DNA of 51,014 bases. It comes from a virus. The stretch spans positions 1 through 51,014 of the IMG/VR virus record IMGVR_UViG_3300023184_000176, one strand, 5' to 3'. The notes under the pieces were generated by a model. The model saw only the letters and a list, made by a program, of their open reading frames with translations, did no database searches and was not told where the DNA came from. Shown here piece after piece: positions 1 to 51,014 of this stretch. The position numbers were made by a program, and so were the translations under genes. The stretch's first letter is position 1. Each line of letters opens with the position of its first letter.

Positions 1-2035
1 CTAAAAACGCCTCAATATATAATGGTAACTTTTTGGATTTAATTGTGTTACCTGTAAGTTTAACTTTTCCACTTGCCTCCATAACCGCATAGTTCTTACG
101 AGCCAAGTTAATACATGATGGCCAAGTCCCATCGGTATCTAACGCCATCTCGCCTCTCATGAATAAATCATTAAACTCCGCAACATCGGCGTCATCTCCT
201 GTATATTCCTTACCCTCTTTAACTTTCCAATTTAATCCTTTACCAACGTATTGTCTATTTTCCCACCCTTCAGGTTTAGAGAAGTTGACACCATCGGTAT
301 CCATTACAAGAGGGGTATATCCTTTCTTCATAAAGAATTTAATCATTTGACGAAGATATTGACGACCTGTACAAGTAATCTGTTCTCCCATATACATGTC
401 CCCCCAAGCAAATACTTGTGGTGCGGATAACGCTCCAAATAAAGAGTTAATAAAAATCTTAATAGGTAACTGTTTACGGTCATAAGATAATGATTTCTTT
501 TTATCCTTATCATACCACTCGGACGCCAAGTTTTTATACATGATACGACTATTTCTGAAATACGCTAATAAACCTTTCATCGCCCCTGTAACATCACATT
601 CAGGGAACACATCATGAACTAACTGAATTGATGGGTATAGTGAAGAGTAATCGAGTTTTAATACGTTTCTTGAATAACCAACTTTTAGAAGTCTTGATAG
701 TCCACCGACAAAATCTGTCTTATCTTGTTTCTTTGGGATTGCCAATTTATGTTTATATGACCATGCCAACATAATCATTTTCCATAATGTTGCGGTACCC
801 ATTGTTGAAACTCTTTCATAAGTTGTTGGTACTAATGACGCCAATAGAAAGGTCCCTTGGTTAAACTCATCATCGACCAATAATGTTTCCTCTAAGTCAT
901 CATCAAGATATCTCTCAACAATGTTGTCCCCTGTAACTTTAATGTATGTCCCAGGAAATCGTGTATCTAAATCATTGAATTCGGGTTTATCTGCTCTTTT
1001 GTATTTACCGTTTTTAACATTTAACCAATATTCATTTTTATCCTTATACATTGACCCAATCTCTTCATGAGATATATATACACGGTCAGGAGCTTCAGCT
1101 TTAATGTACTGAGTAATATACTTCAAACCCGCTGACTTAATACCCGAATTAATTGCTTGAGCTCGTCTTACAGAGTGAATAATATCAATTACATTATAAC
1201 CCCAAATACCAACTTGATTGTATCTCTCAACCTCATTGGCAAGTTTTAACATATTTTCGCTCTGTCTTAAATTTTGTTTTGGATTTAAGGTATGACAGAT
1301 TTTTTTGATATCCAAATGAAGAGCCTTGCATCTCTCTAATATCCAAAACCAATCGAAGTTTGCGGAATTGTATCCACCAATAATACTTGGTTTTAATTCA
1401 TCAATAATTCTAAAGAATTCGACCAAACCTCTGCGTTCCTCATCCTCATCCGAACACTCAATAACTTTTTGATAACCTTTATTAGTTTTAATTCCTATCA
1501 TGAATATACGACCGTCTTTTGGTTCTAACGCGGTCGTCTCTAAGTCGAACACAAATCGAGTGATGTCATTGTATTCTTCATATCCTTTAAATAAACGTTT
1601 CTCTCTTGAAATTAGATATTGTTCTACAGGAGGTAGAATCATAATCTTGTCTTTGGTGTTTTCTCCCCATGGGTCTACCCCACCCTCTCTAAAAAATTGG
1701 ATTAATTGTCGATAACCTTTTAAACATTTGACAATATATTTTAATCCTTGTTCTAATCTGTCATTACCTTTGGTCTCTAATTTCTCAATCATAATTCCAT
1801 GTTTGGACATGGCCTCTTTCTGAAGACCTTTTGATGATTGATAAAAATTTAAACCACGTAAATCACCAACCCACGCAAATGGGGTAAAAGTATCTTTACG
1901 TATTTCTTTTCCTTTCCCAGGAATTTCTTTGATTTTATAAATTGAGTCCGTTAGGTAATCAAACTCAATGGCAACGATGTGCTCTTCAGGGTCGTTCCCT
2001 TCTAGGAACGCTTTAATCTCTTCTTGTGATATCAT
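1..2035 (-). CDS. 43: Family B replicative DNA polymerase, T4 gp43-like (C-terminus cut by window edge)
   Basis: Replicates the phage genome, with a proofreading 3'-5' exonuclease. Translating the minus strand from the ATG at 2035 gives about 678 codons without a stop to the window edge. Exo I reads FDLETT near residue 163 and Exo II reads NSANFDWFWI. An Exo III-like YLDDD follows. Polymerase motif A is LDYSSLYPSI near residue 463, motif B is KIFINSLFG near 530, and motif C is MDTDGV near 578. All catalytic acidic residues expected for the family are present, so the enzyme looks active. T4-type polymerases run to about 900 residues, so the thumb and the sliding-clamp-binding tail should lie outside the window. 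An A-rich tract precedes the start, as for most genes here. The sequence ATAAATA (2095-2101), read as TATTTAT on the coding strand, lies 60 bp upstream. Confidence 0.96.
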   Translation of the reverse strand, partial: MISQEEIKAFLEGNDPEEHIVAIEFDYLTDSIYKIKEIPGKGKEIRKDTFTPFAWVGDLRGLNFYQSSKGLQKEAMSKHGIMIEKLETKGNDRLEQGLKYIVKCLKGYRQLIQFFREGGVDPWGENTKDKIMILPPVEQYLISREKRLFKGYEEYNDITRFVFDLETTALEPKDGRIFMIGIKTNKGYQKVIECSDEDEERRGLVEFFRIIDELKPSIIGGYNSANFDWFWILERCKALHLDIKKICHTLNPKQNLRQSENMLKLANEVERYNQVGIWGYNVIDIIHSVRRAQAINSGIKSAGLKYITQYIKAEAPDRVYISHEEIGSMYKDKNEYWLNVKNGKYKRADKPEFNDLDTRFPGTYIKVTGDNIVERYLDDDLEETLLVDDEFNQGTFLLASLVPTTYERVSTMGTATLWKMIMLAWSYKHKLAIPKKQDKTDFVGGLSRLLKVGYSRNVLKLDYSSLYPSIQLVHDVFPECDVTGAMKGLLAYFRNSRIMYKNLASEWYDKDKKKSLSYDRKQLPIKIFINSLFGALSAPQVFAWGDMYMGEQITCTGRQYLRQMIKFFMKKGYTPLVMDTDGVNFSKPEGWENRQYVGKGLNWKVKEGKEYTGDDADVAEFNDLFMRGEMALDTDGTWPSCINLARKNYAVMEASGKVKLTGNTIKSKKLPLYIEAFL

Positions 2036-2140
2036 ATTTTACTTTTTTAGAGTGACATATTAGCTCCGACATAAGTCAGGTTTGTCTTGTTTCTATAAAT
2101 ATATCGGAAATCTTTGGGTAAGTCAAATGGGTAAAAAACC

Positions 2141-2788
2141 CTAAGTTATATTATTTTTTTGAAAATAACTTTCAATTCTTTGACTTAATCTAACTCTTGG
2201 GTCATCATGGGTTCTACCCAAAACATGATATGGAACTATAAAACCAAAACTCAAAAATACTCTTCTTGAATTAAATTCATTTGTCCAATGTTTGTATAAA
2301 GAAGCTTCAAATCCATATAAATCGGTTTCTTGTATCTTAATTGAGTCCTTATCCAAAAATAACTCATAATCTTCTGACAAAACACTAATGTTACATTTGT
2401 AATTTATGTAACCATCAATTGATGCGTCATAGTGTGGATTTATTTTTCCACCCCTATCCATATCGACCGCCTGTAAAAAAATATTATCTTTTGGGAAATT
2501 AAATTTTTCTGATATTCTATCTATAATTTTATAAAAAAAATCAGGTAATGGTTCTTTTGAAACATCTGTAATTGATTGAAATTTTGTAATGTAATTAGTT
2601 AGTGAGGTATTGGATATATCAAACATATACGATTTACCTTTTAGGTCTTTGGATAATTCTGTTAAGTGGTGATTACTATTATTACCATTATGATTAACCG
2701 AATCAACCCAATTAACTATTTGGTTTACCTCATCTTTTGTAATAAAGTTTTTTTTTAACTTAAAAGGGGTTGATTCCGTATTTTCCAA
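2141..2788 (-). CDS. 2-oxoglutarate/Fe(II)-dependent oxygenase, prolyl-hydroxylase-like
   Basis: A 215-residue protein with the double-stranded beta-helix signature of 2OG-Fe(II) dioxygenases. It has HxD at H119/D121 (in INPHYDAS), a distal iron ligand H167 (in YKHWTN), and a 2OG-binding Arg at R175 or R176 followed by VFLSFGF. Spacing and order fit the prolyl 4-hydroxylase branch, whose members hydroxylate proline in proteins; the substrate cannot be read from the sequence. The gene overlaps the end of the upstream small gene by 29 bp, so the two are probably co-transcribed. A Skp1-type hydroxyproline GlcNAc transferase and proteins with Thr-Pro linkers lie in the same strand block, which makes prolyl hydroxylation of virion proteins a reasonable guess. 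DNA or RNA base hydroxylation, or a small-molecule substrate, are alternatives. Confidence 0.82.
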   Translation of the reverse strand: MENTESTPFKLKKNFITKDEVNQIVNWVDSVNHNGNNSNHHLTELSKDLKGKSYMFDISNTSLTNYITKFQSITDVSKEPLPDFFYKIIDRISEKFNFPKDNIFLQAVDMDRGGKINPHYDASIDGYINYKCNISVLSEDYELFLDKDSIKIQETDLYGFEASLYKHWTNEFNSRRVFLSFGFIVPYHVLGRTHDDPRVRLSQRIESYFQKNNIT

Positions 2789-3026
2789 TTTTTTTAAGGT
2801 TATGTTTCTCCAAAAATTCTTTTGGGTTCATTGCCTCAATTATTGTTAATTCCGCAGAATCAATCATCTGTTTGGCCTTTTCTTCTGTAACCGCCATAAC
2901 ACATAATTTATGTGTTGCGGGTAATTCTCCTGTTGGTGATAAATCTATTTTTAAGATATTATCATTTTTCATTTTTTCTCTTGCTTGTGAAACTTTAGAT
3001 TCTTCACACAATATACAAATTCTCAT
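2760..3026 (-). CDS. Small protein of unknown function
   Basis: 88 residues beginning MRICILCEESKVSQAREKM. The predicted pattern is a short beta strand, helix and strands (LPATHKLCVMAVTEEKAKQMI), compatible with a small alpha/beta fold. No recognised domain or catalytic motif. Two cysteines occur early as CILC, but no second pair completes a zinc site. It overlaps the downstream oxygenase gene by 29 bp, suggesting translational coupling. Reading-frame integrity, an A/T-rich leader and tight packing support a real gene; the function is open. Confidence 0.65.
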   Translation of the reverse strand: MRICILCEESKVSQAREKMKNDNILKIDLSPTGELPATHKLCVMAVTEEKAKQMIDSAELTIIEAMNPKEFLEKHNLKKIGKYGINPF

Positions 3027-3030
3027 AGGG

Positions 3031-3270
3031 TTATTTTTTTAGTAAATTAAGTAGTTCTTTTTTTTCTTCTCTTGACATTGGTTTACTCTTAAACATATTA
3101 AAAACTTCAGTTATTTCTTCAGAAGTATATGTGTTAAGTAATGTGGTTTTTGTTTCCTCACATTCTCTATATGTCATTTCATAAGCATCCTTTGAGTTAT
3201 CAACCCAAACATCATTTTCTAAAGATTGTAGAAACTTATTATCACTTTTTCTTTTAATATATTTTATCAT
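3031..3270 (-). CDS. Small protein of unknown function (start moved inward)
   Basis: The open frame could begin at 3309, but that ATG lies inside the end of the upstream fibre gene. The ATG at 3270 follows an A-rich stretch (AAAAATTAAAAAA), the pattern seen before most genes here, so a 79-residue product starting MIKYIKRKSDNKF is preferred. It is charged, with a C-terminal helix rich in Glu and Lys (SREEKKELLNLLKK). No domain is recognised. It ends 5 bp before the next small gene and probably belongs to the same transcript. Confidence 0.6.
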   Translation of the reverse strand: MIKYIKRKSDNKFLQSLENDVWVDNSKDAYEMTYRECEETKTTLLNTYTSEEITEVFNMFKSKPMSREEKKELLNLLKK

Positions 3271-3289
3271 TTTTTTAATTTTTATAAAG

Positions 3290-4504
3290 TTAGTCGTTGA
3301 ATACCTCAAACGTTAATGTTCCACTAGAACAGAATTGATTTACTAAATTGGTTGACATTTCTAAATTCACAAAACCATCTCCAGCATCAGAATATGTTCC
3401 TAAATAACTTGTATTTGGTAAAAAGTTTAAGTAAGTTATAAGTTCTGACATATCATTTACGGTACCATTCCCGTAAAGTGATTGAATGTAATTTCCATTA
3501 CAAAACAAAGAAATACTAGGATAATCAATAGGAAATGATGATTCTACAGTTCCACTTATTACAATTGGTGTTGTTCCGGTATCTTGTTTGATTTGAATAT
3601 CAATAGGAAAATAATACAAACTATCACCAACTGATTCAAGTATCTCCGTATCAAAAACCGCAACAACAATCGTTTCATCTTTCTCGGATAAACTTATAGG
3701 ACCTACAAAAGTTTCTAATAGGTTAGGACCAAAATACGGATTTGGATTTGAACCATTTAAAACAAATGTTGTGTTTCTATTAAAAGTATTATACAATGGT
3801 CCTGTGGTCGAATTATATCCAAAATAAACGCCTGACCCAAAAATATCATAATCCCACCCAATATCAAATCCCAAATTGTTTTCTAATACTTTTACCACTA
3901 AATTACCGCTAGATTCTAAAGTAGAACCGTTACTCCAATTTGTTGGGGATTCTCCTGTTGCAATGAATGCACAACCTGTTACGTTAGGATTAACCTCAGT
4001 AACTGTAATTGTTATGTCATTTGCGGGAGTACTACCACTAAGTTCAGTTCCTAATATTGTTATTGTATCTCCTACAACATAATCAACTCCATTAGTGTCA
4101 ATAATAACTGAATTAGTTGTTGTCCCACACCAATAAGCACTAAAAGACGCCCCACTACCAGAACCACTTGTTGTTCCTGTAAGACCATTAAAATACGAAT
4201 AAGGCACCGCTGATGAGGTCCAAACATAATCAATATTAAGAATCTCTGCGCCACTTTGGATATCAGCAATATTACTAAAATCATCATCACTAATATAATC
4301 AGTTATCGTGTAAGTTTCACCTATAATTAAACCATCATTAAAATTAAATAATTCGGTACCGGTCTGAACTCCTAACTGAGTTAATAGTGCTTTGTAAGTT
4401 GCTAAACCACTTGTTGTTCCCGTAACATTTAAATTTCCATTAATTGTTATATCACCCGTTATGGTTTGTCCTGATAAGTTATTTACTATATATTTTGTTG
4501 CCAT
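3290..4504 (-). CDS. Virion or tail-fibre protein
   Basis: 404 residues, rich in Gly, Thr, Ser and Asn and poor in charge, typical of beta-rich phage fibres. The N-terminus (NLSGQTITGDITINGNLNVT) resembles the repeating strand pattern used to attach fibres in many phages. A segment GETYTITDYISDDDF at residues about 62-76 is echoed by the YYIITDF segment of the large repeat protein at 5629-7881, so the two may share a domain. The start is preceded by an A-rich leader. It is first in a line of four consecutive minus-strand virion-like genes. The role, presumably adhesion or a fibre part, is inferred from composition and position. Confidence 0.7.
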   Translation of the reverse strand: MATKYIVNNLSGQTITGDITINGNLNVTGTTSGLATYKALLTQLGVQTGTELFNFNDGLIIGETYTITDYISDDDFSNIADIQSGAEILNIDYVWTSSAVPYSYFNGLTGTTSGSGSGASFSAYWCGTTTNSVIIDTNGVDYVVGDTITILGTELSGSTPANDITITVTEVNPNVTGCAFIATGESPTNWSNGSTLESSGNLVVKVLENNLGFDIGWDYDIFGSGVYFGYNSTTGPLYNTFNRNTTFVLNGSNPNPYFGPNLLETFVGPISLSEKDETIVVAVFDTEILESVGDSLYYFPIDIQIKQDTGTTPIVISGTVESSFPIDYPSISLFCNGNYIQSLYGNGTVNDMSELITYLNFLPNTSYLGTYSDAGDGFVNLEMSTNLVNQFCSSGTLTFEVFND

Positions 4505-4524
4505 TTTTTTATTTTTTAATTTAT

Positions 4525-5601
4525 TTAGTCAATAGGTAATCCCAACTTATAATCAACCGTTATATTACTCCACCCAATACCAAATTCATATTTCATAACT
4601 TTATCAACAACAACGTATGACTCAAATTGTGTTGTACCCGAACTAACATCACTATTAATGAAAATACCACTTAAAAAATATACATCATTTGTGGTGTTTC
4701 CTGTTGTTGCTGCTGGTAAATTTGCGATAATATAATCATAGGCGTCATCTCTAATTATTTGTGTTGCTAAAATCATTTGTTTATTATAGACTTGTTCAGT
4801 AGTACCTGTAAAATTTGATAATGAATATTTGTGTGGCCATAAAATATCAGTTAATTTCCAAAAAGAATAATTACCATTGTCAAATGGTGGATTTTCTATA
4901 TTTGGTGCATTAGTTAATACATTTACAACTTGGTCAATTGCTCCCGCAACGGCACCACAGGTATTATCAGTTAAACTATTTGCTTTACCTCTTCTTAACA
5001 TTCTACCTGAACGTCCATCTTCAGTAATACCAATGTGAGGCATACTTGTCACAAACAAGGTTCCACCAAGAGTTGTTGCCACGTGACTTGAAAACGCTCC
5101 AAACCCAACACTACCAACAAACGGATAACCCGCTAATCCACCTGACATAAATGGCCCTAAAAACGAATTAATACTTGTTGGCCATCCACCGATATTTCCT
5201 GGTAAGTATGCAGCATCCACATCATCAGAACAAATACCTTCAGCTAAAACAATATCAGTTGATGGTATTCCTTCATCTGTAATATATTGTGTTGTGTATG
5301 TTCCCCATACTTCAGATAATACCGCTTCTGAGAATGGTTGTACTCCTCCGTCAACGGTAACAGTTCTTACTGTTTGAGTATATGCACTCTGACCTGTTAA
5401 TGGTGCTGGAACATTTATTTCATACATTCTATCATATAATGGAACGTCTAATTCGTATGTTCCGTAAGGATAATCCGAAATATTATCAAATGGTATTACT
5501 TCAGACCCTAAATCAATGGTTCCACCCGTTGTGGGTAAAAAAGTAACATTTGCCGTAAGCCCTGATAAATTTGTGCTTGTTATTCTAATTCCTTGTATCA
5601 T
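4525..5601 (-). CDS. LCIB-like (theta-type) carbonic anhydrase domain fused to a phage structural N-terminal module
   Basis: 358 residues. Residues 1-68 form a small beta module that resembles the N-terminus of the protein at 13523-14035 (shared pattern ...PF...YGTY...NVP). Residues about 95-345 resemble the limiting-CO2-inducible B (LCIB) family of carbonic anhydrases. Visible elements are GICSDDVD with C124 and D126/D127, then GGLAGYPFVGSVGFGAFSSH at 154-173, SMPHIGI with H189, GRMLRRG with R200 and R203/R204, TCGAVAGA with C215, and a terminal SGIFINSD. C124, H189 and C215 match the Cys-His-Cys zinc ligands expected for that family, and the Asp and Arg of the active site have candidates. 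The enzyme would interconvert CO2 and bicarbonate. Its place among fibre genes suggests a virion-borne enzyme or a domain reused for binding. The family match was made by eye. Confidence 0.75.
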   Translation of the reverse strand: MIQGIRITSTNLSGLTANVTFLPTTGGTIDLGSEVIPFDNISDYPYGTYELDVPLYDRMYEINVPAPLTGQSAYTQTVRTVTVDGGVQPFSEAVLSEVWGTYTTQYITDEGIPSTDIVLAEGICSDDVDAAYLPGNIGGWPTSINSFLGPFMSGGLAGYPFVGSVGFGAFSSHVATTLGGTLFVTSMPHIGITEDGRSGRMLRRGKANSLTDNTCGAVAGAIDQVVNVLTNAPNIENPPFDNGNYSFWKLTDILWPHKYSLSNFTGTTEQVYNKQMILATQIIRDDAYDYIIANLPAATTGNTTNDVYFLSGIFINSDVSSGTTQFESYVVVDKVMKYEFGIGWSNITVDYKLGLPID

Positions 5602-5628
5602 TTTTTTGTTTTTTGTTTTTTTATTTTA

Positions 5629-7881
5629 TTATAATATTAAACCGAAATTCAAATCATTTTCTGGTATGTCTAATGCGTTTAACCCACCTAAACAAGGTGC
5701 TTCAGTTAATGTTTCTATTGTTAAAACATCAGATTCATCGTAATATGATAATCTATCATCACCATTTTTATTTTTGAATACGTTAACTGTTGTAATATCA
5801 TATAACATACCTGTACTTAAACAAATACCATCAACCTCGGTATTAACAATATTCCATTGGAATGAATCGCCTATTTGATTACTACGGAAATTATCATCTA
5901 TAGTGTTATTATAGAAATATTCACCAACGGTATTATTGTAAAAATGATTTCCTATTTTATTTCCTTGAGGGAATGTTAATCCAAAACCAAAATTCTCACC
6001 TATGGTATTATAATTAAATGATGAACCAATTTGATTATATTGGAATCCATCGGATATGTTATTATTGTAAAAACTTTCACCAATATTATTATTAATAAAA
6101 TTATTGCCAATAACATTTCCATAACAATTACTTTTAAATGTGTTAGAATAAACATTACCCAAAAAGTCGTTGCTTAAAGTAAAAGGACCAAAGGTATTAT
6201 TCCCACACTCCCCACTAAATTCATTTGCGGAAAATCCCCAATCTGTTTTATTAAAATAAAACTCTCCATATGTTATATTACCCTTAAATTCATGGAATAT
6301 TTGGTTGTTGTAAAAATCATCTAAGATGGTATTATTTTCAAATCGATTACCAATAACGTTATTATGAGTATTTGCAGTGATACCATTATCCTGAAATTCA
6401 TTTCCTATTTGATTTGAATAAAATTCATAAGTATATGGGTTATTTATATCTCCAATATCATTTGAACCATAATATTCACCTATTTTATTAACGTAAAATT
6501 GACAATAAATGTTGTTATTATAATATCCGTTTCCAATTAAATTACCATAAAAGTATGAATATACATCATTACCATTATATCCATTACCAATATCATTTTT
6601 ATAGAAGTCATTATAAACTTTATTATTATTAAACTGATTTCCTATTTCATTATTTTGAAAATCACCATCAGTCCAAACATTACTATTAAAATCATTTCCA
6701 ATATTGTTTCTATAAAAAGAACCACCTAGTAAAGTGTTACTATAAAAATCACTACCAATTCTATTATTATTGAAATTTGATGTGATGTAATTGTTATTAA
6801 ACCCTTCTCCAATTATATTACCGTCAAAATCATCGTTTGTTGAGTTGTTATAAAAACTATCGCCTATTTGATTATTATCGCAATCATCATTAAATGTGTT
6901 ATTATATGAATTATTACCAATTGTGTTATTAAAAAACTCTCCACTAATAAAAACGTTGTTGGCCAAAATAAATGTATTTCCATCCCAATCATATAAATTT
7001 GAGTAGTTACCAATATAGTTATTAACCGCACCACCGTCTAAATTAACACCACCAAATGTTGTGTATTCGTAAACTTGGTCTTGTCTTACATTGGGTTGGT
7101 AATAACTCATTATACCATCATCATTTCCATAATAATAAGGTGAATCAGTAGTTTCACTTATTGTTACACCTGATATAATTGCTAAAGAATTACTTACAAC
7201 AGATAAAACTTCAAAAAATGAAGGATTTAAATTTTGTACTGAAACAATGTCACCAGTTGAGAAATTTGAGGTAAATGTTGTCCCCGTGTTACCATATAAC
7301 ACGGCAGTTGTTCCTGTTAAACCACTTATCCCAACAAGACCACTTAATGGACTATCTTCGTAATATGAATAACCACGATATCTTTTAAATAAAATTGTTC
7401 TGTGGTCATAATCTGTTCTGTTATTGAACTCGTCAATTCTTTCCGAAATTCTACCATAGGCAATACCTCCAGTTACTTCAGTTTCACTAAACGTCCAATC
7501 ATACTGAATTCTATCATTAGGATATGTAGGTTGATATGCGGTTGAACTAATTGTGTTCGCACTTGTTGCAAAAACAATAATTGGTTCTATTTCAGATGTT
7601 TTATAGTTACCTACTGTTATTGCGTTACCGTTAACATCAAAATCAGGTTGGTCATAACAAGTTTGAAAATCTGTTATTATATAATAACTTCCAGCGGTTA
7701 ATGTTTCACCCGTAATGTTATTTACAAGTTCTGAGTAAGTTACCGATGCCAATACGCCAGCGGTAATTGCGGAATATGATATATGGTATGTATCACCACT
7801 CAACTCTACGGGAAATAATGTATCCGTTGTTACTCCCGAAAGATATGTTAGTTGTCCAATTGTTTTACCTGTTAATGCCAT
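5629..7881 (-). CDS. Large fibre or adhesin with a beta-solenoid of about 44 nine-residue repeats
   Basis: 750 residues. The N-terminus (MALTGKTIGQLTYLSGVTTD) looks like a fibre attachment segment. Residues about 60-170 form a beta domain (YYIITDFQ, NDRIQYDW, NNRTDYDHRTI). Residues about 284-678 are a run of nonapeptides of the form [IV]xxxFxxNx, often paired as an 18-residue unit such as IGNGYNGNDVYSYFYGNL. A regular Ile/Val and Phe/Tyr every nine residues, with Asn at turns, predicts a right-handed parallel beta-solenoid. Two short insertions, near 475-487 and 560-572, break the period. A C-terminal cap of about 70 residues follows. TATTTAT is present on the coding strand at 7899-7905, before the start. 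The likely role is a tail fibre or spike shaft. Confidence 0.75.
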   Translation of the reverse strand: MALTGKTIGQLTYLSGVTTDTLFPVELSGDTYHISYSAITAGVLASVTYSELVNNITGETLTAGSYYIITDFQTCYDQPDFDVNGNAITVGNYKTSEIEPIIVFATSANTISSTAYQPTYPNDRIQYDWTFSETEVTGGIAYGRISERIDEFNNRTDYDHRTILFKRYRGYSYYEDSPLSGLVGISGLTGTTAVLYGNTGTTFTSNFSTGDIVSVQNLNPSFFEVLSVVSNSLAIISGVTISETTDSPYYYGNDDGIMSYYQPNVRQDQVYEYTTFGGVNLDGGAVNNYIGNYSNLYDWDGNTFILANNVFISGEFFNNTIGNNSYNNTFNDDCDNNQIGDSFYNNSTNDDFDGNIIGEGFNNNYITSNFNNNRIGSDFYSNTLLGGSFYRNNIGNDFNSNVWTDGDFQNNEIGNQFNNNKVYNDFYKNDIGNGYNGNDVYSYFYGNLIGNGYYNNNIYCQFYVNKIGEYYGSNDIGDINNPYTYEFYSNQIGNEFQDNGITANTHNNVIGNRFENNTILDDFYNNQIFHEFKGNITYGEFYFNKTDWGFSANEFSGECGNNTFGPFTLSNDFLGNVYSNTFKSNCYGNVIGNNFINNNIGESFYNNNISDGFQYNQIGSSFNYNTIGENFGFGLTFPQGNKIGNHFYNNTVGEYFYNNTIDDNFRSNQIGDSFQWNIVNTEVDGICLSTGMLYDITTVNVFKNKNGDDRLSYYDESDVLTIETLTEAPCLGGLNALDIPENDLNFGLIL

Positions 7882-7920
7882 AATTTGTTTTTTATTTTAT
7901 AAATAGTCTAAAGTTTTATA

Positions 7921-8523
7921 TTAATACATTAAGTATTCATCATCACCAACAATCAAATATTCGTCATCACCAATCAAAATTGGGTTAATTAAAAAGTCTG
8001 GAGTTGTGGTAGTCGTTGTTGTTGTCGGTAATGGTGTCGGTGTCGGTGGTGGACATGTTGGACAACTTGGACATGGGGTAGTAGTTGTTTGAGTGACCAC
8101 AGGTCCATTAATACAACAAGGGAATTCAGACACATAACAACTATCATATGGTAAATCGTCAGCAATAAATGAGTCTTGGACATTAATATAAAGTTTTTCT
8201 CTAATTGGTAATATCAATACACCATCACTACTTCTTAACATAAATTGACCTTCATATCTACCGACCTTACTTGTATCTCGGTTAGTAAATTGATAATACA
8301 AATAATATTCGGGTTCTGCGTTTGGTTCTATAAACGTCTTCTCAACAAACCCCGCAGGTCTTGAGGTTATTTTCGGAATTCCTGTTTCAATATCAACCAT
8401 AGAAAAGAATAAAGAAGACACCTCAATCAATTTCATAAAATTGTTGTATTCACTTCTCCCATCCTTCACCACCTGTAATTTAATGACGGGTAGGGTTGCG
8501 TTTTTTTTGATATAGAACTCCAT
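7921..8523 (-). CDS. Virion protein with Thr/Pro linker and a short acidic C-terminal repeat
   Basis: 200 residues. Residues 1-120 form a beta-rich domain (MEFYIKKNATLPVIKLQVVK, later GRYEGQFMLRSSDGVLILP) that resembles N-terminal domains of baseplate or fibre adaptor proteins. A Cys-rich spacer (TPCPSCPTCPPP) leads to PTPTPLPTTTTTTTTP. The C-terminus holds the motif GDDEYLIV and then GDDEYLMY, a tandem duplication. The linker is a candidate target for the oxygenase and hydroxyproline GlcNAc transferase encoded nearby. TATTTAT lies at 8539-8545 on the coding strand, 15 bp before the ATG. Confidence 0.68.
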   Translation of the reverse strand: MEFYIKKNATLPVIKLQVVKDGRSEYNNFMKLIEVSSLFFSMVDIETGIPKITSRPAGFVEKTFIEPNAEPEYYLYYQFTNRDTSKVGRYEGQFMLRSSDGVLILPIREKLYINVQDSFIADDLPYDSCYVSEFPCCINGPVVTQTTTTPCPSCPTCPPPTPTPLPTTTTTTTTPDFLINPILIGDDEYLIVGDDEYLMY

Positions 8524-8570
8524 TAATTATTTTTAATAATAAATAGTTGGAATTACATAAAATAAACGAA

Positions 8571-10244
8571 TTAACTTTCTTTTCTTAGACTTCCATCATA
8601 AAAATCAAATCTATCGTGTTCTGTCGGAGTTAGTAATAGAACACCCGATTTTAAATTACCTTTAATTGTTTCTTGAAACATATAGCTCATCCATGTTTGT
8701 TCAAATTGATGTCCCCATGTCGTTTCTAAAAACATTTTACGATTTCCGTCTTTTGAAACTATTTGAGGCCAGTTACAATAATAAATCTCACCTGTTGAGT
8801 ATGGTATCCCGTTATGGGTCTTAATCGATTCAAATTTTGTTCTTGGGGCGTTTGGGTCCAAACCTTGAACGGGTAGTTTTTTATTGTTGGGCCAAACAAC
8901 TTCTCTGACTACTTGAGGAACATTGTACCAACTCCATTGAGTGGAATTATCTCCATAAAATTCACTAAAATTTAATTTTAAAAAATCTAAATTCTCTTTG
9001 TTAATTATTGATAAAGATTTTGTATATAAATTATCGACATATCGATTAAAACCATTCCTACAAACTTCATTTTTTTTAGGGTAAAAAAACATATCATCTT
9101 CAAAAAAGAACATATATTCTAAGTCCGTTTTATCAAAATGTTCGGCAATAAATTGTCTCCCACCACAAATCCCTAAATTATCTTTTTTAATATGTTCAAA
9201 ATTATATTCACGACAAAGTTCTAAGTATTTTTCTGTGGTCGATAAATCATTTGAATTGTCTAACAAATATTTTTTAGTTTTATCTAAAAAATTAGAATCG
9301 TATTTTTTCATTGAGAAAATTAGGGTTTCAAATTGTTTTGGACTATTAAACCCAATAACATATAACCCAACTTTACTCATATCCCCAACTTTAATCACCT
9401 TTCCACCCGTTAGTTCATTCTTAAGATTTAAAGTCCCGTTTTTAACATTCTCAAAAAATAACCAAACCAAACCATTACCTTCTATTTCAGAATAATCAAA
9501 CAACATAGGATATTTGTATAACATAATACTAAAGATACTTTCTTCGGTTCCCATATACCCACTTGATAATGTTGTGTTTAATAATTGGTAATATAAATTA
9601 TTAATTTCTGTGATAGTCTCTTTTGGTCCCCCAAAAAATCCTCCTCTTGCAACTTTGTTAACTTTATTTCCTGATAACTCACATAATTTTTTAAACTCAA
9701 ACCCGTGTATTTCTGAGGTTGTTTCGTAAGGAAATGTTATGAATGTGAATTTATTAATTAAGTTAGGTAACTTGTCAATTACTTTATCGTGAGTAAAATA
9801 CCCTGAATTAACAGTATTTGTCAGCCCTGCATCTATCCAAAAAAGGTAATCCGAGTTAAATGAATCGAGTAATTTTGCGTCATGTAACAAGAATACTTTG
9901 GACATAACCAAAGGATTATACATCTCTAACTTTGCTTGTGTTGAATCTTTTAACCAACCTACTTGATTAAACCAATCAGGGTTATTTCTAATCTTTTGAA
10001 TTTTATCGTAAAACTCGTTATTTTTAAACCATGATAAATCTCTATTAATAAATTGTGTGTTTGATTGGTTTCGTCTTTCCCACACAAATTTTTCTAATTC
10101 AGAATCCCCAAAAATAATAAGGTTATTCTCCGTTTTTAATAATTCACTAAATTTAGTTAAATAATGGTTTTCATAAGGTCTTGACCAACCTTCCGTTAGT
10201 TCACCTCTACCTAAATCCCATAAACCTGTTACTAATGTCACCAT
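8571..10244 (-). CDS. Two-domain glycosyltransferase: HtrL/YibB-like N-terminus plus GT-A-like C-terminus
   Basis: 557 residues. The first 280 or so resemble the HtrL/YibB family (TLVTGLWDLGRGE, YLFWIDAGLTN, GGFFGGPKETI, MGTEESIFSIML), a group linked to surface glycan synthesis. From about residue 290 a second domain begins (KVGLYVIGFNSPKQFETLI) with a GT-A-like metal-binding patch, MFFFEDDMFF, and an upstream NLGICGGRQFIAEHF. The arrangement suggests a fused pair of sugar transferases acting on one acceptor. The next gene upstream, another glycosyltransferase, ends 10 bp away, so the group 12687-8571 is probably one operon. The donor sugar and acceptor are unknown. Confidence 0.72.
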   Translation of the reverse strand: MVTLVTGLWDLGRGELTEGWSRPYENHYLTKFSELLKTENNLIIFGDSELEKFVWERRNQSNTQFINRDLSWFKNNEFYDKIQKIRNNPDWFNQVGWLKDSTQAKLEMYNPLVMSKVFLLHDAKLLDSFNSDYLFWIDAGLTNTVNSGYFTHDKVIDKLPNLINKFTFITFPYETTSEIHGFEFKKLCELSGNKVNKVARGGFFGGPKETITEINNLYYQLLNTTLSSGYMGTEESIFSIMLYKYPMLFDYSEIEGNGLVWLFFENVKNGTLNLKNELTGGKVIKVGDMSKVGLYVIGFNSPKQFETLIFSMKKYDSNFLDKTKKYLLDNSNDLSTTEKYLELCREYNFEHIKKDNLGICGGRQFIAEHFDKTDLEYMFFFEDDMFFYPKKNEVCRNGFNRYVDNLYTKSLSIINKENLDFLKLNFSEFYGDNSTQWSWYNVPQVVREVVWPNNKKLPVQGLDPNAPRTKFESIKTHNGIPYSTGEIYYCNWPQIVSKDGNRKMFLETTWGHQFEQTWMSYMFQETIKGNLKSGVLLLTPTEHDRFDFYDGSLRKES

Positions 10245-10254
10245 ATTATATGTT

Positions 10255-11073
10255 TTAATCTAAAGGTAGTTTATCGATAAATTTAAATTCTTCAGGAATG
10301 AAAAATTTTGCCTCTAATTCTAATATTTTTGGGTGATTACAACCTGTATTACCGAGACTATTGGAATGTCTAATCACAGGAAAAGTTGTTACTCCTTGGA
10401 AGGAATGCCAATTATCGTAAGTTGTAAGTTTATCATTATCTCTTTCATATGGAACAACATACATTTTTATTTTTTTAAATAGAAAATAATATGTTATTAG
10501 AATATCGTCAGATTTTGTTTTACCGACAAAATTGTTGTGGAAATCCTGTTCGAAATATTTTACAAAATATGATGCGGATTTATAATGTTGTAACATACCA
10601 CTAATTCTTGTTGGTTTGGTTACACAAATTACCCATGAATCTCTTAAGTCGTTGTATCTACTCCCAACCAACCCTCTACCGTCATATAAGATAACTGAGT
10701 TTGGTAACTGTTCATGATATTTTATATGTTCAATAACCATGTCAGGATGATACACTAAGTCATCGTCTACAACAATTAATAATGTCTCGGGCGATTCTCT
10801 AAGTATGGTTGGTATAACTTTGGTCGGAGGTCCCATGTCCTCAACCCTAAATACCTTTAAGTGAGGGTATTTATTTTGGAACCCTATCAACCACTCAGGA
10901 ATAAGATACTCTTCTCCCGTTACGGAATAAACATAAGGAAGGTTTAGGTGAACTTCATAGTTACTATAGTTTTGTTCGCAAACCGATTGGACAACTAATT
11001 TAAATCCGTCCTCAACGGGATGGATTAACCTTTCAGGAACGGTTGTTAACGTTATTACAATTTTATTTATCAT
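10255..11073 (-). CDS. GT-A fold glycosyltransferase
   Basis: 272 residues. The start, KIVITLTTVPERLIHP, and the acidic motif LLIVVDDDLVYHPDMV (DDD in the position of the DxD metal site) mark a GT-A glycosyltransferase of a bacterial surface-glycan type. The conserved PPTKVIPTI before the motif fits nucleotide-sugar binding. No signal peptide or membrane segment is seen, so it acts in the cytoplasm. It overlaps the end of the upstream gene by 11 bp. The sugar and acceptor cannot be inferred. Confidence 0.78.
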   Translation of the reverse strand: MINKIVITLTTVPERLIHPVEDGFKLVVQSVCEQNYSNYEVHLNLPYVYSVTGEEYLIPEWLIGFQNKYPHLKVFRVEDMGPPTKVIPTILRESPETLLIVVDDDLVYHPDMVIEHIKYHEQLPNSVILYDGRGLVGSRYNDLRDSWVICVTKPTRISGMLQHYKSASYFVKYFEQDFHNNFVGKTKSDDILITYYFLFKKIKMYVVPYERDNDKLTTYDNWHSFQGVTTFPVIRHSNSLGNTGCNHPKILELEAKFFIPEEFKFIDKLPLD

Positions 11074-11437
11074 CGCTACTTACATGATTTATTTTAATGT
11101 CTTTATATCCTTCACCAAAATAATCAACAACGTCATTTTTATAGGTGATTCTAATCTTATTAAATTCTCGTATTTTTATTGCTCTACGACCAACCTCCTC
11201 TAAACCTAATTCCCCTTCTTTACCTCTACGAATGTCGGACTCCAAATCCCAAATGTCACCATTAACTTGAATTAAATCTTTGATTTTTTGATTAATAAAT
11301 TCATAATGGTCCTTGAGATATCCGTCAATTTCAAATCTCAAGTCATTAATTTCTTTAGAGTTTTCGGCGTCCGCTCTTTCTTTTTTTAATATTGCAATAG
11401 AATACCTATCTAATATTTCACTAATTGGCATTTTCAT
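11063..11437 (-). CDS. Small helical protein, DUF6165-like, glycosyltransferase-associated
   Basis: 124 residues, largely helical and charged. The pattern SEILDRYSIAILKKERA, then ...NGDIWDLESDIRRGKEGE and VGRRAIKIREFNKIR, resembles the DUF6165 group often found beside glycosyltransferases. The same opening pattern (L.D[RK].[ST]...LK) appears in the small protein at 26253-26561, which also sits in a glycan cluster. A role as an accessory subunit or adaptor is suggested only by this recurring context. It sits 3 bp downstream of the hydroxyproline GlcNAc transferase gene and overlaps the next glycosyltransferase. Confidence 0.6.
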   Translation of the reverse strand: MKMPISEILDRYSIAILKKERADAENSKEINDLRFEIDGYLKDHYEFINQKIKDLIQVNGDIWDLESDIRRGKEGELGLEEVGRRAIKIREFNKIRITYKNDVVDYFGEGYKDIKINHVSSDDK

Positions 11438-11439
11438 AT

Positions 11440-12687
11440 TTATAAATTACCTGTTATTCTTTCGCACCATCCTTTAGATGTGCTATAAGGCCATACGACC
11501 CAATATTTTGGTTTATGTATTGTTTGAAAGTCTCTCCACACTTTACAATACCCATCAGGGTCTCTCATCATATTATTAATCTCATTGATATCCGCGTCTT
11601 TTCTAAAAATGGTTTCATCTTTCTCATCGTGAAATGCCACAACCCAAAATTCATAATCTTTTTCAGGTACTTGAGTAAATCCAATATCGATACAATGTTT
11701 AAAGATACGAGCAAAACTACTTTCCCATTCTTCTTCCGTCTCAAATATTTGTGGGTTTGGTGGATAATGTTTGTCTAATGTATATTGTTGGACGGCTCTT
11801 CTTGAGAATCGTAATCCTGAATATATTTCATAATCTTTTAATGTTCGTTCTGTCCCGAATCCGTATTTACTAAAATCTAAAGTAATTTCTTCGCCGTCCA
11901 TCCCGAATAATTGTCGATTTTTTTTATGGGATAATTCATTTTTCTTACCCCACTCCTTATCATCGTCCCATTGTTTGGTTCTACCCTTACGAGTGTATTC
12001 GTGCCAAATGACTACTTTATGAGGATGAAATAAATCATAACCATGGGTAAACGCTCTAACTGCGATTGAGATTTCTTCTCCATGAAAATAAAACTCAGGG
12101 TCATGTTGGACCTCTTCACAAAACTTTCCTAACGTAAAGGCAAAGTGGGCGGAATAAAATCTTGACGTTACAGGTTCTTTCATTTCTCTCCAATTTGGGA
12201 TTGTTTCAGGTAAGAAGAATACTGCTCCTTCGGGAATAAATCTATCAAACGACATTCTCCATGGTTCTGTAACTCTGCCTGAGGGGTCGTTGTCGGGGTC
12301 GAAAGATGAAACGTATCCTGTTAATAAAGGTTTAGGAAATCCTTTCTTTTGAAGTTGTTTAATCATTTTGATTAGGGTGTCGTCCCAATCCTTTTCAAAC
12401 CTCATATGAGAATCTATCTGTAAAGTATATTCTTCCCCTTTATATAATTTTTGTGTTAAATTTCTTGCCCAACAAACACCTTTTGATTCGGAATATAAAA
12501 CATCCTTAATCCTAAATCGTTTATCGTCTCTATATTCATCAAGATTATCAAAGTTATCGTCAGGATGATATTGTCGACAAATTGATAAAACAACGTCCTT
12601 AGGTTTTTTGGCGTTTTCCAACATACTTTTAATTGTTGGGATTAATTGAGGGTCGCGATAAGAGGCGATTTGGACAAATATCTTCAT
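11440..12687 (-). CDS. Skp1-type UDP-GlcNAc:hydroxyproline polypeptide GlcNAc transferase (GT60-like)
   Basis: 415 residues. The start, IFVQIASYRDPQLIPTIKSM, then SICRQYHPDD, NLDEYRDDKRFRI, KGVCWARNLTQ and YTLQIDSHMRF (D92-S-H94 in place of DxD) are the signature of the GlcNAc transferase family whose founding member modifies hydroxyproline on Dictyostelium Skp1. A later FYFHGEEISIAVRAFTHGYD and VVIWHEY also fit. Known members add GlcNAc to 4-hydroxyproline in the cytoplasm. Encoding it with a prolyl-hydroxylase-like oxygenase and Pro/Thr-rich virion proteins is striking. The residues after about 290 are a less familiar extension. First gene of the minus-strand glycosyltransferase group. Confidence 0.85.
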   Translation of the reverse strand: MKIFVQIASYRDPQLIPTIKSMLENAKKPKDVVLSICRQYHPDDNFDNLDEYRDDKRFRIKDVLYSESKGVCWARNLTQKLYKGEEYTLQIDSHMRFEKDWDDTLIKMIKQLQKKGFPKPLLTGYVSSFDPDNDPSGRVTEPWRMSFDRFIPEGAVFFLPETIPNWREMKEPVTSRFYSAHFAFTLGKFCEEVQHDPEFYFHGEEISIAVRAFTHGYDLFHPHKVVIWHEYTRKGRTKQWDDDKEWGKKNELSHKKNRQLFGMDGEEITLDFSKYGFGTERTLKDYEIYSGLRFSRRAVQQYTLDKHYPPNPQIFETEEEWESSFARIFKHCIDIGFTQVPEKDYEFWVVAFHDEKDETIFRKDADINEINNMMRDPDGYCKVWRDFQTIHKPKYWVVWPYSTSKGWCERITGNL

Positions 12688-12758
12688 AAAGTTTTAATGA
12701 AAAAATATATAATAATTAAAAAAACTAAATGGTGTTGTAAAATCAACAATTAATAATT

Positions 12759-13523
12759 TTACGTAAGACAAGGTCCTAATGTTGAGGTTGACATGTATTG
12801 TGAGTGAATACCTTGTGGAGTCCAAGAACCAATAGGCGTCCCTGTAATAGAACCATCATATAATGTGGCATAAAAAATAGTAACATTGTCACCTAAAATA
12901 GGACTATAATACCATGTAGTGTTACTAGGGTTCCACCAAACATAATTACTATTTACTACATAATATGGGAATCCGTTATAATATCCAGAATATAGGATTG
13001 ATTCTGATATAATGTATGGTTGACTATAATGTGTAAAACATATTACAGTCCCCATAGGACAACTACCGTCAAAACAATCCCCTAAAATATCAATAACGAC
13101 AAGGTTAGGATTTGAGGTTGGTAGTTTACCACAAACATATAATATTGTAAAAGGGTTAATCACACCATAAAAAATAGTTCCATTACATTGGGTATAAGTA
13201 AATTCCTGTTCGGTGTCGGAGGTATTGTTAAACAAAATACAATTACAATTAATTATTGGGGTTGGTGTAGGTGTTGGTGTTAATGTTGGAGTAGGTGTTG
13301 GAGTTAAACACGTATATAGTTGAATTATTTCACATCCTAACGAATCAATTAATTTAACAATAACCTGAGAAACACCATCAAGGGGGATTGGGATAGTCAC
13401 AGTATAAGTTGGGGGTATTGTTGTTGCGGACGAGACTAAATAACAATATGTTAATGTTATATCACACACATATACGTCATATGGTCCTGTACCTGTTGCA
13501 CCTGTTATCTCAATTGTTATCAT
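12759..13523 (-). CDS. Virion protein with central Thr-Pro linker
   Basis: 254 residues from the ATG at 13523, which shares a base with the stop of the preceding gene (TAATG). An earlier ATG at 13553 would lie within that gene and is not favoured. Residues 1-70 form a beta domain (ITIEITGATGTGPYDVYVCD) with paired cysteines, and LTPTPTPTLTPTPTPTP links it to a C-terminal domain rich in Tyr, Trp and Asn (residues about 95-254). The composition suggests a secreted-like or surface-exposed fibre tip, although no signal peptide is present. Translational coupling to its neighbour suggests fixed stoichiometry or interaction. Confidence 0.68.
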   Translation of the reverse strand: MITIEITGATGTGPYDVYVCDITLTYCYLVSSATTIPPTYTVTIPIPLDGVSQVIVKLIDSLGCEIIQLYTCLTPTPTPTLTPTPTPTPIINCNCILFNNTSDTEQEFTYTQCNGTIFYGVINPFTILYVCGKLPTSNPNLVVIDILGDCFDGSCPMGTVICFTHYSQPYIISESILYSGYYNGFPYYVVNSNYVWWNPSNTTWYYSPILGDNVTIFYATLYDGSITGTPIGSWTPQGIHSQYMSTSTLGPCLT

Positions 13524-14035
13524 TAAACGGTCGGTGTTGGTGTTGGGTAACAATAACCGCTAGTCAAACTAGGAGTTGGTTTAGGAGTTTTACTCGGTGT
13601 TGGCGTTTTACTTGGTTCAGGGCACCCACATGGATTGGTACAAGTTGAAGAAGGTGTTGGTGTTTGAGTCGGTGTTGTAGTTGGACTTGAGGTTATTGTC
13701 GGTGTTGGTGTCGGCACTTTACAAGGGTCAAAAGTTGGTGTCGGAGTTTGAGTCTGAGTTGGCGTCGGAGTTTGAGTTCTTGTTACTGTCGGTGTTGGCG
13801 TAGGTGTTGGTGTGGGTCTTGGGACATTTAATATGTTCGGGCAATCCGAGTTTAATACCAATATTGTGTAAGTTCCATAAACTTCTTTTGGAGGCTCTAG
13901 TAATGAAGGGGTAAATTCAAAGGGTAACTCATGGTCACCTAAATTAAACACAATTTCTTCACCATAAGGGTTAAAAAGAATATTAGCTATCTCCCCATCA
14001 TAATTAACACTCTGTATAATAATACTTTGACTCAT
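13523..14035 (-). CDS. Virion protein: small beta module followed by a long Thr/Pro-rich tail
   Basis: 170 residues. The first 75 or so form a beta module resembling the N-terminus of the LCIB-like protein (4525-5601): both carry ...AN..F.P, LG...PF and YGTY ahead of NVP. The remaining 95 residues are almost entirely Thr, Pro, Ser and Gln with a few Cys (for example PTPTPTPTPTVTRTQTPTPT), ending PTPTPTV with no folded domain. A tail like this is a plausible stalk and, given the hydroxylase and GlcNAc transferase nearby, a plausible glycosylation substrate. It starts 4 bp after the stop of the peptidase-bearing gene. Confidence 0.68.
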   Translation of the reverse strand: MSQSIIIQSVNYDGEIANILFNPYGEEIVFNLGDHELPFEFTPSLLEPPKEVYGTYTILVLNSDCPNILNVPRPTPTPTPTPTVTRTQTPTPTQTQTPTPTFDPCKVPTPTPTITSSPTTTPTQTPTPSSTCTNPCGCPEPSKTPTPSKTPKPTPSLTSGYCYPTPTPTV

Positions 14036-14038
14036 ATT

Positions 14039-16909
14039 TTAAAATCTATTTTCTACGGCCAAACATACTTCACCGTTTTCGTTAATTAATCTTTTCATAT
14101 CAGAAAAGGAAATAAATGCGTGACCTTGTTGTCCCCAACTTCTTCCCCAACTATTCTTTATTCTAAATAACTGTGTAACTGTGTTAACTCCGTTGATTTC
14201 ATAAGCGTGTCCGCCAGCAATCCCTCCACCAACTCTAATTAAACCATTGCGGTCAGGTCTAAACATATTGTTATACCAATTTGTACCAACCACTACAGGA
14301 CCCACAGTTAATACAGTATTGACCATTACATTAACATCGAATGTCCAAAGGTAGGATGAAATTTTACCTGTTGATTTAAGATATTTTGCCCCACCTCTAA
14401 CTGAAGTTCCATCATAATTTTCTCCTCTCCATTCATCAACTTTTTGAGCCTCACGATAGATTATTTGTGGAGGAACAATTGGTCGTATTTTTGATGTGTG
14501 TAAAGTTGGGCCATCTTCAATCCAATGAGCCCAAGCGTATCCAACACACATTGGTGTTTGTCCTTGGTCTCCCCACCATACATTATCCTGCCAATACTTT
14601 GAAGTGATTCTCGGTGCGGTTAATGGTAATTTATTCTCAATTAAATAATTATGGTCTCTATTGTCAGGAATATGAATCCTACCTAATATTGAGATTGGAA
14701 ATATTGTTGTTGTTGTGGTTGTTGGAATTATCGTTGTGGTTGTTGTCGTTGGGTCTATAATATCATATGTAAAATCGTCCGTTAAACAAACTTCAGTAGA
14801 ACAATCAGGACAATCAGGATTAAACATCCTAAATACATTTTTAAGTAAACTAAAATTATGTTTAACTTCAGGTGCTGATAACGGAGTAACGTACATTCTA
14901 AATTGAGAAATCCCCCCCTCAAATGTTCCTGCAAAATTTTGTTCAATTTGAATGTTCGTTTTTAACCCATTAAAAGTTGTTCCCGTTAAGTCGTTAATTG
15001 GAAAACATTCTGGGTCTTGGATATAAGGGCCATAAGGTAGTGTCATTGATGAAAAGGTTAGATTTTCTCTCAATCCTTGAGTTCCACCACCCCAAGAAAC
15101 ATTAAATGGTACTCCCACTTGTTTTTCTTTATCGGTGTTTAATGCTCTAGGTATTAACTCTTCAAAATCTTCTATAGTATGAAAAATTTTACCATTAATA
15201 TAAAATTTTAACCTTCCTTTTCTATAATGGCCATTAACCAACCACTTTTCATTTAAATTAACAATCTCGATTTCCTCGGCAGGTTTTGACCCTTCGTGAG
15301 TGTATTGTGAGGTAACTAATGACATTGTATTTTGGGCTAATGACTCTAAATAAACTTTTTTAGTAATGTCACCTAACCCCCCTCTATAATTTAAATCACA
15401 GAAGTCTAACCATGTATATCTTTCCCATACGGCATCAAGTTGGAACCAATGTTCTAACTCTAACCACGCTGGATTTATCTTAAAACAATCAGGATAGATT
15501 GGAGGTGTACAATATTCCGTAACGGTAAATCCTGTGAGATATGTTGTTCCTGTTGTTGAACACGAACCCGTTGTTGTACAATCACCTGTGAATCTTAAAA
15601 CCTTAACTCCGATTTGAGGATTTTTAGGGTCCCCACAAAGTTTAAATGATAATGCGTTTGACATACCGTCATATAATGGGTCTTTTTCACAAGTGTCCTC
15701 AATTGACGTATAACCTGTTGTTTCGCAGTCTACACAATCGGTACAAGTAGTACAGTTTGTACATGTTGGAGTACAAACAGGATTTGGTATACAACCGTTA
15801 CTTGTAGGTGTTGGGCTAGGTGTCGGTGTTGGTGTTGGTGTTACTAATGGCGGACAATTGTGAGTTTGACATTCCCACCCACATGTTTCACATCCATAAC
15901 CACCACAATCACATCCACATGTAATTTGTAGATTACGTTCCCCTTTACATAAAGAACATCCGTAATTAATGTGTGGGTCGTGTTTATTGTCTTTAGACCT
16001 TGGTGGGTAGACAAATATACATCTACTATCTGTGACAAGTTTATTACAACACGCACAAGTACTCAAACCTGTTAATGGGGTTGTTACTCTTGTATAACCT
16101 GTAAAACAATCAGGTGTTCCATCGGCATGGTGATAAAATTTATTTTCTGCTCGGGTACCAAAATAAAAGAAAGTATTTTTATTATTTGGGTATAACTCAT
16201 TAAGGGTTGTTTCTCCAAGACCTGGAAAATACTCATTAATTAATCTTGGTTTTAAAATCATTTCAACAGACCATCCCTTATTCATTCTTTCAGGAAAAAT
16301 ATCGTAATCGTATTCAAATAACTTATAAAAACCTTGATAAAAACCACCATACAATTCATGGTACCTTCCTTCAAATGGACTATACTTACTAACAACTTCA
16401 TATAACACAGTATCATTAAATCCTGAAAATCTAATATTAGGATTAGAGGTGTTACCCGTCACTTGAAATAATTTTAATCGTCTATCAAAACTTAATCTAT
16501 CAAATTTTAAAGAACTAGGTAATAACCCATTTGTAAATGTGATTGTTTCACCTGTCATTTGTGTAACTAATCCATTATCTATCCCTGTCAATCCAATATC
16601 ACAAGAGGTTTGTCCTGTAATACAAGTTAAATCTAAATTGTTTGGGTTGTAATAATTTTGTGACACAAAAACATTGTCTCGGTTATAGTTTTTGTACGCC
16701 AAATTTAAATTTGGTACGGTATCACTATTATTGATGTCAAAATAAAAAGGAAGTCTATCTCCATAGGTTTGTGCAATCAAATAGGGTGAGAACACCACTT
16801 CTTGATTGAATCCTGTTTCATCCGATGTTAATGACATATCGTATGAGTCCAAAGAAAGTTTTGGAAACAAATTAGGATACCCGTATTGATTTATATTCTG
16901 ACTCGACAT
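14039..16909 (-). CDS. Large virion protein with Cys-rich centre and C-terminal papain-like (C1A) cysteine protease
   Basis: 956 residues. Residues about 1-270 are beta-rich. A cysteine-dense region at about 285-420 (CACCNK, CGCDCGGYGCETCGWEC, CTNCTTCTDCVDC) surrounds a VTPTPTPTPSPTPT linker and could bind metal. Residues about 430-700 look like a concanavalin-type lectin sandwich (GRLKFYINGKIFHTIEDFEE). After a Thr-rich hinge (TTTTTTIIPTTTTTT), residues 738-956 form a papain-fold protease: Q782 (DQG), nucleophile C788 (PMCVGYAWAHW), H901 (GGHAYEI) and N919 (KNSWGRSWG). All catalytic residues are present. No propeptide is obvious. It may cut host surface or virion proteins. TATTTAT lies on the coding strand at 16920-16926, 10 bp before the ATG. 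Confidence 0.85.
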   Translation of the reverse strand: MSSQNINQYGYPNLFPKLSLDSYDMSLTSDETGFNQEVVFSPYLIAQTYGDRLPFYFDINNSDTVPNLNLAYKNYNRDNVFVSQNYYNPNNLDLTCITGQTSCDIGLTGIDNGLVTQMTGETITFTNGLLPSSLKFDRLSFDRRLKLFQVTGNTSNPNIRFSGFNDTVLYEVVSKYSPFEGRYHELYGGFYQGFYKLFEYDYDIFPERMNKGWSVEMILKPRLINEYFPGLGETTLNELYPNNKNTFFYFGTRAENKFYHHADGTPDCFTGYTRVTTPLTGLSTCACCNKLVTDSRCIFVYPPRSKDNKHDPHINYGCSLCKGERNLQITCGCDCGGYGCETCGWECQTHNCPPLVTPTPTPTPSPTPTSNGCIPNPVCTPTCTNCTTCTDCVDCETTGYTSIEDTCEKDPLYDGMSNALSFKLCGDPKNPQIGVKVLRFTGDCTTTGSCSTTGTTYLTGFTVTEYCTPPIYPDCFKINPAWLELEHWFQLDAVWERYTWLDFCDLNYRGGLGDITKKVYLESLAQNTMSLVTSQYTHEGSKPAEEIEIVNLNEKWLVNGHYRKGRLKFYINGKIFHTIEDFEELIPRALNTDKEKQVGVPFNVSWGGGTQGLRENLTFSSMTLPYGPYIQDPECFPINDLTGTTFNGLKTNIQIEQNFAGTFEGGISQFRMYVTPLSAPEVKHNFSLLKNVFRMFNPDCPDCSTEVCLTDDFTYDIIDPTTTTTTIIPTTTTTTIFPISILGRIHIPDNRDHNYLIENKLPLTAPRITSKYWQDNVWWGDQGQTPMCVGYAWAHWIEDGPTLHTSKIRPIVPPQIIYREAQKVDEWRGENYDGTSVRGGAKYLKSTGKISSYLWTFDVNVMVNTVLTVGPVVVGTNWYNNMFRPDRNGLIRVGGGIAGGHAYEINGVNTVTQLFRIKNSWGRSWGQQGHAFISFSDMKRLINENGEVCLAVENRF

Positions 16910-16919
16910 CTTTTTTATG

Positions 16920-16946
16920 ATAAATACATTAAAACGAAGTATTTAT
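16920..16946. promoter_or_regulatory. Divergent pair of candidate phage late promoters
   Basis: The 50 bp between two divergent genes holds TATTTAT in both directions: on the minus strand at 16920-16926 and on the plus strand at 16940-16946, giving an inverted repeat with GTATTTAT arms. Each lies 10 to 13 bp before the ATG of the gene it faces. The same heptamer precedes other genes in the matching orientation, and the virus encodes a gp55-like sigma factor. The T4 late box is TATAAATA, so this would be a related but distinct version. Confidence 0.55.
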
Positions 16947-16959
16947 TGATAAAAAAGAC

Positions 16960-17799
16960 ATGATTAATTTTAATGAGGAATACTTTAGTAACAATTGTTA
17001 TTTTTTTCTTAAAGAGAGAGAGGATAAAATATCTTTATACTATTCTGTGGCAGATACTTTAACAGAATCAAGAAAGAAAGACGATAAAAAAGATTTCAAA
17101 AAGAAGGATTTAAAAAAAGTTAAAAATATTGTGAATAAATTTTTATCATCAAAAGAAAAGGTAACTAAAAAAGATATTGATAAAGAATTATCTAACGTAT
17201 CATCGTCAGGTGAAATTGAGGAATTTGTTGATTCTGAGGGAGGTCTTTTAAATACAAGAACACCGTATTTAAACATGGCGTTACACCCTAGAAAAACGAT
17301 GGACCAAACGATAACAATGACAAGGACTGCTAATGACCCCATAACAAGAGGTTATCGTGTTTATTATGGTGAGAATAAAGAAAATGAAGGTAACGTTGTA
17401 TCTGAAGTAGATTATTCTGACGCATTTGGTTTTGAAGAAACTGAAGATATGGACTTTAAAAATACTGTTAATACACTTAAAAAAATGGGTGTTGAGAATG
17501 CCGTTCATAGAGCGAAAGAATTGGGTAAATTACCTAAGGCGAAAAAACGAAACGGTAAATTAAGACAACGACTATCTGAAAAAGATAGTATTGAAGAACA
17601 AGAAAAACAAAAAATGTCTAAAATGGTCGAGGATATTTTGGCAAAAAAGTCCAACAAAGATTCTGACATTTTAAAAAAAGATAACGATAGTAGTGTTAGT
17701 AAAATTTTAATTAAAAACCTACAATCAATAAAAAAATTGGCAGATAAAGAGGGTATTAATATCTCCAAGTTAATTAATATATTAAAAACAAGTGAATAA
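16960..17799 (+). CDS. Charged protein of unknown function
   Basis: 279 residues, very rich in Lys, Asp and Glu. A Lys/Asp stretch (KKDDKKDFKKKDLKKVK) at about 39-55 is followed by a central segment TPYLNMALHPRKTMDQTITM with less charge, then predicted coiled helices to the end. Charged, helical proteins in this position can be scaffold or core components, but no family is recognised. It has its own TATTTAT motif and overlaps the next gene, which begins with GTG at 17792. Confidence 0.6.
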   Translation: MINFNEEYFSNNCYFFLKEREDKISLYYSVADTLTESRKKDDKKDFKKKDLKKVKNIVNKFLSSKEKVTKKDIDKELSNVSSSGEIEEFVDSEGGLLNTRTPYLNMALHPRKTMDQTITMTRTANDPITRGYRVYYGENKENEGNVVSEVDYSDAFGFEETEDMDFKNTVNTLKKMGVENAVHRAKELGKLPKAKKRNGKLRQRLSEKDSIEEQEKQKMSKMVEDILAKKSNKDSDILKKDNDSSVSKILIKNLQSIKKLADKEGINISKLINILKTSE

Positions 17800-18262
17800 A
17801 GATTTATACGGACATAAGGTTTCTTTACCTGAGGATGTTATCAATTATTTGGGTCAATGTTTTGACGCCGCTAAAGGCGCTAGCGAAAATACCGAAGGGT
17901 ATAAAAGAAACAAAGACCTGAGAGATAGTAAAGAAGTTACTTATCAACAACTTAAACGAATGAAAAATTGGTTTGACGACTTTAATGGTCATGAGAATGA
18001 ACTTCCCCATATATTAAACGGTGGTCATTATGTTAAAGGTTGGGTTAATACAACATTGGATTCTATGAGAGATAGTATTCATAACACAAAACAAAATAAA
18101 TCCGAGGTTTTGCCTAATCAATTTATCCAACCACATGAAAAGAACGGTATAAATGATATGAATAGACCCACTAAAAGTCATAAAACAAGTATTGGTGACT
18201 ATGATTTACAAGTCACTGAAAGCCTAAAAAGAATAAACGACCTAATAAAAAAAATAATATAA
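17792..18262 (+). CDS. Protein of unknown function (GTG start)
   Basis: 156 residues from a GTG that overlaps the preceding gene by 8 bp, with an A-rich tract just before it. It contains VTYQQLKRMKNWFDDFNGHE and GGHYVKGWVNTTLDSMRDSI, a helical pattern with conserved-looking Trp residues. The last 30 residues are a helix (DLQVTESLKRINDLIKKII). No catalytic motif is seen. It ends 1 bp before the next gene, so 16960-19539 is probably a single operon. Confidence 0.62.
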   Translation: MNKDLYGHKVSLPEDVINYLGQCFDAAKGASENTEGYKRNKDLRDSKEVTYQQLKRMKNWFDDFNGHENELPHILNGGHYVKGWVNTTLDSMRDSIHNTKQNKSEVLPNQFIQPHEKNGINDMNRPTKSHKTSIGDYDLQVTESLKRINDLIKKII

Positions 18263-18263
18263 T

Positions 18264-18560
18264 ATGGCAACAACAGAACCTTTAGATTTTTCTCAACCGA
18301 AAAACGACTTAACTTCAATCGCTGAAATAGAAAGAGCGAAACTTATCCCTAAGAATGATTATAAAAAAACGGCTTTCGAATACTCCTCAGTTAACCCTGA
18401 CGCAATTGCTGATGGTGATGCTCAAGGTAAAGGCACTGGAGGTGATTTAGATGTATATAATCAAAATGCGGGGGCAATCCAAGATATTCTTGAGAGAAAA
18501 GCGGAAACCGTGGTTAATGAATTTCAACCTAACAAACCGTACACAACACCAAGCGCATAA
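18264..18560 (+). CDS. Small protein of unknown function
   Basis: 98 residues, polar, with a Gly/Asp-rich middle (DADGDAQGK-like composition around residues 50-62) and a C-terminal PNKPYTTPSA. It shares one base with the following ATG (stop TAA and start ATG as TAATG), so translation is coupled. No recognisable domain. Likely a virion or assembly protein by context only. Confidence 0.6.
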   Translation: MATTEPLDFSQPKNDLTSIAEIERAKLIPKNDYKKTAFEYSSVNPDAIADGDAQGKGTGGDLDVYNQNAGAIQDILERKAETVVNEFQPNKPYTTPSA

Positions 18561-18964
18561 TGAAACTTTACAACATAACAAAATCCCTTATTTTAGAAGT
18601 AGCATCAATCGATTCTATCGTTGACGCTATCAAAAAAAGAAACAAAATAGTGATTTATTATGATGGTGATGAGCCAGGAGGTAGAGGTTTAAGAGAGATT
18701 GAACCTGTTTGTCTTGGTTACAGTAAATCAGATAATCCTGTTTTACGAGCATGGGATAGTGAAGGGTCTTCCCATACTTCATATAAAGGAGAACAACCTC
18801 TTCCTGGGTGGAGATTATTTAGAGTTGATAAGATTCTATCATTTAAACCTTCGGGAGAACAATTCTACGAACCAAAACCTAACTATAACCCAAAGGGGGA
18901 TAGAAGTATGAATAGGGTAATAATTAATGTTACCTTTGATAATAGACAGGAACAAAACGTTTAA
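18560..18964 (+). CDS. WYL-like domain protein with a possible capsid-targeting leader
   Basis: 134 residues. Residues about 18-100 match the WYL-domain layout (IVDAIKKRNKIVIYYDGD, RGLREIEPVCLGY, VLRAW, WRLFRVDKILSF), a fold that binds nucleic acid or ligands in bacterial regulators. No DNA-binding helix-turn-helix is attached. The N-terminus MKLYNITKSLILEVAS is a short amphipathic helix ending in I-L-E, which fits the (I/L)xE cleavage motif of T4-type prohead proteases. It may therefore be packaged into the capsid and delivered to the host. Confidence 0.62.
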   Translation: MKLYNITKSLILEVASIDSIVDAIKKRNKIVIYYDGDEPGGRGLREIEPVCLGYSKSDNPVLRAWDSEGSSHTSYKGEQPLPGWRLFRVDKILSFKPSGEQFYEPKPNYNPKGDRSMNRVIINVTFDNRQEQNV

Positions 18965-18966
18965 AT

Positions 18967-19539
18967 ATGACAAATGAAAATGAATTGATACAAAAATTAA
19001 TGGTATCTAGAAAAATAATGGAAAAACACAGTCAAATACCAAGAAACGGTACTCAAGGCAGTGTTCTTACCTCACCTATGGTAGAAGAATATTCTTCACC
19101 AACGGCAAAATATAATTTACCTTCCGATATGTTACAGGAAAGTAATATACCAATGAATAACTCAAGTCCTCAGATGGCGACTAAGGACAGAATCATGGCC
19201 TCAAAATTACCTGACGAGATTAAAATGTTAATGATTGAAAACCCAATTCAACAACCTGATTCAATGTCAGGGCCGACATTATCAAATGAGTTGGTTGAAA
19301 AGGCGTCAAGATTAATGAATAAAGGTAAAAGTGAACCAGCAAGACAACAAACAAGTCAACCTCAACCATCTATAAACAATGATTCATTAAAACAAATGAT
19401 GAGAGAAGTCGTTTCAGAAGTTTTATCTGAAAATGGTTTATTAGTTGAATCTGTAAGTAAATCAAATGACATTTTTTCTTTTAGAGTTGGTAAACATATC
19501 TTTGAGGGAAAAGTAACCAAAATTAAAAAGGTCCAATAA
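18967..19539 (+). CDS. Protein of unknown function, last gene of the 16960-19539 operon
   Basis: 190 residues. The first 140 are polar and low in complexity (Ser, Pro, Gln, Asn), with several short helices (MATKDRIMASKLPDEIKMLM). The final 45 form a small helix plus beta element (SLKQMMREVVSEVLSENGLL, then FSFRVGKHIFEGKVTKIKKV). This resembles adaptor or assembly proteins, but no family is recognised. A strong terminator follows 18 bp downstream. Confidence 0.6.
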   Translation: MTNENELIQKLMVSRKIMEKHSQIPRNGTQGSVLTSPMVEEYSSPTAKYNLPSDMLQESNIPMNNSSPQMATKDRIMASKLPDEIKMLMIENPIQQPDSMSGPTLSNELVEKASRLMNKGKSEPARQQTSQPQPSINNDSLKQMMREVVSEVLSENGLLVESVSKSNDIFSFRVGKHIFEGKVTKIKKVQ

Positions 19540-19557
19540 CTAAAATTATAATATTTA

Positions 19558-19589
19558 AATCCTCACCTAAAGTGGGGATTTTTTATTTT
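19558..19589 (+). terminator. Intrinsic terminator
   Basis: Arms AATCCTCAC (19558-19566) and GTGGGGATT (19572-19580) form a 9 bp stem with one G-T pair and a five-base loop, followed by TTTTATTTT. It closes the 16960-19539 operon and separates it from the glycan cluster. Confidence 0.85.
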
Positions 19590-19644
19590 AGTAGAGTTGA
19601 TAATACCCGTTTTTCATGTTATACTTCCTTATTAAAAGAAAATT

Positions 19645-20865
19645 ATGTCAGAAAAAATTAAAGTATTAGTTCTCCCCAGTGACAAAACTGGCGTTTCAAA
19701 GTTTAGGTCTGTCGGCCCTCATGTAATGTTACAAAACATGTATAATGATGACTTCCATGTCGATATTGATTACGAACCGAGAATAAATGACCAAAATTAT
19801 TGGAAACAATATCAGATAGTTCATGTTCATAGAAATATCGGACAAATATATGAACATACTCCACAGATTATTAGAAATTTAAAATCAATGGGTATTATTG
19901 TAATCGTTGATATTGATGATTATTGGTTACCAACAATGGAACACCCAATCCACAGTATTATCGTCCAAGATAAAATAAATGAAAAAATTGTTGCTAATTT
20001 AAGAGAGGCTAGTTATGTTACAACAACAACTAATTTATTTGCCAACGAAATTCGTAAGGTAAATAAAAATGTAATTGTTTTACCAAACGCGATTGACCCT
20101 AACGAAGGTCAATTTAATCAAAAATCAGAAGAATCTGATAAAATTAGAATAGGTTGGTTAGGAGGTTCTTCTCACTTACACGATTTAAAATTATTAGATG
20201 GTTTTGTGTCTAAAGTCGGTAAAGAACTTAATGAGAAAATCCAATACGTTTTATGTGGATTTGATACAAGAGGGAATGTAACAGAGATTAATAGACAAAC
20301 GGGAGAAAAGACTCAAAGACCTATTAAACCTGAAGAAACCGTTTGGATGAGGTATGAGGAGATTTTCACCGATAACTATAAAATAGTTGATGAAAATTAT
20401 AAAAAATTCCTAATGGAATTTAAAGAGGGAACGTATTCTTCTGATATACAATTACCATATCAAAGAGTTTGGACAAAACCTGTCACGTCATATGCGATGA
20501 ACTATTCTAAATTTGATATTTCATTGGCACCAATTAAGAATCACATCTTCAATAGAATGAAATCCCAACTTAAAGTCATTGAGGCAGGATTTTATAAGAA
20601 AGCAATTATTGCGTCTGAAGTTGGCCCATATACTATTGACCTTAAACATTGTTTAAAAAATGGGGAATTTGTTGACGGTAACGCAATGTTAGTTCAAGAA
20701 AATAGAAACCATGGTGATTGGTCTAAGTTTATTAAGAAGTTAGTAACTAACCCTAATTTGATTACGGACATGGGAGAACGTCTTTATGAAACAGTTAAAG
20801 ACACTTATGACCTTAGGGCGGTGACGAAAACCCGATGCGAATTTTATAAATCTTTAATTAAATAA
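19645..20865 (+). CDS. GT-B fold glycosyltransferase (GT4-like)
   Basis: 406 residues. The N-terminal Rossmann half starts KIKVLVLPSDKTGVSKFR. A second half begins RIGWLGGSSHLHDLKLL at about residue 168, and the acceptor-type signature LKVIEAGFYKKAIIASEVGP sits near 310. This is the usual GT4 order, with the conserved Glu (VIEAG) that contacts the donor. Acts in the cytoplasm on a nucleotide-sugar donor. It opens the plus-strand glycan cluster after the terminator. The next gene, an exonuclease, starts 3 bp downstream. Confidence 0.82.
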   Translation: MSEKIKVLVLPSDKTGVSKFRSVGPHVMLQNMYNDDFHVDIDYEPRINDQNYWKQYQIVHVHRNIGQIYEHTPQIIRNLKSMGIIVIVDIDDYWLPTMEHPIHSIIVQDKINEKIVANLREASYVTTTTNLFANEIRKVNKNVIVLPNAIDPNEGQFNQKSEESDKIRIGWLGGSSHLHDLKLLDGFVSKVGKELNEKIQYVLCGFDTRGNVTEINRQTGEKTQRPIKPEETVWMRYEEIFTDNYKIVDENYKKFLMEFKEGTYSSDIQLPYQRVWTKPVTSYAMNYSKFDISLAPIKNHIFNRMKSQLKVIEAGFYKKAIIASEVGPYTIDLKHCLKNGEFVDGNAMLVQENRNHGDWSKFIKKLVTNPNLITDMGERLYETVKDTYDLRAVTKTRCEFYKSLIK

Positions 20866-20868
20866 ATC

Positions 20869-21597
20869 ATGATAAAAATACCCATTACCAAAATTTTATT
20901 TTTAGACATTGAGACCGTTGGTATCTGTAAAGATTGGTCATCATGTCAAGAATCACACCCTAAAGTCTCCGAACAATTTATTAAATATTTTGATTGGTTC
21001 TTAAAAAGATTTCCAGAAGACAATGTTCCTACTGAAGGTCTTCAGGAAGAACTTGATAAAATTAATGATGTTTATAAGAAAAGAACCGCATTAGTTCCTG
21101 AGTTCGCTAAAATAGTTTGTGTTAGTGTTGCGTTTGTAACTGACAATGGAGAGACTAAATCTCAAACGTTTTCAGGAGACGATGAAAAAGAACTTTTAAA
21201 AGGAGTTCAAAAACTATTAGATAGATGTGGTAAGTTAGATTTCTTTTTATGTGGTCATAACTTAAAAAACTTTGACATTCCTATGTTAGCAAAACGTATG
21301 ATAGTTAATGGTTTATTACCACCATCAATACTTCCGTCATACGATACTAAACCATGGGAGATAAAGGCTATTGATACTAAAGAAATTTGGCAATACGGTT
21401 CGTATACATCAATTGGGTCATTGGACTTAATGTGTACTTGTATGGAAGTTCCTTCACCAAAAAATGGCGAAGTGACTGGTGATAAAGTACATGATTCATA
21501 TTGGAATAAAAATATGTTAAAAGAAATATCGGAATACTGTGAAAAAGATGTTCAAGTATTAATCGATGTAATAAAAAAATTAAAAGAATTAGAATAA
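20869..21597 (+). CDS. DnaQ-like 3'-5' exonuclease (PolB-exonuclease type)
   Basis: 242 residues. Exo motif I is FLDIETVG, motif II is CGHNLKNFDIPML and motif III is YCEKDVQVLID, so the DEDD catalytic set is complete. It resembles free-standing exonuclease domains related to family B polymerase proofreading. Likely roles are nucleic-acid processing or repair in replication. It is out of place among glycosyltransferases but is followed directly by a dUTPase (TAATG overlap), so the two make a small nucleotide-metabolism pair. Confidence 0.85.
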   Translation: MIKIPITKILFLDIETVGICKDWSSCQESHPKVSEQFIKYFDWFLKRFPEDNVPTEGLQEELDKINDVYKKRTALVPEFAKIVCVSVAFVTDNGETKSQTFSGDDEKELLKGVQKLLDRCGKLDFFLCGHNLKNFDIPMLAKRMIVNGLLPPSILPSYDTKPWEIKAIDTKEIWQYGSYTSIGSLDLMCTCMEVPSPKNGEVTGDKVHDSYWNKNMLKEISEYCEKDVQVLIDVIKKLKELE

Positions 21598-22187
21598 TGG
21601 ATTTAAATTCACTAAAAGAACAGGCAGATAAATTACAAGAGTATTTAAATCAGCATAATGACAACGAAATAGATTATGATATGATTTTACAAGAGCATGG
21701 TCTTGATGTTAAATCATTGGAAAAAGAAATGGCCAATTACGCGCCAAAGTTAGATTTGGGTTATGTTAAACTACATCCCGACGCAATTACCCCAAAGTAT
21801 AACTATGAAACCGATTCGGGGTTTGATTTACATTCAATCGAAGAGGTTGAGATACCCGCCTTTGGTAGAGCGTTAGTTCCTACAGGAATATCTTTTGATA
21901 TTAAAGACGGATATGAAATCCAAGTTAGGTCAAAAAGTGGTTTGGCGATTAATCAGGGATTAATGATTCTTAACTCTCCAGGAACTGTTGACAATGGATA
22001 TTCAGGTGAAGTTAAAGGAATCCTTTTTAACACCAATAACCATCCTGTAACAATTACCAAAGGTATGAAAATAGGTCAAGCGGTTCTTTGTCCTGTAGTT
22101 AACGGTAAGTGGGTTAATTTGGTGCAACAAAATAAAATAAACGAAAAAGACAGAGCAGATAAAGGGTTTGGCTCAACTGGAATATAA
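21597..22187 (+). CDS. dut: dUTP diphosphatase (trimeric dUTPase) with N-terminal extension
   Basis: 196 residues. The five dUTPase motifs are present: ETDSGFDLHS, RSKSGLA, GTVDNGYSGEV, GMKIGQAVL and RADKGFGSTG. The enzyme turns dUTP into dUMP and diphosphate, limiting uracil in DNA and feeding dTMP synthesis. Residues 1-55 are an extra acidic helical segment (LKEQADKLQEYLNQHN) absent from the minimal enzyme. The last motif is complete, so it should be active. Confidence 0.95.
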   Translation: MDLNSLKEQADKLQEYLNQHNDNEIDYDMILQEHGLDVKSLEKEMANYAPKLDLGYVKLHPDAITPKYNYETDSGFDLHSIEEVEIPAFGRALVPTGISFDIKDGYEIQVRSKSGLAINQGLMILNSPGTVDNGYSGEVKGILFNTNNHPVTITKGMKIGQAVLCPVVNGKWVNLVQQNKINEKDRADKGFGSTGI

Positions 22188-22193
22188 TTACAA

Positions 22194-22937
22194 ATGATGA
22201 AAACGGTGTCTACCTTTATTTTTGTTCACGACCAATCAATTATTTTAGATTTTATAAAATGCCAAAAATTTAAACAATTAGATAATGTAAAATACGTATT
22301 TGTGGGGGGTAAAGACACTTCAATGATTGAATCTAACCCTGACGTGATTATTTGTAATAAATTACCATTTAATCTTGAACAATACCCTAAATTAACATCG
22401 TACACAGGATGGTATGCTATATGGAAAAACGGTTTATACGATTCTTCAGATTATTTAAATTTATTAGAATACGATGTTAACTTAACGGATAATTTTGATA
22501 AAATAGTTAAAGAAAGTTTAAATTTTGACGTTATTGGATATATACCATTTAATGTTCATCACAATAATTTTGCGAAACATAAACCTTGGTCCGAAGATTT
22601 AATAACATCAATTCATAAAAATTATAATATTAATGTTCATGAATTTATAAATACGTTACCTTTTAATAAAGAATGTAGCGTTACATCAAATCATACATTT
22701 AGTAAGAAAAGTTTTGAAGATTATATGAAGTGGGTTAATCCATTGATTGATGATATAAAACACTCTGAATTATCGGGACATCAGGTTGAAAGGTCAATTA
22801 GTTTATTTTATTTGATTAATAAATTAAATTACAATGTGATTGATAATATATTAACACATTTCCAATTTGATAGTCATAGAACTCAAAATATTAGTCAAGA
22901 TAAATTTAAAAATAAATATAATAAATTATTAAAATAA
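22194..22937 (+). CDS. Putative glycosyltransferase-like protein
   Basis: 247 residues. Features are a strand-rich start (STFIFVHDQSIILDFIKCQK), then YTGWYAIWKNGLYDSSDYLN followed by LLEYDVNLTDNF, an acidic strand end that could hold the metal. The pattern resembles GT-A-type proteins found in capsule loci, but the assignment is uncertain. ATGATG allows a start at 22194 or 22197. Low-GC, Asn/Lys-rich codons are shared with the rest of the cluster to 31094. Confidence 0.55.
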   Translation: MMKTVSTFIFVHDQSIILDFIKCQKFKQLDNVKYVFVGGKDTSMIESNPDVIICNKLPFNLEQYPKLTSYTGWYAIWKNGLYDSSDYLNLLEYDVNLTDNFDKIVKESLNFDVIGYIPFNVHHNNFAKHKPWSEDLITSIHKNYNINVHEFINTLPFNKECSVTSNHTFSKKSFEDYMKWVNPLIDDIKHSELSGHQVERSISLFYLINKLNYNVIDNILTHFQFDSHRTQNISQDKFKNKYNKLLK

Positions 22938-22941
22938 ATTT

Positions 22942-23628
22942 ATGTTTGATAAAATCAAAATATTAACTTTTGCCAAAGGTAATTTCATAGAATCTCAAAA
23001 TAAGTTAAAAAAACATCTTACTGATATAGGGATAAAAAACCAAAAACATTTAACTGACTCTGATTTACCTGAAAATTTTAAAAAAGAATTTGAAAATTAT
23101 TTCTTGGAAAAAAGGGGGTATGGTTATTGGATTTGGAAACCATTCATCATACTAAATGAGTTAAAAAATATTTCTAATGATGAAATTTTACTTTACATAG
23201 ATTCTACAGATTTACCTAAATCGCCTTTTTTTGATTTAATATTAAACCACTTTAAAACTGAAAATATTTTTCTAACAAACAGGGGGTATAAACATGGAGA
23301 TTGGACAAAAAGAGATTGTTTTATTCATATGAATTGTGATAATGAAAAATATTACAATGAATTTCAGTTAGAGGCCGGATTATTAGCTTTCAAAAAAAAT
23401 GATTTATGTTTCTCAATTTTAACTGAATGGTTTGAAAATATGAAAAACAAAAAAATATTAGATGATACCCCTAACACTTTAGGATTTCCTAATCTACCTA
23501 ATTTTAGAGACCACAGACATGACCAAAGTATATTAACCAATTTAAGTATACAAAAAAATATTAAAAGTACTAATATTAGTCGAGATTATGTTATTTTCAA
23601 TTATAACCAACCCAAAAAATATTCATGA
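22942..23628 (+). CDS. Putative capsule-type glycosyltransferase (GYGYWIWKP motif)
   Basis: 228 residues. The segment RGYGYWIWKPFII followed by ILLYIDSTDLP is the hallmark of a group of predicted sugar transferases in bacterial capsule and O-antigen loci. A later QLEAGLLAFKKND and FRDHRHDQSIL with His and Asp residues fit an active-site end. It overlaps the next gene by 4 bp (ATGA). The donor and acceptor are unknown. Confidence 0.68.
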   Translation: MFDKIKILTFAKGNFIESQNKLKKHLTDIGIKNQKHLTDSDLPENFKKEFENYFLEKRGYGYWIWKPFIILNELKNISNDEILLYIDSTDLPKSPFFDLILNHFKTENIFLTNRGYKHGDWTKRDCFIHMNCDNEKYYNEFQLEAGLLAFKKNDLCFSILTEWFENMKNKKILDDTPNTLGFPNLPNFRDHRHDQSILTNLSIQKNIKSTNISRDYVIFNYNQPKKYS

Positions 23629-24272
23629 AAACACTCAGAGAAATTGTAAATTTCAACAACAATATAGAAAAAGACTACTATGAAAGTTTAATTAATTATG
23701 AAAATACTTTCATAGAAATACTAAAAGTTTGTAACAATAAGTTTGACGTTGGTACTGGTAGTTATTTATTTGATGGTAAAAAGTATGAATACTGCGATAA
23801 AATGTATCAAAAACAAGTTTTACTTTTTGAAAAAGTTAAAAATATTGATAGTGTATTAGAAATAGGTACGTATATGGGACATTCATTGCTAATTATGTTA
23901 ATGTCAAACCCAAAACTTAAAATTACATGTATAGATATAGATGATACTTACAGTTTACCAGTAATAAATTTTTTAAGAAAAAAATTTAACACGGATATTA
24001 ATTTTATTAAAGGAGATAGTATTAAGACAATCCCTAATTTAAATGAAAAATTTGATTTGTTTCACATAGATGGGACACACAAATTGGAGTTTGTAAACAA
24101 AGAGTTTCAAATGTGTAAACATTTATCATCAAGTAATATTATGAACGTTATATTTGACGATTATGATAACGTGACCGAAATGAAAAATATAATAAATAAA
24201 GAACATGTGATATTAGAACAAATAACCCCAAATTGTAATTGGAGGAATTCTTACTTAAAAATAAAATTATGA
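23625..24272 (+). CDS. Class I SAM-dependent methyltransferase
   Basis: 215 residues. SAM motif I is VLEIGTYMGHSLLIM at about residue 77, the acidic end of strand 2 is ITCIDIDD, and DLFHIDGTHKLEFV marks the metal-dependent subgroup often used on sugars. A following NVIFDDYDN supports a metal site. It likely O-methylates a sugar of the cluster's product. The stop overlaps the next start as ATGA. Confidence 0.8.
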   Translation: MKTLREIVNFNNNIEKDYYESLINYENTFIEILKVCNNKFDVGTGSYLFDGKKYEYCDKMYQKQVLLFEKVKNIDSVLEIGTYMGHSLLIMLMSNPKLKITCIDIDDTYSLPVINFLRKKFNTDINFIKGDSIKTIPNLNEKFDLFHIDGTHKLEFVNKEFQMCKHLSSSNIMNVIFDDYDNVTEMKNIINKEHVILEQITPNCNWRNSYLKIKL

Positions 24273-24889
24273 AAACAAAACTATGTGAAATTATGACCAA
24301 ACACGGAAGTGATAAGGGAGTAGGTGTACATAACTACACGTTAATGTATTACGAAATGTTTAAAGACATACAAAATAAAAAATTGAATATCTTTGAATTA
24401 GGTTTAGGCACTAACAATACTGATGTTCCATCAAATATGGGAAAATCTGGGACACCAGGAGCCTCATTAAGAGGATGGAGAGAATTTTTTATAAATTCTA
24501 ACATATTTGGGGCTGACATAGATAAACGAATTCTTTTTAATGAAGAAAGAATTAAAACTTTTTATTGTAACCAAAAAGATGTGTTAGATATTGAGAATAT
24601 GTGGAATAATACGATATTAAACGATATTTTATTTGATATTATTATTGAGGATGGTTTACATGAATTTGACGCTAATTTAATTTTTTTAGAAAATTCTTTA
24701 CATAAAATTAATGATGGTGGTGTGTACATATGTGAAGATTTAAAACTAGACACCGTAGAATTATTTAAAAAAGAAATTCCGTCTTTAAAAGAGAAATTCC
24801 CAAAATTTGATTTTGAGGTTGTTATTTTAGAAAATATTAATAATAAGTATAATGACAATAACTTATTATTGGTTAAAAAATTAAATTAA
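24269..24889 (+). CDS. Class I SAM-dependent methyltransferase, sugar O-methyltransferase type
   Basis: 206 residues from the ATG at 24269, which overlaps the previous stop. An upstream in-frame ATG at 24239 lies deep in that gene and is not favoured. It opens KLCEIMTKHGSDKG, then IFELGLGTNNTDVPSNMG (motif I region), GASLRGWREFF, FGADID and IIIEDGLHEFDAN with the metal-ligand-type acidic residues. This order matches sugar methyltransferases from macrolide and capsule pathways. No membrane segment is present. Confidence 0.78.
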   Translation: MKTKLCEIMTKHGSDKGVGVHNYTLMYYEMFKDIQNKKLNIFELGLGTNNTDVPSNMGKSGTPGASLRGWREFFINSNIFGADIDKRILFNEERIKTFYCNQKDVLDIENMWNNTILNDILFDIIIEDGLHEFDANLIFLENSLHKINDGGVYICEDLKLDTVELFKKEIPSLKEKFPKFDFEVVILENINNKYNDNNLLLVKKLN

Positions 24890-24900
24890 AGTATTATAAA

Positions 24901-25596
24901 ATGAAAATTTTTATAAAAAAACATTTAGGTTTAGGAGACACCATCATACATAATGGAATGATAAGAAAACTGTCTGAAGACAATCAGAATGATGAAATAC
25001 ATATCCCCTCATGTCCTCATAATGTAAAAAACATAACCTATATGTTTAGAGACAATAAAAAAATAAAAGTGGTGGAATTAGAGGATTGCAGTGTCCGTTC
25101 TATGGATTCCTATCTTAGTAAAAACAAATATGAAAAAATAATTAATACTTGTTTAAATAACAATTCTAAATTTAATTATCGTACATATTTTGACGACGCT
25201 TTTTATATGTCTGTCAATATGGACCCGTCAATTAAGAAAAAGTATTTTCACATTGAGCGTGATATTAAATCAGAAAATAAAGTTTTTGATGAATTAATTA
25301 CAAGTAAAGGTATTACAGAATACTTGTTTGTTCATGAAAAACCTGAATTAAATATTATAATAAATCGAGAAAAAATGGAACTTGGTCTACCAATAATAAC
25401 TGCCGACTCTAAATACGGTATATTTGAATTACTAAAGGTAATTGAAATGGCAAAAAGCGTTAATATAATTAGTAGTTCATTTTTAAGTTTATTTACGTGT
25501 AAAAAGTATAATCAAAATACAATTGCCCATATGTATTGTGATAGGTCTTATGTTTCACCTTATATTATAAAAAATAACATAAAGGTTTTAATATAA
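24901..25596 (+). CDS. GT9-like heptosyltransferase-related protein
   Basis: 231 residues. The N-terminus HLGLGDTIIHNGMIRKLSE matches the first Rossmann turn of ADP-heptose-type (GT9) glycosyltransferases. The protein is shorter than the usual 320 or so, with a reduced C-terminal half (FELLKVIEMAKSVNIISSSF). It may be a compact or degraded member. No frameshift is evident. Confidence 0.58.
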   Translation: MKIFIKKHLGLGDTIIHNGMIRKLSEDNQNDEIHIPSCPHNVKNITYMFRDNKKIKVVELEDCSVRSMDSYLSKNKYEKIINTCLNNNSKFNYRTYFDDAFYMSVNMDPSIKKKYFHIERDIKSENKVFDELITSKGITEYLFVHEKPELNIIINREKMELGLPIITADSKYGIFELLKVIEMAKSVNIISSSFLSLFTCKKYNQNTIAHMYCDRSYVSPYIIKNNIKVLI

Positions 25597-25602
25597 TATA
25601 AA

Positions 25603-26244
25603 ATGAATAAAGATGTTATATACATAATAGGTACGGGTGGTTTTGCTAAAGAAGTTTTTTTCTTATTAAAAGAAATTAATCTTTATGATTTTAAAGGATT
25701 TGTTGACTATAAACCTAAAAATAAATATTTAGTCATTGGGTCAGATTCTAACCCTATCATAGATGAAGAAGAGTTTTTATCCGAATATAAAGGTTCTAAT
25801 ATTGTTATAGGTGTTGGTAGACCTCACTTATTAAAAATACTATCAGAAAAATTTAAAGATTTTAAAACACCAAACATTATTCACCCGACATTTATTTCAG
25901 ATAAAAAAAATATAAACATAGGTGTTGGTAATATAATTACTGCGGGTGTTATTTTTACTACCGATATAAAAATTGGTTCTTTTAATGTGTTTAATTTAAA
26001 CATTACGATAGGTCACGATTCGGTAATTGGGAATCAAAATGTATTTAACCCATCTTGTAATATATCCGGTAATAACAAGATAGGTAATCAAAATCTATTT
26101 GGTGTTGGTTCTATTAGTTTAGAAAACATGGAAATAGGTAATAATAATATTATAGGTGCTTCAGCACTTTTAACAAAAAGTATTAATAACGATGGAATCT
26201 ATATGGGTGTCCCAGCAAAATTAATTAAAAATAATAATAAATAA
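25603..26244 (+). CDS. NeuD-like sugar O-acyltransferase (left-handed beta-helix)
   Basis: 213 residues. N-terminal Rossmann-like domain (YIIGTGGFAKEVFFLLKE) followed by hexapeptide repeats from about residue 105 (INIGVGNIITAGVIF, IGHDSVIGNQNVFNP, GNNKIGNQNLFG, IGNNNIIGA) and a terminal YMGVPAKLIK. The layout is that of NeuD and PglD acyltransferases, which O- or N-acetylate sugars with acetyl-CoA as donor. His in GHDS is the likely catalytic base. It sits beside a DegT-type aminotransferase, a common pairing in amino-sugar synthesis. Confidence 0.85.
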   Translation: MNKDVIYIIGTGGFAKEVFFLLKEINLYDFKGFVDYKPKNKYLVIGSDSNPIIDEEEFLSEYKGSNIVIGVGRPHLLKILSEKFKDFKTPNIIHPTFISDKKNINIGVGNIITAGVIFTTDIKIGSFNVFNLNITIGHDSVIGNQNVFNPSCNISGNNKIGNQNLFGVGSISLENMEIGNNNIIGASALLTKSINNDGIYMGVPAKLIKNNNK

Positions 26245-26252
26245 TAAATAAA

Positions 26253-26561
26253 ATGGCTGATACGTTAGGAACTTTAGTCGACAAATTAACCACTGTTGAC
26301 TTGAAAATGTGGAATAATCAAGAACTTCTTTACGAAATAAGAAGAATGAGTTTTGAAGAATATAAATCAAAATATTTTGACACTGAGAATGGAGCAAATT
26401 TACTTTGGGATTCTTTAAAAAAGGCTTGTGATTTAAACGTCCAAAGAAATCAATTAATAAATGAAATTGATGAAAAAATAATTGAAATCGTAAATGCCCG
26501 ATTAAATGGTGAAGATTTAGATAATGGTAAATTTTTACAAAGGTCACATAAAACGTATTAA
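26253..26561 (+). CDS. Small helical protein, DUF4254/DUF6165-like
   Basis: 102 residues. GTLVDKLTTVDLKMWNNQEL and LNVQRNQLINEIDEKI give an all-helical profile. The opening pattern matches the glycosyltransferase-associated protein at 11063-11437, so both may be paralogous accessory proteins. In other genomes such proteins lie beside sugar-transfer genes, but their task is not established. It is 6 bp from the following aminotransferase gene. Confidence 0.58.
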   Translation: MADTLGTLVDKLTTVDLKMWNNQELLYEIRRMSFEEYKSKYFDTENGANLLWDSLKKACDLNVQRNQLINEIDEKIIEIVNARLNGEDLDNGKFLQRSHKTY

Positions 26562-26567
26562 ATATTT

Positions 26568-27722
26568 ATGATACCAATTTATAAACCATATCTAAATAAA
26601 GAAAATTTAAAATATGCTCACGAAGCTATTGATTCTACATGGGTTTCATCACAAGGAGAGTATTTAGATTATGTTAAAAACGAACTTAAATCTTTTTTAG
26701 GTTGTAATAAGATTATTTTAACTAATAATGGAACAACCGCAACGCACTTATTGTCATTAGCATTAAAATACAAGTATCCCCACATAACTAAAATTATTGT
26801 ACCAAATAATGTTTATGTTGCCGCATGGAATTCTTTTTTATTTGATAAAAATTATGAGTTAATTCCAATTGACGCTAATTTAGAAAGTTGGAACATAGAT
26901 GTAGAAAAAATAGGGGATAAATTGGATGAGAATACGGCAATTCTAATTGTTCATAATATCGGTAATATAATCAATGTATCAGAACTCAAAAAAAAATTCC
27001 CAAACACAGTTATAATGGAGGATAATTGTGAAGGTTTTTTAGGTAAATATAATGACAAATTTAGCGGTACCGATAGTTTTGTGTCTTCAATATCATTTTT
27101 CGGTAATAAAACTGTTACATCTGGTGAAGGTGGAGCATTCATCACAAATGATGAGGACGTTTTTAATTATATAAATACTGTTAAGAATCAAGGACAGTCA
27201 GACATTAAATTTTTACACGATGTGTTAGGTTATAACTATAGAATGACTAATTTACAAGCATCTATTTTGTACGGTCAAATTATCGATATTAATAAAATAA
27301 TAGAAATGAAATTAAATGTTTTTAAAGAATATAAAAAACATTTAGACCAAATTGAGGGTATTTCGTTTCAAAAACAAGATGAAAATACCTCCCACTCAAA
27401 CTGGATGTTTGGTATTAGATTTTTAAATTTTGACTTAGAAACTAAAAAAAAATTAGAACTATTTTTATTTGAGTCAGGTATTGATACTAGACCAATGTTT
27501 TACTCAATAACAAAACATCAATATCTATCACATATCAAATGTGATACAACAAACGCGGATATATTACAATCTCAGTGTCTAATATTACCTTCCTATCCAG
27601 AATTAACAAAAAGTCAAATAACATTTATATGTAATAAGATAAAACGATTTTTAATTAAATTAAATGAACAAAATAATAAACTTCGCCCCCAACCGGAACT
27701 CAAACAAATAGAGAAAAGATAA
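26568..27722 (+). CDS. DegT/DnrJ/EryC1-type PLP-dependent sugar aminotransferase, C-terminus altered
   Basis: 384 residues. TNNGTTATHLLSLAL binds the PLP phosphate, VIMEDNCEGFLG carries the Asp for the pyridine nitrogen, and FFGNKTVTSGEGG holds the Schiff-base Lys. This matches amino-sugar synthases such as perosamine synthetase, which transfer an amino group from glutamate to a keto-sugar nucleotide. The last 19 residues (after RFLIKL) are read through a 47 bp element that recurs at 28774 in a different frame. The native C-terminus has therefore probably been replaced by this sequence. The catalytic core looks intact. Confidence 0.85.
   Translation: MIPIYKPYLNKENLKYAHEAIDSTWVSSQGEYLDYVKNELKSFLGCNKIILTNNGTTATHLLSLALKYKYPHITKIIVPNNVYVAAWNSFLFDKNYELIPIDANLESWNIDVEKIGDKLDENTAILIVHNIGNIINVSELKKKFPNTVIMEDNCEGFLGKYNDKFSGTDSFVSSISFFGNKTVTSGEGGAFITNDEDVFNYINTVKNQGQSDIKFLHDVLGYNYRMTNLQASILYGQIIDINKIIEMKLNVFKEYKKHLDQIEGISFQKQDENTSHSNWMFGIRFLNFDLETKKKLELFLFESGIDTRPMFYSITKHQYLSHIKCDTTNADILQSQCLILPSYPELTKSQITFICNKIKRFLIKLNEQNNKLRPQPELKQIEKR
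27664..27710 (+). repeat. Element A, first copy (second copy 28774-28819)
   Basis: 47 bp nearly identical to 28774-28819 (two substitutions and one extra G). In the second copy the element is the start of a 29-residue reading frame. The extra G here shifts the frame, and the aminotransferase reads through it instead. It is the left end of the decayed duplication described in the findings. Confidence 0.8.
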
Positions 27723-27782
27723 ATTATATGAACTATTAACTAACAATGGGTTTATTAATGGTTTAATTATAAAATATAATAT

Positions 27783-27983
27783 ATGATAACAATAGTTTAC
27801 TCAACACATAAAGATTCCGAATATAATAACAAATTTAGACAACATTTGTTACAAACTGTTGGGTTTAAAGATGTACAAATATTAGAATATGTTAACCATA
27901 ATGACATTAAGTTAGAGAAAGATTGGGGTAAAAATTCATTCTTAGATTACCTATTCAATCTTATTGATAATCCAACCCAATAA
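27783..27983 (+). pseudogene. Truncated copy of the glycosyltransferase at 29586-31094
   Basis: 66 codons, nearly identical to the first part of the 502-residue glycosyltransferase downstream (MITIVYSTHKDSEYNNKF against MITIIYSTHKDSEYNNKF). An in-frame 75 bp segment is missing between NHN and DIKLEKDWGK, and the frame leaves the parent sequence after DWGKN. The missing piece is flanked in the intact gene by the 9 bp direct repeat CCATAATGA (29699-29707 and 29774-29782), so slippage or recombination between the repeats explains it. No catalytic region remains. Confidence 0.88.
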
Positions 27984-27999
27984 TATCCCATTAAAGGAG

Positions 28000-28035
28000 T
28001 AGTTTACATTAAATTAATTTAATATAAATTTTAAG
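28000..28035 (+). repeat. Element C, first copy (second copy 31105-31140); promoter-like
   Basis: A 36 bp sequence differing at two positions from 31105-31140, which lies 12 bp before phoH. Both contain ATATAAATT or GTATAAATT, close to the T4 late box. The first copy lies in the gene-poor stretch 27723-28135 and marks the right end of the decayed duplication. Confidence 0.75.
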
Positions 28036-28133
28036 AACATGAAAGTATCGCTATATGTAATTTTAATACATTTTGGATTAAAAAAAATCCAAAAGAGTAC
28101 GAAAAATATAATAATTTTTTAAAAGAAAATTAA
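28035..28133 (+). pseudogene. C-terminal remnant of an unidentified gene
   Basis: A frame open from just after a TAA at 28032 encodes 32 residues ending FWIKKNPKEYEKYNNFLKEN and has no start codon. The amino-acid pattern looks like a real protein C-terminus rather than random frame. It ends 2 bp before the methyltransferase ATG at 28136. Together with the truncated glycosyltransferase copy, it fills the longest stretch (about 410 bp) without an intact gene. Confidence 0.5.
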
Positions 28134-28135
28134 AT

Positions 28136-28777
28136 ATGACTAATGAAGAATTTTTAAAAATCGTAAAACCATATACGATGACAAGTACTGAAAGAATTAA
28201 TGAATTATTTAATTCTTTAGAATATATAAGGACTAATAAAATCAATGGAGATTTTGTCGAGTGTGGAGTTTGGAAGGGGGGTAATATTTTAGGTATTATG
28301 GAATATCTGTATTACCATAATATGACCGATAGAAATGTTTGGTTATATGATACATTCCAAGGAATGACTCAACCTGAAGATGTCGATGTCGATTTGAAAA
28401 ATCAAAAGGCGTCTGACATATTACAACAAGTTTTATGTTATTCTTCATTAAATGAAGTTAAAAAAAATTTATCAAATTCAAAATACCCAATTAATAATAT
28501 AAAATATGTTGTTGGAGATATTTGTGAAACTTTAAATTATAAAAATAATTTACCAAGTAAGATTAGTTTACTTAGATTAGATACCGATTGGTATCAATCT
28601 ACAAAAAAAGAAATGGATGTTTTATACCCTTTATTATCTAATGACGGAGTTCTTATAGTTGACGATTATGGTCATTGGCAAGGGTCTAAAAAAGCGGTTG
28701 ACGAATACTTTTTAAACAACGGATTAAAACCAATAATAGAAAAAATTGATTATACCGGAATTAAAATTATAAAATGA
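28136..28777 (+). CDS. TylF/macrocin-type SAM-dependent O-methyltransferase
   Basis: 213 residues. The sequence DFVECGVWKGGNILGIMEYL is motif I of the TylF/macrocin group, followed by WLYDTFQGMTQPEDVDVD, LRLDTDWYQSTKKEMDVLYP and VLIVDDYGHWQGSKKAVDEY with the metal-binding acidic residues. Members O-methylate sugars. The third methyltransferase of the cluster. The stop overlaps the start of the 29-residue frame that follows. Confidence 0.88.
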   Translation: MTNEEFLKIVKPYTMTSTERINELFNSLEYIRTNKINGDFVECGVWKGGNILGIMEYLYYHNMTDRNVWLYDTFQGMTQPEDVDVDLKNQKASDILQQVLCYSSLNEVKKNLSNSKYPINNIKYVVGDICETLNYKNNLPSKISLLRLDTDWYQSTKKEMDVLYPLLSNDGVLIVDDYGHWQGSKKAVDEYFLNNGLKPIIEKIDYTGIKIIK

Positions 28778-28863
28778 AGAAAATAATAAATTTCCCCCCA
28801 ACCGGAACTCAAACAAATAAAGTAAATGTTGTTGGTGGACAACAATGGTGGGTTAAATTATAA
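28774..28863 (+). CDS. Possible 29-residue peptide
   Basis: MKKIINFPPTGTQTNKVNVV is followed by GGQQWWVKL. It overlaps the upstream stop as ATGA and ends 5 bp before the next gene, spacing typical of a translated gene. The first 46 bp are element A. No family is recognised. It could be a genuine small protein or the surviving start of a larger lost gene. Confidence 0.4.
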   Translation: MKKIINFPPTGTQTNKVNVVGGQQWWVKL

Positions 28864-28867
28864 TATT

Positions 28868-29614
28868 ATGAAGATTGCGTTAGTTTGTATTGCAAAAAAT
28901 GAAGATAGGTATATCCAAGAATGGGTTAATTATCATAAAAAATTAGGGTTTGATAAAATTTTTGTTTACCAAAATGATTGGAGGTGTGACCTTGAAGACC
29001 CTAACATAGTTAAAATAGAGTTTGACGGTGTTAACAAACAAAGAGAAGCTTATAATCATTTTATTAAGACTAAACATGACGAGTATGATTGGGTTGCTTT
29101 TTTTGATGTTGACGAATTTTTAGTACTTAAAAAACACGGGAACGTTAAAGATTTTATTTCCGATTATTCTCAATTTTCATCAATTGGTGTTAATTGGGTT
29201 TTATTTGGTAATAACGGGTATTTTAAAATAGGTCACGAAACAAGTGTCCTAAAAAGATTCACTAAACGCCAGAGTTCGACAAATCCTCACATTAAATCTA
29301 TCGTAAAACTATCTGGTATTGTGACAATGTGTGTTCATAACCCCCCAAATATTTTGACTTGTGACACCAATAACAAAACATTTATCGGACCTTTTAATAA
29401 CTTTGGGGACGATAATATTGCACAATTAAATCATTACTTTTGTAAAACCGAAGAAGAATTTATTGAAAAGTGTAATCGTGGTAGAGCCGACACCCAATTT
29501 ATTGAGGGTCACAAAAGAACAATGACTGATTTTAATAACCATAATTTTAACGAAGTAGAAGACTTAACCGCAATGAATTTTTTATATGATAACAATAATT
29601 TACTCAACACATAA
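28868..29614 (+). CDS. GT92/GT2-like glycosyltransferase
   Basis: 248 residues from the ATG at 28868; an upstream frame extension to 28826 overlaps the 29-residue peptide and is not favoured. MKIALVCIAKNEDRYIQEWV, HKKLGFDKIFVYQNDW, then WVAFFDVDEFLVLKK with the DxD site (DVDEF) identify the family-92 (DUF23) type. A later ending LNHYFCKTEEEFIEKCNRG carries the conserved His. The last 29 bp overlap the start of the next glycosyltransferase gene, so translation may be coupled. Confidence 0.85.
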   Translation: MKIALVCIAKNEDRYIQEWVNYHKKLGFDKIFVYQNDWRCDLEDPNIVKIEFDGVNKQREAYNHFIKTKHDEYDWVAFFDVDEFLVLKKHGNVKDFISDYSQFSSIGVNWVLFGNNGYFKIGHETSVLKRFTKRQSSTNPHIKSIVKLSGIVTMCVHNPPNILTCDTNNKTFIGPFNNFGDDNIAQLNHYFCKTEEEFIEKCNRGRADTQFIEGHKRTMTDFNNHNFNEVEDLTAMNFLYDNNNLLNT

Positions 29615-31094
29615 AGATTCCGAATATAATAACAAATTTAGACAACATTTGTTACAAACAGTTAGTCTTAAAGATGTACAAATATTAGAATATATTAACC
29701 ATAATGAACATTCATTATCGGAACTTTACAATAAAGGTATTTCAGAATCAATATACAATATTGTTGTATGTTGCCATAATGACATTAAGTTAGAGAAAGA
29801 TTGGGGTAAAAAATTATTATTAGATTTTATTTCCAATGACGACTATGGAATTATTGGTAAGGCAGGTTCTTGTTATTTCCCCGAATCAGGTGTGTATTGG
29901 GAAAGGATGGGTCAAACAATGGTTGGTCAGGTATACCATCATCCTGAAGGAAGTAAAAAATGGGTGAATAACTATTCGGCAAAACTACCTCACTTAATAC
30001 CTGTAGTAACAATCGATGGTCTTTTTATATCGTTTGATAAAACTAAGATAAAACATAACTTTGACGAAACAATTGGTAAGTTTCATTTTTATGACCATTC
30101 ATTTTGTTTACCAAATTATTTAGAGGGAGTTAAAATTGGTGTTACATCGTCTTTTGAAATAACTCACCAATCTGTTGGTCAACCAAATCAAGAATTTTTT
30201 GATAGTAAAATTAAATTCTTAGAAAAATGGGGTAATAGATTACCGTTAGATTTAAAACCCGCCAAAGTTTATGTCCCTGATATTAAAGAAAAACCGTTAA
30301 AAAATATTGGTAAAGTTGCGATTGTTATCCCAACAAAAGGAAAAGTTAATCTTTTATTTGATTGTGTATCTTCGTTCTATGAACATTGTAACAAAGACCT
30401 ATTTGATATTTTTATTGCCGATACTGGGTCATCAGACTCTGAAAAAGAGTGGATTAAAAATAAAGTATTACCCTTTGGTAATATTAAATTATTAGAATAC
30501 GATTATTATAATTTTGCTAAGATAAATAATGATGTGGTAAAAAACCATATTACCAAAGATTACGAGTTTGTTTTATTTTGTAATAACGATATTAAAATAT
30601 TAAATAACGTTGTTTATGGGATGTTAAAAATATTTAAAGACAATCCTAGAACAGGTACGGTTGGTTGTAGACTTCACTTTGAAGATAATACAGTACAACA
30701 TGACGGCATTGTCACATTTGTAGATAAAAATCAATCCTTCAAAATTTCCCATTTAAACTTACGATGCTACTACTCATATACCTTACACACTAAAAAACTT
30801 GTTGGTAGTACAGGAGCGTTGTTAATGATTCGAAAATCGGTATTTGAAAAATGTGATTTTTTTAATGAAAACTACGATAGTTGTTTTGAGGATGTTGAGT
30901 TAAATTTAAAATGTATTTTATTAGGTTATAATAATTATTATGACGGTAGTTTGGTCTCTTATCACTATGAAAGTCAAACGAGAATGGAAGACCCTGAGAT
31001 AATAAATAAGATGACTCAGGACTATCAAAAAAATTTACTCCCATTTGTTGTAAAACATTTAGATAAACTGAAGAACTACATTATCTCCGCCTAA
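29586..31094 (+). CDS. Two-part GT2-family glycosyltransferase
   Basis: 502 residues. Residues 1-230 form a domain that starts MITIIYSTHKDSEYNNKF and includes VVCCHNDIKLEKDWG. Residues about 240-500 form a second GT2 domain (KVAIVIPTKGKVNLLFDCVS, FIADTGSSDSEKEW, FVLFCNNDIKI, GSTGALLMIRKSVFEKC, FEDVELNLKCILLGY). The second domain has the usual acidic motif NND and the ED that acts as base. The first resembles a pared-down GT2. A degraded copy of the N-terminus lies at 27783-27983. Confidence 0.85.
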   Translation: MITIIYSTHKDSEYNNKFRQHLLQTVSLKDVQILEYINHNEHSLSELYNKGISESIYNIVVCCHNDIKLEKDWGKKLLLDFISNDDYGIIGKAGSCYFPESGVYWERMGQTMVGQVYHHPEGSKKWVNNYSAKLPHLIPVVTIDGLFISFDKTKIKHNFDETIGKFHFYDHSFCLPNYLEGVKIGVTSSFEITHQSVGQPNQEFFDSKIKFLEKWGNRLPLDLKPAKVYVPDIKEKPLKNIGKVAIVIPTKGKVNLLFDCVSSFYEHCNKDLFDIFIADTGSSDSEKEWIKNKVLPFGNIKLLEYDYYNFAKINNDVVKNHITKDYEFVLFCNNDIKILNNVVYGMLKIFKDNPRTGTVGCRLHFEDNTVQHDGIVTFVDKNQSFKISHLNLRCYYSYTLHTKKLVGSTGALLMIRKSVFEKCDFFNENYDSCFEDVELNLKCILLGYNNYYDGSLVSYHYESQTRMEDPEIINKMTQDYQKNLLPFVVKHLDKLKNYIISA

Positions 31095-31104
31095 AAAATC
31101 AAAT

Positions 31105-31140
31105 TAGTTTACATTAAATTAATTTAGTATAAATTTAAAG
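31105..31140 (+). repeat. Element C, second copy, before phoH
   Basis: 36 bp repeat matching 28000-28035 with two differences. It contains TATAAATT at 31129-31136, close to the T4 late promoter box, and lies 12 bp from the phoH ATG. It probably carries the promoter for 31152 onward. Confidence 0.55.
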
Positions 31141-31151
31141 TAAAAAAGTTT

Positions 31152-31886
31152 ATGACACAAAAAAATAAACCAAATAAAAATCAATCATCTGACGAGTCAA
31201 AAAGACAATTAAATAGTAAGGAGTTGATTTCGGAAATTGTTAAGAAAAAAACTAAAGAAAAATTTTTAACCGCCAATCAAAAAAAATTTTACGACACATT
31301 AATCTCAAGTGAAATAACTGTTTGTTCAGGACCTGCGGGTGTTGGTAAAAGTTATATAACCATGAAAGCGGCAATTGATTTAATTGCTGACCCATTAACC
31401 CCTTATGAAAAAATTATTATTGTTAGACCCGCAGTTGAGGCCGAAGAAAAATTAGGTTCGTTACCAGGAAACGTTGAGGAAAAGTTGGACCCGTATATCT
31501 TTCCGTCATATTATTTATTAAATAAAATTATTGGTAAAGAGGCTCGAGAAAAATTAAAAGAAATTGATGTAATTGAGGTGTTTGCATTAGCTTACATGAG
31601 AGGAATGAATATTGATAATTCAATCCTTATTTTTGAGGAGGGTCAGAACTCATCACCAAGTCAAATGAAATTACTACTAACTCGAATAGGTTTTAATAGT
31701 AAATTCTTTATTTCAGGGGATGTTGAACAATCTGACAAATACAAAAATAAAACTCAGAGCGGATTATGGGACGCAATCGAAAAATTTAGAGGTAGTGGAG
31801 ACATATCCGTTTTTGAATTTAAAGATAAGAACGATATTGTCAGAAATAAGTTGATAAGCAAAATTTTAGAAAAATACGAAGAATAA
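31152..31886 (+). CDS. phoH: PhoH-like ATPase
   Basis: 244 residues. The Walker A motif is CSGPAGVGKSYITMKAA, IIIVRPAVEAEEKLGSLPGN is the family signature, and the Walker B region reads ILIFEEGQNSSPSQMKLLL, where most family members have DEAQN. FISGDVEQSD is sensor-like. PhoH ATPases are common in T4-like phages; their function is unsettled but is linked to RNA metabolism. The N-terminal 40 residues are a charged extension. The stop overlaps the next start (TAATG). Confidence 0.93.
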   Translation: MTQKNKPNKNQSSDESKRQLNSKELISEIVKKKTKEKFLTANQKKFYDTLISSEITVCSGPAGVGKSYITMKAAIDLIADPLTPYEKIIIVRPAVEAEEKLGSLPGNVEEKLDPYIFPSYYLLNKIIGKEAREKLKEIDVIEVFALAYMRGMNIDNSILIFEEGQNSSPSQMKLLLTRIGFNSKFFISGDVEQSDKYKNKTQSGLWDAIEKFRGSGDISVFEFKDKNDIVRNKLISKILEKYEE

Positions 31887-32488
31887 TGAGAATTGGTATT
31901 GAAATAAATGGTGTTCTGAGAAATACAATCGGGAAGATTGAGCAAACATATCAAAAATATTTAATTGACAAAACTGATGGTATTGAGAACGAGGAATCGT
32001 TTGAATATGGTATGATATTACCCGTTGATAGTTTAGTCATGAAGAACCATTTTAAATTCCAAAATGATGAGGAGTTATTCTCATTTTTATATGAGGAATT
32101 CCCGATGGAAATTTTTGGACACTCTCAGTCTTCAGAATACTCGACATTTAACGATTTAAATGAGGTATATGTTAATTTACGAGATAACCATGATTTAATT
32201 ATTGTTTCAGATGAAATTGGTAAATCTAAACCGGCCTCTTTATTTTTTATATCTAAGTTTGGGTGTCAGTTAGAAAAAATAAAATTTTATAGTAATTACA
32301 CAATTAATTCCATGTGGGATGAAATTGACCTTTTACTTACGGCAAATCCTGCTTTATTATTAGAACATCCGTCAGATAAAATATTAATTAAATATGAAAC
32401 TGACTATAATAAAAACATAAAAACTTCCCATAATATTAAGTCACTTAAGGAATTGGAAGACAAATTAAAAGAGATAATATCATGTTAA
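31886..32488 (+). CDS. Divergent HAD-like protein, probably not an active phosphatase
   Basis: 200 residues. The start MRIGIEINGVLRNTIGKIEQ aligns with the DxDGVLRD nucleophile loop of HAD phosphatases, but both Asp positions are changed (E and N). VSDEIGKSKPASLFFISKFG and MWDEIDLLLTANPALL match the later HAD elements. A helical insert lies between. Without the nucleophile Asp it probably binds rather than cleaves phosphorylated ligands. Coupled by overlap to both neighbours. Confidence 0.55.
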   Translation: MRIGIEINGVLRNTIGKIEQTYQKYLIDKTDGIENEESFEYGMILPVDSLVMKNHFKFQNDEELFSFLYEEFPMEIFGHSQSSEYSTFNDLNEVYVNLRDNHDLIIVSDEIGKSKPASLFFISKFGCQLEKIKFYSNYTINSMWDEIDLLLTANPALLLEHPSDKILIKYETDYNKNIKTSHNIKSLKELEDKLKEIISC

Positions 32489-32751
32489 AAATATTAGGAG
32501 AACACTATTACTTAGATTTAGATAAAATTGAAGAGTTCACAAACGCGGCCCCACCAGAAAACTTTACGGGGGTTTCTGAAAACCACATAAGTGTGGTTAA
32601 GTACGATATGGTTAAATTACTCATTGAAATTTTAATGACCGAAAATGAACCGATTGATGAGAAAATGGGTATGAAAAGTAATGAGGCATCAATACCCTTT
32701 AGACTGGCATTTAACAGTTTGATTAATAAAAAATTAATAAACAAATACTAA
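32482..32751 (+). CDS. Small protein of unknown function
   Basis: 89 residues, predicted strand then helices (HISVVKYDMVKLLIEILM), with a conserved-looking C-terminus (IPFRLAFNSLINKKLINKY). It overlaps the previous gene by 7 bp. No domain is recognised. Confidence 0.6.
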   Translation: MLKILGEHYYLDLDKIEEFTNAAPPENFTGVSENHISVVKYDMVKLLIEILMTENEPIDEKMGMKSNEASIPFRLAFNSLINKKLINKY

Positions 32752-32755
32752 AAAT

Positions 32756-33814
32756 ATGAATCAAGAACAAATTAAAAAAGTAGAAAAATCAATTCAGAAC
32801 ATGAAAGATAAGAAATCAAAAATCTATCTTTTAGTTCAAGATACTAAAGGCCACGCCAAAGCGTCGATTGCTTATAGTTACCGTTTAGGTATGACACTAT
32901 CAAAACAAGGATATAATATGGTTATGTTACATGAAAAATCAGATTATACAGGTGTTTCGGAATGGTTAGGTAGTGAATACATGGAATTACCTCATCAACC
33001 AATTGAAGGTCAAAACTTAGAGGTTTCACCTGAGGACTTTATAATCGTTCCCGAACTTTATGGTTTCGTTATGGGTCAAATCACAAAATTACCTTGTGGT
33101 AAAATTGTGTTATGTCAATCATATGACCATATGTTAGAAACATTACAACCAGGTCAAACTTGGGCACAATTAGGGTTTTACAAATGTATCACAACTTCTG
33201 AAACCCAAAAAGAATACATCTCAAATGTTATGAGAGGAGTATCTATCGATATTATTCCACCATATATTTCTGAAAATTTTAGATTACAACCATTACCACC
33301 AAAACCAATGATTGCGATTCATTCCAGAGAACAAAGAGATACCGCAAACATCATTAAAAACTTCTACATTAAATTTCCTCAATATAGATGGATTACGTTT
33401 AGAGATATGAGAGGATTAACCGAAAAACAATTTGCAGATGCTCTACAAGACTGTTTTCTTTCTGTGTGGGTAGACGAGACAAGTTCTTTTGGCACCTTCC
33501 CTCTTGAGTCAATGAAATCAAATGTTCCTGTATTAGGATTAGTACCTAATCTTGTACCATCATGGATGAACGAAGATAATGGTCTTTGGATTAATAATAA
33601 AAATCAAATAGTAGATTTTGTTGCGGACTTTTTACAAAATTGGTTAGAAGATAACGTTAATGAAAAAATGTACGAATCAATGTTAATAACCGTAAATGAA
33701 TCGAGTACAAAAACTGATTTTGAAAAAAATGTGATTTCTCTTTTTGACGGATTTCTCCAAACAAGATTAAACTCTTTTGAAGAACAATTAAATAAACTAG
33801 AACCAACAGAATAA
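32756..33814 (+). CDS. GT-B fold glycosyltransferase-like protein
   Basis: 352 residues. The N-terminal half begins KIYLLVQDTKGHAKASIAYS with a Rossmann-like pattern, and the second half includes PPKPMIAIHSREQRDTANII and FGTFPLESMKSNVPVLGLVP, where the Glu in PLESM sits in the donor-binding position of GT4 enzymes. It probably transfers a sugar in the cytoplasm. With the following GT2 gene it forms a second glycan pair outside the main cluster. Confidence 0.75.
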   Translation: MNQEQIKKVEKSIQNMKDKKSKIYLLVQDTKGHAKASIAYSYRLGMTLSKQGYNMVMLHEKSDYTGVSEWLGSEYMELPHQPIEGQNLEVSPEDFIIVPELYGFVMGQITKLPCGKIVLCQSYDHMLETLQPGQTWAQLGFYKCITTSETQKEYISNVMRGVSIDIIPPYISENFRLQPLPPKPMIAIHSREQRDTANIIKNFYIKFPQYRWITFRDMRGLTEKQFADALQDCFLSVWVDETSSFGTFPLESMKSNVPVLGLVPNLVPSWMNEDNGLWINNKNQIVDFVADFLQNWLEDNVNEKMYESMLITVNESSTKTDFEKNVISLFDGFLQTRLNSFEEQLNKLEPTE

Positions 33815-33835
33815 AAAAAAATAAAAATATATACT

Positions 33836-34639
33836 ATGGAAAAATTTGATGTATCGGTAATATTACCAATTAAATCGTCTAAAACAAATGGATTTGCGGA
33901 ATATTTCGAAAAAGCCATTACTTCTCTTAAAAACCAAACAAAAAAAATTAACGAACTAATAATTGTTCATACTGATGAAACATCATTAGTTGAGTTTTTA
34001 GGAAGTTTTGATTTTGGGGATTTAAAAGTAAATAAAATTGTTTGGACTAAGGACCCTAATTTCTCAGAACAAGTGAATCACGGTGTTAGGTCATCAGAAT
34101 CTAAATGGGTTTCATTATTTGAATTTGATGATGAATATTCAAACATTTGGTTTAAAAATGTTGAGAAGTACTCAATCGCTCATCCTGAAGTTGACTCATT
34201 CTTGCCTATTGTTATTGATACGGACGAAAAAGGTCAATTTGCAGGATTTACAAATGAGGCAACTTTTGCATTAAATATTGCTGCGGAAATGGGAATCTTA
34301 AGTAATGAAACACTTCAAACATATCAAAACTTTCAAATCTCAGGAATGGTTATTAAAAAATCATCATTTGTTGATTTTGGTTTATTGAAACCGTCTTTTA
34401 AATTAACGTTTGGTTATGAATTCTTTTTAAGGATGACAAATAACTCAGTAAAAATAATGTCTATACCTAAAATTGGTTATAAGCACATTAATTTACGTGA
34501 AGGGTCAATTTTTTGGAACTATAAGAATGGTGACGACAATCTAACTGATGAAGAAGTTAGATTTTGGGTGGAGTCAGCGAAAAAAGAATATTTCTTTATC
34601 AATGATAGAGCCATAAAATATACCTCACAAACAGTTTAA
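33836..34639 (+). CDS. GT2-family glycosyltransferase
   Basis: 267 residues. VSVILPIKSSKTNGFAEYFE, ITSLKNQTKKINELIIVHTD and KWVSLFEFDDEYSNIWF (DD metal site) give the GT2 order. A later FKLTFGYEFFLRMTNNS fits the acceptor end. It overlaps the sigma-factor gene by one base (TAATG), an unusual coupling between glycan and transcription genes. Confidence 0.82.
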   Translation: MEKFDVSVILPIKSSKTNGFAEYFEKAITSLKNQTKKINELIIVHTDETSLVEFLGSFDFGDLKVNKIVWTKDPNFSEQVNHGVRSSESKWVSLFEFDDEYSNIWFKNVEKYSIAHPEVDSFLPIVIDTDEKGQFAGFTNEATFALNIAAEMGILSNETLQTYQNFQISGMVIKKSSFVDFGLLKPSFKLTFGYEFFLRMTNNSVKIMSIPKIGYKHINLREGSIFWNYKNGDDNLTDEEVRFWVESAKKEYFFINDRAIKYTSQTV

Positions 34640-35388
34640 TGAGCGAAATATTAATTTTATCAGGTACAACAGATACAGACTTAAAAAAGAAAGGAAGGAA
34701 ACCAAAACAAGCAAATTATTTTGATGTCCGAGAAGAAATGGCCGTGGTAAGATTTTTATCGACCGAATCCTCAGAAGAAAAGAATAAAATCTACAATGAG
34801 TTTTTAAGACACCCTTTGGACAAGATGATTTCCTCAATTATTAGGAGATATAAATTGTATCGTAAAGATATGGACTTCATAGAAATCCATACTGACACAC
34901 ATTCTTTTCTAATGACAAAAATAGATAAGTTTAAACCTGCAAAGGAAAAAAAGGCTTATTCGTATTTTGGAACTATTTGTAAGAATTATCTAATGGGTCA
35001 GATAATTAAAGACCAAAAAGAAACTAATCGAAAAATTTCATATGAAGATATATCATCAAGTATCGAAAATAGTCCCGAATTCTCGTATCTAATGGAAGTA
35101 GATGTCGTTGACTCGGAACAAATAATTAAAAATTTCTTAAAGGAATTAGACAAATTTTTAAACGAGGAAACGTTAAATGAAAATGAAATTAAATTAGGTC
35201 ACGCATTGTACGATTTATTTAATGATTATGAAAACATTTTTGTTGGCGCGTCAAATAACAAATTTAATAAAAACATAATACTCTTGTCCCTGAGAGAAAT
35301 GACAAATTTATCGACAAAAGAGATACGTAGTTCTATGAAAAAATATAGAATAATTTATCTTAATCTAGTTGAAAAGATGTCTCAGTAA
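34639..35388 (+). CDS. 55: Late-transcription sigma factor, T4 gp55-like
   Basis: 249 residues. The segment FLMTKIDKFKPAKEKKAYSYFGTICKNYL, read in two parts (FLMTKIDKFKPAKEKKAYSY and FGTICKNYL), is the sigma region 2 core in the form found in T4-like late sigma factors, followed by a basic IKDQKETNRKISYED. A C-terminal LSLREMTNLSTKEIRSSMKK has a helix-turn-helix pattern like sigma region 4. It should direct host RNA polymerase to late phage promoters. TATTTAT at 35405-35411 lies just downstream of it. Confidence 0.85.
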   Translation: MSEILILSGTTDTDLKKKGRKPKQANYFDVREEMAVVRFLSTESSEEKNKIYNEFLRHPLDKMISSIIRRYKLYRKDMDFIEIHTDTHSFLMTKIDKFKPAKEKKAYSYFGTICKNYLMGQIIKDQKETNRKISYEDISSSIENSPEFSYLMEVDVVDSEQIIKNFLKELDKFLNEETLNENEIKLGHALYDLFNDYENIFVGASNNKFNKNIILLSLREMTNLSTKEIRSSMKKYRIIYLNLVEKMSQ

Positions 35389-35404
35389 AAAAGTAAGGGA
35401 GTAA

Positions 35405-35411
35405 TATTTAT
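35405..35411 (+). promoter_or_regulatory. Candidate late promoter box TATTTAT
   Basis: TATTTAT sits 4 bp before the ATG at 35416, right after the sigma-factor gene. The same motif precedes other genes in this orientation, but the spacing here is short, so it may instead mark the initiation region of a nearly leaderless message. Confidence 0.4.
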
Positions 35412-35415
35412 TGTA

Positions 35416-35787
35416 ATGGGAAGGCCACAAAAAAAAGAAATTAACTTAACGAAGGAATCAATTCTTTCTTTATTACAGGAAATCTACAATGAACTTGTAG
35501 AACAACGTAATACTGCGATAAGAATCCAAAATAAAATGTTGGCTATGATGAAAGAACCTGAAGACATGACTCTTATTGGTCCTGTAATCGAAAAACAACA
35601 AAAAATAATTAACGACTGCGTTGAGAAAAAATTATCGTTATCTAAATTACAATCATCAATTTGGGAAAAATCAAACTCAACAGTAGAATCATTCTCAATA
35701 TCAGATTTAAATATTGATGATGATGTCATCCAAAATTTAATTGAGAAAGATATCGCTAAAGGAGATACATATAAAATGAAAAAATAA
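35416..35787 (+). CDS. Small helical protein before the baseplate genes
   Basis: 123 residues, mostly helical (SILSLLQEIYNELVEQRNTA, then KLSLSKLQSSIWEKSNS). The composition is like small tail-assembly or chaperone proteins. No family is recognised. It ends 2 bp before the next structural gene, so it belongs to the baseplate operon. Confidence 0.62.
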   Translation: MGRPQKKEINLTKESILSLLQEIYNELVEQRNTAIRIQNKMLAMMKEPEDMTLIGPVIEKQQKIINDCVEKKLSLSKLQSSIWEKSNSTVESFSISDLNIDDDVIQNLIEKDIAKGDTYKMKK

Positions 35788-35789
35788 TT

Positions 35790-37712
35790 ATGAGTTTAGA
35801 CCTTAACGCCGATTATAAAAAAGTACAAGATAAAGTTTCCGCAACTAAATCGTACAATAATGCTAAGTCACAATACAGTGCCGCGAAAAAAAAGGCGGGT
35901 GAAAGTTTTGACGATAAAAAGTCTGACGTTACTCAAAGTCTTAATAAGGTAAAAGAACAAACTAAGCGTTACGAAAAACAAATTAAATCTCAATTTGAAC
36001 AATTATTAGATATTAATAATATTACTGGAGGTAAGGGGAGTAATTCAATTAAATACGTTAAAAAACTATTACTTCAAACTCTAAAAAATATTGAGCCAAA
36101 AATTTCAGAAATTCTTAATGAGGAGGCATTAAATGCCGTTGGTTGTGACCAACAACAAATGTTTAACGGACAAGTTCTTTATATAAAAGTATCATCAATT
36201 GACCTTGGAGGTCTTCTGAAAAAAGACCCAACAGAACCTATTGGTAAAGCGTTATACGAAAAAGACCCAATACAAGTCCAACAATATCCATTTTCTTTAA
36301 ATAAAGAACTTTATAAACGAATTGAGAGTGGTCAACCATACTCAGTCGATAATGGTCAATTATACATAGGTCAATCAGGTCAAGACCTTTTTGACATTCA
36401 GTATGTTGAAACCGATAACTTAGCACAAACAGGTCCTTGGTATAAAGTCACTTTAGTCAATAGGGTTAATAACATTAATAAGGTTGGTGAATTTATGGTT
36501 GACTACTATAAAACAATTAAAATAGTTGATTTTCATAACATAATGGCATCAATAATGAATTCATTATCGGGAGCAATCTCAATACAGGCAAATGTTGGGT
36601 TAGTACAAGCCGGAGACGCCACAAAATTTGAGTTAATATTACAAAGAATATTAGGTCTTTGTTTTGATAATAAAAAAGAAATTGATGTTAGTGGTGTGGC
36701 AAAGGTTGCGGAATTAGACGGTGTAGATGATTCGTTTTTTGAATTTACTGAAATAGATTTAAGGAATATTGATTTAAAAGTAAATAACATTAAAAATGGT
36801 GTTGTCGAATATGAAAATTGTGATAACGTTAAATTACCTGTCGATTCTGGTGCGGTATTGGATTCGTTAAATAATTTACTATTTGTGCCTGATAGTGACT
36901 TAGTAAATGCCGCTGACGCACTAACACAGTCTTTAACAGATAATCCTGATTGGTCGGGATTGGCGATTTCGGGTAACATAAATGCCGCGGTTAATTTAAA
37001 TTTTGTAAAATTAATTGCTCAAGGATTAGTGACCGCAATTCTATCACCGAAAATTCTCCTTCCAATTTTTACTATGTTAAAATCTTTGGGGAATACCGTT
37101 ACTGACCAAATTAATTCTTTTGTCGACTTTGCTAAAAAATTTAAAAGTTTTGTTATTAATTTAGTCTCGAAAATAGGGTCATTATTTGTTAAAGAATTGT
37201 TTGAATTAATTAAGAAAGATATTAAAAACTTAATACAACAGGTCATCATGGATGTTGCTAAAGAACAAGGGGACAAAAGAATCATAATAATTTTAAAATT
37301 AATTCAATTGTTATTAGTCGTCATACAATTTATTAATGATTGGAGACGATGTAAAAGTGTTGTCGATGAATTACTGTGGTTATTAAAAATTGCTACTTCA
37401 GGATTTGGGGGTGGTCTTGGGGGTGGTCAAGGAATACCGTTACCTTTATTATTTGCATCACAATTAATGAGCGGATATTCAGAATCAAGAGCGTTTCTTG
37501 GGGCAATCGAGGAGATGCAAAAATTAGGTATTAATACTGGGAATATGCCCGATGGTAGCCCTAACTTAGAAGTTTTAAGTAAATTTGCTCAAATGAAAGC
37601 CATGGCGAATGAAGAGGCCGAAAATGGTAAAGTACAAATTGCCATTGGAGCATTAAGTACAACACCCGCAGGTATGACAATACCCGCAAGTGCTTACGGT
37701 AAAAAATCATAA
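35790..37712 (+). CDS. Large baseplate-region virion protein with long hydrophobic segments
   Basis: 640 residues. Residues about 5-75 are a charged coiled region (AAKKKAGESFDDKKSDVTQS). The middle is beta-rich. From about 405 to 540 there are several hydrophobic helices (LIAQGLVTAILSPKILLPIF, IIILKLIQLLLVVIQFINDW). The C-terminus is Gly- and Ala-rich (TSGFGGGLGGGQG). The gene is upstream of a gp5-like baseplate hub. A role in the baseplate or as a tail protein contacting membranes is plausible. It is not clearly a tape measure. Confidence 0.65.
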   Translation: MSLDLNADYKKVQDKVSATKSYNNAKSQYSAAKKKAGESFDDKKSDVTQSLNKVKEQTKRYEKQIKSQFEQLLDINNITGGKGSNSIKYVKKLLLQTLKNIEPKISEILNEEALNAVGCDQQQMFNGQVLYIKVSSIDLGGLLKKDPTEPIGKALYEKDPIQVQQYPFSLNKELYKRIESGQPYSVDNGQLYIGQSGQDLFDIQYVETDNLAQTGPWYKVTLVNRVNNINKVGEFMVDYYKTIKIVDFHNIMASIMNSLSGAISIQANVGLVQAGDATKFELILQRILGLCFDNKKEIDVSGVAKVAELDGVDDSFFEFTEIDLRNIDLKVNNIKNGVVEYENCDNVKLPVDSGAVLDSLNNLLFVPDSDLVNAADALTQSLTDNPDWSGLAISGNINAAVNLNFVKLIAQGLVTAILSPKILLPIFTMLKSLGNTVTDQINSFVDFAKKFKSFVINLVSKIGSLFVKELFELIKKDIKNLIQQVIMDVAKEQGDKRIIIILKLIQLLLVVIQFINDWRRCKSVVDELLWLLKIATSGFGGGLGGGQGIPLPLLFASQLMSGYSESRAFLGAIEEMQKLGINTGNMPDGSPNLEVLSKFAQMKAMANEEAENGKVQIAIGALSTTPAGMTIPASAYGKKS

Positions 37713-37714
37713 TT

Positions 37715-37936
37715 ATGACAAAGAAAGAAACCTCCGAAAAAGCTTTAAACATTATTAAAGAATATAAAACACAATCAAACAAAGATTTAATCTTTGCTAT
37801 GGACATTATTCAAAAAGACTTTAATGTAACTAAAGAAACATTACTTAAGTTAACTCATCATATTGATAAGTTAGAATCAACTTACGACCTAATATTAAAA
37901 GAATTCGAATCAAGAACTAAGAATGGACATAATTAA
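37715..37936 (+). CDS. Small helical protein
   Basis: 73 residues, predicted all-helical (KALNIIKEYKTQSNKDLIFA, then KLTHHIDKLESTYDLI). It ends within the start of the gp5-like gene (14 bp overlap), so the two are translationally coupled. A tail chaperone role is a guess. Confidence 0.6.
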   Translation: MTKKETSEKALNIIKEYKTQSNKDLIFAMDIIQKDFNVTKETLLKLTHHIDKLESTYDLILKEFESRTKNGHN

Positions 37937-39524
37937 CAGACACCAAATAATATTTCCTGGTATTGTCTATGACGACCAAGACCCTACAATGTTAGGTAGA
38001 CTTCGTGTTATACCCGAAACAAAAGACTATGACGCGATTATTAAATCGGTACCCGATTGGAATGAGTTAAATGATAGATGGTCAAGTAAAGACCCTATTG
38101 TTTTTTTACCATTACTACCGTTTTATATTAGCCAAACCCCAAAAAGAGGGGAATATGTACATATAATATATCAAGATAAAAATTTCCCTTTAGAAAATAA
38201 ATTCTACGTACAAGGACCATTTTCAACTCCGATGGCGAGTCCTGGAGAGTCATATCAAGGGATGAAGAAATTTTTAGCCGCGGGCGATAGTATTAAAGAC
38301 CATCGAAGTATTAAAAATCTTGATGGTCAATATCGTCAGGATTATAGTAAAGGTGTTTTTCCTGAGCCAGGGGATAACGCTTTATTAGGTAGAGGAAGTG
38401 CTGATGTTGTGGTTAAAGAAAACGAAGTTTTAATTAGAGCGGGCAAAACTAATTCATTATCGTTAGGGGGACTACCTATTGGTAATGAGCTTAGGTCGTT
38501 TTTACAATTATCCAATTTCCCACAAACAAAAGTCTTAGGCGAACCTGAAACCGAAACTAAATTACAGGAAATAATTAAAGTCGTTAATAAAATGGTTGTG
38601 TGGCAAATTACAAATCTTGAGAACTCTCAAAACGTTTTTAACGGATGGGTTAGGTTACACAAGATTATTCCAACCTCAACTATGGTTACTACCGCCAATT
38701 TTAAACCTGATACTATAACAAAATTATCGGGGTCAGGAATTAATTACGGAGATACACTAGAAGAAATTGTTTTTAATTCGGTGTCTTTTGACGATGCGGT
38801 TTATTTGATTAATAAATTTATTTCAGGGTTGTTTGAGGGATTTTTAAATATACCTACAGAAGTAATTGAAAATCTTAACGTACAGGAATATCACCCAAAC
38901 CAACAAAATTTTTCTAACGATTCTTTTCCATTTATTGTCACCCCATCAAGACAAACTTATGAAAAAGGTAGACAATTTTTCGCACCAACACTCTCCGAGG
39001 ACGTTGTCGAGTTGACAAACTATGTTAGATTTCATTCTAAAATAAAATTAACAACAAATAACTCAAAAAGTGGATTTTTCTTGGTATCGGAGAATAAGAA
39101 TGGTAAACCATTAATAGGCCCTCAATCTAAGATTATAAAAGAAACATTCACACCCACAGAAATTACCCCATCGCCAATTACTTATGGTGTGTTAGGGGCT
39201 CAAAAAATTTACTTATTATCCCATAATACTGCTGGACCTAAAGGAGAGATTACGTTACGAGAAACATTATATGGTATTCCTCAGGACAAATTTATTGGTA
39301 ATGAGAAAAGTCTTTCAAATATAACTTATCCTACTGTAAGAGGGGATGAATTAATGACATTACTTAGAAAAATCTTCGTTTTTGTTACGGGACACGTACA
39401 TACCGCATCAAATCATGTACCAAATCCTATGACTGAAGGTGGTAGTCAAACGGCAGAAAACATCCGTGCAATACTTGCAAATTCTGAAAATACAATCTTA
39501 AATCAAAATATCCGAATTAATTGA
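37923..39524 (+). CDS. Baseplate hub or central spike protein, T4 gp5-like
   Basis: 533 residues. The N-terminus (RHQIIFPGIVYDDQDPTMLG, then RLRVIPE) is the OB-fold of phage gp5/VgrG-type hub proteins, and VFLPLLPFYISQTPKRGEYV with HIIYQDK continues it. The segment VFVTGHVHTASNHVPNPMTE near the C-terminus holds the His cluster seen in baseplate tip proteins. No lysozyme domain is inserted, unlike T4 gp5. The protein should form the core of the baseplate and cell-puncturing device. Confidence 0.78.
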   Translation: MDIINRHQIIFPGIVYDDQDPTMLGRLRVIPETKDYDAIIKSVPDWNELNDRWSSKDPIVFLPLLPFYISQTPKRGEYVHIIYQDKNFPLENKFYVQGPFSTPMASPGESYQGMKKFLAAGDSIKDHRSIKNLDGQYRQDYSKGVFPEPGDNALLGRGSADVVVKENEVLIRAGKTNSLSLGGLPIGNELRSFLQLSNFPQTKVLGEPETETKLQEIIKVVNKMVVWQITNLENSQNVFNGWVRLHKIIPTSTMVTTANFKPDTITKLSGSGINYGDTLEEIVFNSVSFDDAVYLINKFISGLFEGFLNIPTEVIENLNVQEYHPNQQNFSNDSFPFIVTPSRQTYEKGRQFFAPTLSEDVVELTNYVRFHSKIKLTTNNSKSGFFLVSENKNGKPLIGPQSKIIKETFTPTEITPSPITYGVLGAQKIYLLSHNTAGPKGEITLRETLYGIPQDKFIGNEKSLSNITYPTVRGDELMTLLRKIFVFVTGHVHTASNHVPNPMTEGGSQTAENIRAILANSENTILNQNIRIN

Positions 39525-39531
39525 TATTTAT
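39525..39531 (+). promoter_or_regulatory. Candidate late promoter box TATTTAT
   Basis: TATTTAT overlaps the end of the hub gene and lies 14 bp before the ATG at 39546, helping to choose that start over an in-frame TTG at 39531. Confidence 0.5.
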
Positions 39532-39545
39532 TGAATAAAGATTCA

Positions 39546-41021
39546 ATGTCAATTAACAATTCGTATTTCAGTAAAAATAACACGATAGTATCTAATAGTT
39601 TTACCAACACGGGGAGAAACCCTGTGACAGAACTATTTTACGGCTCTTTGGCAACATCTCAGTTTCCAAATGGGTATAGTCGTTTTATTTTTGACTTAGA
39701 CCTTTCATTATTAATGGAAAAGGTTTTTGATGGTACTATCAGTACCACTTGTCCCGACACAACTAAACATACGTTAAGAATGACTAATACGTCATGGTTT
39801 AATGTTGACTTGTTGAACACTAAAACGTCTCAGGCAAGAATGAGGGCAACTTCATTTGACCTAATCTTATTTAGAATTCCGTACATTAATGATGACGAGT
39901 CAACACCACAAGTGTGGGATGAAGGGGTTGGTTATGACTTTGCGGACTTAATCTATGATTATAGTAACTTTGATAAGAACTTCTCTGACAGACCATCTAA
40001 TTGGGTTCAAACGACCACTATTGGAGTGTGGACTGAGCCAGGAATATATGACAACACAAATACCGCAACAGGGACTGGAGTTAATTATTCGGCGATAACT
40101 ATTGTTGACGTACAACATTTTGAGTTTGGTAATGAGAACGTTAATTTTGATATGACCAATGAGATAAACGCAATCTTAGATGGTACGTTGACTAACGTAT
40201 CAGGATGGGGTATCGCGTATAAACCTCAGGTCGAAAACCTAATCGGATTAACTGATGCGTATGAAACACAATTCTTCACAAGACATACCCAAACATTCTA
40301 CGAACCATTTTTAGAGACTAACTATAATGACTTAATTGATGATGATAGAAATTTATTCACATTAGGTCACGTTAACAGACTTTACCTTTATCTATATGAT
40401 AATGGTCAACCTGTTAATTTGGATTACTTACCAAGTGTGAATATATTGGATGCGTCAGGTAGTGAAATACCTGGATTAACAGGATTAACAACTTGTCAAA
40501 AAACTAAAGGGGTTTACGAAGTGGTAATACCTCCATTATCAGGTTATAAAACACCTTGTACTTTCTCAGACAAATGGTATGACTTAAGTCTAAACGGATT
40601 CCCAATTCCACCAATAACTAACGACTTTACATTATATCCATATAAAAACTCAATCCAAATAGGAACAACTTCGGTTGACCCTAAATTATACGGATTTGAT
40701 TTTTATGGTATTAAACAAGATGAAAAAATCTTAAATACCGATATTAGAAAAGTTGGGGTGATAATCAAACAAGCTTACAGTACAAATAAATTATTACAGA
40801 AAGTTGACGCTTCATATAGAGTTTATGTTAGAGAAGGTCAGACTGAAGTACAAGTGCAAGATTGGACAAAAATAAATAGGACACCAAATGAATATTACTT
40901 CATGTTCGATACAAGAGATAAAATACCAAATGAATATTTTATAGATATTAAGGTTGAGAGTTCAGGTGAGGTCAACACTTATAAAAGACAAATAAAATTT
41001 CAAATAGTAAACACTAAATAA
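39546..41021 (+). CDS. Virion or baseplate protein
   Basis: 491 residues from the ATG at 39546. Beta-rich composition with few charges in the first half (FYGSLATSQFPNGYSRFIFD) and a jelly-roll-like pattern (VDVQHFEFGNENVNFDMTNE). The C-terminal third (KLLQKVDASYRVYVREGQTE) looks like tandem beta sandwiches. A DUF4815-like or baseplate wedge role is possible, but no family is recognised. It ends one base before the next gene. Confidence 0.65.
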   Translation: MSINNSYFSKNNTIVSNSFTNTGRNPVTELFYGSLATSQFPNGYSRFIFDLDLSLLMEKVFDGTISTTCPDTTKHTLRMTNTSWFNVDLLNTKTSQARMRATSFDLILFRIPYINDDESTPQVWDEGVGYDFADLIYDYSNFDKNFSDRPSNWVQTTTIGVWTEPGIYDNTNTATGTGVNYSAITIVDVQHFEFGNENVNFDMTNEINAILDGTLTNVSGWGIAYKPQVENLIGLTDAYETQFFTRHTQTFYEPFLETNYNDLIDDDRNLFTLGHVNRLYLYLYDNGQPVNLDYLPSVNILDASGSEIPGLTGLTTCQKTKGVYEVVIPPLSGYKTPCTFSDKWYDLSLNGFPIPPITNDFTLYPYKNSIQIGTTSVDPKLYGFDFYGIKQDEKILNTDIRKVGVIIKQAYSTNKLLQKVDASYRVYVREGQTEVQVQDWTKINRTPNEYYFMFDTRDKIPNEYFIDIKVESSGEVNTYKRQIKFQIVNTK

Positions 41022-41022
41022 T

Positions 41023-42777
41023 ATGGCAACTCCTAACTCAAAATTTTGTATAGATGGTATATCATCATCCATTAACTTTAATGTATTTTCGCCGTCTACT
41101 GGTGAAATTTGGTCGGCAACTAATGACCTAACAACTAGAGGAATTAATTATTGTTATGAGATGACCTCATCAACCGATGTGCCCGGTAGTGTTTTTTCCG
41201 CACAAACACTATACGAAACTTGCGATGATTGTTTAAGAGACAATTATGGGGTCATTAGAATATCTGATTGTATAGGGAATAGTATATATTTTGTTACTTA
41301 TGATAGTTTTATAGATGTACCGATAATAGGAGAAGTATTTAATGGGTCAATATCAGTTGAAGGGAGACCAATATCTTCGTGTTTCACAATTGATGATATA
41401 ATTCAATATAGTGAAGGGGAATATAACGCTCAATTATTATCTGAAAAACTTGGTACTATTACCACTTTAAATACCGTTTATACAGGATGTACTGATTGTG
41501 TAACGGGTAGTACCGTATCCTATGACGTTATAAGATGTACTGATGAAATCATAGATTGTGTCGGTCTTATTGGTTTCCAGTCTGCATTAGTTAATCATGT
41601 AATTTCATATTCTAATGGTGTTGATTTATACTGTGGTGTGGTAGGGAAACCCTCACCAAGTCCTTGTTCTTTTGAATATACATTTATAAGTGATTTTGGA
41701 ATTTATGAGGGACCACAATGTGAAGAATGTTTGTTGTCAGGTAATACAAAATTATTACTTAGTGATTGTTTAAACCCTGACAGAACCCAAATTGTATGGG
41801 CATCAGCGTTATATAATAATGGTGAGGTATCTAGTTTGTCAACTGACTTAGGATGTTTCACAGTTGTTGGACCGACTGACGACCGTGTCACAATAAATTA
41901 TTATCTAAATTTTGACCCAACACCGACATGTCAAGAATGTATTGAATGTAATGGGTTTACTATAGAATGGCAAGCCTGTGATGGGTCAAATAGTGGGATA
42001 ACAACATCCTATCAATTTGTTAGTTTGGGAGATATTTTTTATCATCCTTTTTTTAGTCGTTGTGTAGTAGTTACTGGTGTTAGTCAAGGGAACAATGGAA
42101 GTGATTATGTATATAATTTTGAAACTTTTGTCGATTGTTCGAGCTGTAATGTGGATACTAATAGAACTTTATATGTGGCGACCGCATGTACCTCCGCAAC
42201 CACTTATGTATTTAATGTTTCAGTTCCGTCAACCGCAAATCCTGGAGATACTTATCAATTATCTTGGGGTAGTGTTCCATTTATTTGTGTTACACTAACT
42301 GAACCTGTCGGAGAAGGATTGGAAACGGGGGAATATTTTACTTCAGATGATGAAATTACATGCGAAGAATGTTCCTCAATTAACATTGGTGTTAGAGCGA
42401 TTAATTGTTCGACAGGTCAATATTCCGTATTTAATTTAACTCAAGAGGATTATGTCAGACATTATTACTCTTCCCCAAGAGAATTTTATGTTTTTAAAAC
42501 TAATGGAGAGTGTTATTTCATTGCGAATCCATGTCCACAAAAACCAACAGATATTACTTCAACAATAACAAATTATTATGATATTTGTTTTGACTGTACA
42601 CCTGACCCACCACCACCAATAAGTGCGGGAACTGAATATAATGTATGTGTTATTGATTGTAGTGGTAACACTATAACCATAACACCTCCACACCCTACTT
42701 GGACAAACGAACAAGGTCATGCGGTAGTTCTGTTAGATGCGATAGTATTAGGGGGAATAAACGGATTAAATAATTAA
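41023..42777 (+). CDS. Cys-rich repeat virion protein with duplicated C-terminal module
   Basis: 584 residues. Seven CxxC pairs (CDDC, CTDC, CEEC, CQEC, CSSC, CEEC, CFDC) space out six or so beta domains of about 75-90 residues, each with a further central Cys and a late CF[ITV]-like strand. The last 51 residues (from SAGTEYNVCVIDCSGNTITI) recur almost unchanged in the next gene. The repeated CxxC pairs could be disulfides or metal sites; cytoplasmic phage proteins rarely carry so many. Likely a fibre or spike. Confidence 0.72.
   Translation: MATPNSKFCIDGISSSINFNVFSPSTGEIWSATNDLTTRGINYCYEMTSSTDVPGSVFSAQTLYETCDDCLRDNYGVIRISDCIGNSIYFVTYDSFIDVPIIGEVFNGSISVEGRPISSCFTIDDIIQYSEGEYNAQLLSEKLGTITTLNTVYTGCTDCVTGSTVSYDVIRCTDEIIDCVGLIGFQSALVNHVISYSNGVDLYCGVVGKPSPSPCSFEYTFISDFGIYEGPQCEECLLSGNTKLLLSDCLNPDRTQIVWASALYNNGEVSSLSTDLGCFTVVGPTDDRVTINYYLNFDPTPTCQECIECNGFTIEWQACDGSNSGITTSYQFVSLGDIFYHPFFSRCVVVTGVSQGNNGSDYVYNFETFVDCSSCNVDTNRTLYVATACTSATTYVFNVSVPSTANPGDTYQLSWGSVPFICVTLTEPVGEGLETGEYFTSDDEITCEECSSINIGVRAINCSTGQYSVFNLTQEDYVRHYYSSPREFYVFKTNGECYFIANPCPQKPTDITSTITNYYDICFDCTPDPPPPISAGTEYNVCVIDCSGNTITITPPHPTWTNEQGHAVVLLDAIVLGGINGLNN
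42624..42777 (+). repeat. 154 bp direct repeat (second copy 43017-43170)
   Basis: Both copies end exactly at the stop codons of neighbouring genes and differ at 11 of 154 positions. Changes are not limited to A positions, so this is not the template-variable pair of a diversity-generating retroelement. It is a recently duplicated C-terminal protein module. Confidence 0.9.
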
Positions 42778-42783
42778 ACGAGA

Positions 42784-42790
42784 TATTTAT
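42784..42790 (+). promoter_or_regulatory. Candidate late promoter box TATTTAT
   Basis: TATTTATAAATA, containing both TATTTAT and the T4-type TATAAATA, lies 14 bp before the ATG at 42805. The short intergenic gap here contains little else. Confidence 0.5.
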
Positions 42791-42804
42791 AAATAAAATA
42801 AAAA

Positions 42805-43170
42805 ATGGCAAATATATATTACTCAGGAACATCTTGTGTTGATAGTTCACCAATTGAACTTATTTCGGTTGAAGGTCTGTTAACTGGAAAAACATATCAA
42901 GATTTTAACTTAAATTGTGTTTCATTGACTTATAGTGCATCTACAAGTGGAGAAACTAACACAATATTCTTATACGGTCCGTTTGACGACTGTTCTGAAT
43001 GTAACGCCCCGTTATCTGCGGGAACTGAATATAACGTATGTGTTATTGATTGTAGTGGTAACACTATAACCATAACACCTCCACACCCTACTTGGACAAA
43101 CGAACAAGGTAAAGCGGTAGTCCTTTTAGATGCTATAGTATTAGGAGGAATAAACGGATTAAACTCGTAA
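42805..43170 (+). CDS. Small Cys-rich virion protein, one-repeat relative of the preceding gene
   Basis: 121 residues. One Cys-containing beta domain (residues 1-70) ends in CSEC, then the same C-terminal module as the upstream gene. It looks like a minimal version of the 584-residue protein, or a subunit that carries the same tip. The repeated DNA (43017-43170) matches 42624-42777 at 143 of 154 positions. Confidence 0.7.
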   Translation: MANIYYSGTSCVDSSPIELISVEGLLTGKTYQDFNLNCVSLTYSASTSGETNTIFLYGPFDDCSECNAPLSAGTEYNVCVIDCSGNTITITPPHPTWTNEQGKAVVLLDAIVLGGINGLNS

Positions 43171-43175
43171 ACAAT

Positions 43176-43487
43176 ATGAAAAAAATAGTTAAACTAACTG
43201 AGTCCGATTTAAACAGACTTGTTAAAAGAATCGTTAACGAACAAGAATTCGATGATGAAATAGGTAAACCTAAATTTACCGTAGAACCACATATAAAAAT
43301 GACCCCAAGAGAAAAAGATATCGAAGGGTTATTCGGGAGATATAGTGACCAAATTCCTGCAGATATCTTACGTTATATGAGAAAAAATCCTCAATTGGTT
43401 ATGGACAGATTGTCCGTAATCTATGGTAAAGATTTTTTGAGGTATGCCGATAACGCATACATGAAAAATAATAAGTTCGATTTTTAA
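43176..43487 (+). CDS. Candidate internal virion protein with amphipathic leader
   Basis: 103 residues. The N-terminus MKKIVKLTESDLNRLVKRIV followed by NEQ is an amphipathic helix of the type seen at the start of many proteins in large phages, possibly a capsid-targeting signal cut after VNE (a weaker fit than I/L-x-E). The rest (ADILRYMRKNPQLVMDRLSV) is helical. No enzymatic motif. Confidence 0.6.
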   Translation: MKKIVKLTESDLNRLVKRIVNEQEFDDEIGKPKFTVEPHIKMTPREKDIEGLFGRYSDQIPADILRYMRKNPQLVMDRLSVIYGKDFLRYADNAYMKNNKFDF

Positions 43488-43519
43488 CTCATATACTTTT
43501 ATAATTGATATTTTTTGTA

Positions 43520-43527
43520 TATCTTTG
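43520..43527 (+). promoter_or_regulatory. Bacteroidota-type promoter -7 box
   Basis: TATCTTTG fits the TAnnTTTG consensus of the Bacteroidota primary sigma factor, 18 bp before the ATG at 43546. The expected TTG near -33 is weak (TTTTA). The gene it precedes would be read early by host polymerase. Confidence 0.6.
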
Positions 43528-43545
43528 TTAATAGTAAAATAAACT

Positions 43546-43986
43546 ATGAAAAAAATATTTAAACAGTTATATGTCAGATGGTTAATTTGGACGAGATATA
43601 CAGGTCTAAAACCTATTGAAAAATTAACCGATAGCCAAAAAATTTGTTTGGGAATTTGCCGGTCTTTAATAAACCACCCAAATTCAAAATTCCTTATCGC
43701 TCCGTTATCAGGAGAACGTTATATTAAAAACTCCGAATTAGGATTATTTGTTATTCTTGACGATAAACGTGTTAGTGTCACAAATCATGTCTACCATTAT
43801 GATGTTTCATTGTATGACAGAGAATGGGATAGACTAATAAAAATGTATGATAATAAGACAGAAGTTATACGACAACAATATAAAGAGGAAGTTAAATCTC
43901 AAATTAAACATTCTTTACGTACCATTTTAGATAAAATAGAATCTTCAGAGGGATTCCCTCAAAACACCCTTGATAAAATTCCTTAA
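43546..43986 (+). CDS. Protein of unknown function under a host-type promoter
   Basis: 146 residues, basic N-terminus (MKKIFKQLYVRWLIWTRYTG) then mixed strands and helices (GLFVILDDKRVSVTNHVYHY, IRQQYKEEVKSQIKHSLRTI). The last 42 bp overlap the end of the convergent minus-strand gene at 43945-44607. A host-type promoter and isolated position suggest an early gene acting on the host. No domain is recognised. Confidence 0.62.
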   Translation: MKKIFKQLYVRWLIWTRYTGLKPIEKLTDSQKICLGICRSLINHPNSKFLIAPLSGERYIKNSELGLFVILDDKRVSVTNHVYHYDVSLYDREWDRLIKMYDNKTEVIRQQYKEEVKSQIKHSLRTILDKIESSEGFPQNTLDKIP

Positions 43987-44607
43987 CGGATTTTCATCAA
44001 CAGGCAGTATTTCAATCCACTCATTAACAGTGTGAACATCGTGTTCAGGAGTATGATAAGACCCGTCAGGATTTTTTTCCCAAACACCAACAACTTTTCT
44101 AATATTGTTTTTTAATGTTTTTTGTTTTTTCTTATGGTTAAATTCAGTATCAACAAACTCTTGGAATGGTCCCAAATGTTCTTTCCTCCATTTTTTTAAT
44201 CCAATCTCCATAGGTCCATTATACAAACCTGAGGTTACGGTTGTTCCCGCCTCTTTAATTGGTACCATTTTAACCCCTTTACCTGGCGTTTGATTAATAT
44301 TATTACCATCATCATCACTCAATGTTAAGTTAGGATGTTTCTTAAGATAGTCAGATTCTTTCTTAGCTTTACGTTCAATCTTAGAGGTTTGTTTCTTAGG
44401 TAAACTCATTTTACCATCGTAACTATCATAAGCCAACATTGCGTCATTATACTTCGATACAGGGACATTAAAAGGTTGTAAGGCAGTTTTATCAAACTCC
44501 TTTGTTCCGGGTTGCATAGGACCAACGTATGACCCTCTACTACCACTATCACCTGTTGCCTCTTTGATAATTTCTCGTTTTACCTTATTTAAAATATCTC
44601 TTAACAT
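43945..44607 (-). CDS. Candidate internal capsid protein with two internal repeats
   Basis: 220 residues. The leader MLRDILNKVKREIIKEATGD ends in I-K-E, fitting the T4 prohead protease site. The protein carries two copies of a motif [SY].GPM..G.K....L.PF: GSYVGPMQPGTKEFDKTALQ with PF, and GLYNGPMEIGLKKWRKEHLG with PF. Lys-rich and basic, so it may bind packaged DNA. Its 3' end overlaps the convergent gene. TATTTAT lies at 44631-44637 on the coding strand. Confidence 0.62.
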   Translation of the reverse strand: MLRDILNKVKREIIKEATGDSGSRGSYVGPMQPGTKEFDKTALQPFNVPVSKYNDAMLAYDSYDGKMSLPKKQTSKIERKAKKESDYLKKHPNLTLSDDDGNNINQTPGKGVKMVPIKEAGTTVTSGLYNGPMEIGLKKWRKEHLGPFQEFVDTEFNHKKKQKTLKNNIRKVVGVWEKNPDGSYHTPEHDVHTVNEWIEILPVDENPLRNFIKGVLRESL

Positions 44608-44652
44608 TCTGAAAATTATTACTTATACTTATAAATATCTTATACTATTAAA

Positions 44653-44886
44653 ATGGAAGAACAAAAACTATTTGGAAAATTATTTAACACCATACCTCTA
44701 TTAAATGAGGACCATCTGGATGTCTTGTTACAAACAATGGATAGAGACAACTCAATATACGTTCTAATTCAGGCGGTTAAGTATGCTCATGAATCGGGAA
44801 CATACTCTTTGGGTGAATCTGAAGTAATATCTAAGTGTATTAGAACATTATCAAAAATAGAAGAAACTACTGAAGATGAGAAATAA
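44653..44886 (+). CDS. Small helical protein
   Basis: 77 residues, predicted all-helical (LNEDHLDVLLQTMDRDNSIY, then VLIQAVKYAHES). Acidic C-terminus (EETTEDEK). TATAAATA (44630-44637) lies 15 bp upstream, and a bidirectional terminator follows immediately. The only plus-strand gene between minus-strand neighbours. No function is assigned. Confidence 0.6.
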   Translation: MEEQKLFGKLFNTIPLLNEDHLDVLLQTMDRDNSIYVLIQAVKYAHESGTYSLGESEVISKCIRTLSKIEETTEDEK

Positions 44887-44921
44887 AAAAGTCGATGAGG
44901 TTTTATCTTCATCGACTTTTT
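44886..44921. terminator. Bidirectional intrinsic terminator
   Basis: GTCGATGA (44891-44898) pairs with TCATCGAC (44909-44916) and is extended by A/T pairs outside. A T-run follows on both strands, so it can end transcripts arriving from either side: the plus gene at 44653 and the minus genes from 46324 and 45540. Confidence 0.85.
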
Positions 44922-44949
44922 GTTTATTCGTTTTAATTATCTATGTAAT

Positions 44950-45540
44950 TTAATCTTCTGGATTTACATCTTTTTTTGCGACTAATGCGACAGTTGTTGT
45001 AGTTGTTGTGGGTGCATTGTCTCCCGCAGGTGTTGCGGCCTTTATTGCCGCAGCTCTACCAGCACTCGATAAATCCATTCCTGTACAAGTTTTAATTGAG
45101 TTGTAAGTGTTATTCCCAAAAATCCCATCCTCTACAAGTTTTTGTGTTATTGTTTTACATTTGTCATTGATTTTAACTTGTACGTCTAAAACTTTTTGTT
45201 TACATCTTGTCGGATTTTTAGTTGACGTACAATCAACTTTTCTATCTGTTACAACAGGTGCGGGAGCAGGTGCGGGAGCAGGTGCGGGAGCAGGTGCGGG
45301 AGCAGGTTCGGTAACAGGTTCGGTAACAGGTTTGGTAACAGGTTCGGTAACAGGTTTGGTAACAGGTTCGGTAACAGGTTCGGTAACAGGTTTCTTCCAC
45401 GCTTGTCTCAATCGACCCAAACGTCCACCTGAAGCAGGTGGAGTATTGGCTTCTTGTTCATTTAACTTATTTTTATACGAAGTATGTAAGTTTAAAATAC
45501 TTTGTCTTTCTGATTCAGAAATTATTATACGTTTGTTCAT
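44950..45540 (-). CDS. Candidate internal virion protein with low-complexity hinge and peptidoglycan-binding-like domain
   Basis: 196 residues. Leader MNKRIIISESERQSILNLHT followed by SYKNKLNE|QE fits L-N-E cleavage. Residues about 52-95 are seven PVT[EK] units then (AP)8. Residues about 100-155 (VDCTSTKNPTRCKQKVLDVQ, then LVEDGIFGNNTYNSIKTC) resemble a PG_binding_1 domain, whose DGIFGxxT motif is visible, with four Cys. The end is Thr- and Ala-rich. It may be packaged and then act at the cell wall during entry. Confidence 0.65.
   Translation of the reverse strand: MNKRIIISESERQSILNLHTSYKNKLNEQEANTPPASGGRLGRLRQAWKKPVTEPVTEPVTKPVTEPVTKPVTEPVTEPAPAPAPAPAPAPAPAPVVTDRKVDCTSTKNPTRCKQKVLDVQVKINDKCKTITQKLVEDGIFGNNTYNSIKTCTGMDLSSAGRAAAIKAATPAGDNAPTTTTTTVALVAKKDVNPED
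45256..45387. repeat. Tandem 12 bp repeats
   Basis: Four units of AGGTGCGGGAGC followed by seven of AGGTTCGGTAAC or AGGTTTGGTAAC (plus-strand reading). They encode the (AP)n and PVT[EK] hinge of the minus-strand gene and are likely to vary in copy number by slippage. Confidence 0.9.
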
Positions 45541-45562
45541 TTTTATATTTTTTTATAATTTA

Positions 45563-46324
45563 TTATAATTTACCTAAAACCGCATCTAACTCTGCGTCTG
45601 AAGGTATTGTTAATTGTTTAACTGTTGAGTTACTCTTTGGTTTAAATTCAGGGTCGTTACATGTATAATTAACCGTAGTACCATCAGTCAATTGTTTTCT
45701 ACCATTACTGTAGTAGTAAGACCCATCAATTAAATACGTAAAACTACCGTCACTCAATTTTTCTTGTTTTGCCTTTGGGTGTTTTGGGACGCAAGGAAAA
45801 TTTTTCCATTTTTCCATTTCGGACGTATCGGTAGTTCCTGATGTAGTTCCTGATGATGCGACAGGAGTTACGGTTGCAAGACTTTTATTTATCATCTGAA
45901 CGATTTGGTTTTTCCTTTTAATTGTTGCATTATCTAATGTTGTCGTACCAACACCAGTAATGTCATTAACGAGACTATCACCATTTTCATCAAGACTATA
46001 TAATGTAGTAATTCTTTTAATAGCCGGTTCAACTGTTGTAGCACTTAGGTCATCATCATTGATGGCAAATGAAGTTAAATATTTTGTTATCACACCATAA
46101 ACCTCTGTGATGTCCTCACCGTCTACCCAACCATCCATCGCATTAACCAAAGTATTAACATCTGGTGTTAAATCGGCATCAGTGAATGGGTCATCTTTAG
46201 TCCCTGTCCCTTCAGTAATTAACTTTTTATTGTTCTCAGTAAGATATTGTTTTTTAGTGGCATCTTTATGAAGATTTAAAATCCTATCAGATTCTTCTTC
46301 ATTTAAAAAATATAATTTTTTCAT
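45563..46324 (-). CDS. Candidate internal virion protein
   Basis: 253 residues. Leader MKKLYFLNEEESDRILNLHK then DATKKQYLTE|N and a second site KLITE|GT, both fitting L/I-x-E cleavage; EE..RILNLH is shared with the leader of the protein at 44950-45540. The mature part is acidic and helical, then Ser/Thr-rich, with a C-terminal beta segment (DGSFTYLIDGSYYYSNGRKQ). No enzymatic motif. TATTTAT at 46344-46350 on the coding strand. Confidence 0.62.
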   Translation of the reverse strand: MKKLYFLNEEESDRILNLHKDATKKQYLTENNKKLITEGTGTKDDPFTDADLTPDVNTLVNAMDGWVDGEDITEVYGVITKYLTSFAINDDDLSATTVEPAIKRITTLYSLDENGDSLVNDITGVGTTTLDNATIKRKNQIVQMINKSLATVTPVASSGTTSGTTDTSEMEKWKNFPCVPKHPKAKQEKLSDGSFTYLIDGSYYYSNGRKQLTDGTTVNYTCNDPEFKPKSNSTVKQLTIPSDAELDAVLGKL

Positions 46325-46370
46325 ACTTATTTCTGTTTAATATATAAATATCTGTTTTTTCAAAAAAAAG

Positions 46371-46400
46371 TTGTGGATTCAATATATTTGCTTATCTTTG
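46371..46400 (+). promoter_or_regulatory. Bacteroidota-type promoter of the small RNA
   Basis: TTG at 46371-46373 and TATCTTTG at 46393-46400, 19 bp apart, match the Bacteroidota -33 TTG and -7 TAnnTTTG boxes. No reading frame starts downstream before the terminator, so it appears to drive an RNA gene. Confidence 0.7.
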
Positions 46401-46404
46401 TAAT

Positions 46405-46517
46405 GTGATTAAGGGAAACAATTAAGATACAGTTAATCACAACGAGTTAGAACGAAACAATCCTAACTTATCGGGTGGAATGGAAGACGATTCAGATACA
46501 ACGTCCACCCCTTTTTT
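46405..46517 (+). ncRNA. Structured small RNA of about 110 nt
   Basis: The span between the host-type promoter and a T-run has no credible frame but three stems. GTGATTAA (46405-46412) pairs with TTAATCAC (46433-46440); AGTTAG (46445-46450) pairs with CTAACT (46463-46468); GGGTGGA (46473-46479) pairs with TCCACCC (46504-46510) and is followed by CTTTTTT as an intrinsic terminator. The last Ts overlap the stop codon of the convergent gene. No known RNA family is recognised. Confidence 0.65.
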
Positions 46518-46932
46518 ATCTCCACAAAACCAATTGATTTTTACCAACTCTAAACGGATTACTTTCAGACTCTCTAAAAGCAGTACTAAATAATAAGGTC
46601 CAACTTGAACCCCCATTATGAATCGGTATGATTGGTAGAGCCAATTCCCACTTGTTTGATTTAATTACAAAAGCGTCACCGTCATTAATTTCACGGTAAA
46701 CAATTCTTTCCGCAATCTCTCTAACAAATAAGGCAACAAATTCTTTTACCTCTAAATTAGTAATTTCTCGTTGGTTATACGTATCGTTTAATTCAGGTCT
46801 TGTTGACCTATCAGAAGAATGGGTTGTTCTTGAAACCTCAAAATTGAACTGAGTTTGTATCTCATGTACAATTTGAGCAATTCTTTTCTCTAATAATAGA
46901 TTCTCCTTAATTAGTTCTCTTAAAGCATTCAT
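46516..46932 (-). CDS. Candidate internal virion protein of unknown function
   Basis: 138 residues. The leader MNALRELIKENLLLE|KRIAQ contains L-L-E, compatible with prohead protease cleavage. The rest reads as a small alpha/beta domain (TTHSSDRSTRPELNDTYNQR, then REIAERIVYREINDGDAFVI and SWTLLFSTAFRES). The THSSDRS...R pattern hints at an enzyme or toxin fold, but no family is recognised. The ATG is preceded by TATTTAT at 46938-46944. Its stop sits in the T-run of the convergent small RNA. Confidence 0.6.
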   Translation of the reverse strand: MNALRELIKENLLLEKRIAQIVHEIQTQFNFEVSRTTHSSDRSTRPELNDTYNQREITNLEVKEFVALFVREIAERIVYREINDGDAFVIKSNKWELALPIIPIHNGGSSWTLLFSTAFRESESNPFRVGKNQLVLWR

Positions 46933-46947
46933 ATAATATAAATACTC

Positions 46948-48015
46948 TTATTTTATTATTCTTTGAGTTGTCCCGTCACTATAAACGACAATTATTACAC
47001 CTAATGCGTCTGATTCATTAATTTCTTGACCCAATAAGTTAAAATATTTAACTATTGTCTTTGGTTTAGTTCTATTATCTAAACCAATAATATCATATTT
47101 TTTTGATTTACCGTCATAATCGAACTGTATCAATCTATAGTAATTAATCGTATACTCTGTAAATAAATCAACATAACTGTAATCTAACACACTTGTTGAG
47201 TTACCTGACGCATTTACTTTACCCACCTGTGACCAACTTATCCCATCAACACTTCTTTCAATAATATAATGACTTGAGTTAATTTCAGATGCGGTGGACC
47301 ATTGTAATACATTATATTTAGGGTACGATACACCATTAAAATATAACAATTCAATCGGTAGGGGACCGATTACTGTCTCATACAACTGAAAATTATCCAT
47401 CCACCATTCTTCCCCTAAAGCGTTGGACCTTGTAAAGATGTCTATGGCAATATTAGAAGTGTTCGGTGGGATATTTAATCTTATGACAGAATACCCGTCA
47501 CCTGTAGAAGTCCTATCTCCACCCGCAGACGGACCAATTGTTGTTAACACACCATTTGCGGTTTTAGTATAAGTAGCATTTGTGTTATAGTTCCAATACG
47601 CATTATTATTACCTGTAATTTGTAATTCGTTATTATATACTGTACCACCATTAGTACTTAATTGAACGATAATATAGTCACCAACGTCCACACCCCTTGT
47701 AGCGTTAGTTGAGGTAAATCTATACGACGCCAATCTAAATGTGAAATAATAATCGTTATATGGGTCAACAACTAAATTTGGAAACGAATACCAATCTGAC
47801 TCATATCCCGATGTTCCACCACCCAAACCATAAAGTGCCGCACTTGCACTTGGACTAACAGATGCGTTAGTGTAATATCCCGCAGTTGGTGCTGGCGTCC
47901 ACCATATTCCTGACCAATCAAGACTATAAGTCTCAACATAATCGTATTTATATAATGTTTGAGAAACAGATATGTTTGTTAATAAAACTAATAAACTTAA
48001 TAATAGATTTTTCAT
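46948..48015 (-). CDS. Secreted protein with signal peptide and type IX secretion-type C-terminal domain
   Basis: 355 residues from the ATG at 48015; the frame extends to 48045, but only the inner start gives a clean signal peptide, MKNLLLSLLVLLTNISVS, with a mature Gln. Residues about 20-215 form a beta-sandwich (EEWWMDNFQLYE). Residues about 218-310 (LPIELLYFNGVSYPKYNVLQ, WSTASEINSSHYIIERSVDG) match a domain typical of secreted Bacteroidota proteins. The end (KYFNLLGQEI, VYSDGTTQRIIK) matches the T9SS type A sorting domain. It should be exported by the host Sec and type IX systems to the cell surface. It appears host-derived. TATTTAT lies at 48031-48037. Confidence 0.82.
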   Translation of the reverse strand: MKNLLLSLLVLLTNISVSQTLYKYDYVETYSLDWSGIWWTPAPTAGYYTNASVSPSASAALYGLGGGTSGYESDWYSFPNLVVDPYNDYYFTFRLASYRFTSTNATRGVDVGDYIIVQLSTNGGTVYNNELQITGNNNAYWNYNTNATYTKTANGVLTTIGPSAGGDRTSTGDGYSVIRLNIPPNTSNIAIDIFTRSNALGEEWWMDNFQLYETVIGPLPIELLYFNGVSYPKYNVLQWSTASEINSSHYIIERSVDGISWSQVGKVNASGNSTSVLDYSYVDLFTEYTINYYRLIQFDYDGKSKKYDIIGLDNRTKPKTIVKYFNLLGQEINESDALGVIIVVYSDGTTQRIIK

Positions 48016-48124
48016 GATTAATGTTTTATTATAAATATATAACAAAAATTATATATACATCGGATAAGTGAGTTATGATGAATAAACCATACGATTTAAT
48101 TATCATACATAAAAAAACATTTTT

Positions 48125-48811
48125 TTAAATAATTTTATTTGATTTTTTTATATTCTCCTCACCCCACATAGGTTGAAGATTGCCCAATGACCAACATTTC
48201 ATAAACTCCTCATCACCCATCTCAACAATGTTAAAAGACGAGATTGGTTTAATGTGGTCAACGTGCCATTCGCCATAATTTCCCCATATCATATCATCCT
48301 TAAATTGTAATTCTAAATGTTTTATTAGTTCTTCAGGTGTGTATTGTAATACATCAAAGTAATGACCATATTTGTCCACATTACTTTCTTTTAATACGGT
48401 GTAAATTGCAGTCCTGAAATTACTAATTAATTTATAGATGGGGTCAGACGCCTTACGATTTCTTTCGTAATCTCGTTTGATTTGACGAATTTTATCAACA
48501 TTATTTTCTCGGTATTCTTTAATGTATTTACTTAAATGTTCTTTATTTTGTTCTGCCCATTTTTTGTGATTTTCACTTTTTCTTTTTTTTGTTTCGGGTT
48601 TTGATTCATATTTTTTCATAGAAACTTCTCTACCACCAATATTTCTTCTACCTGATGGTCCTATAATAACACCATTTTCTTTTAATATCCTTAAAATTGT
48701 TGGTTTACTAATTCTTGTTTTTTTTGAAATTGTTTGTGACCCCAATAAATCTTCATTATACATTTTAAGTATAATATTTAATTCCGTTTGTGTTGGTATA
48801 ATTTTTTTCAT
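48125..48811 (-). CDS. HNH endonuclease with N-terminal helix-turn-helix
   Basis: 228 residues. Residues 1-45 form a helix-turn-helix (TISKKTRISKPTILRILKEN). A long charged linker follows. The C-terminus carries EWHVDHIKPISSFNIVEMGD and CWSLGNLQPMWGEENIKKSN, the HNH catalytic fold with the DH pair and the late N. Freestanding homing endonucleases of this form are common in T4-like phages. It lies right after the major capsid gene, a frequent insertion neighbourhood. TATTTAT at 48817-48823. Confidence 0.88.
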   Translation of the reverse strand: MKKIIPTQTELNIILKMYNEDLLGSQTISKKTRISKPTILRILKENGVIIGPSGRRNIGGREVSMKKYESKPETKKRKSENHKKWAEQNKEHLSKYIKEYRENNVDKIRQIKRDYERNRKASDPIYKLISNFRTAIYTVLKESNVDKYGHYFDVLQYTPEELIKHLELQFKDDMIWGNYGEWHVDHIKPISSFNIVEMGDEEFMKCWSLGNLQPMWGEENIKKSNKII

Positions 48812-48870
48812 ATAATATAAATATATGTTAACTATACCAAAAAATCAACTATTATAATTTTTTCATAAAA

Positions 48871-48894
48871 AAAGGGACAATTTCTTGTCCCTTT
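48871..48894 (-). terminator. Intrinsic terminator after the major capsid gene
   Basis: A 10 bp stem (AAAGGGACAA with TTGTCCCTTT) around a four-base loop, followed on the minus strand by a run of seven T. It closes the transcript of the capsid gene that ends at 48918. Confidence 0.88.
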
Positions 48895-48917
48895 AGTATT
48901 ATTTTTTAAGATTTTGA

Positions 48918-50837
48918 TTATCTCAATTCTCTTAAATCGAATGTACGAACACCATCAACGGTAATTCTTGCATAAAATCTGTTGTTGACCATTTTTTTCG
49001 CGTAACGTGTCATTATACCTTTAATCGGTGTAAAGTTGAACGGATTATACATTGTAGGTGTTAATTGTAATGGTACGTATGGTGCGTAGATGTAACCTGT
49101 GTCTAACAATGATGTTCCTTTGTGTCCAATCAAAACTTGGTTTGGTGGAAAGTAAGGGTCACGGTAAACTTGGTAACGACCAGCTAATGTACCAACTCTT
49201 TCAATACCCATGTTGTATTGGTCTTGTTCAGGAGACGCGTTAGATACGTGGAAGTATTCTAAATCATCAAAAATCGCAGAAACTTCAGAAGAAACAACAA
49301 TCCAGTTAGCTCCACCTCTTAAAGTAGATTTGTGAATTTGTGCTGACAACTGATTAATCGCAGTGATTAATGTTTGGTTCCAGTCTTTTTGAGTGTAGTT
49401 AGTTGTTGCAGAAATTCTTCTCCAACCGTTGTAATCCCAACGTAAGTTCCATGCCGCACCTTTACGTAAATCTCTAAGGATTTCACGGTCGATTTCAGCC
49501 GCAACTTGTTCAGATAATAAAGCCGTTAATTCAGCTTCAGCATCGATGTTGTGGAAAGCCGCAACGTCTTGAGCTAACTCAGGAGACCATTGTGCTCTTA
49601 ATTTTCTTTCAGAAACAGAAACTGTAACAGAATCCAATTCGAAAGAAACTTCTCCGATTTTGTCTTCAAATTCCATTTCTTTGTAACGTCTGAATACCGT
49701 ACTGAATATATCTTCTGCAACAACACCAAGAGTAGTTCCTGTGTAACCATCTAAAGTATCAGAACCACAAGTTGCACATGCTGGACATGATAAATCAACT
49801 TCTAAATAGATACAACCATTTGGTGAACAGATGTTATTGAATCGACCATTATTACCTTCACTTGGCCATGGTGCTTGTAGCGTACTGTTTAATCCTGACA
49901 CAATTCCTTGACCGTATTGTTGAGTAACAACTCTGAACAATAATGATTTACGGTTATGAGCAGAATCAAAAACATTTTGACATTGTGTTGATGCAGTACT
50001 TGCAGACCATGCCGCTGAATTCCAAGCAGTGTTAGAATAAATTCTTAAATCTGATAAGAAAGTTTCAGAATCATATTCGTTACCATCAGGTCCGATTAAT
50101 TTTCCTGAACCTGTATCAGCAAATCCACACATAGAAACAATTACTTTTCTAACGTTTTGACCGTCAAGTATTGTTGGGTCAGCCGCCTCAGATAAAGGAA
50201 TTAAACCACCATTTTCCCAAACTTGGATAGTTGCTACAGTAGTAACTGCTGACCATTGTCCTTTAGAGTAATCGAATAAACCTGGAGGGTCTAATTGTCC
50301 TTCATTTCCTTCGTAGAATAAATCGTAAAGATTTTTCTTGTAAGTAGGGTTATAAGTACCAGTACCTGAGTTGTAACCTAAACCTTCTTGTGCTTCGTCC
50401 ACAGTTAAACCACCAGCCGCTCCAACTGGACCGTAATGGTTACCTGATTTACCATCGTAAGGTGGAGTGTTATCTGGTAGTTGAGCAGTTCCATCAGCAT
50501 ACCCTTGAATTTTAGGTACGAAGTAGAACAATTTACCGATTGGTAAGTTCATAGCTTGTACAGAAACGATATCATTCGCTAATAATTTAGAGAATACACG
50601 TCTAACGATAGGGAAAACAACAGTTTCAAATGAACCTGATGAACCTTCTGAAGTAGCTTCGTTTATTAAGTGAGACGCTTGATTCTCATATAACTGAGCT
50701 ACGTTCTCTTTTAGGTGACCTTTAAGGCCTTCTAGGAATCCTAATTTATCCCATTTGTTAATTGTATCTTCTTTGATAACTTTAAGGTGTTTTAACCCGA
50801 TATTACCAACAAGACCTGATTCTAATAATGCTCCCAT
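48918..50837 (-). CDS. 23: Major capsid protein, T4 gp23-like
   Basis: 639 residues. The first 60 form an acidic helical propeptide (NKWDKLGFLEGLKGHLKENV) ending SHLINE|ATSEG, which fits the I-x-E cleavage site of T4-type prohead protease. From residue 70 the HK97-fold core follows in gp23 form (VFPIVRRVFSKLLANDIVSV, QAMNLPIGKLFYFVPKIQGY, then EEMEFEDKIGEVSFELDSVT-like composition and SERKLRAQWSPELAQDVAAF). The C-terminus has PNQVLIGHKGTSLLDTGYIY and APYVPLQLTPTMYNPFNFTP, both typical. It assembles the capsid shell. The insert at about 110-330 is larger than in T4 and includes CPACATCGS. Confidence 0.93.
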   Translation of the reverse strand: MGALLESGLVGNIGLKHLKVIKEDTINKWDKLGFLEGLKGHLKENVAQLYENQASHLINEATSEGSSGSFETVVFPIVRRVFSKLLANDIVSVQAMNLPIGKLFYFVPKIQGYADGTAQLPDNTPPYDGKSGNHYGPVGAAGGLTVDEAQEGLGYNSGTGTYNPTYKKNLYDLFYEGNEGQLDPPGLFDYSKGQWSAVTTVATIQVWENGGLIPLSEAADPTILDGQNVRKVIVSMCGFADTGSGKLIGPDGNEYDSETFLSDLRIYSNTAWNSAAWSASTASTQCQNVFDSAHNRKSLLFRVVTQQYGQGIVSGLNSTLQAPWPSEGNNGRFNNICSPNGCIYLEVDLSCPACATCGSDTLDGYTGTTLGVVAEDIFSTVFRRYKEMEFEDKIGEVSFELDSVTVSVSERKLRAQWSPELAQDVAAFHNIDAEAELTALLSEQVAAEIDREILRDLRKGAAWNLRWDYNGWRRISATTNYTQKDWNQTLITAINQLSAQIHKSTLRGGANWIVVSSEVSAIFDDLEYFHVSNASPEQDQYNMGIERVGTLAGRYQVYRDPYFPPNQVLIGHKGTSLLDTGYIYAPYVPLQLTPTMYNPFNFTPIKGIMTRYAKKMVNNRFYARITVDGVRTFDLRELR

Positions 50838-50879
50838 TTTAGTATTTTTTTTTGTTTTGTTTTAGTTTATTTTTATTTT

Positions 50880-51014
50880 TTATTTCATTTTAGACATTAA
50901 GTCTTTCATTCTAAGGAATTGAGGATTTTCATAAGTTTTGTTCTCAATTAAGTTAATCGCTGAACCTGTCGTTGGTGCGTTTTCAATTTTACGCTCAAAT
51001 GATTCATTCATTGA
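50880..51014 (-). CDS. 22: C-terminus of a prohead core scaffold protein, gp22-like (partial)
   Basis: 44 residues and a stop; the start lies beyond the window. The tail (APTTGSAINLIENKTYENPQ, FLRMKDLMSKMK) sits directly upstream of the major capsid gene, where T4-like genomes keep the scaffold gene 22. Position is the main evidence; the sequence alone is too short to prove it. Confidence 0.6.
   Translation of the reverse strand, partial: SMNESFERKIENAPTTGSAINLIENKTYENPQFLRMKDLMSKMK

Follow-up and report, generated by a model that had tools for sequence, protein, structure and literature searches.

The window analyzed here, meaning the whole 51,014-base virus record, belongs to a phage whose capsid is of the T4 type. 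The gene under study lies downstream of the capsid gene, and the features of the locus are the following, all on the minus strand.

48918-50837, minus strand: gene for the major capsid protein gp23, the conserved upstream neighbor (PF07068, 1.7e-73; synteny in 18 contigs)
48871-48894, minus strand: terminator-like hairpin 3' of gp23
48125-48811, minus strand: endonuclease VII-like gene separating gp23 from the gene under study (phrog_1035, 2.9e-16)
48030-48039, minus strand: TATATTTATA motif just 5' of the start codon, a possible but weak phage promoter element
46948-48015, minus strand: coding sequence under study, 355 amino acids, stop included (ATG at 48015, stop at 46948-46950)
47962-48015, minus strand: Sec signal peptide, residues 1-18, assigned by eye, with likely cleavage before Q19
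47368-47961, minus strand: predicted N-terminal jelly-roll domain, MAM/CBM/cleaved-adhesin-like, residues 19-216 (~198 amino acids; AlphaFold2, Foldseek)
47071-47367, minus strand: FN3-like domain with the pattern LPxEL..WxTASE..IERSxDG, residues 217-315 (alignment; pLDDT mostly 85-95)
46951-47070, minus strand: short C-terminal tail, residues 316-355 (profile A3, host occurrences, predicted strands)

The open reading frame picked out in an earlier note on this DNA, with its signal-peptide-like start, LPxEL-type domain and KYFNLLGQEI end, was confirmed, and its strand, which had been left unstated, is the minus strand. The LPIELLYF..WSTASE..IERSVDG and terminal KYFNLLGQEI...YSDGTTQRIIK segments are both present. 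The protein begins with MKNLLLSLLVLLTNISVS followed by Q and reaches a hydrophobicity of 2.41 over 11 residues; by inspection and hydrophobicity it thus carries the N-terminal Sec signal peptide expected of cargo of the type IX secretion system (T9SS), and a hydrophobic start ending in ..SQ is conserved among its relatives. We propose that the 40-residue tail is a condensed T9SS sorting signal. The TATATTTATA motif was also considered as a phage promoter and set aside: its positions are suggestive, but its three copies in the window are close to the 1.27 expected by chance.

Relatives of the window protein at ~37-99% identity are encoded on about 49 IMG/VR contigs, some of which are near-identical, this being the combined yield of a first set of 13 contigs, an alignment scan (22) and a scan with the N-terminal domain (47). 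The order of signal peptide, jelly roll, LPxEL domain and C-terminal tail is kept in all complete members, including those that the short-tail profile misses (L020, L023-L026, L126, L128, L129), which have variant ends or, for L026, a full-length C-terminal domain (CTD). Differences within close pairs are mainly synonymous (dN 0.006 and dS 0.026 for the window and L002; dN 0.05 and dS 0.23 for L009 and L010). The recurrence of the protein in 49 contigs, its constant architecture and this excess of synonymous differences indicate that the reading frame is more than a product of chance. A PDB sequence search with the window protein returned no match, and neither did a comparison of its N-terminal domain with phage GenBank records, among which huge phages matched the LPxEL-plus-tail part only. 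Three phage records of 630-640 kb (L015, L016 and L017; LR756502, LR756504 and LR745206) encode LPxEL-domain proteins together with separate matches to PF18962.

The earlier note had read the end of the protein as a T9SS type A sorting domain, which in the strict sense does not hold. The Pfam and NCBIfam models of T9SS sorting domains gave no match to the window protein even at an E-value limit of 10, and none to its 11 alignment mates; neither the type A models TIGR04183 and PF18962 (above their cut-offs) nor the type B models TIGR04131 and PF13585 recognized it, and the window protein can therefore not be classed as carrying a type A CTD. Whereas type A models span some 75 residues, the tail has about 40, roughly half the domain, lacks the NP motif and forms three predicted strands in the AlphaFold2 model (321-325, 340-345 and 350-354) rather than the seven of an Ig-like CTD. 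What it shares with type A CTDs is its C-terminal position, the accompanying signal peptide and upstream LPxEL domain, and similar LLGQEV and final strand segments. Two relatives have the same two upstream domains followed by a canonical type A CTD: L018, which sits among bacterial genes on a contig of a Crocinitomicaceae MAG (PF18962, 2.8e-11; TIGR04183, 1e-11), and L026, which is on a viral contig (PF18962, 3.9e-10). Aligned directly by hhalign, tail and canonical CTD show a weak similarity (probability 11-14%, P 0.003-0.004), which 1 in 200 column shuffles equaled in either mode. We infer that the tail may be a condensed type A CTD in which the LLGQEV strand has been retained together with the terminal hairpin, a reading consistent with the report that GFP can be exported with no more than the final 22 residues of the HBP35 CTD (PMC10202324). 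The known species-specificity of CTDs (PMC11285876) was counted against an explanation of the window protein by T9SS export. Of the two things whose joint absence was to have told against that explanation, matches to type A models are indeed missing, but homologs among secreted-type proteins of Bacteroidota do exist.

Host occurrences of the tail were found with a profile built from alignment A3. Within the order to which the Crocinitomicaceae MAG belongs, the tail was found in 85 of 150 genomes (E<=0.01; best 1.3e-16), and at all 20 of the best loci it ends 0-5 residues from the stop codon of secreted-type proteins that differ in their bodies and in many cases have visible signal peptides. 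A C-terminal tag common to secreted-type proteins of the host group, as would be expected of T9SS cargo, is thus present. Ten such short-tail host proteins drew no match from the T9SS models. Two short-tail proteins resemble extracellular PHA depolymerases (NF050058, 5.4e-32 and 3.5e-40, below the cut-off of the model); in the family to which they belong, 25 of 30 loci have the short tail, with scores from strong to marginal, a canonical CTD closes two others (L107 and L109), and the remaining three have neither. As far as the sequences tell, short tail and canonical CTD are interchanged in this family. The T9SS translocon SprA is encoded in 147 of the 150 genomes, which makes sprA uninformative as a test of the tail within the order. 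Across the phylum, the reference MAG was the sole match among 198 genomes at a threshold of 1e-5, and 14 matches appeared at 0.01, mostly to the first half of the profile. Among five of these weak loci that were read, L153 and L156 have short tails, and L154, L155 and L157 matched within longer, CTD-like ends of the form NP..LGxEx..GxYxY..KKM, which gave no significant score against a canonical-CTD profile from four genomes. Since most sprA-positive genomes of the phylum are without the tail, the tail is limited to a lineage, and a genome without it may or may not have a T9SS.

The tail is concentrated in the order of the Crocinitomicaceae MAG, and the assignment of the phage to a Bacteroidota host, made in the earlier note, looks right and can be narrowed accordingly. 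Flavobacterium and Rhodothermus phages are among the nearest cultured relatives of gp23, but so is a Microcystis phage, and gp23 alone cannot settle the host. The host proteins with the short tail bear on the alternative that the tail is simply the structural end of the LPxEL domain, the exported protein staying in the periplasm or leaving the cell by another route. While the lack of matches to curated T9SS models and the weak profile similarity of the tail to CTDs would suit this explanation, host proteins devoid of an LPxEL domain (the PHA-depolymerase-like L031 and L041, as well as L046 and L047) have the tail at their ends too, and tail and canonical CTDs are exchanged, which makes this explanation unlikely.

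The location of the family gene among phage genes is a recurrent one, as would be expected of a phage-encoded T9SS cargo. It follows gp23 in 18 contigs (L002, L003, L004, L006, L007, L009, L010, L014, L127, L137-L140 and L142-L146), with an endonuclease gene intervening in some of them; the endonuclease VII-like gene, possibly a mobile endonuclease, lies beside gp23 in L002, L003 and L009, and none was found at this place in L004, L007 and L010. Elsewhere, the family gene is found between the head-tail adaptor and tail sheath genes (L023; L025 looks similar), between genes for a virion structural protein and an endolysin (L012), or adjoining the gene for a type B (CHU_C) protein with a signal peptide (L020, L022). 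In Flavobacterium phage immuto, the nearest cultured gp23 relative, the annotations show no counterpart after gp23, where reading frames labeled hypothetical and 'tail fiber' lie. Matches to PF18962 occur in 7 of 20 virus records, three of ~640 kb among them, and there is none in the window.

Such positions could also suggest a virion decoration protein, that is, a head or tail component akin to Hoc which bears lectin-like domains and is built into the particle, its hydrophobic start not serving secretion in practice. In its favor, phage particles often contain jelly-roll and FN3 domains, FN3-type tail proteins are among the viral fold matches of the window protein, and the gene comes immediately behind gp23 in 18 contigs and sits between adaptor and sheath genes in L023. 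Against it stand the signal peptide at the start of all complete members, the sharing of the tail with host secreted-type proteins that are no phage parts, and the variable position of the gene, beside an endolysin in one phage and type B cargo in two; we regard a decoration protein as quite unlikely.

Other genes of these phages deserve mention. In L021, a 125-residue Por_Secre_tail protein (3605-3982) that consists of little beyond a signal peptide and a type A sorting domain (PF18962, 2.5e-6) neighbors a subtilase (4002-5513; PF00082, 8.7e-31). In the viral contig L147 (1-6766), the family member is immediately preceded by an open reading frame of 1284 residues with a canonical-type CTD end and followed by three more with signal-peptide-like starts, which makes a cluster of cargo-like genes. 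The window itself encodes a DegT/DnrJ aminotransferase (PF01041, 8.6e-63), a glycosyltransferase (PF13712, PF00535) and an HtrL_YibB-like protein, its sugar-modification genes being located at 26568-27722 (plus strand), 29586-31094 (plus strand) and 8571-10244 (minus strand); the phage may synthesize or modify a glycan, as would suit a theme of surface remodeling. Also on the minus strand are a 956-residue reading frame with a papain-like C1 peptidase match near its C-terminus (14039-16909; PF00112, 3.2e-5) and one with VTEPVTKP-type and AP tandem repeats (44950-45540), whose L003 counterpart is shorter (168 versus 196 residues).

The AlphaFold2 model of the full-length window protein has a pLDDT of 75.6, the FN3-like domain and the tail reaching mostly 85-95; modeled alone, the N-terminal domain yields a pTM of 0.82 and a mean pLDDT of 79.8. 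Foldseek matched this domain to PDB structures (E 1e-4 to 1e-3, with query TM values of 0.4-0.55 in most cases) that include reelin repeats, CBM61, CBM16, MAM domains and, from Lys-gingipain, the cleaved adhesin domains K1 and K3. The predicted domain resembles binding modules; with regard to the roles put forward in the earlier note, which are superinfection exclusion, adhesion or polymer breakdown, this favors binding over catalysis. The best viral structural match, A0A6J5PHN9, is an uncharacterized protein of an uncultured phage with 44% identity over the full length, and the list of viral matches includes an entry named 'Secretion system C-terminal sorting domain [uncultured Caudovirales phage]'. 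A secreted enzyme whose jelly-roll domain would cleave a host glycan or glycoprotein might be read from a PNGaseA match (E=0.011) and from the alignment of the full-length model with accessory domains of glycosidases; the former was rejected, being below the cut-off of its model, and at the domain level CBM61, CBM16, MAM and gingipain adhesin domains match, all of them modules with a binding or accessory rather than a catalytic role, so that an enzyme seems very unlikely. That the gene is a bacterial one on misassigned or chimeric contigs, as its domains typical of Bacteroidota secreted proteins and the relative on a bacterial chromosome contig (L018) might suggest, was rejected as next to inconceivable in view of the repeated synteny with gp23 in 18 contigs and with other phage genes elsewhere.

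Collectively, we consider it likely that this phage gene, which is probably a late one, encodes an adhesin-like protein exported by the infected cell through the host T9SS. The relatives with canonical CTDs, the tag on host proteins, the signal peptide and the phage context all argue for it, as do the presence of SprA in the order, the nearby type A and type B cargo-like genes and the binding-module fold. The idea of a phage gene for a T9SS cargo put forward in the earlier note is in this respect well supported, if indirectly, leaving aside its strict type A label. Because both ends of the protein resemble labels for type IX secretion, the infected cell probably displays a viral protein. Production of the adhesin-like protein would, to judge by gene position, fall near the time of capsid gene expression. 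The signal peptide would direct the protein through Sec to the periplasm, where, as the comparisons suggest, the host type IX system would read the short tail and deliver it to the cell surface or medium. There, judging from the predicted fold, the jelly-roll and FN3-like domains would bind, most likely to a surface glycan. The function that we favor, tentatively, is a masking of receptors or glycans that would limit re-adsorption and second infections, so that neither debris nor infected cells would trap new virions and second phages would be excluded; cell aggregation and polymer capture are alternatives.

More broadly, there is perhaps an even chance that the tail is a compact, so far unrecognized T9SS signal concentrated in one Bacteroidota order, which many phages of these bacteria keep on a late adhesin that reshapes the surface of the infected cell while virions are assembled. 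The short tail is unmodeled in both Pfam and NCBIfam and is not described in the open-access literature searched, although subscription papers may already have it; as far as we found, what is new is this tail and a conserved adhesin-like family spread across different phage genome arrangements. Should the tag work, curated models would understate the diversity of type IX sorting signals, and the secretomes of the order would be under-counted, given that ten short-tail host proteins escaped every T9SS model. Phage-encoded T9SS cargo would gain a conserved family present in differing genome arrangements, and uncultured phages a host marker.

With respect to known systems, the T5 Llp protein is a small receptor-blocking lipoprotein that blocks FhuA; the likeness to the window protein is one of proposed role only, that of a phage-made envelope protein preventing re-adsorption, and we claim no similarity in sequence or export. 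The K1 and K3 cleaved adhesin domains of Lys-gingipain (PDB 4itc, 3m1h) share the predicted jelly-roll fold of the window N-terminal domain at 10-14% identity, the window protein having no protease part, and gingipains are themselves T9SS cargo (PMC4804311, PMC5562754). Closest in kind are the type A cargo proteins already reported from Cryophages (Bellas et al. 2020, PMC7468147), which likewise are phage products with T9SS sorting signals thought to exploit the host system. Whereas the Cryophage cargo consists of variable endoglucanase, GH39 and PA14 proteins with recognized type A domains, the family described here is conserved and adhesin-like, ends in a short unmodeled tail and is often encoded beside gp23.
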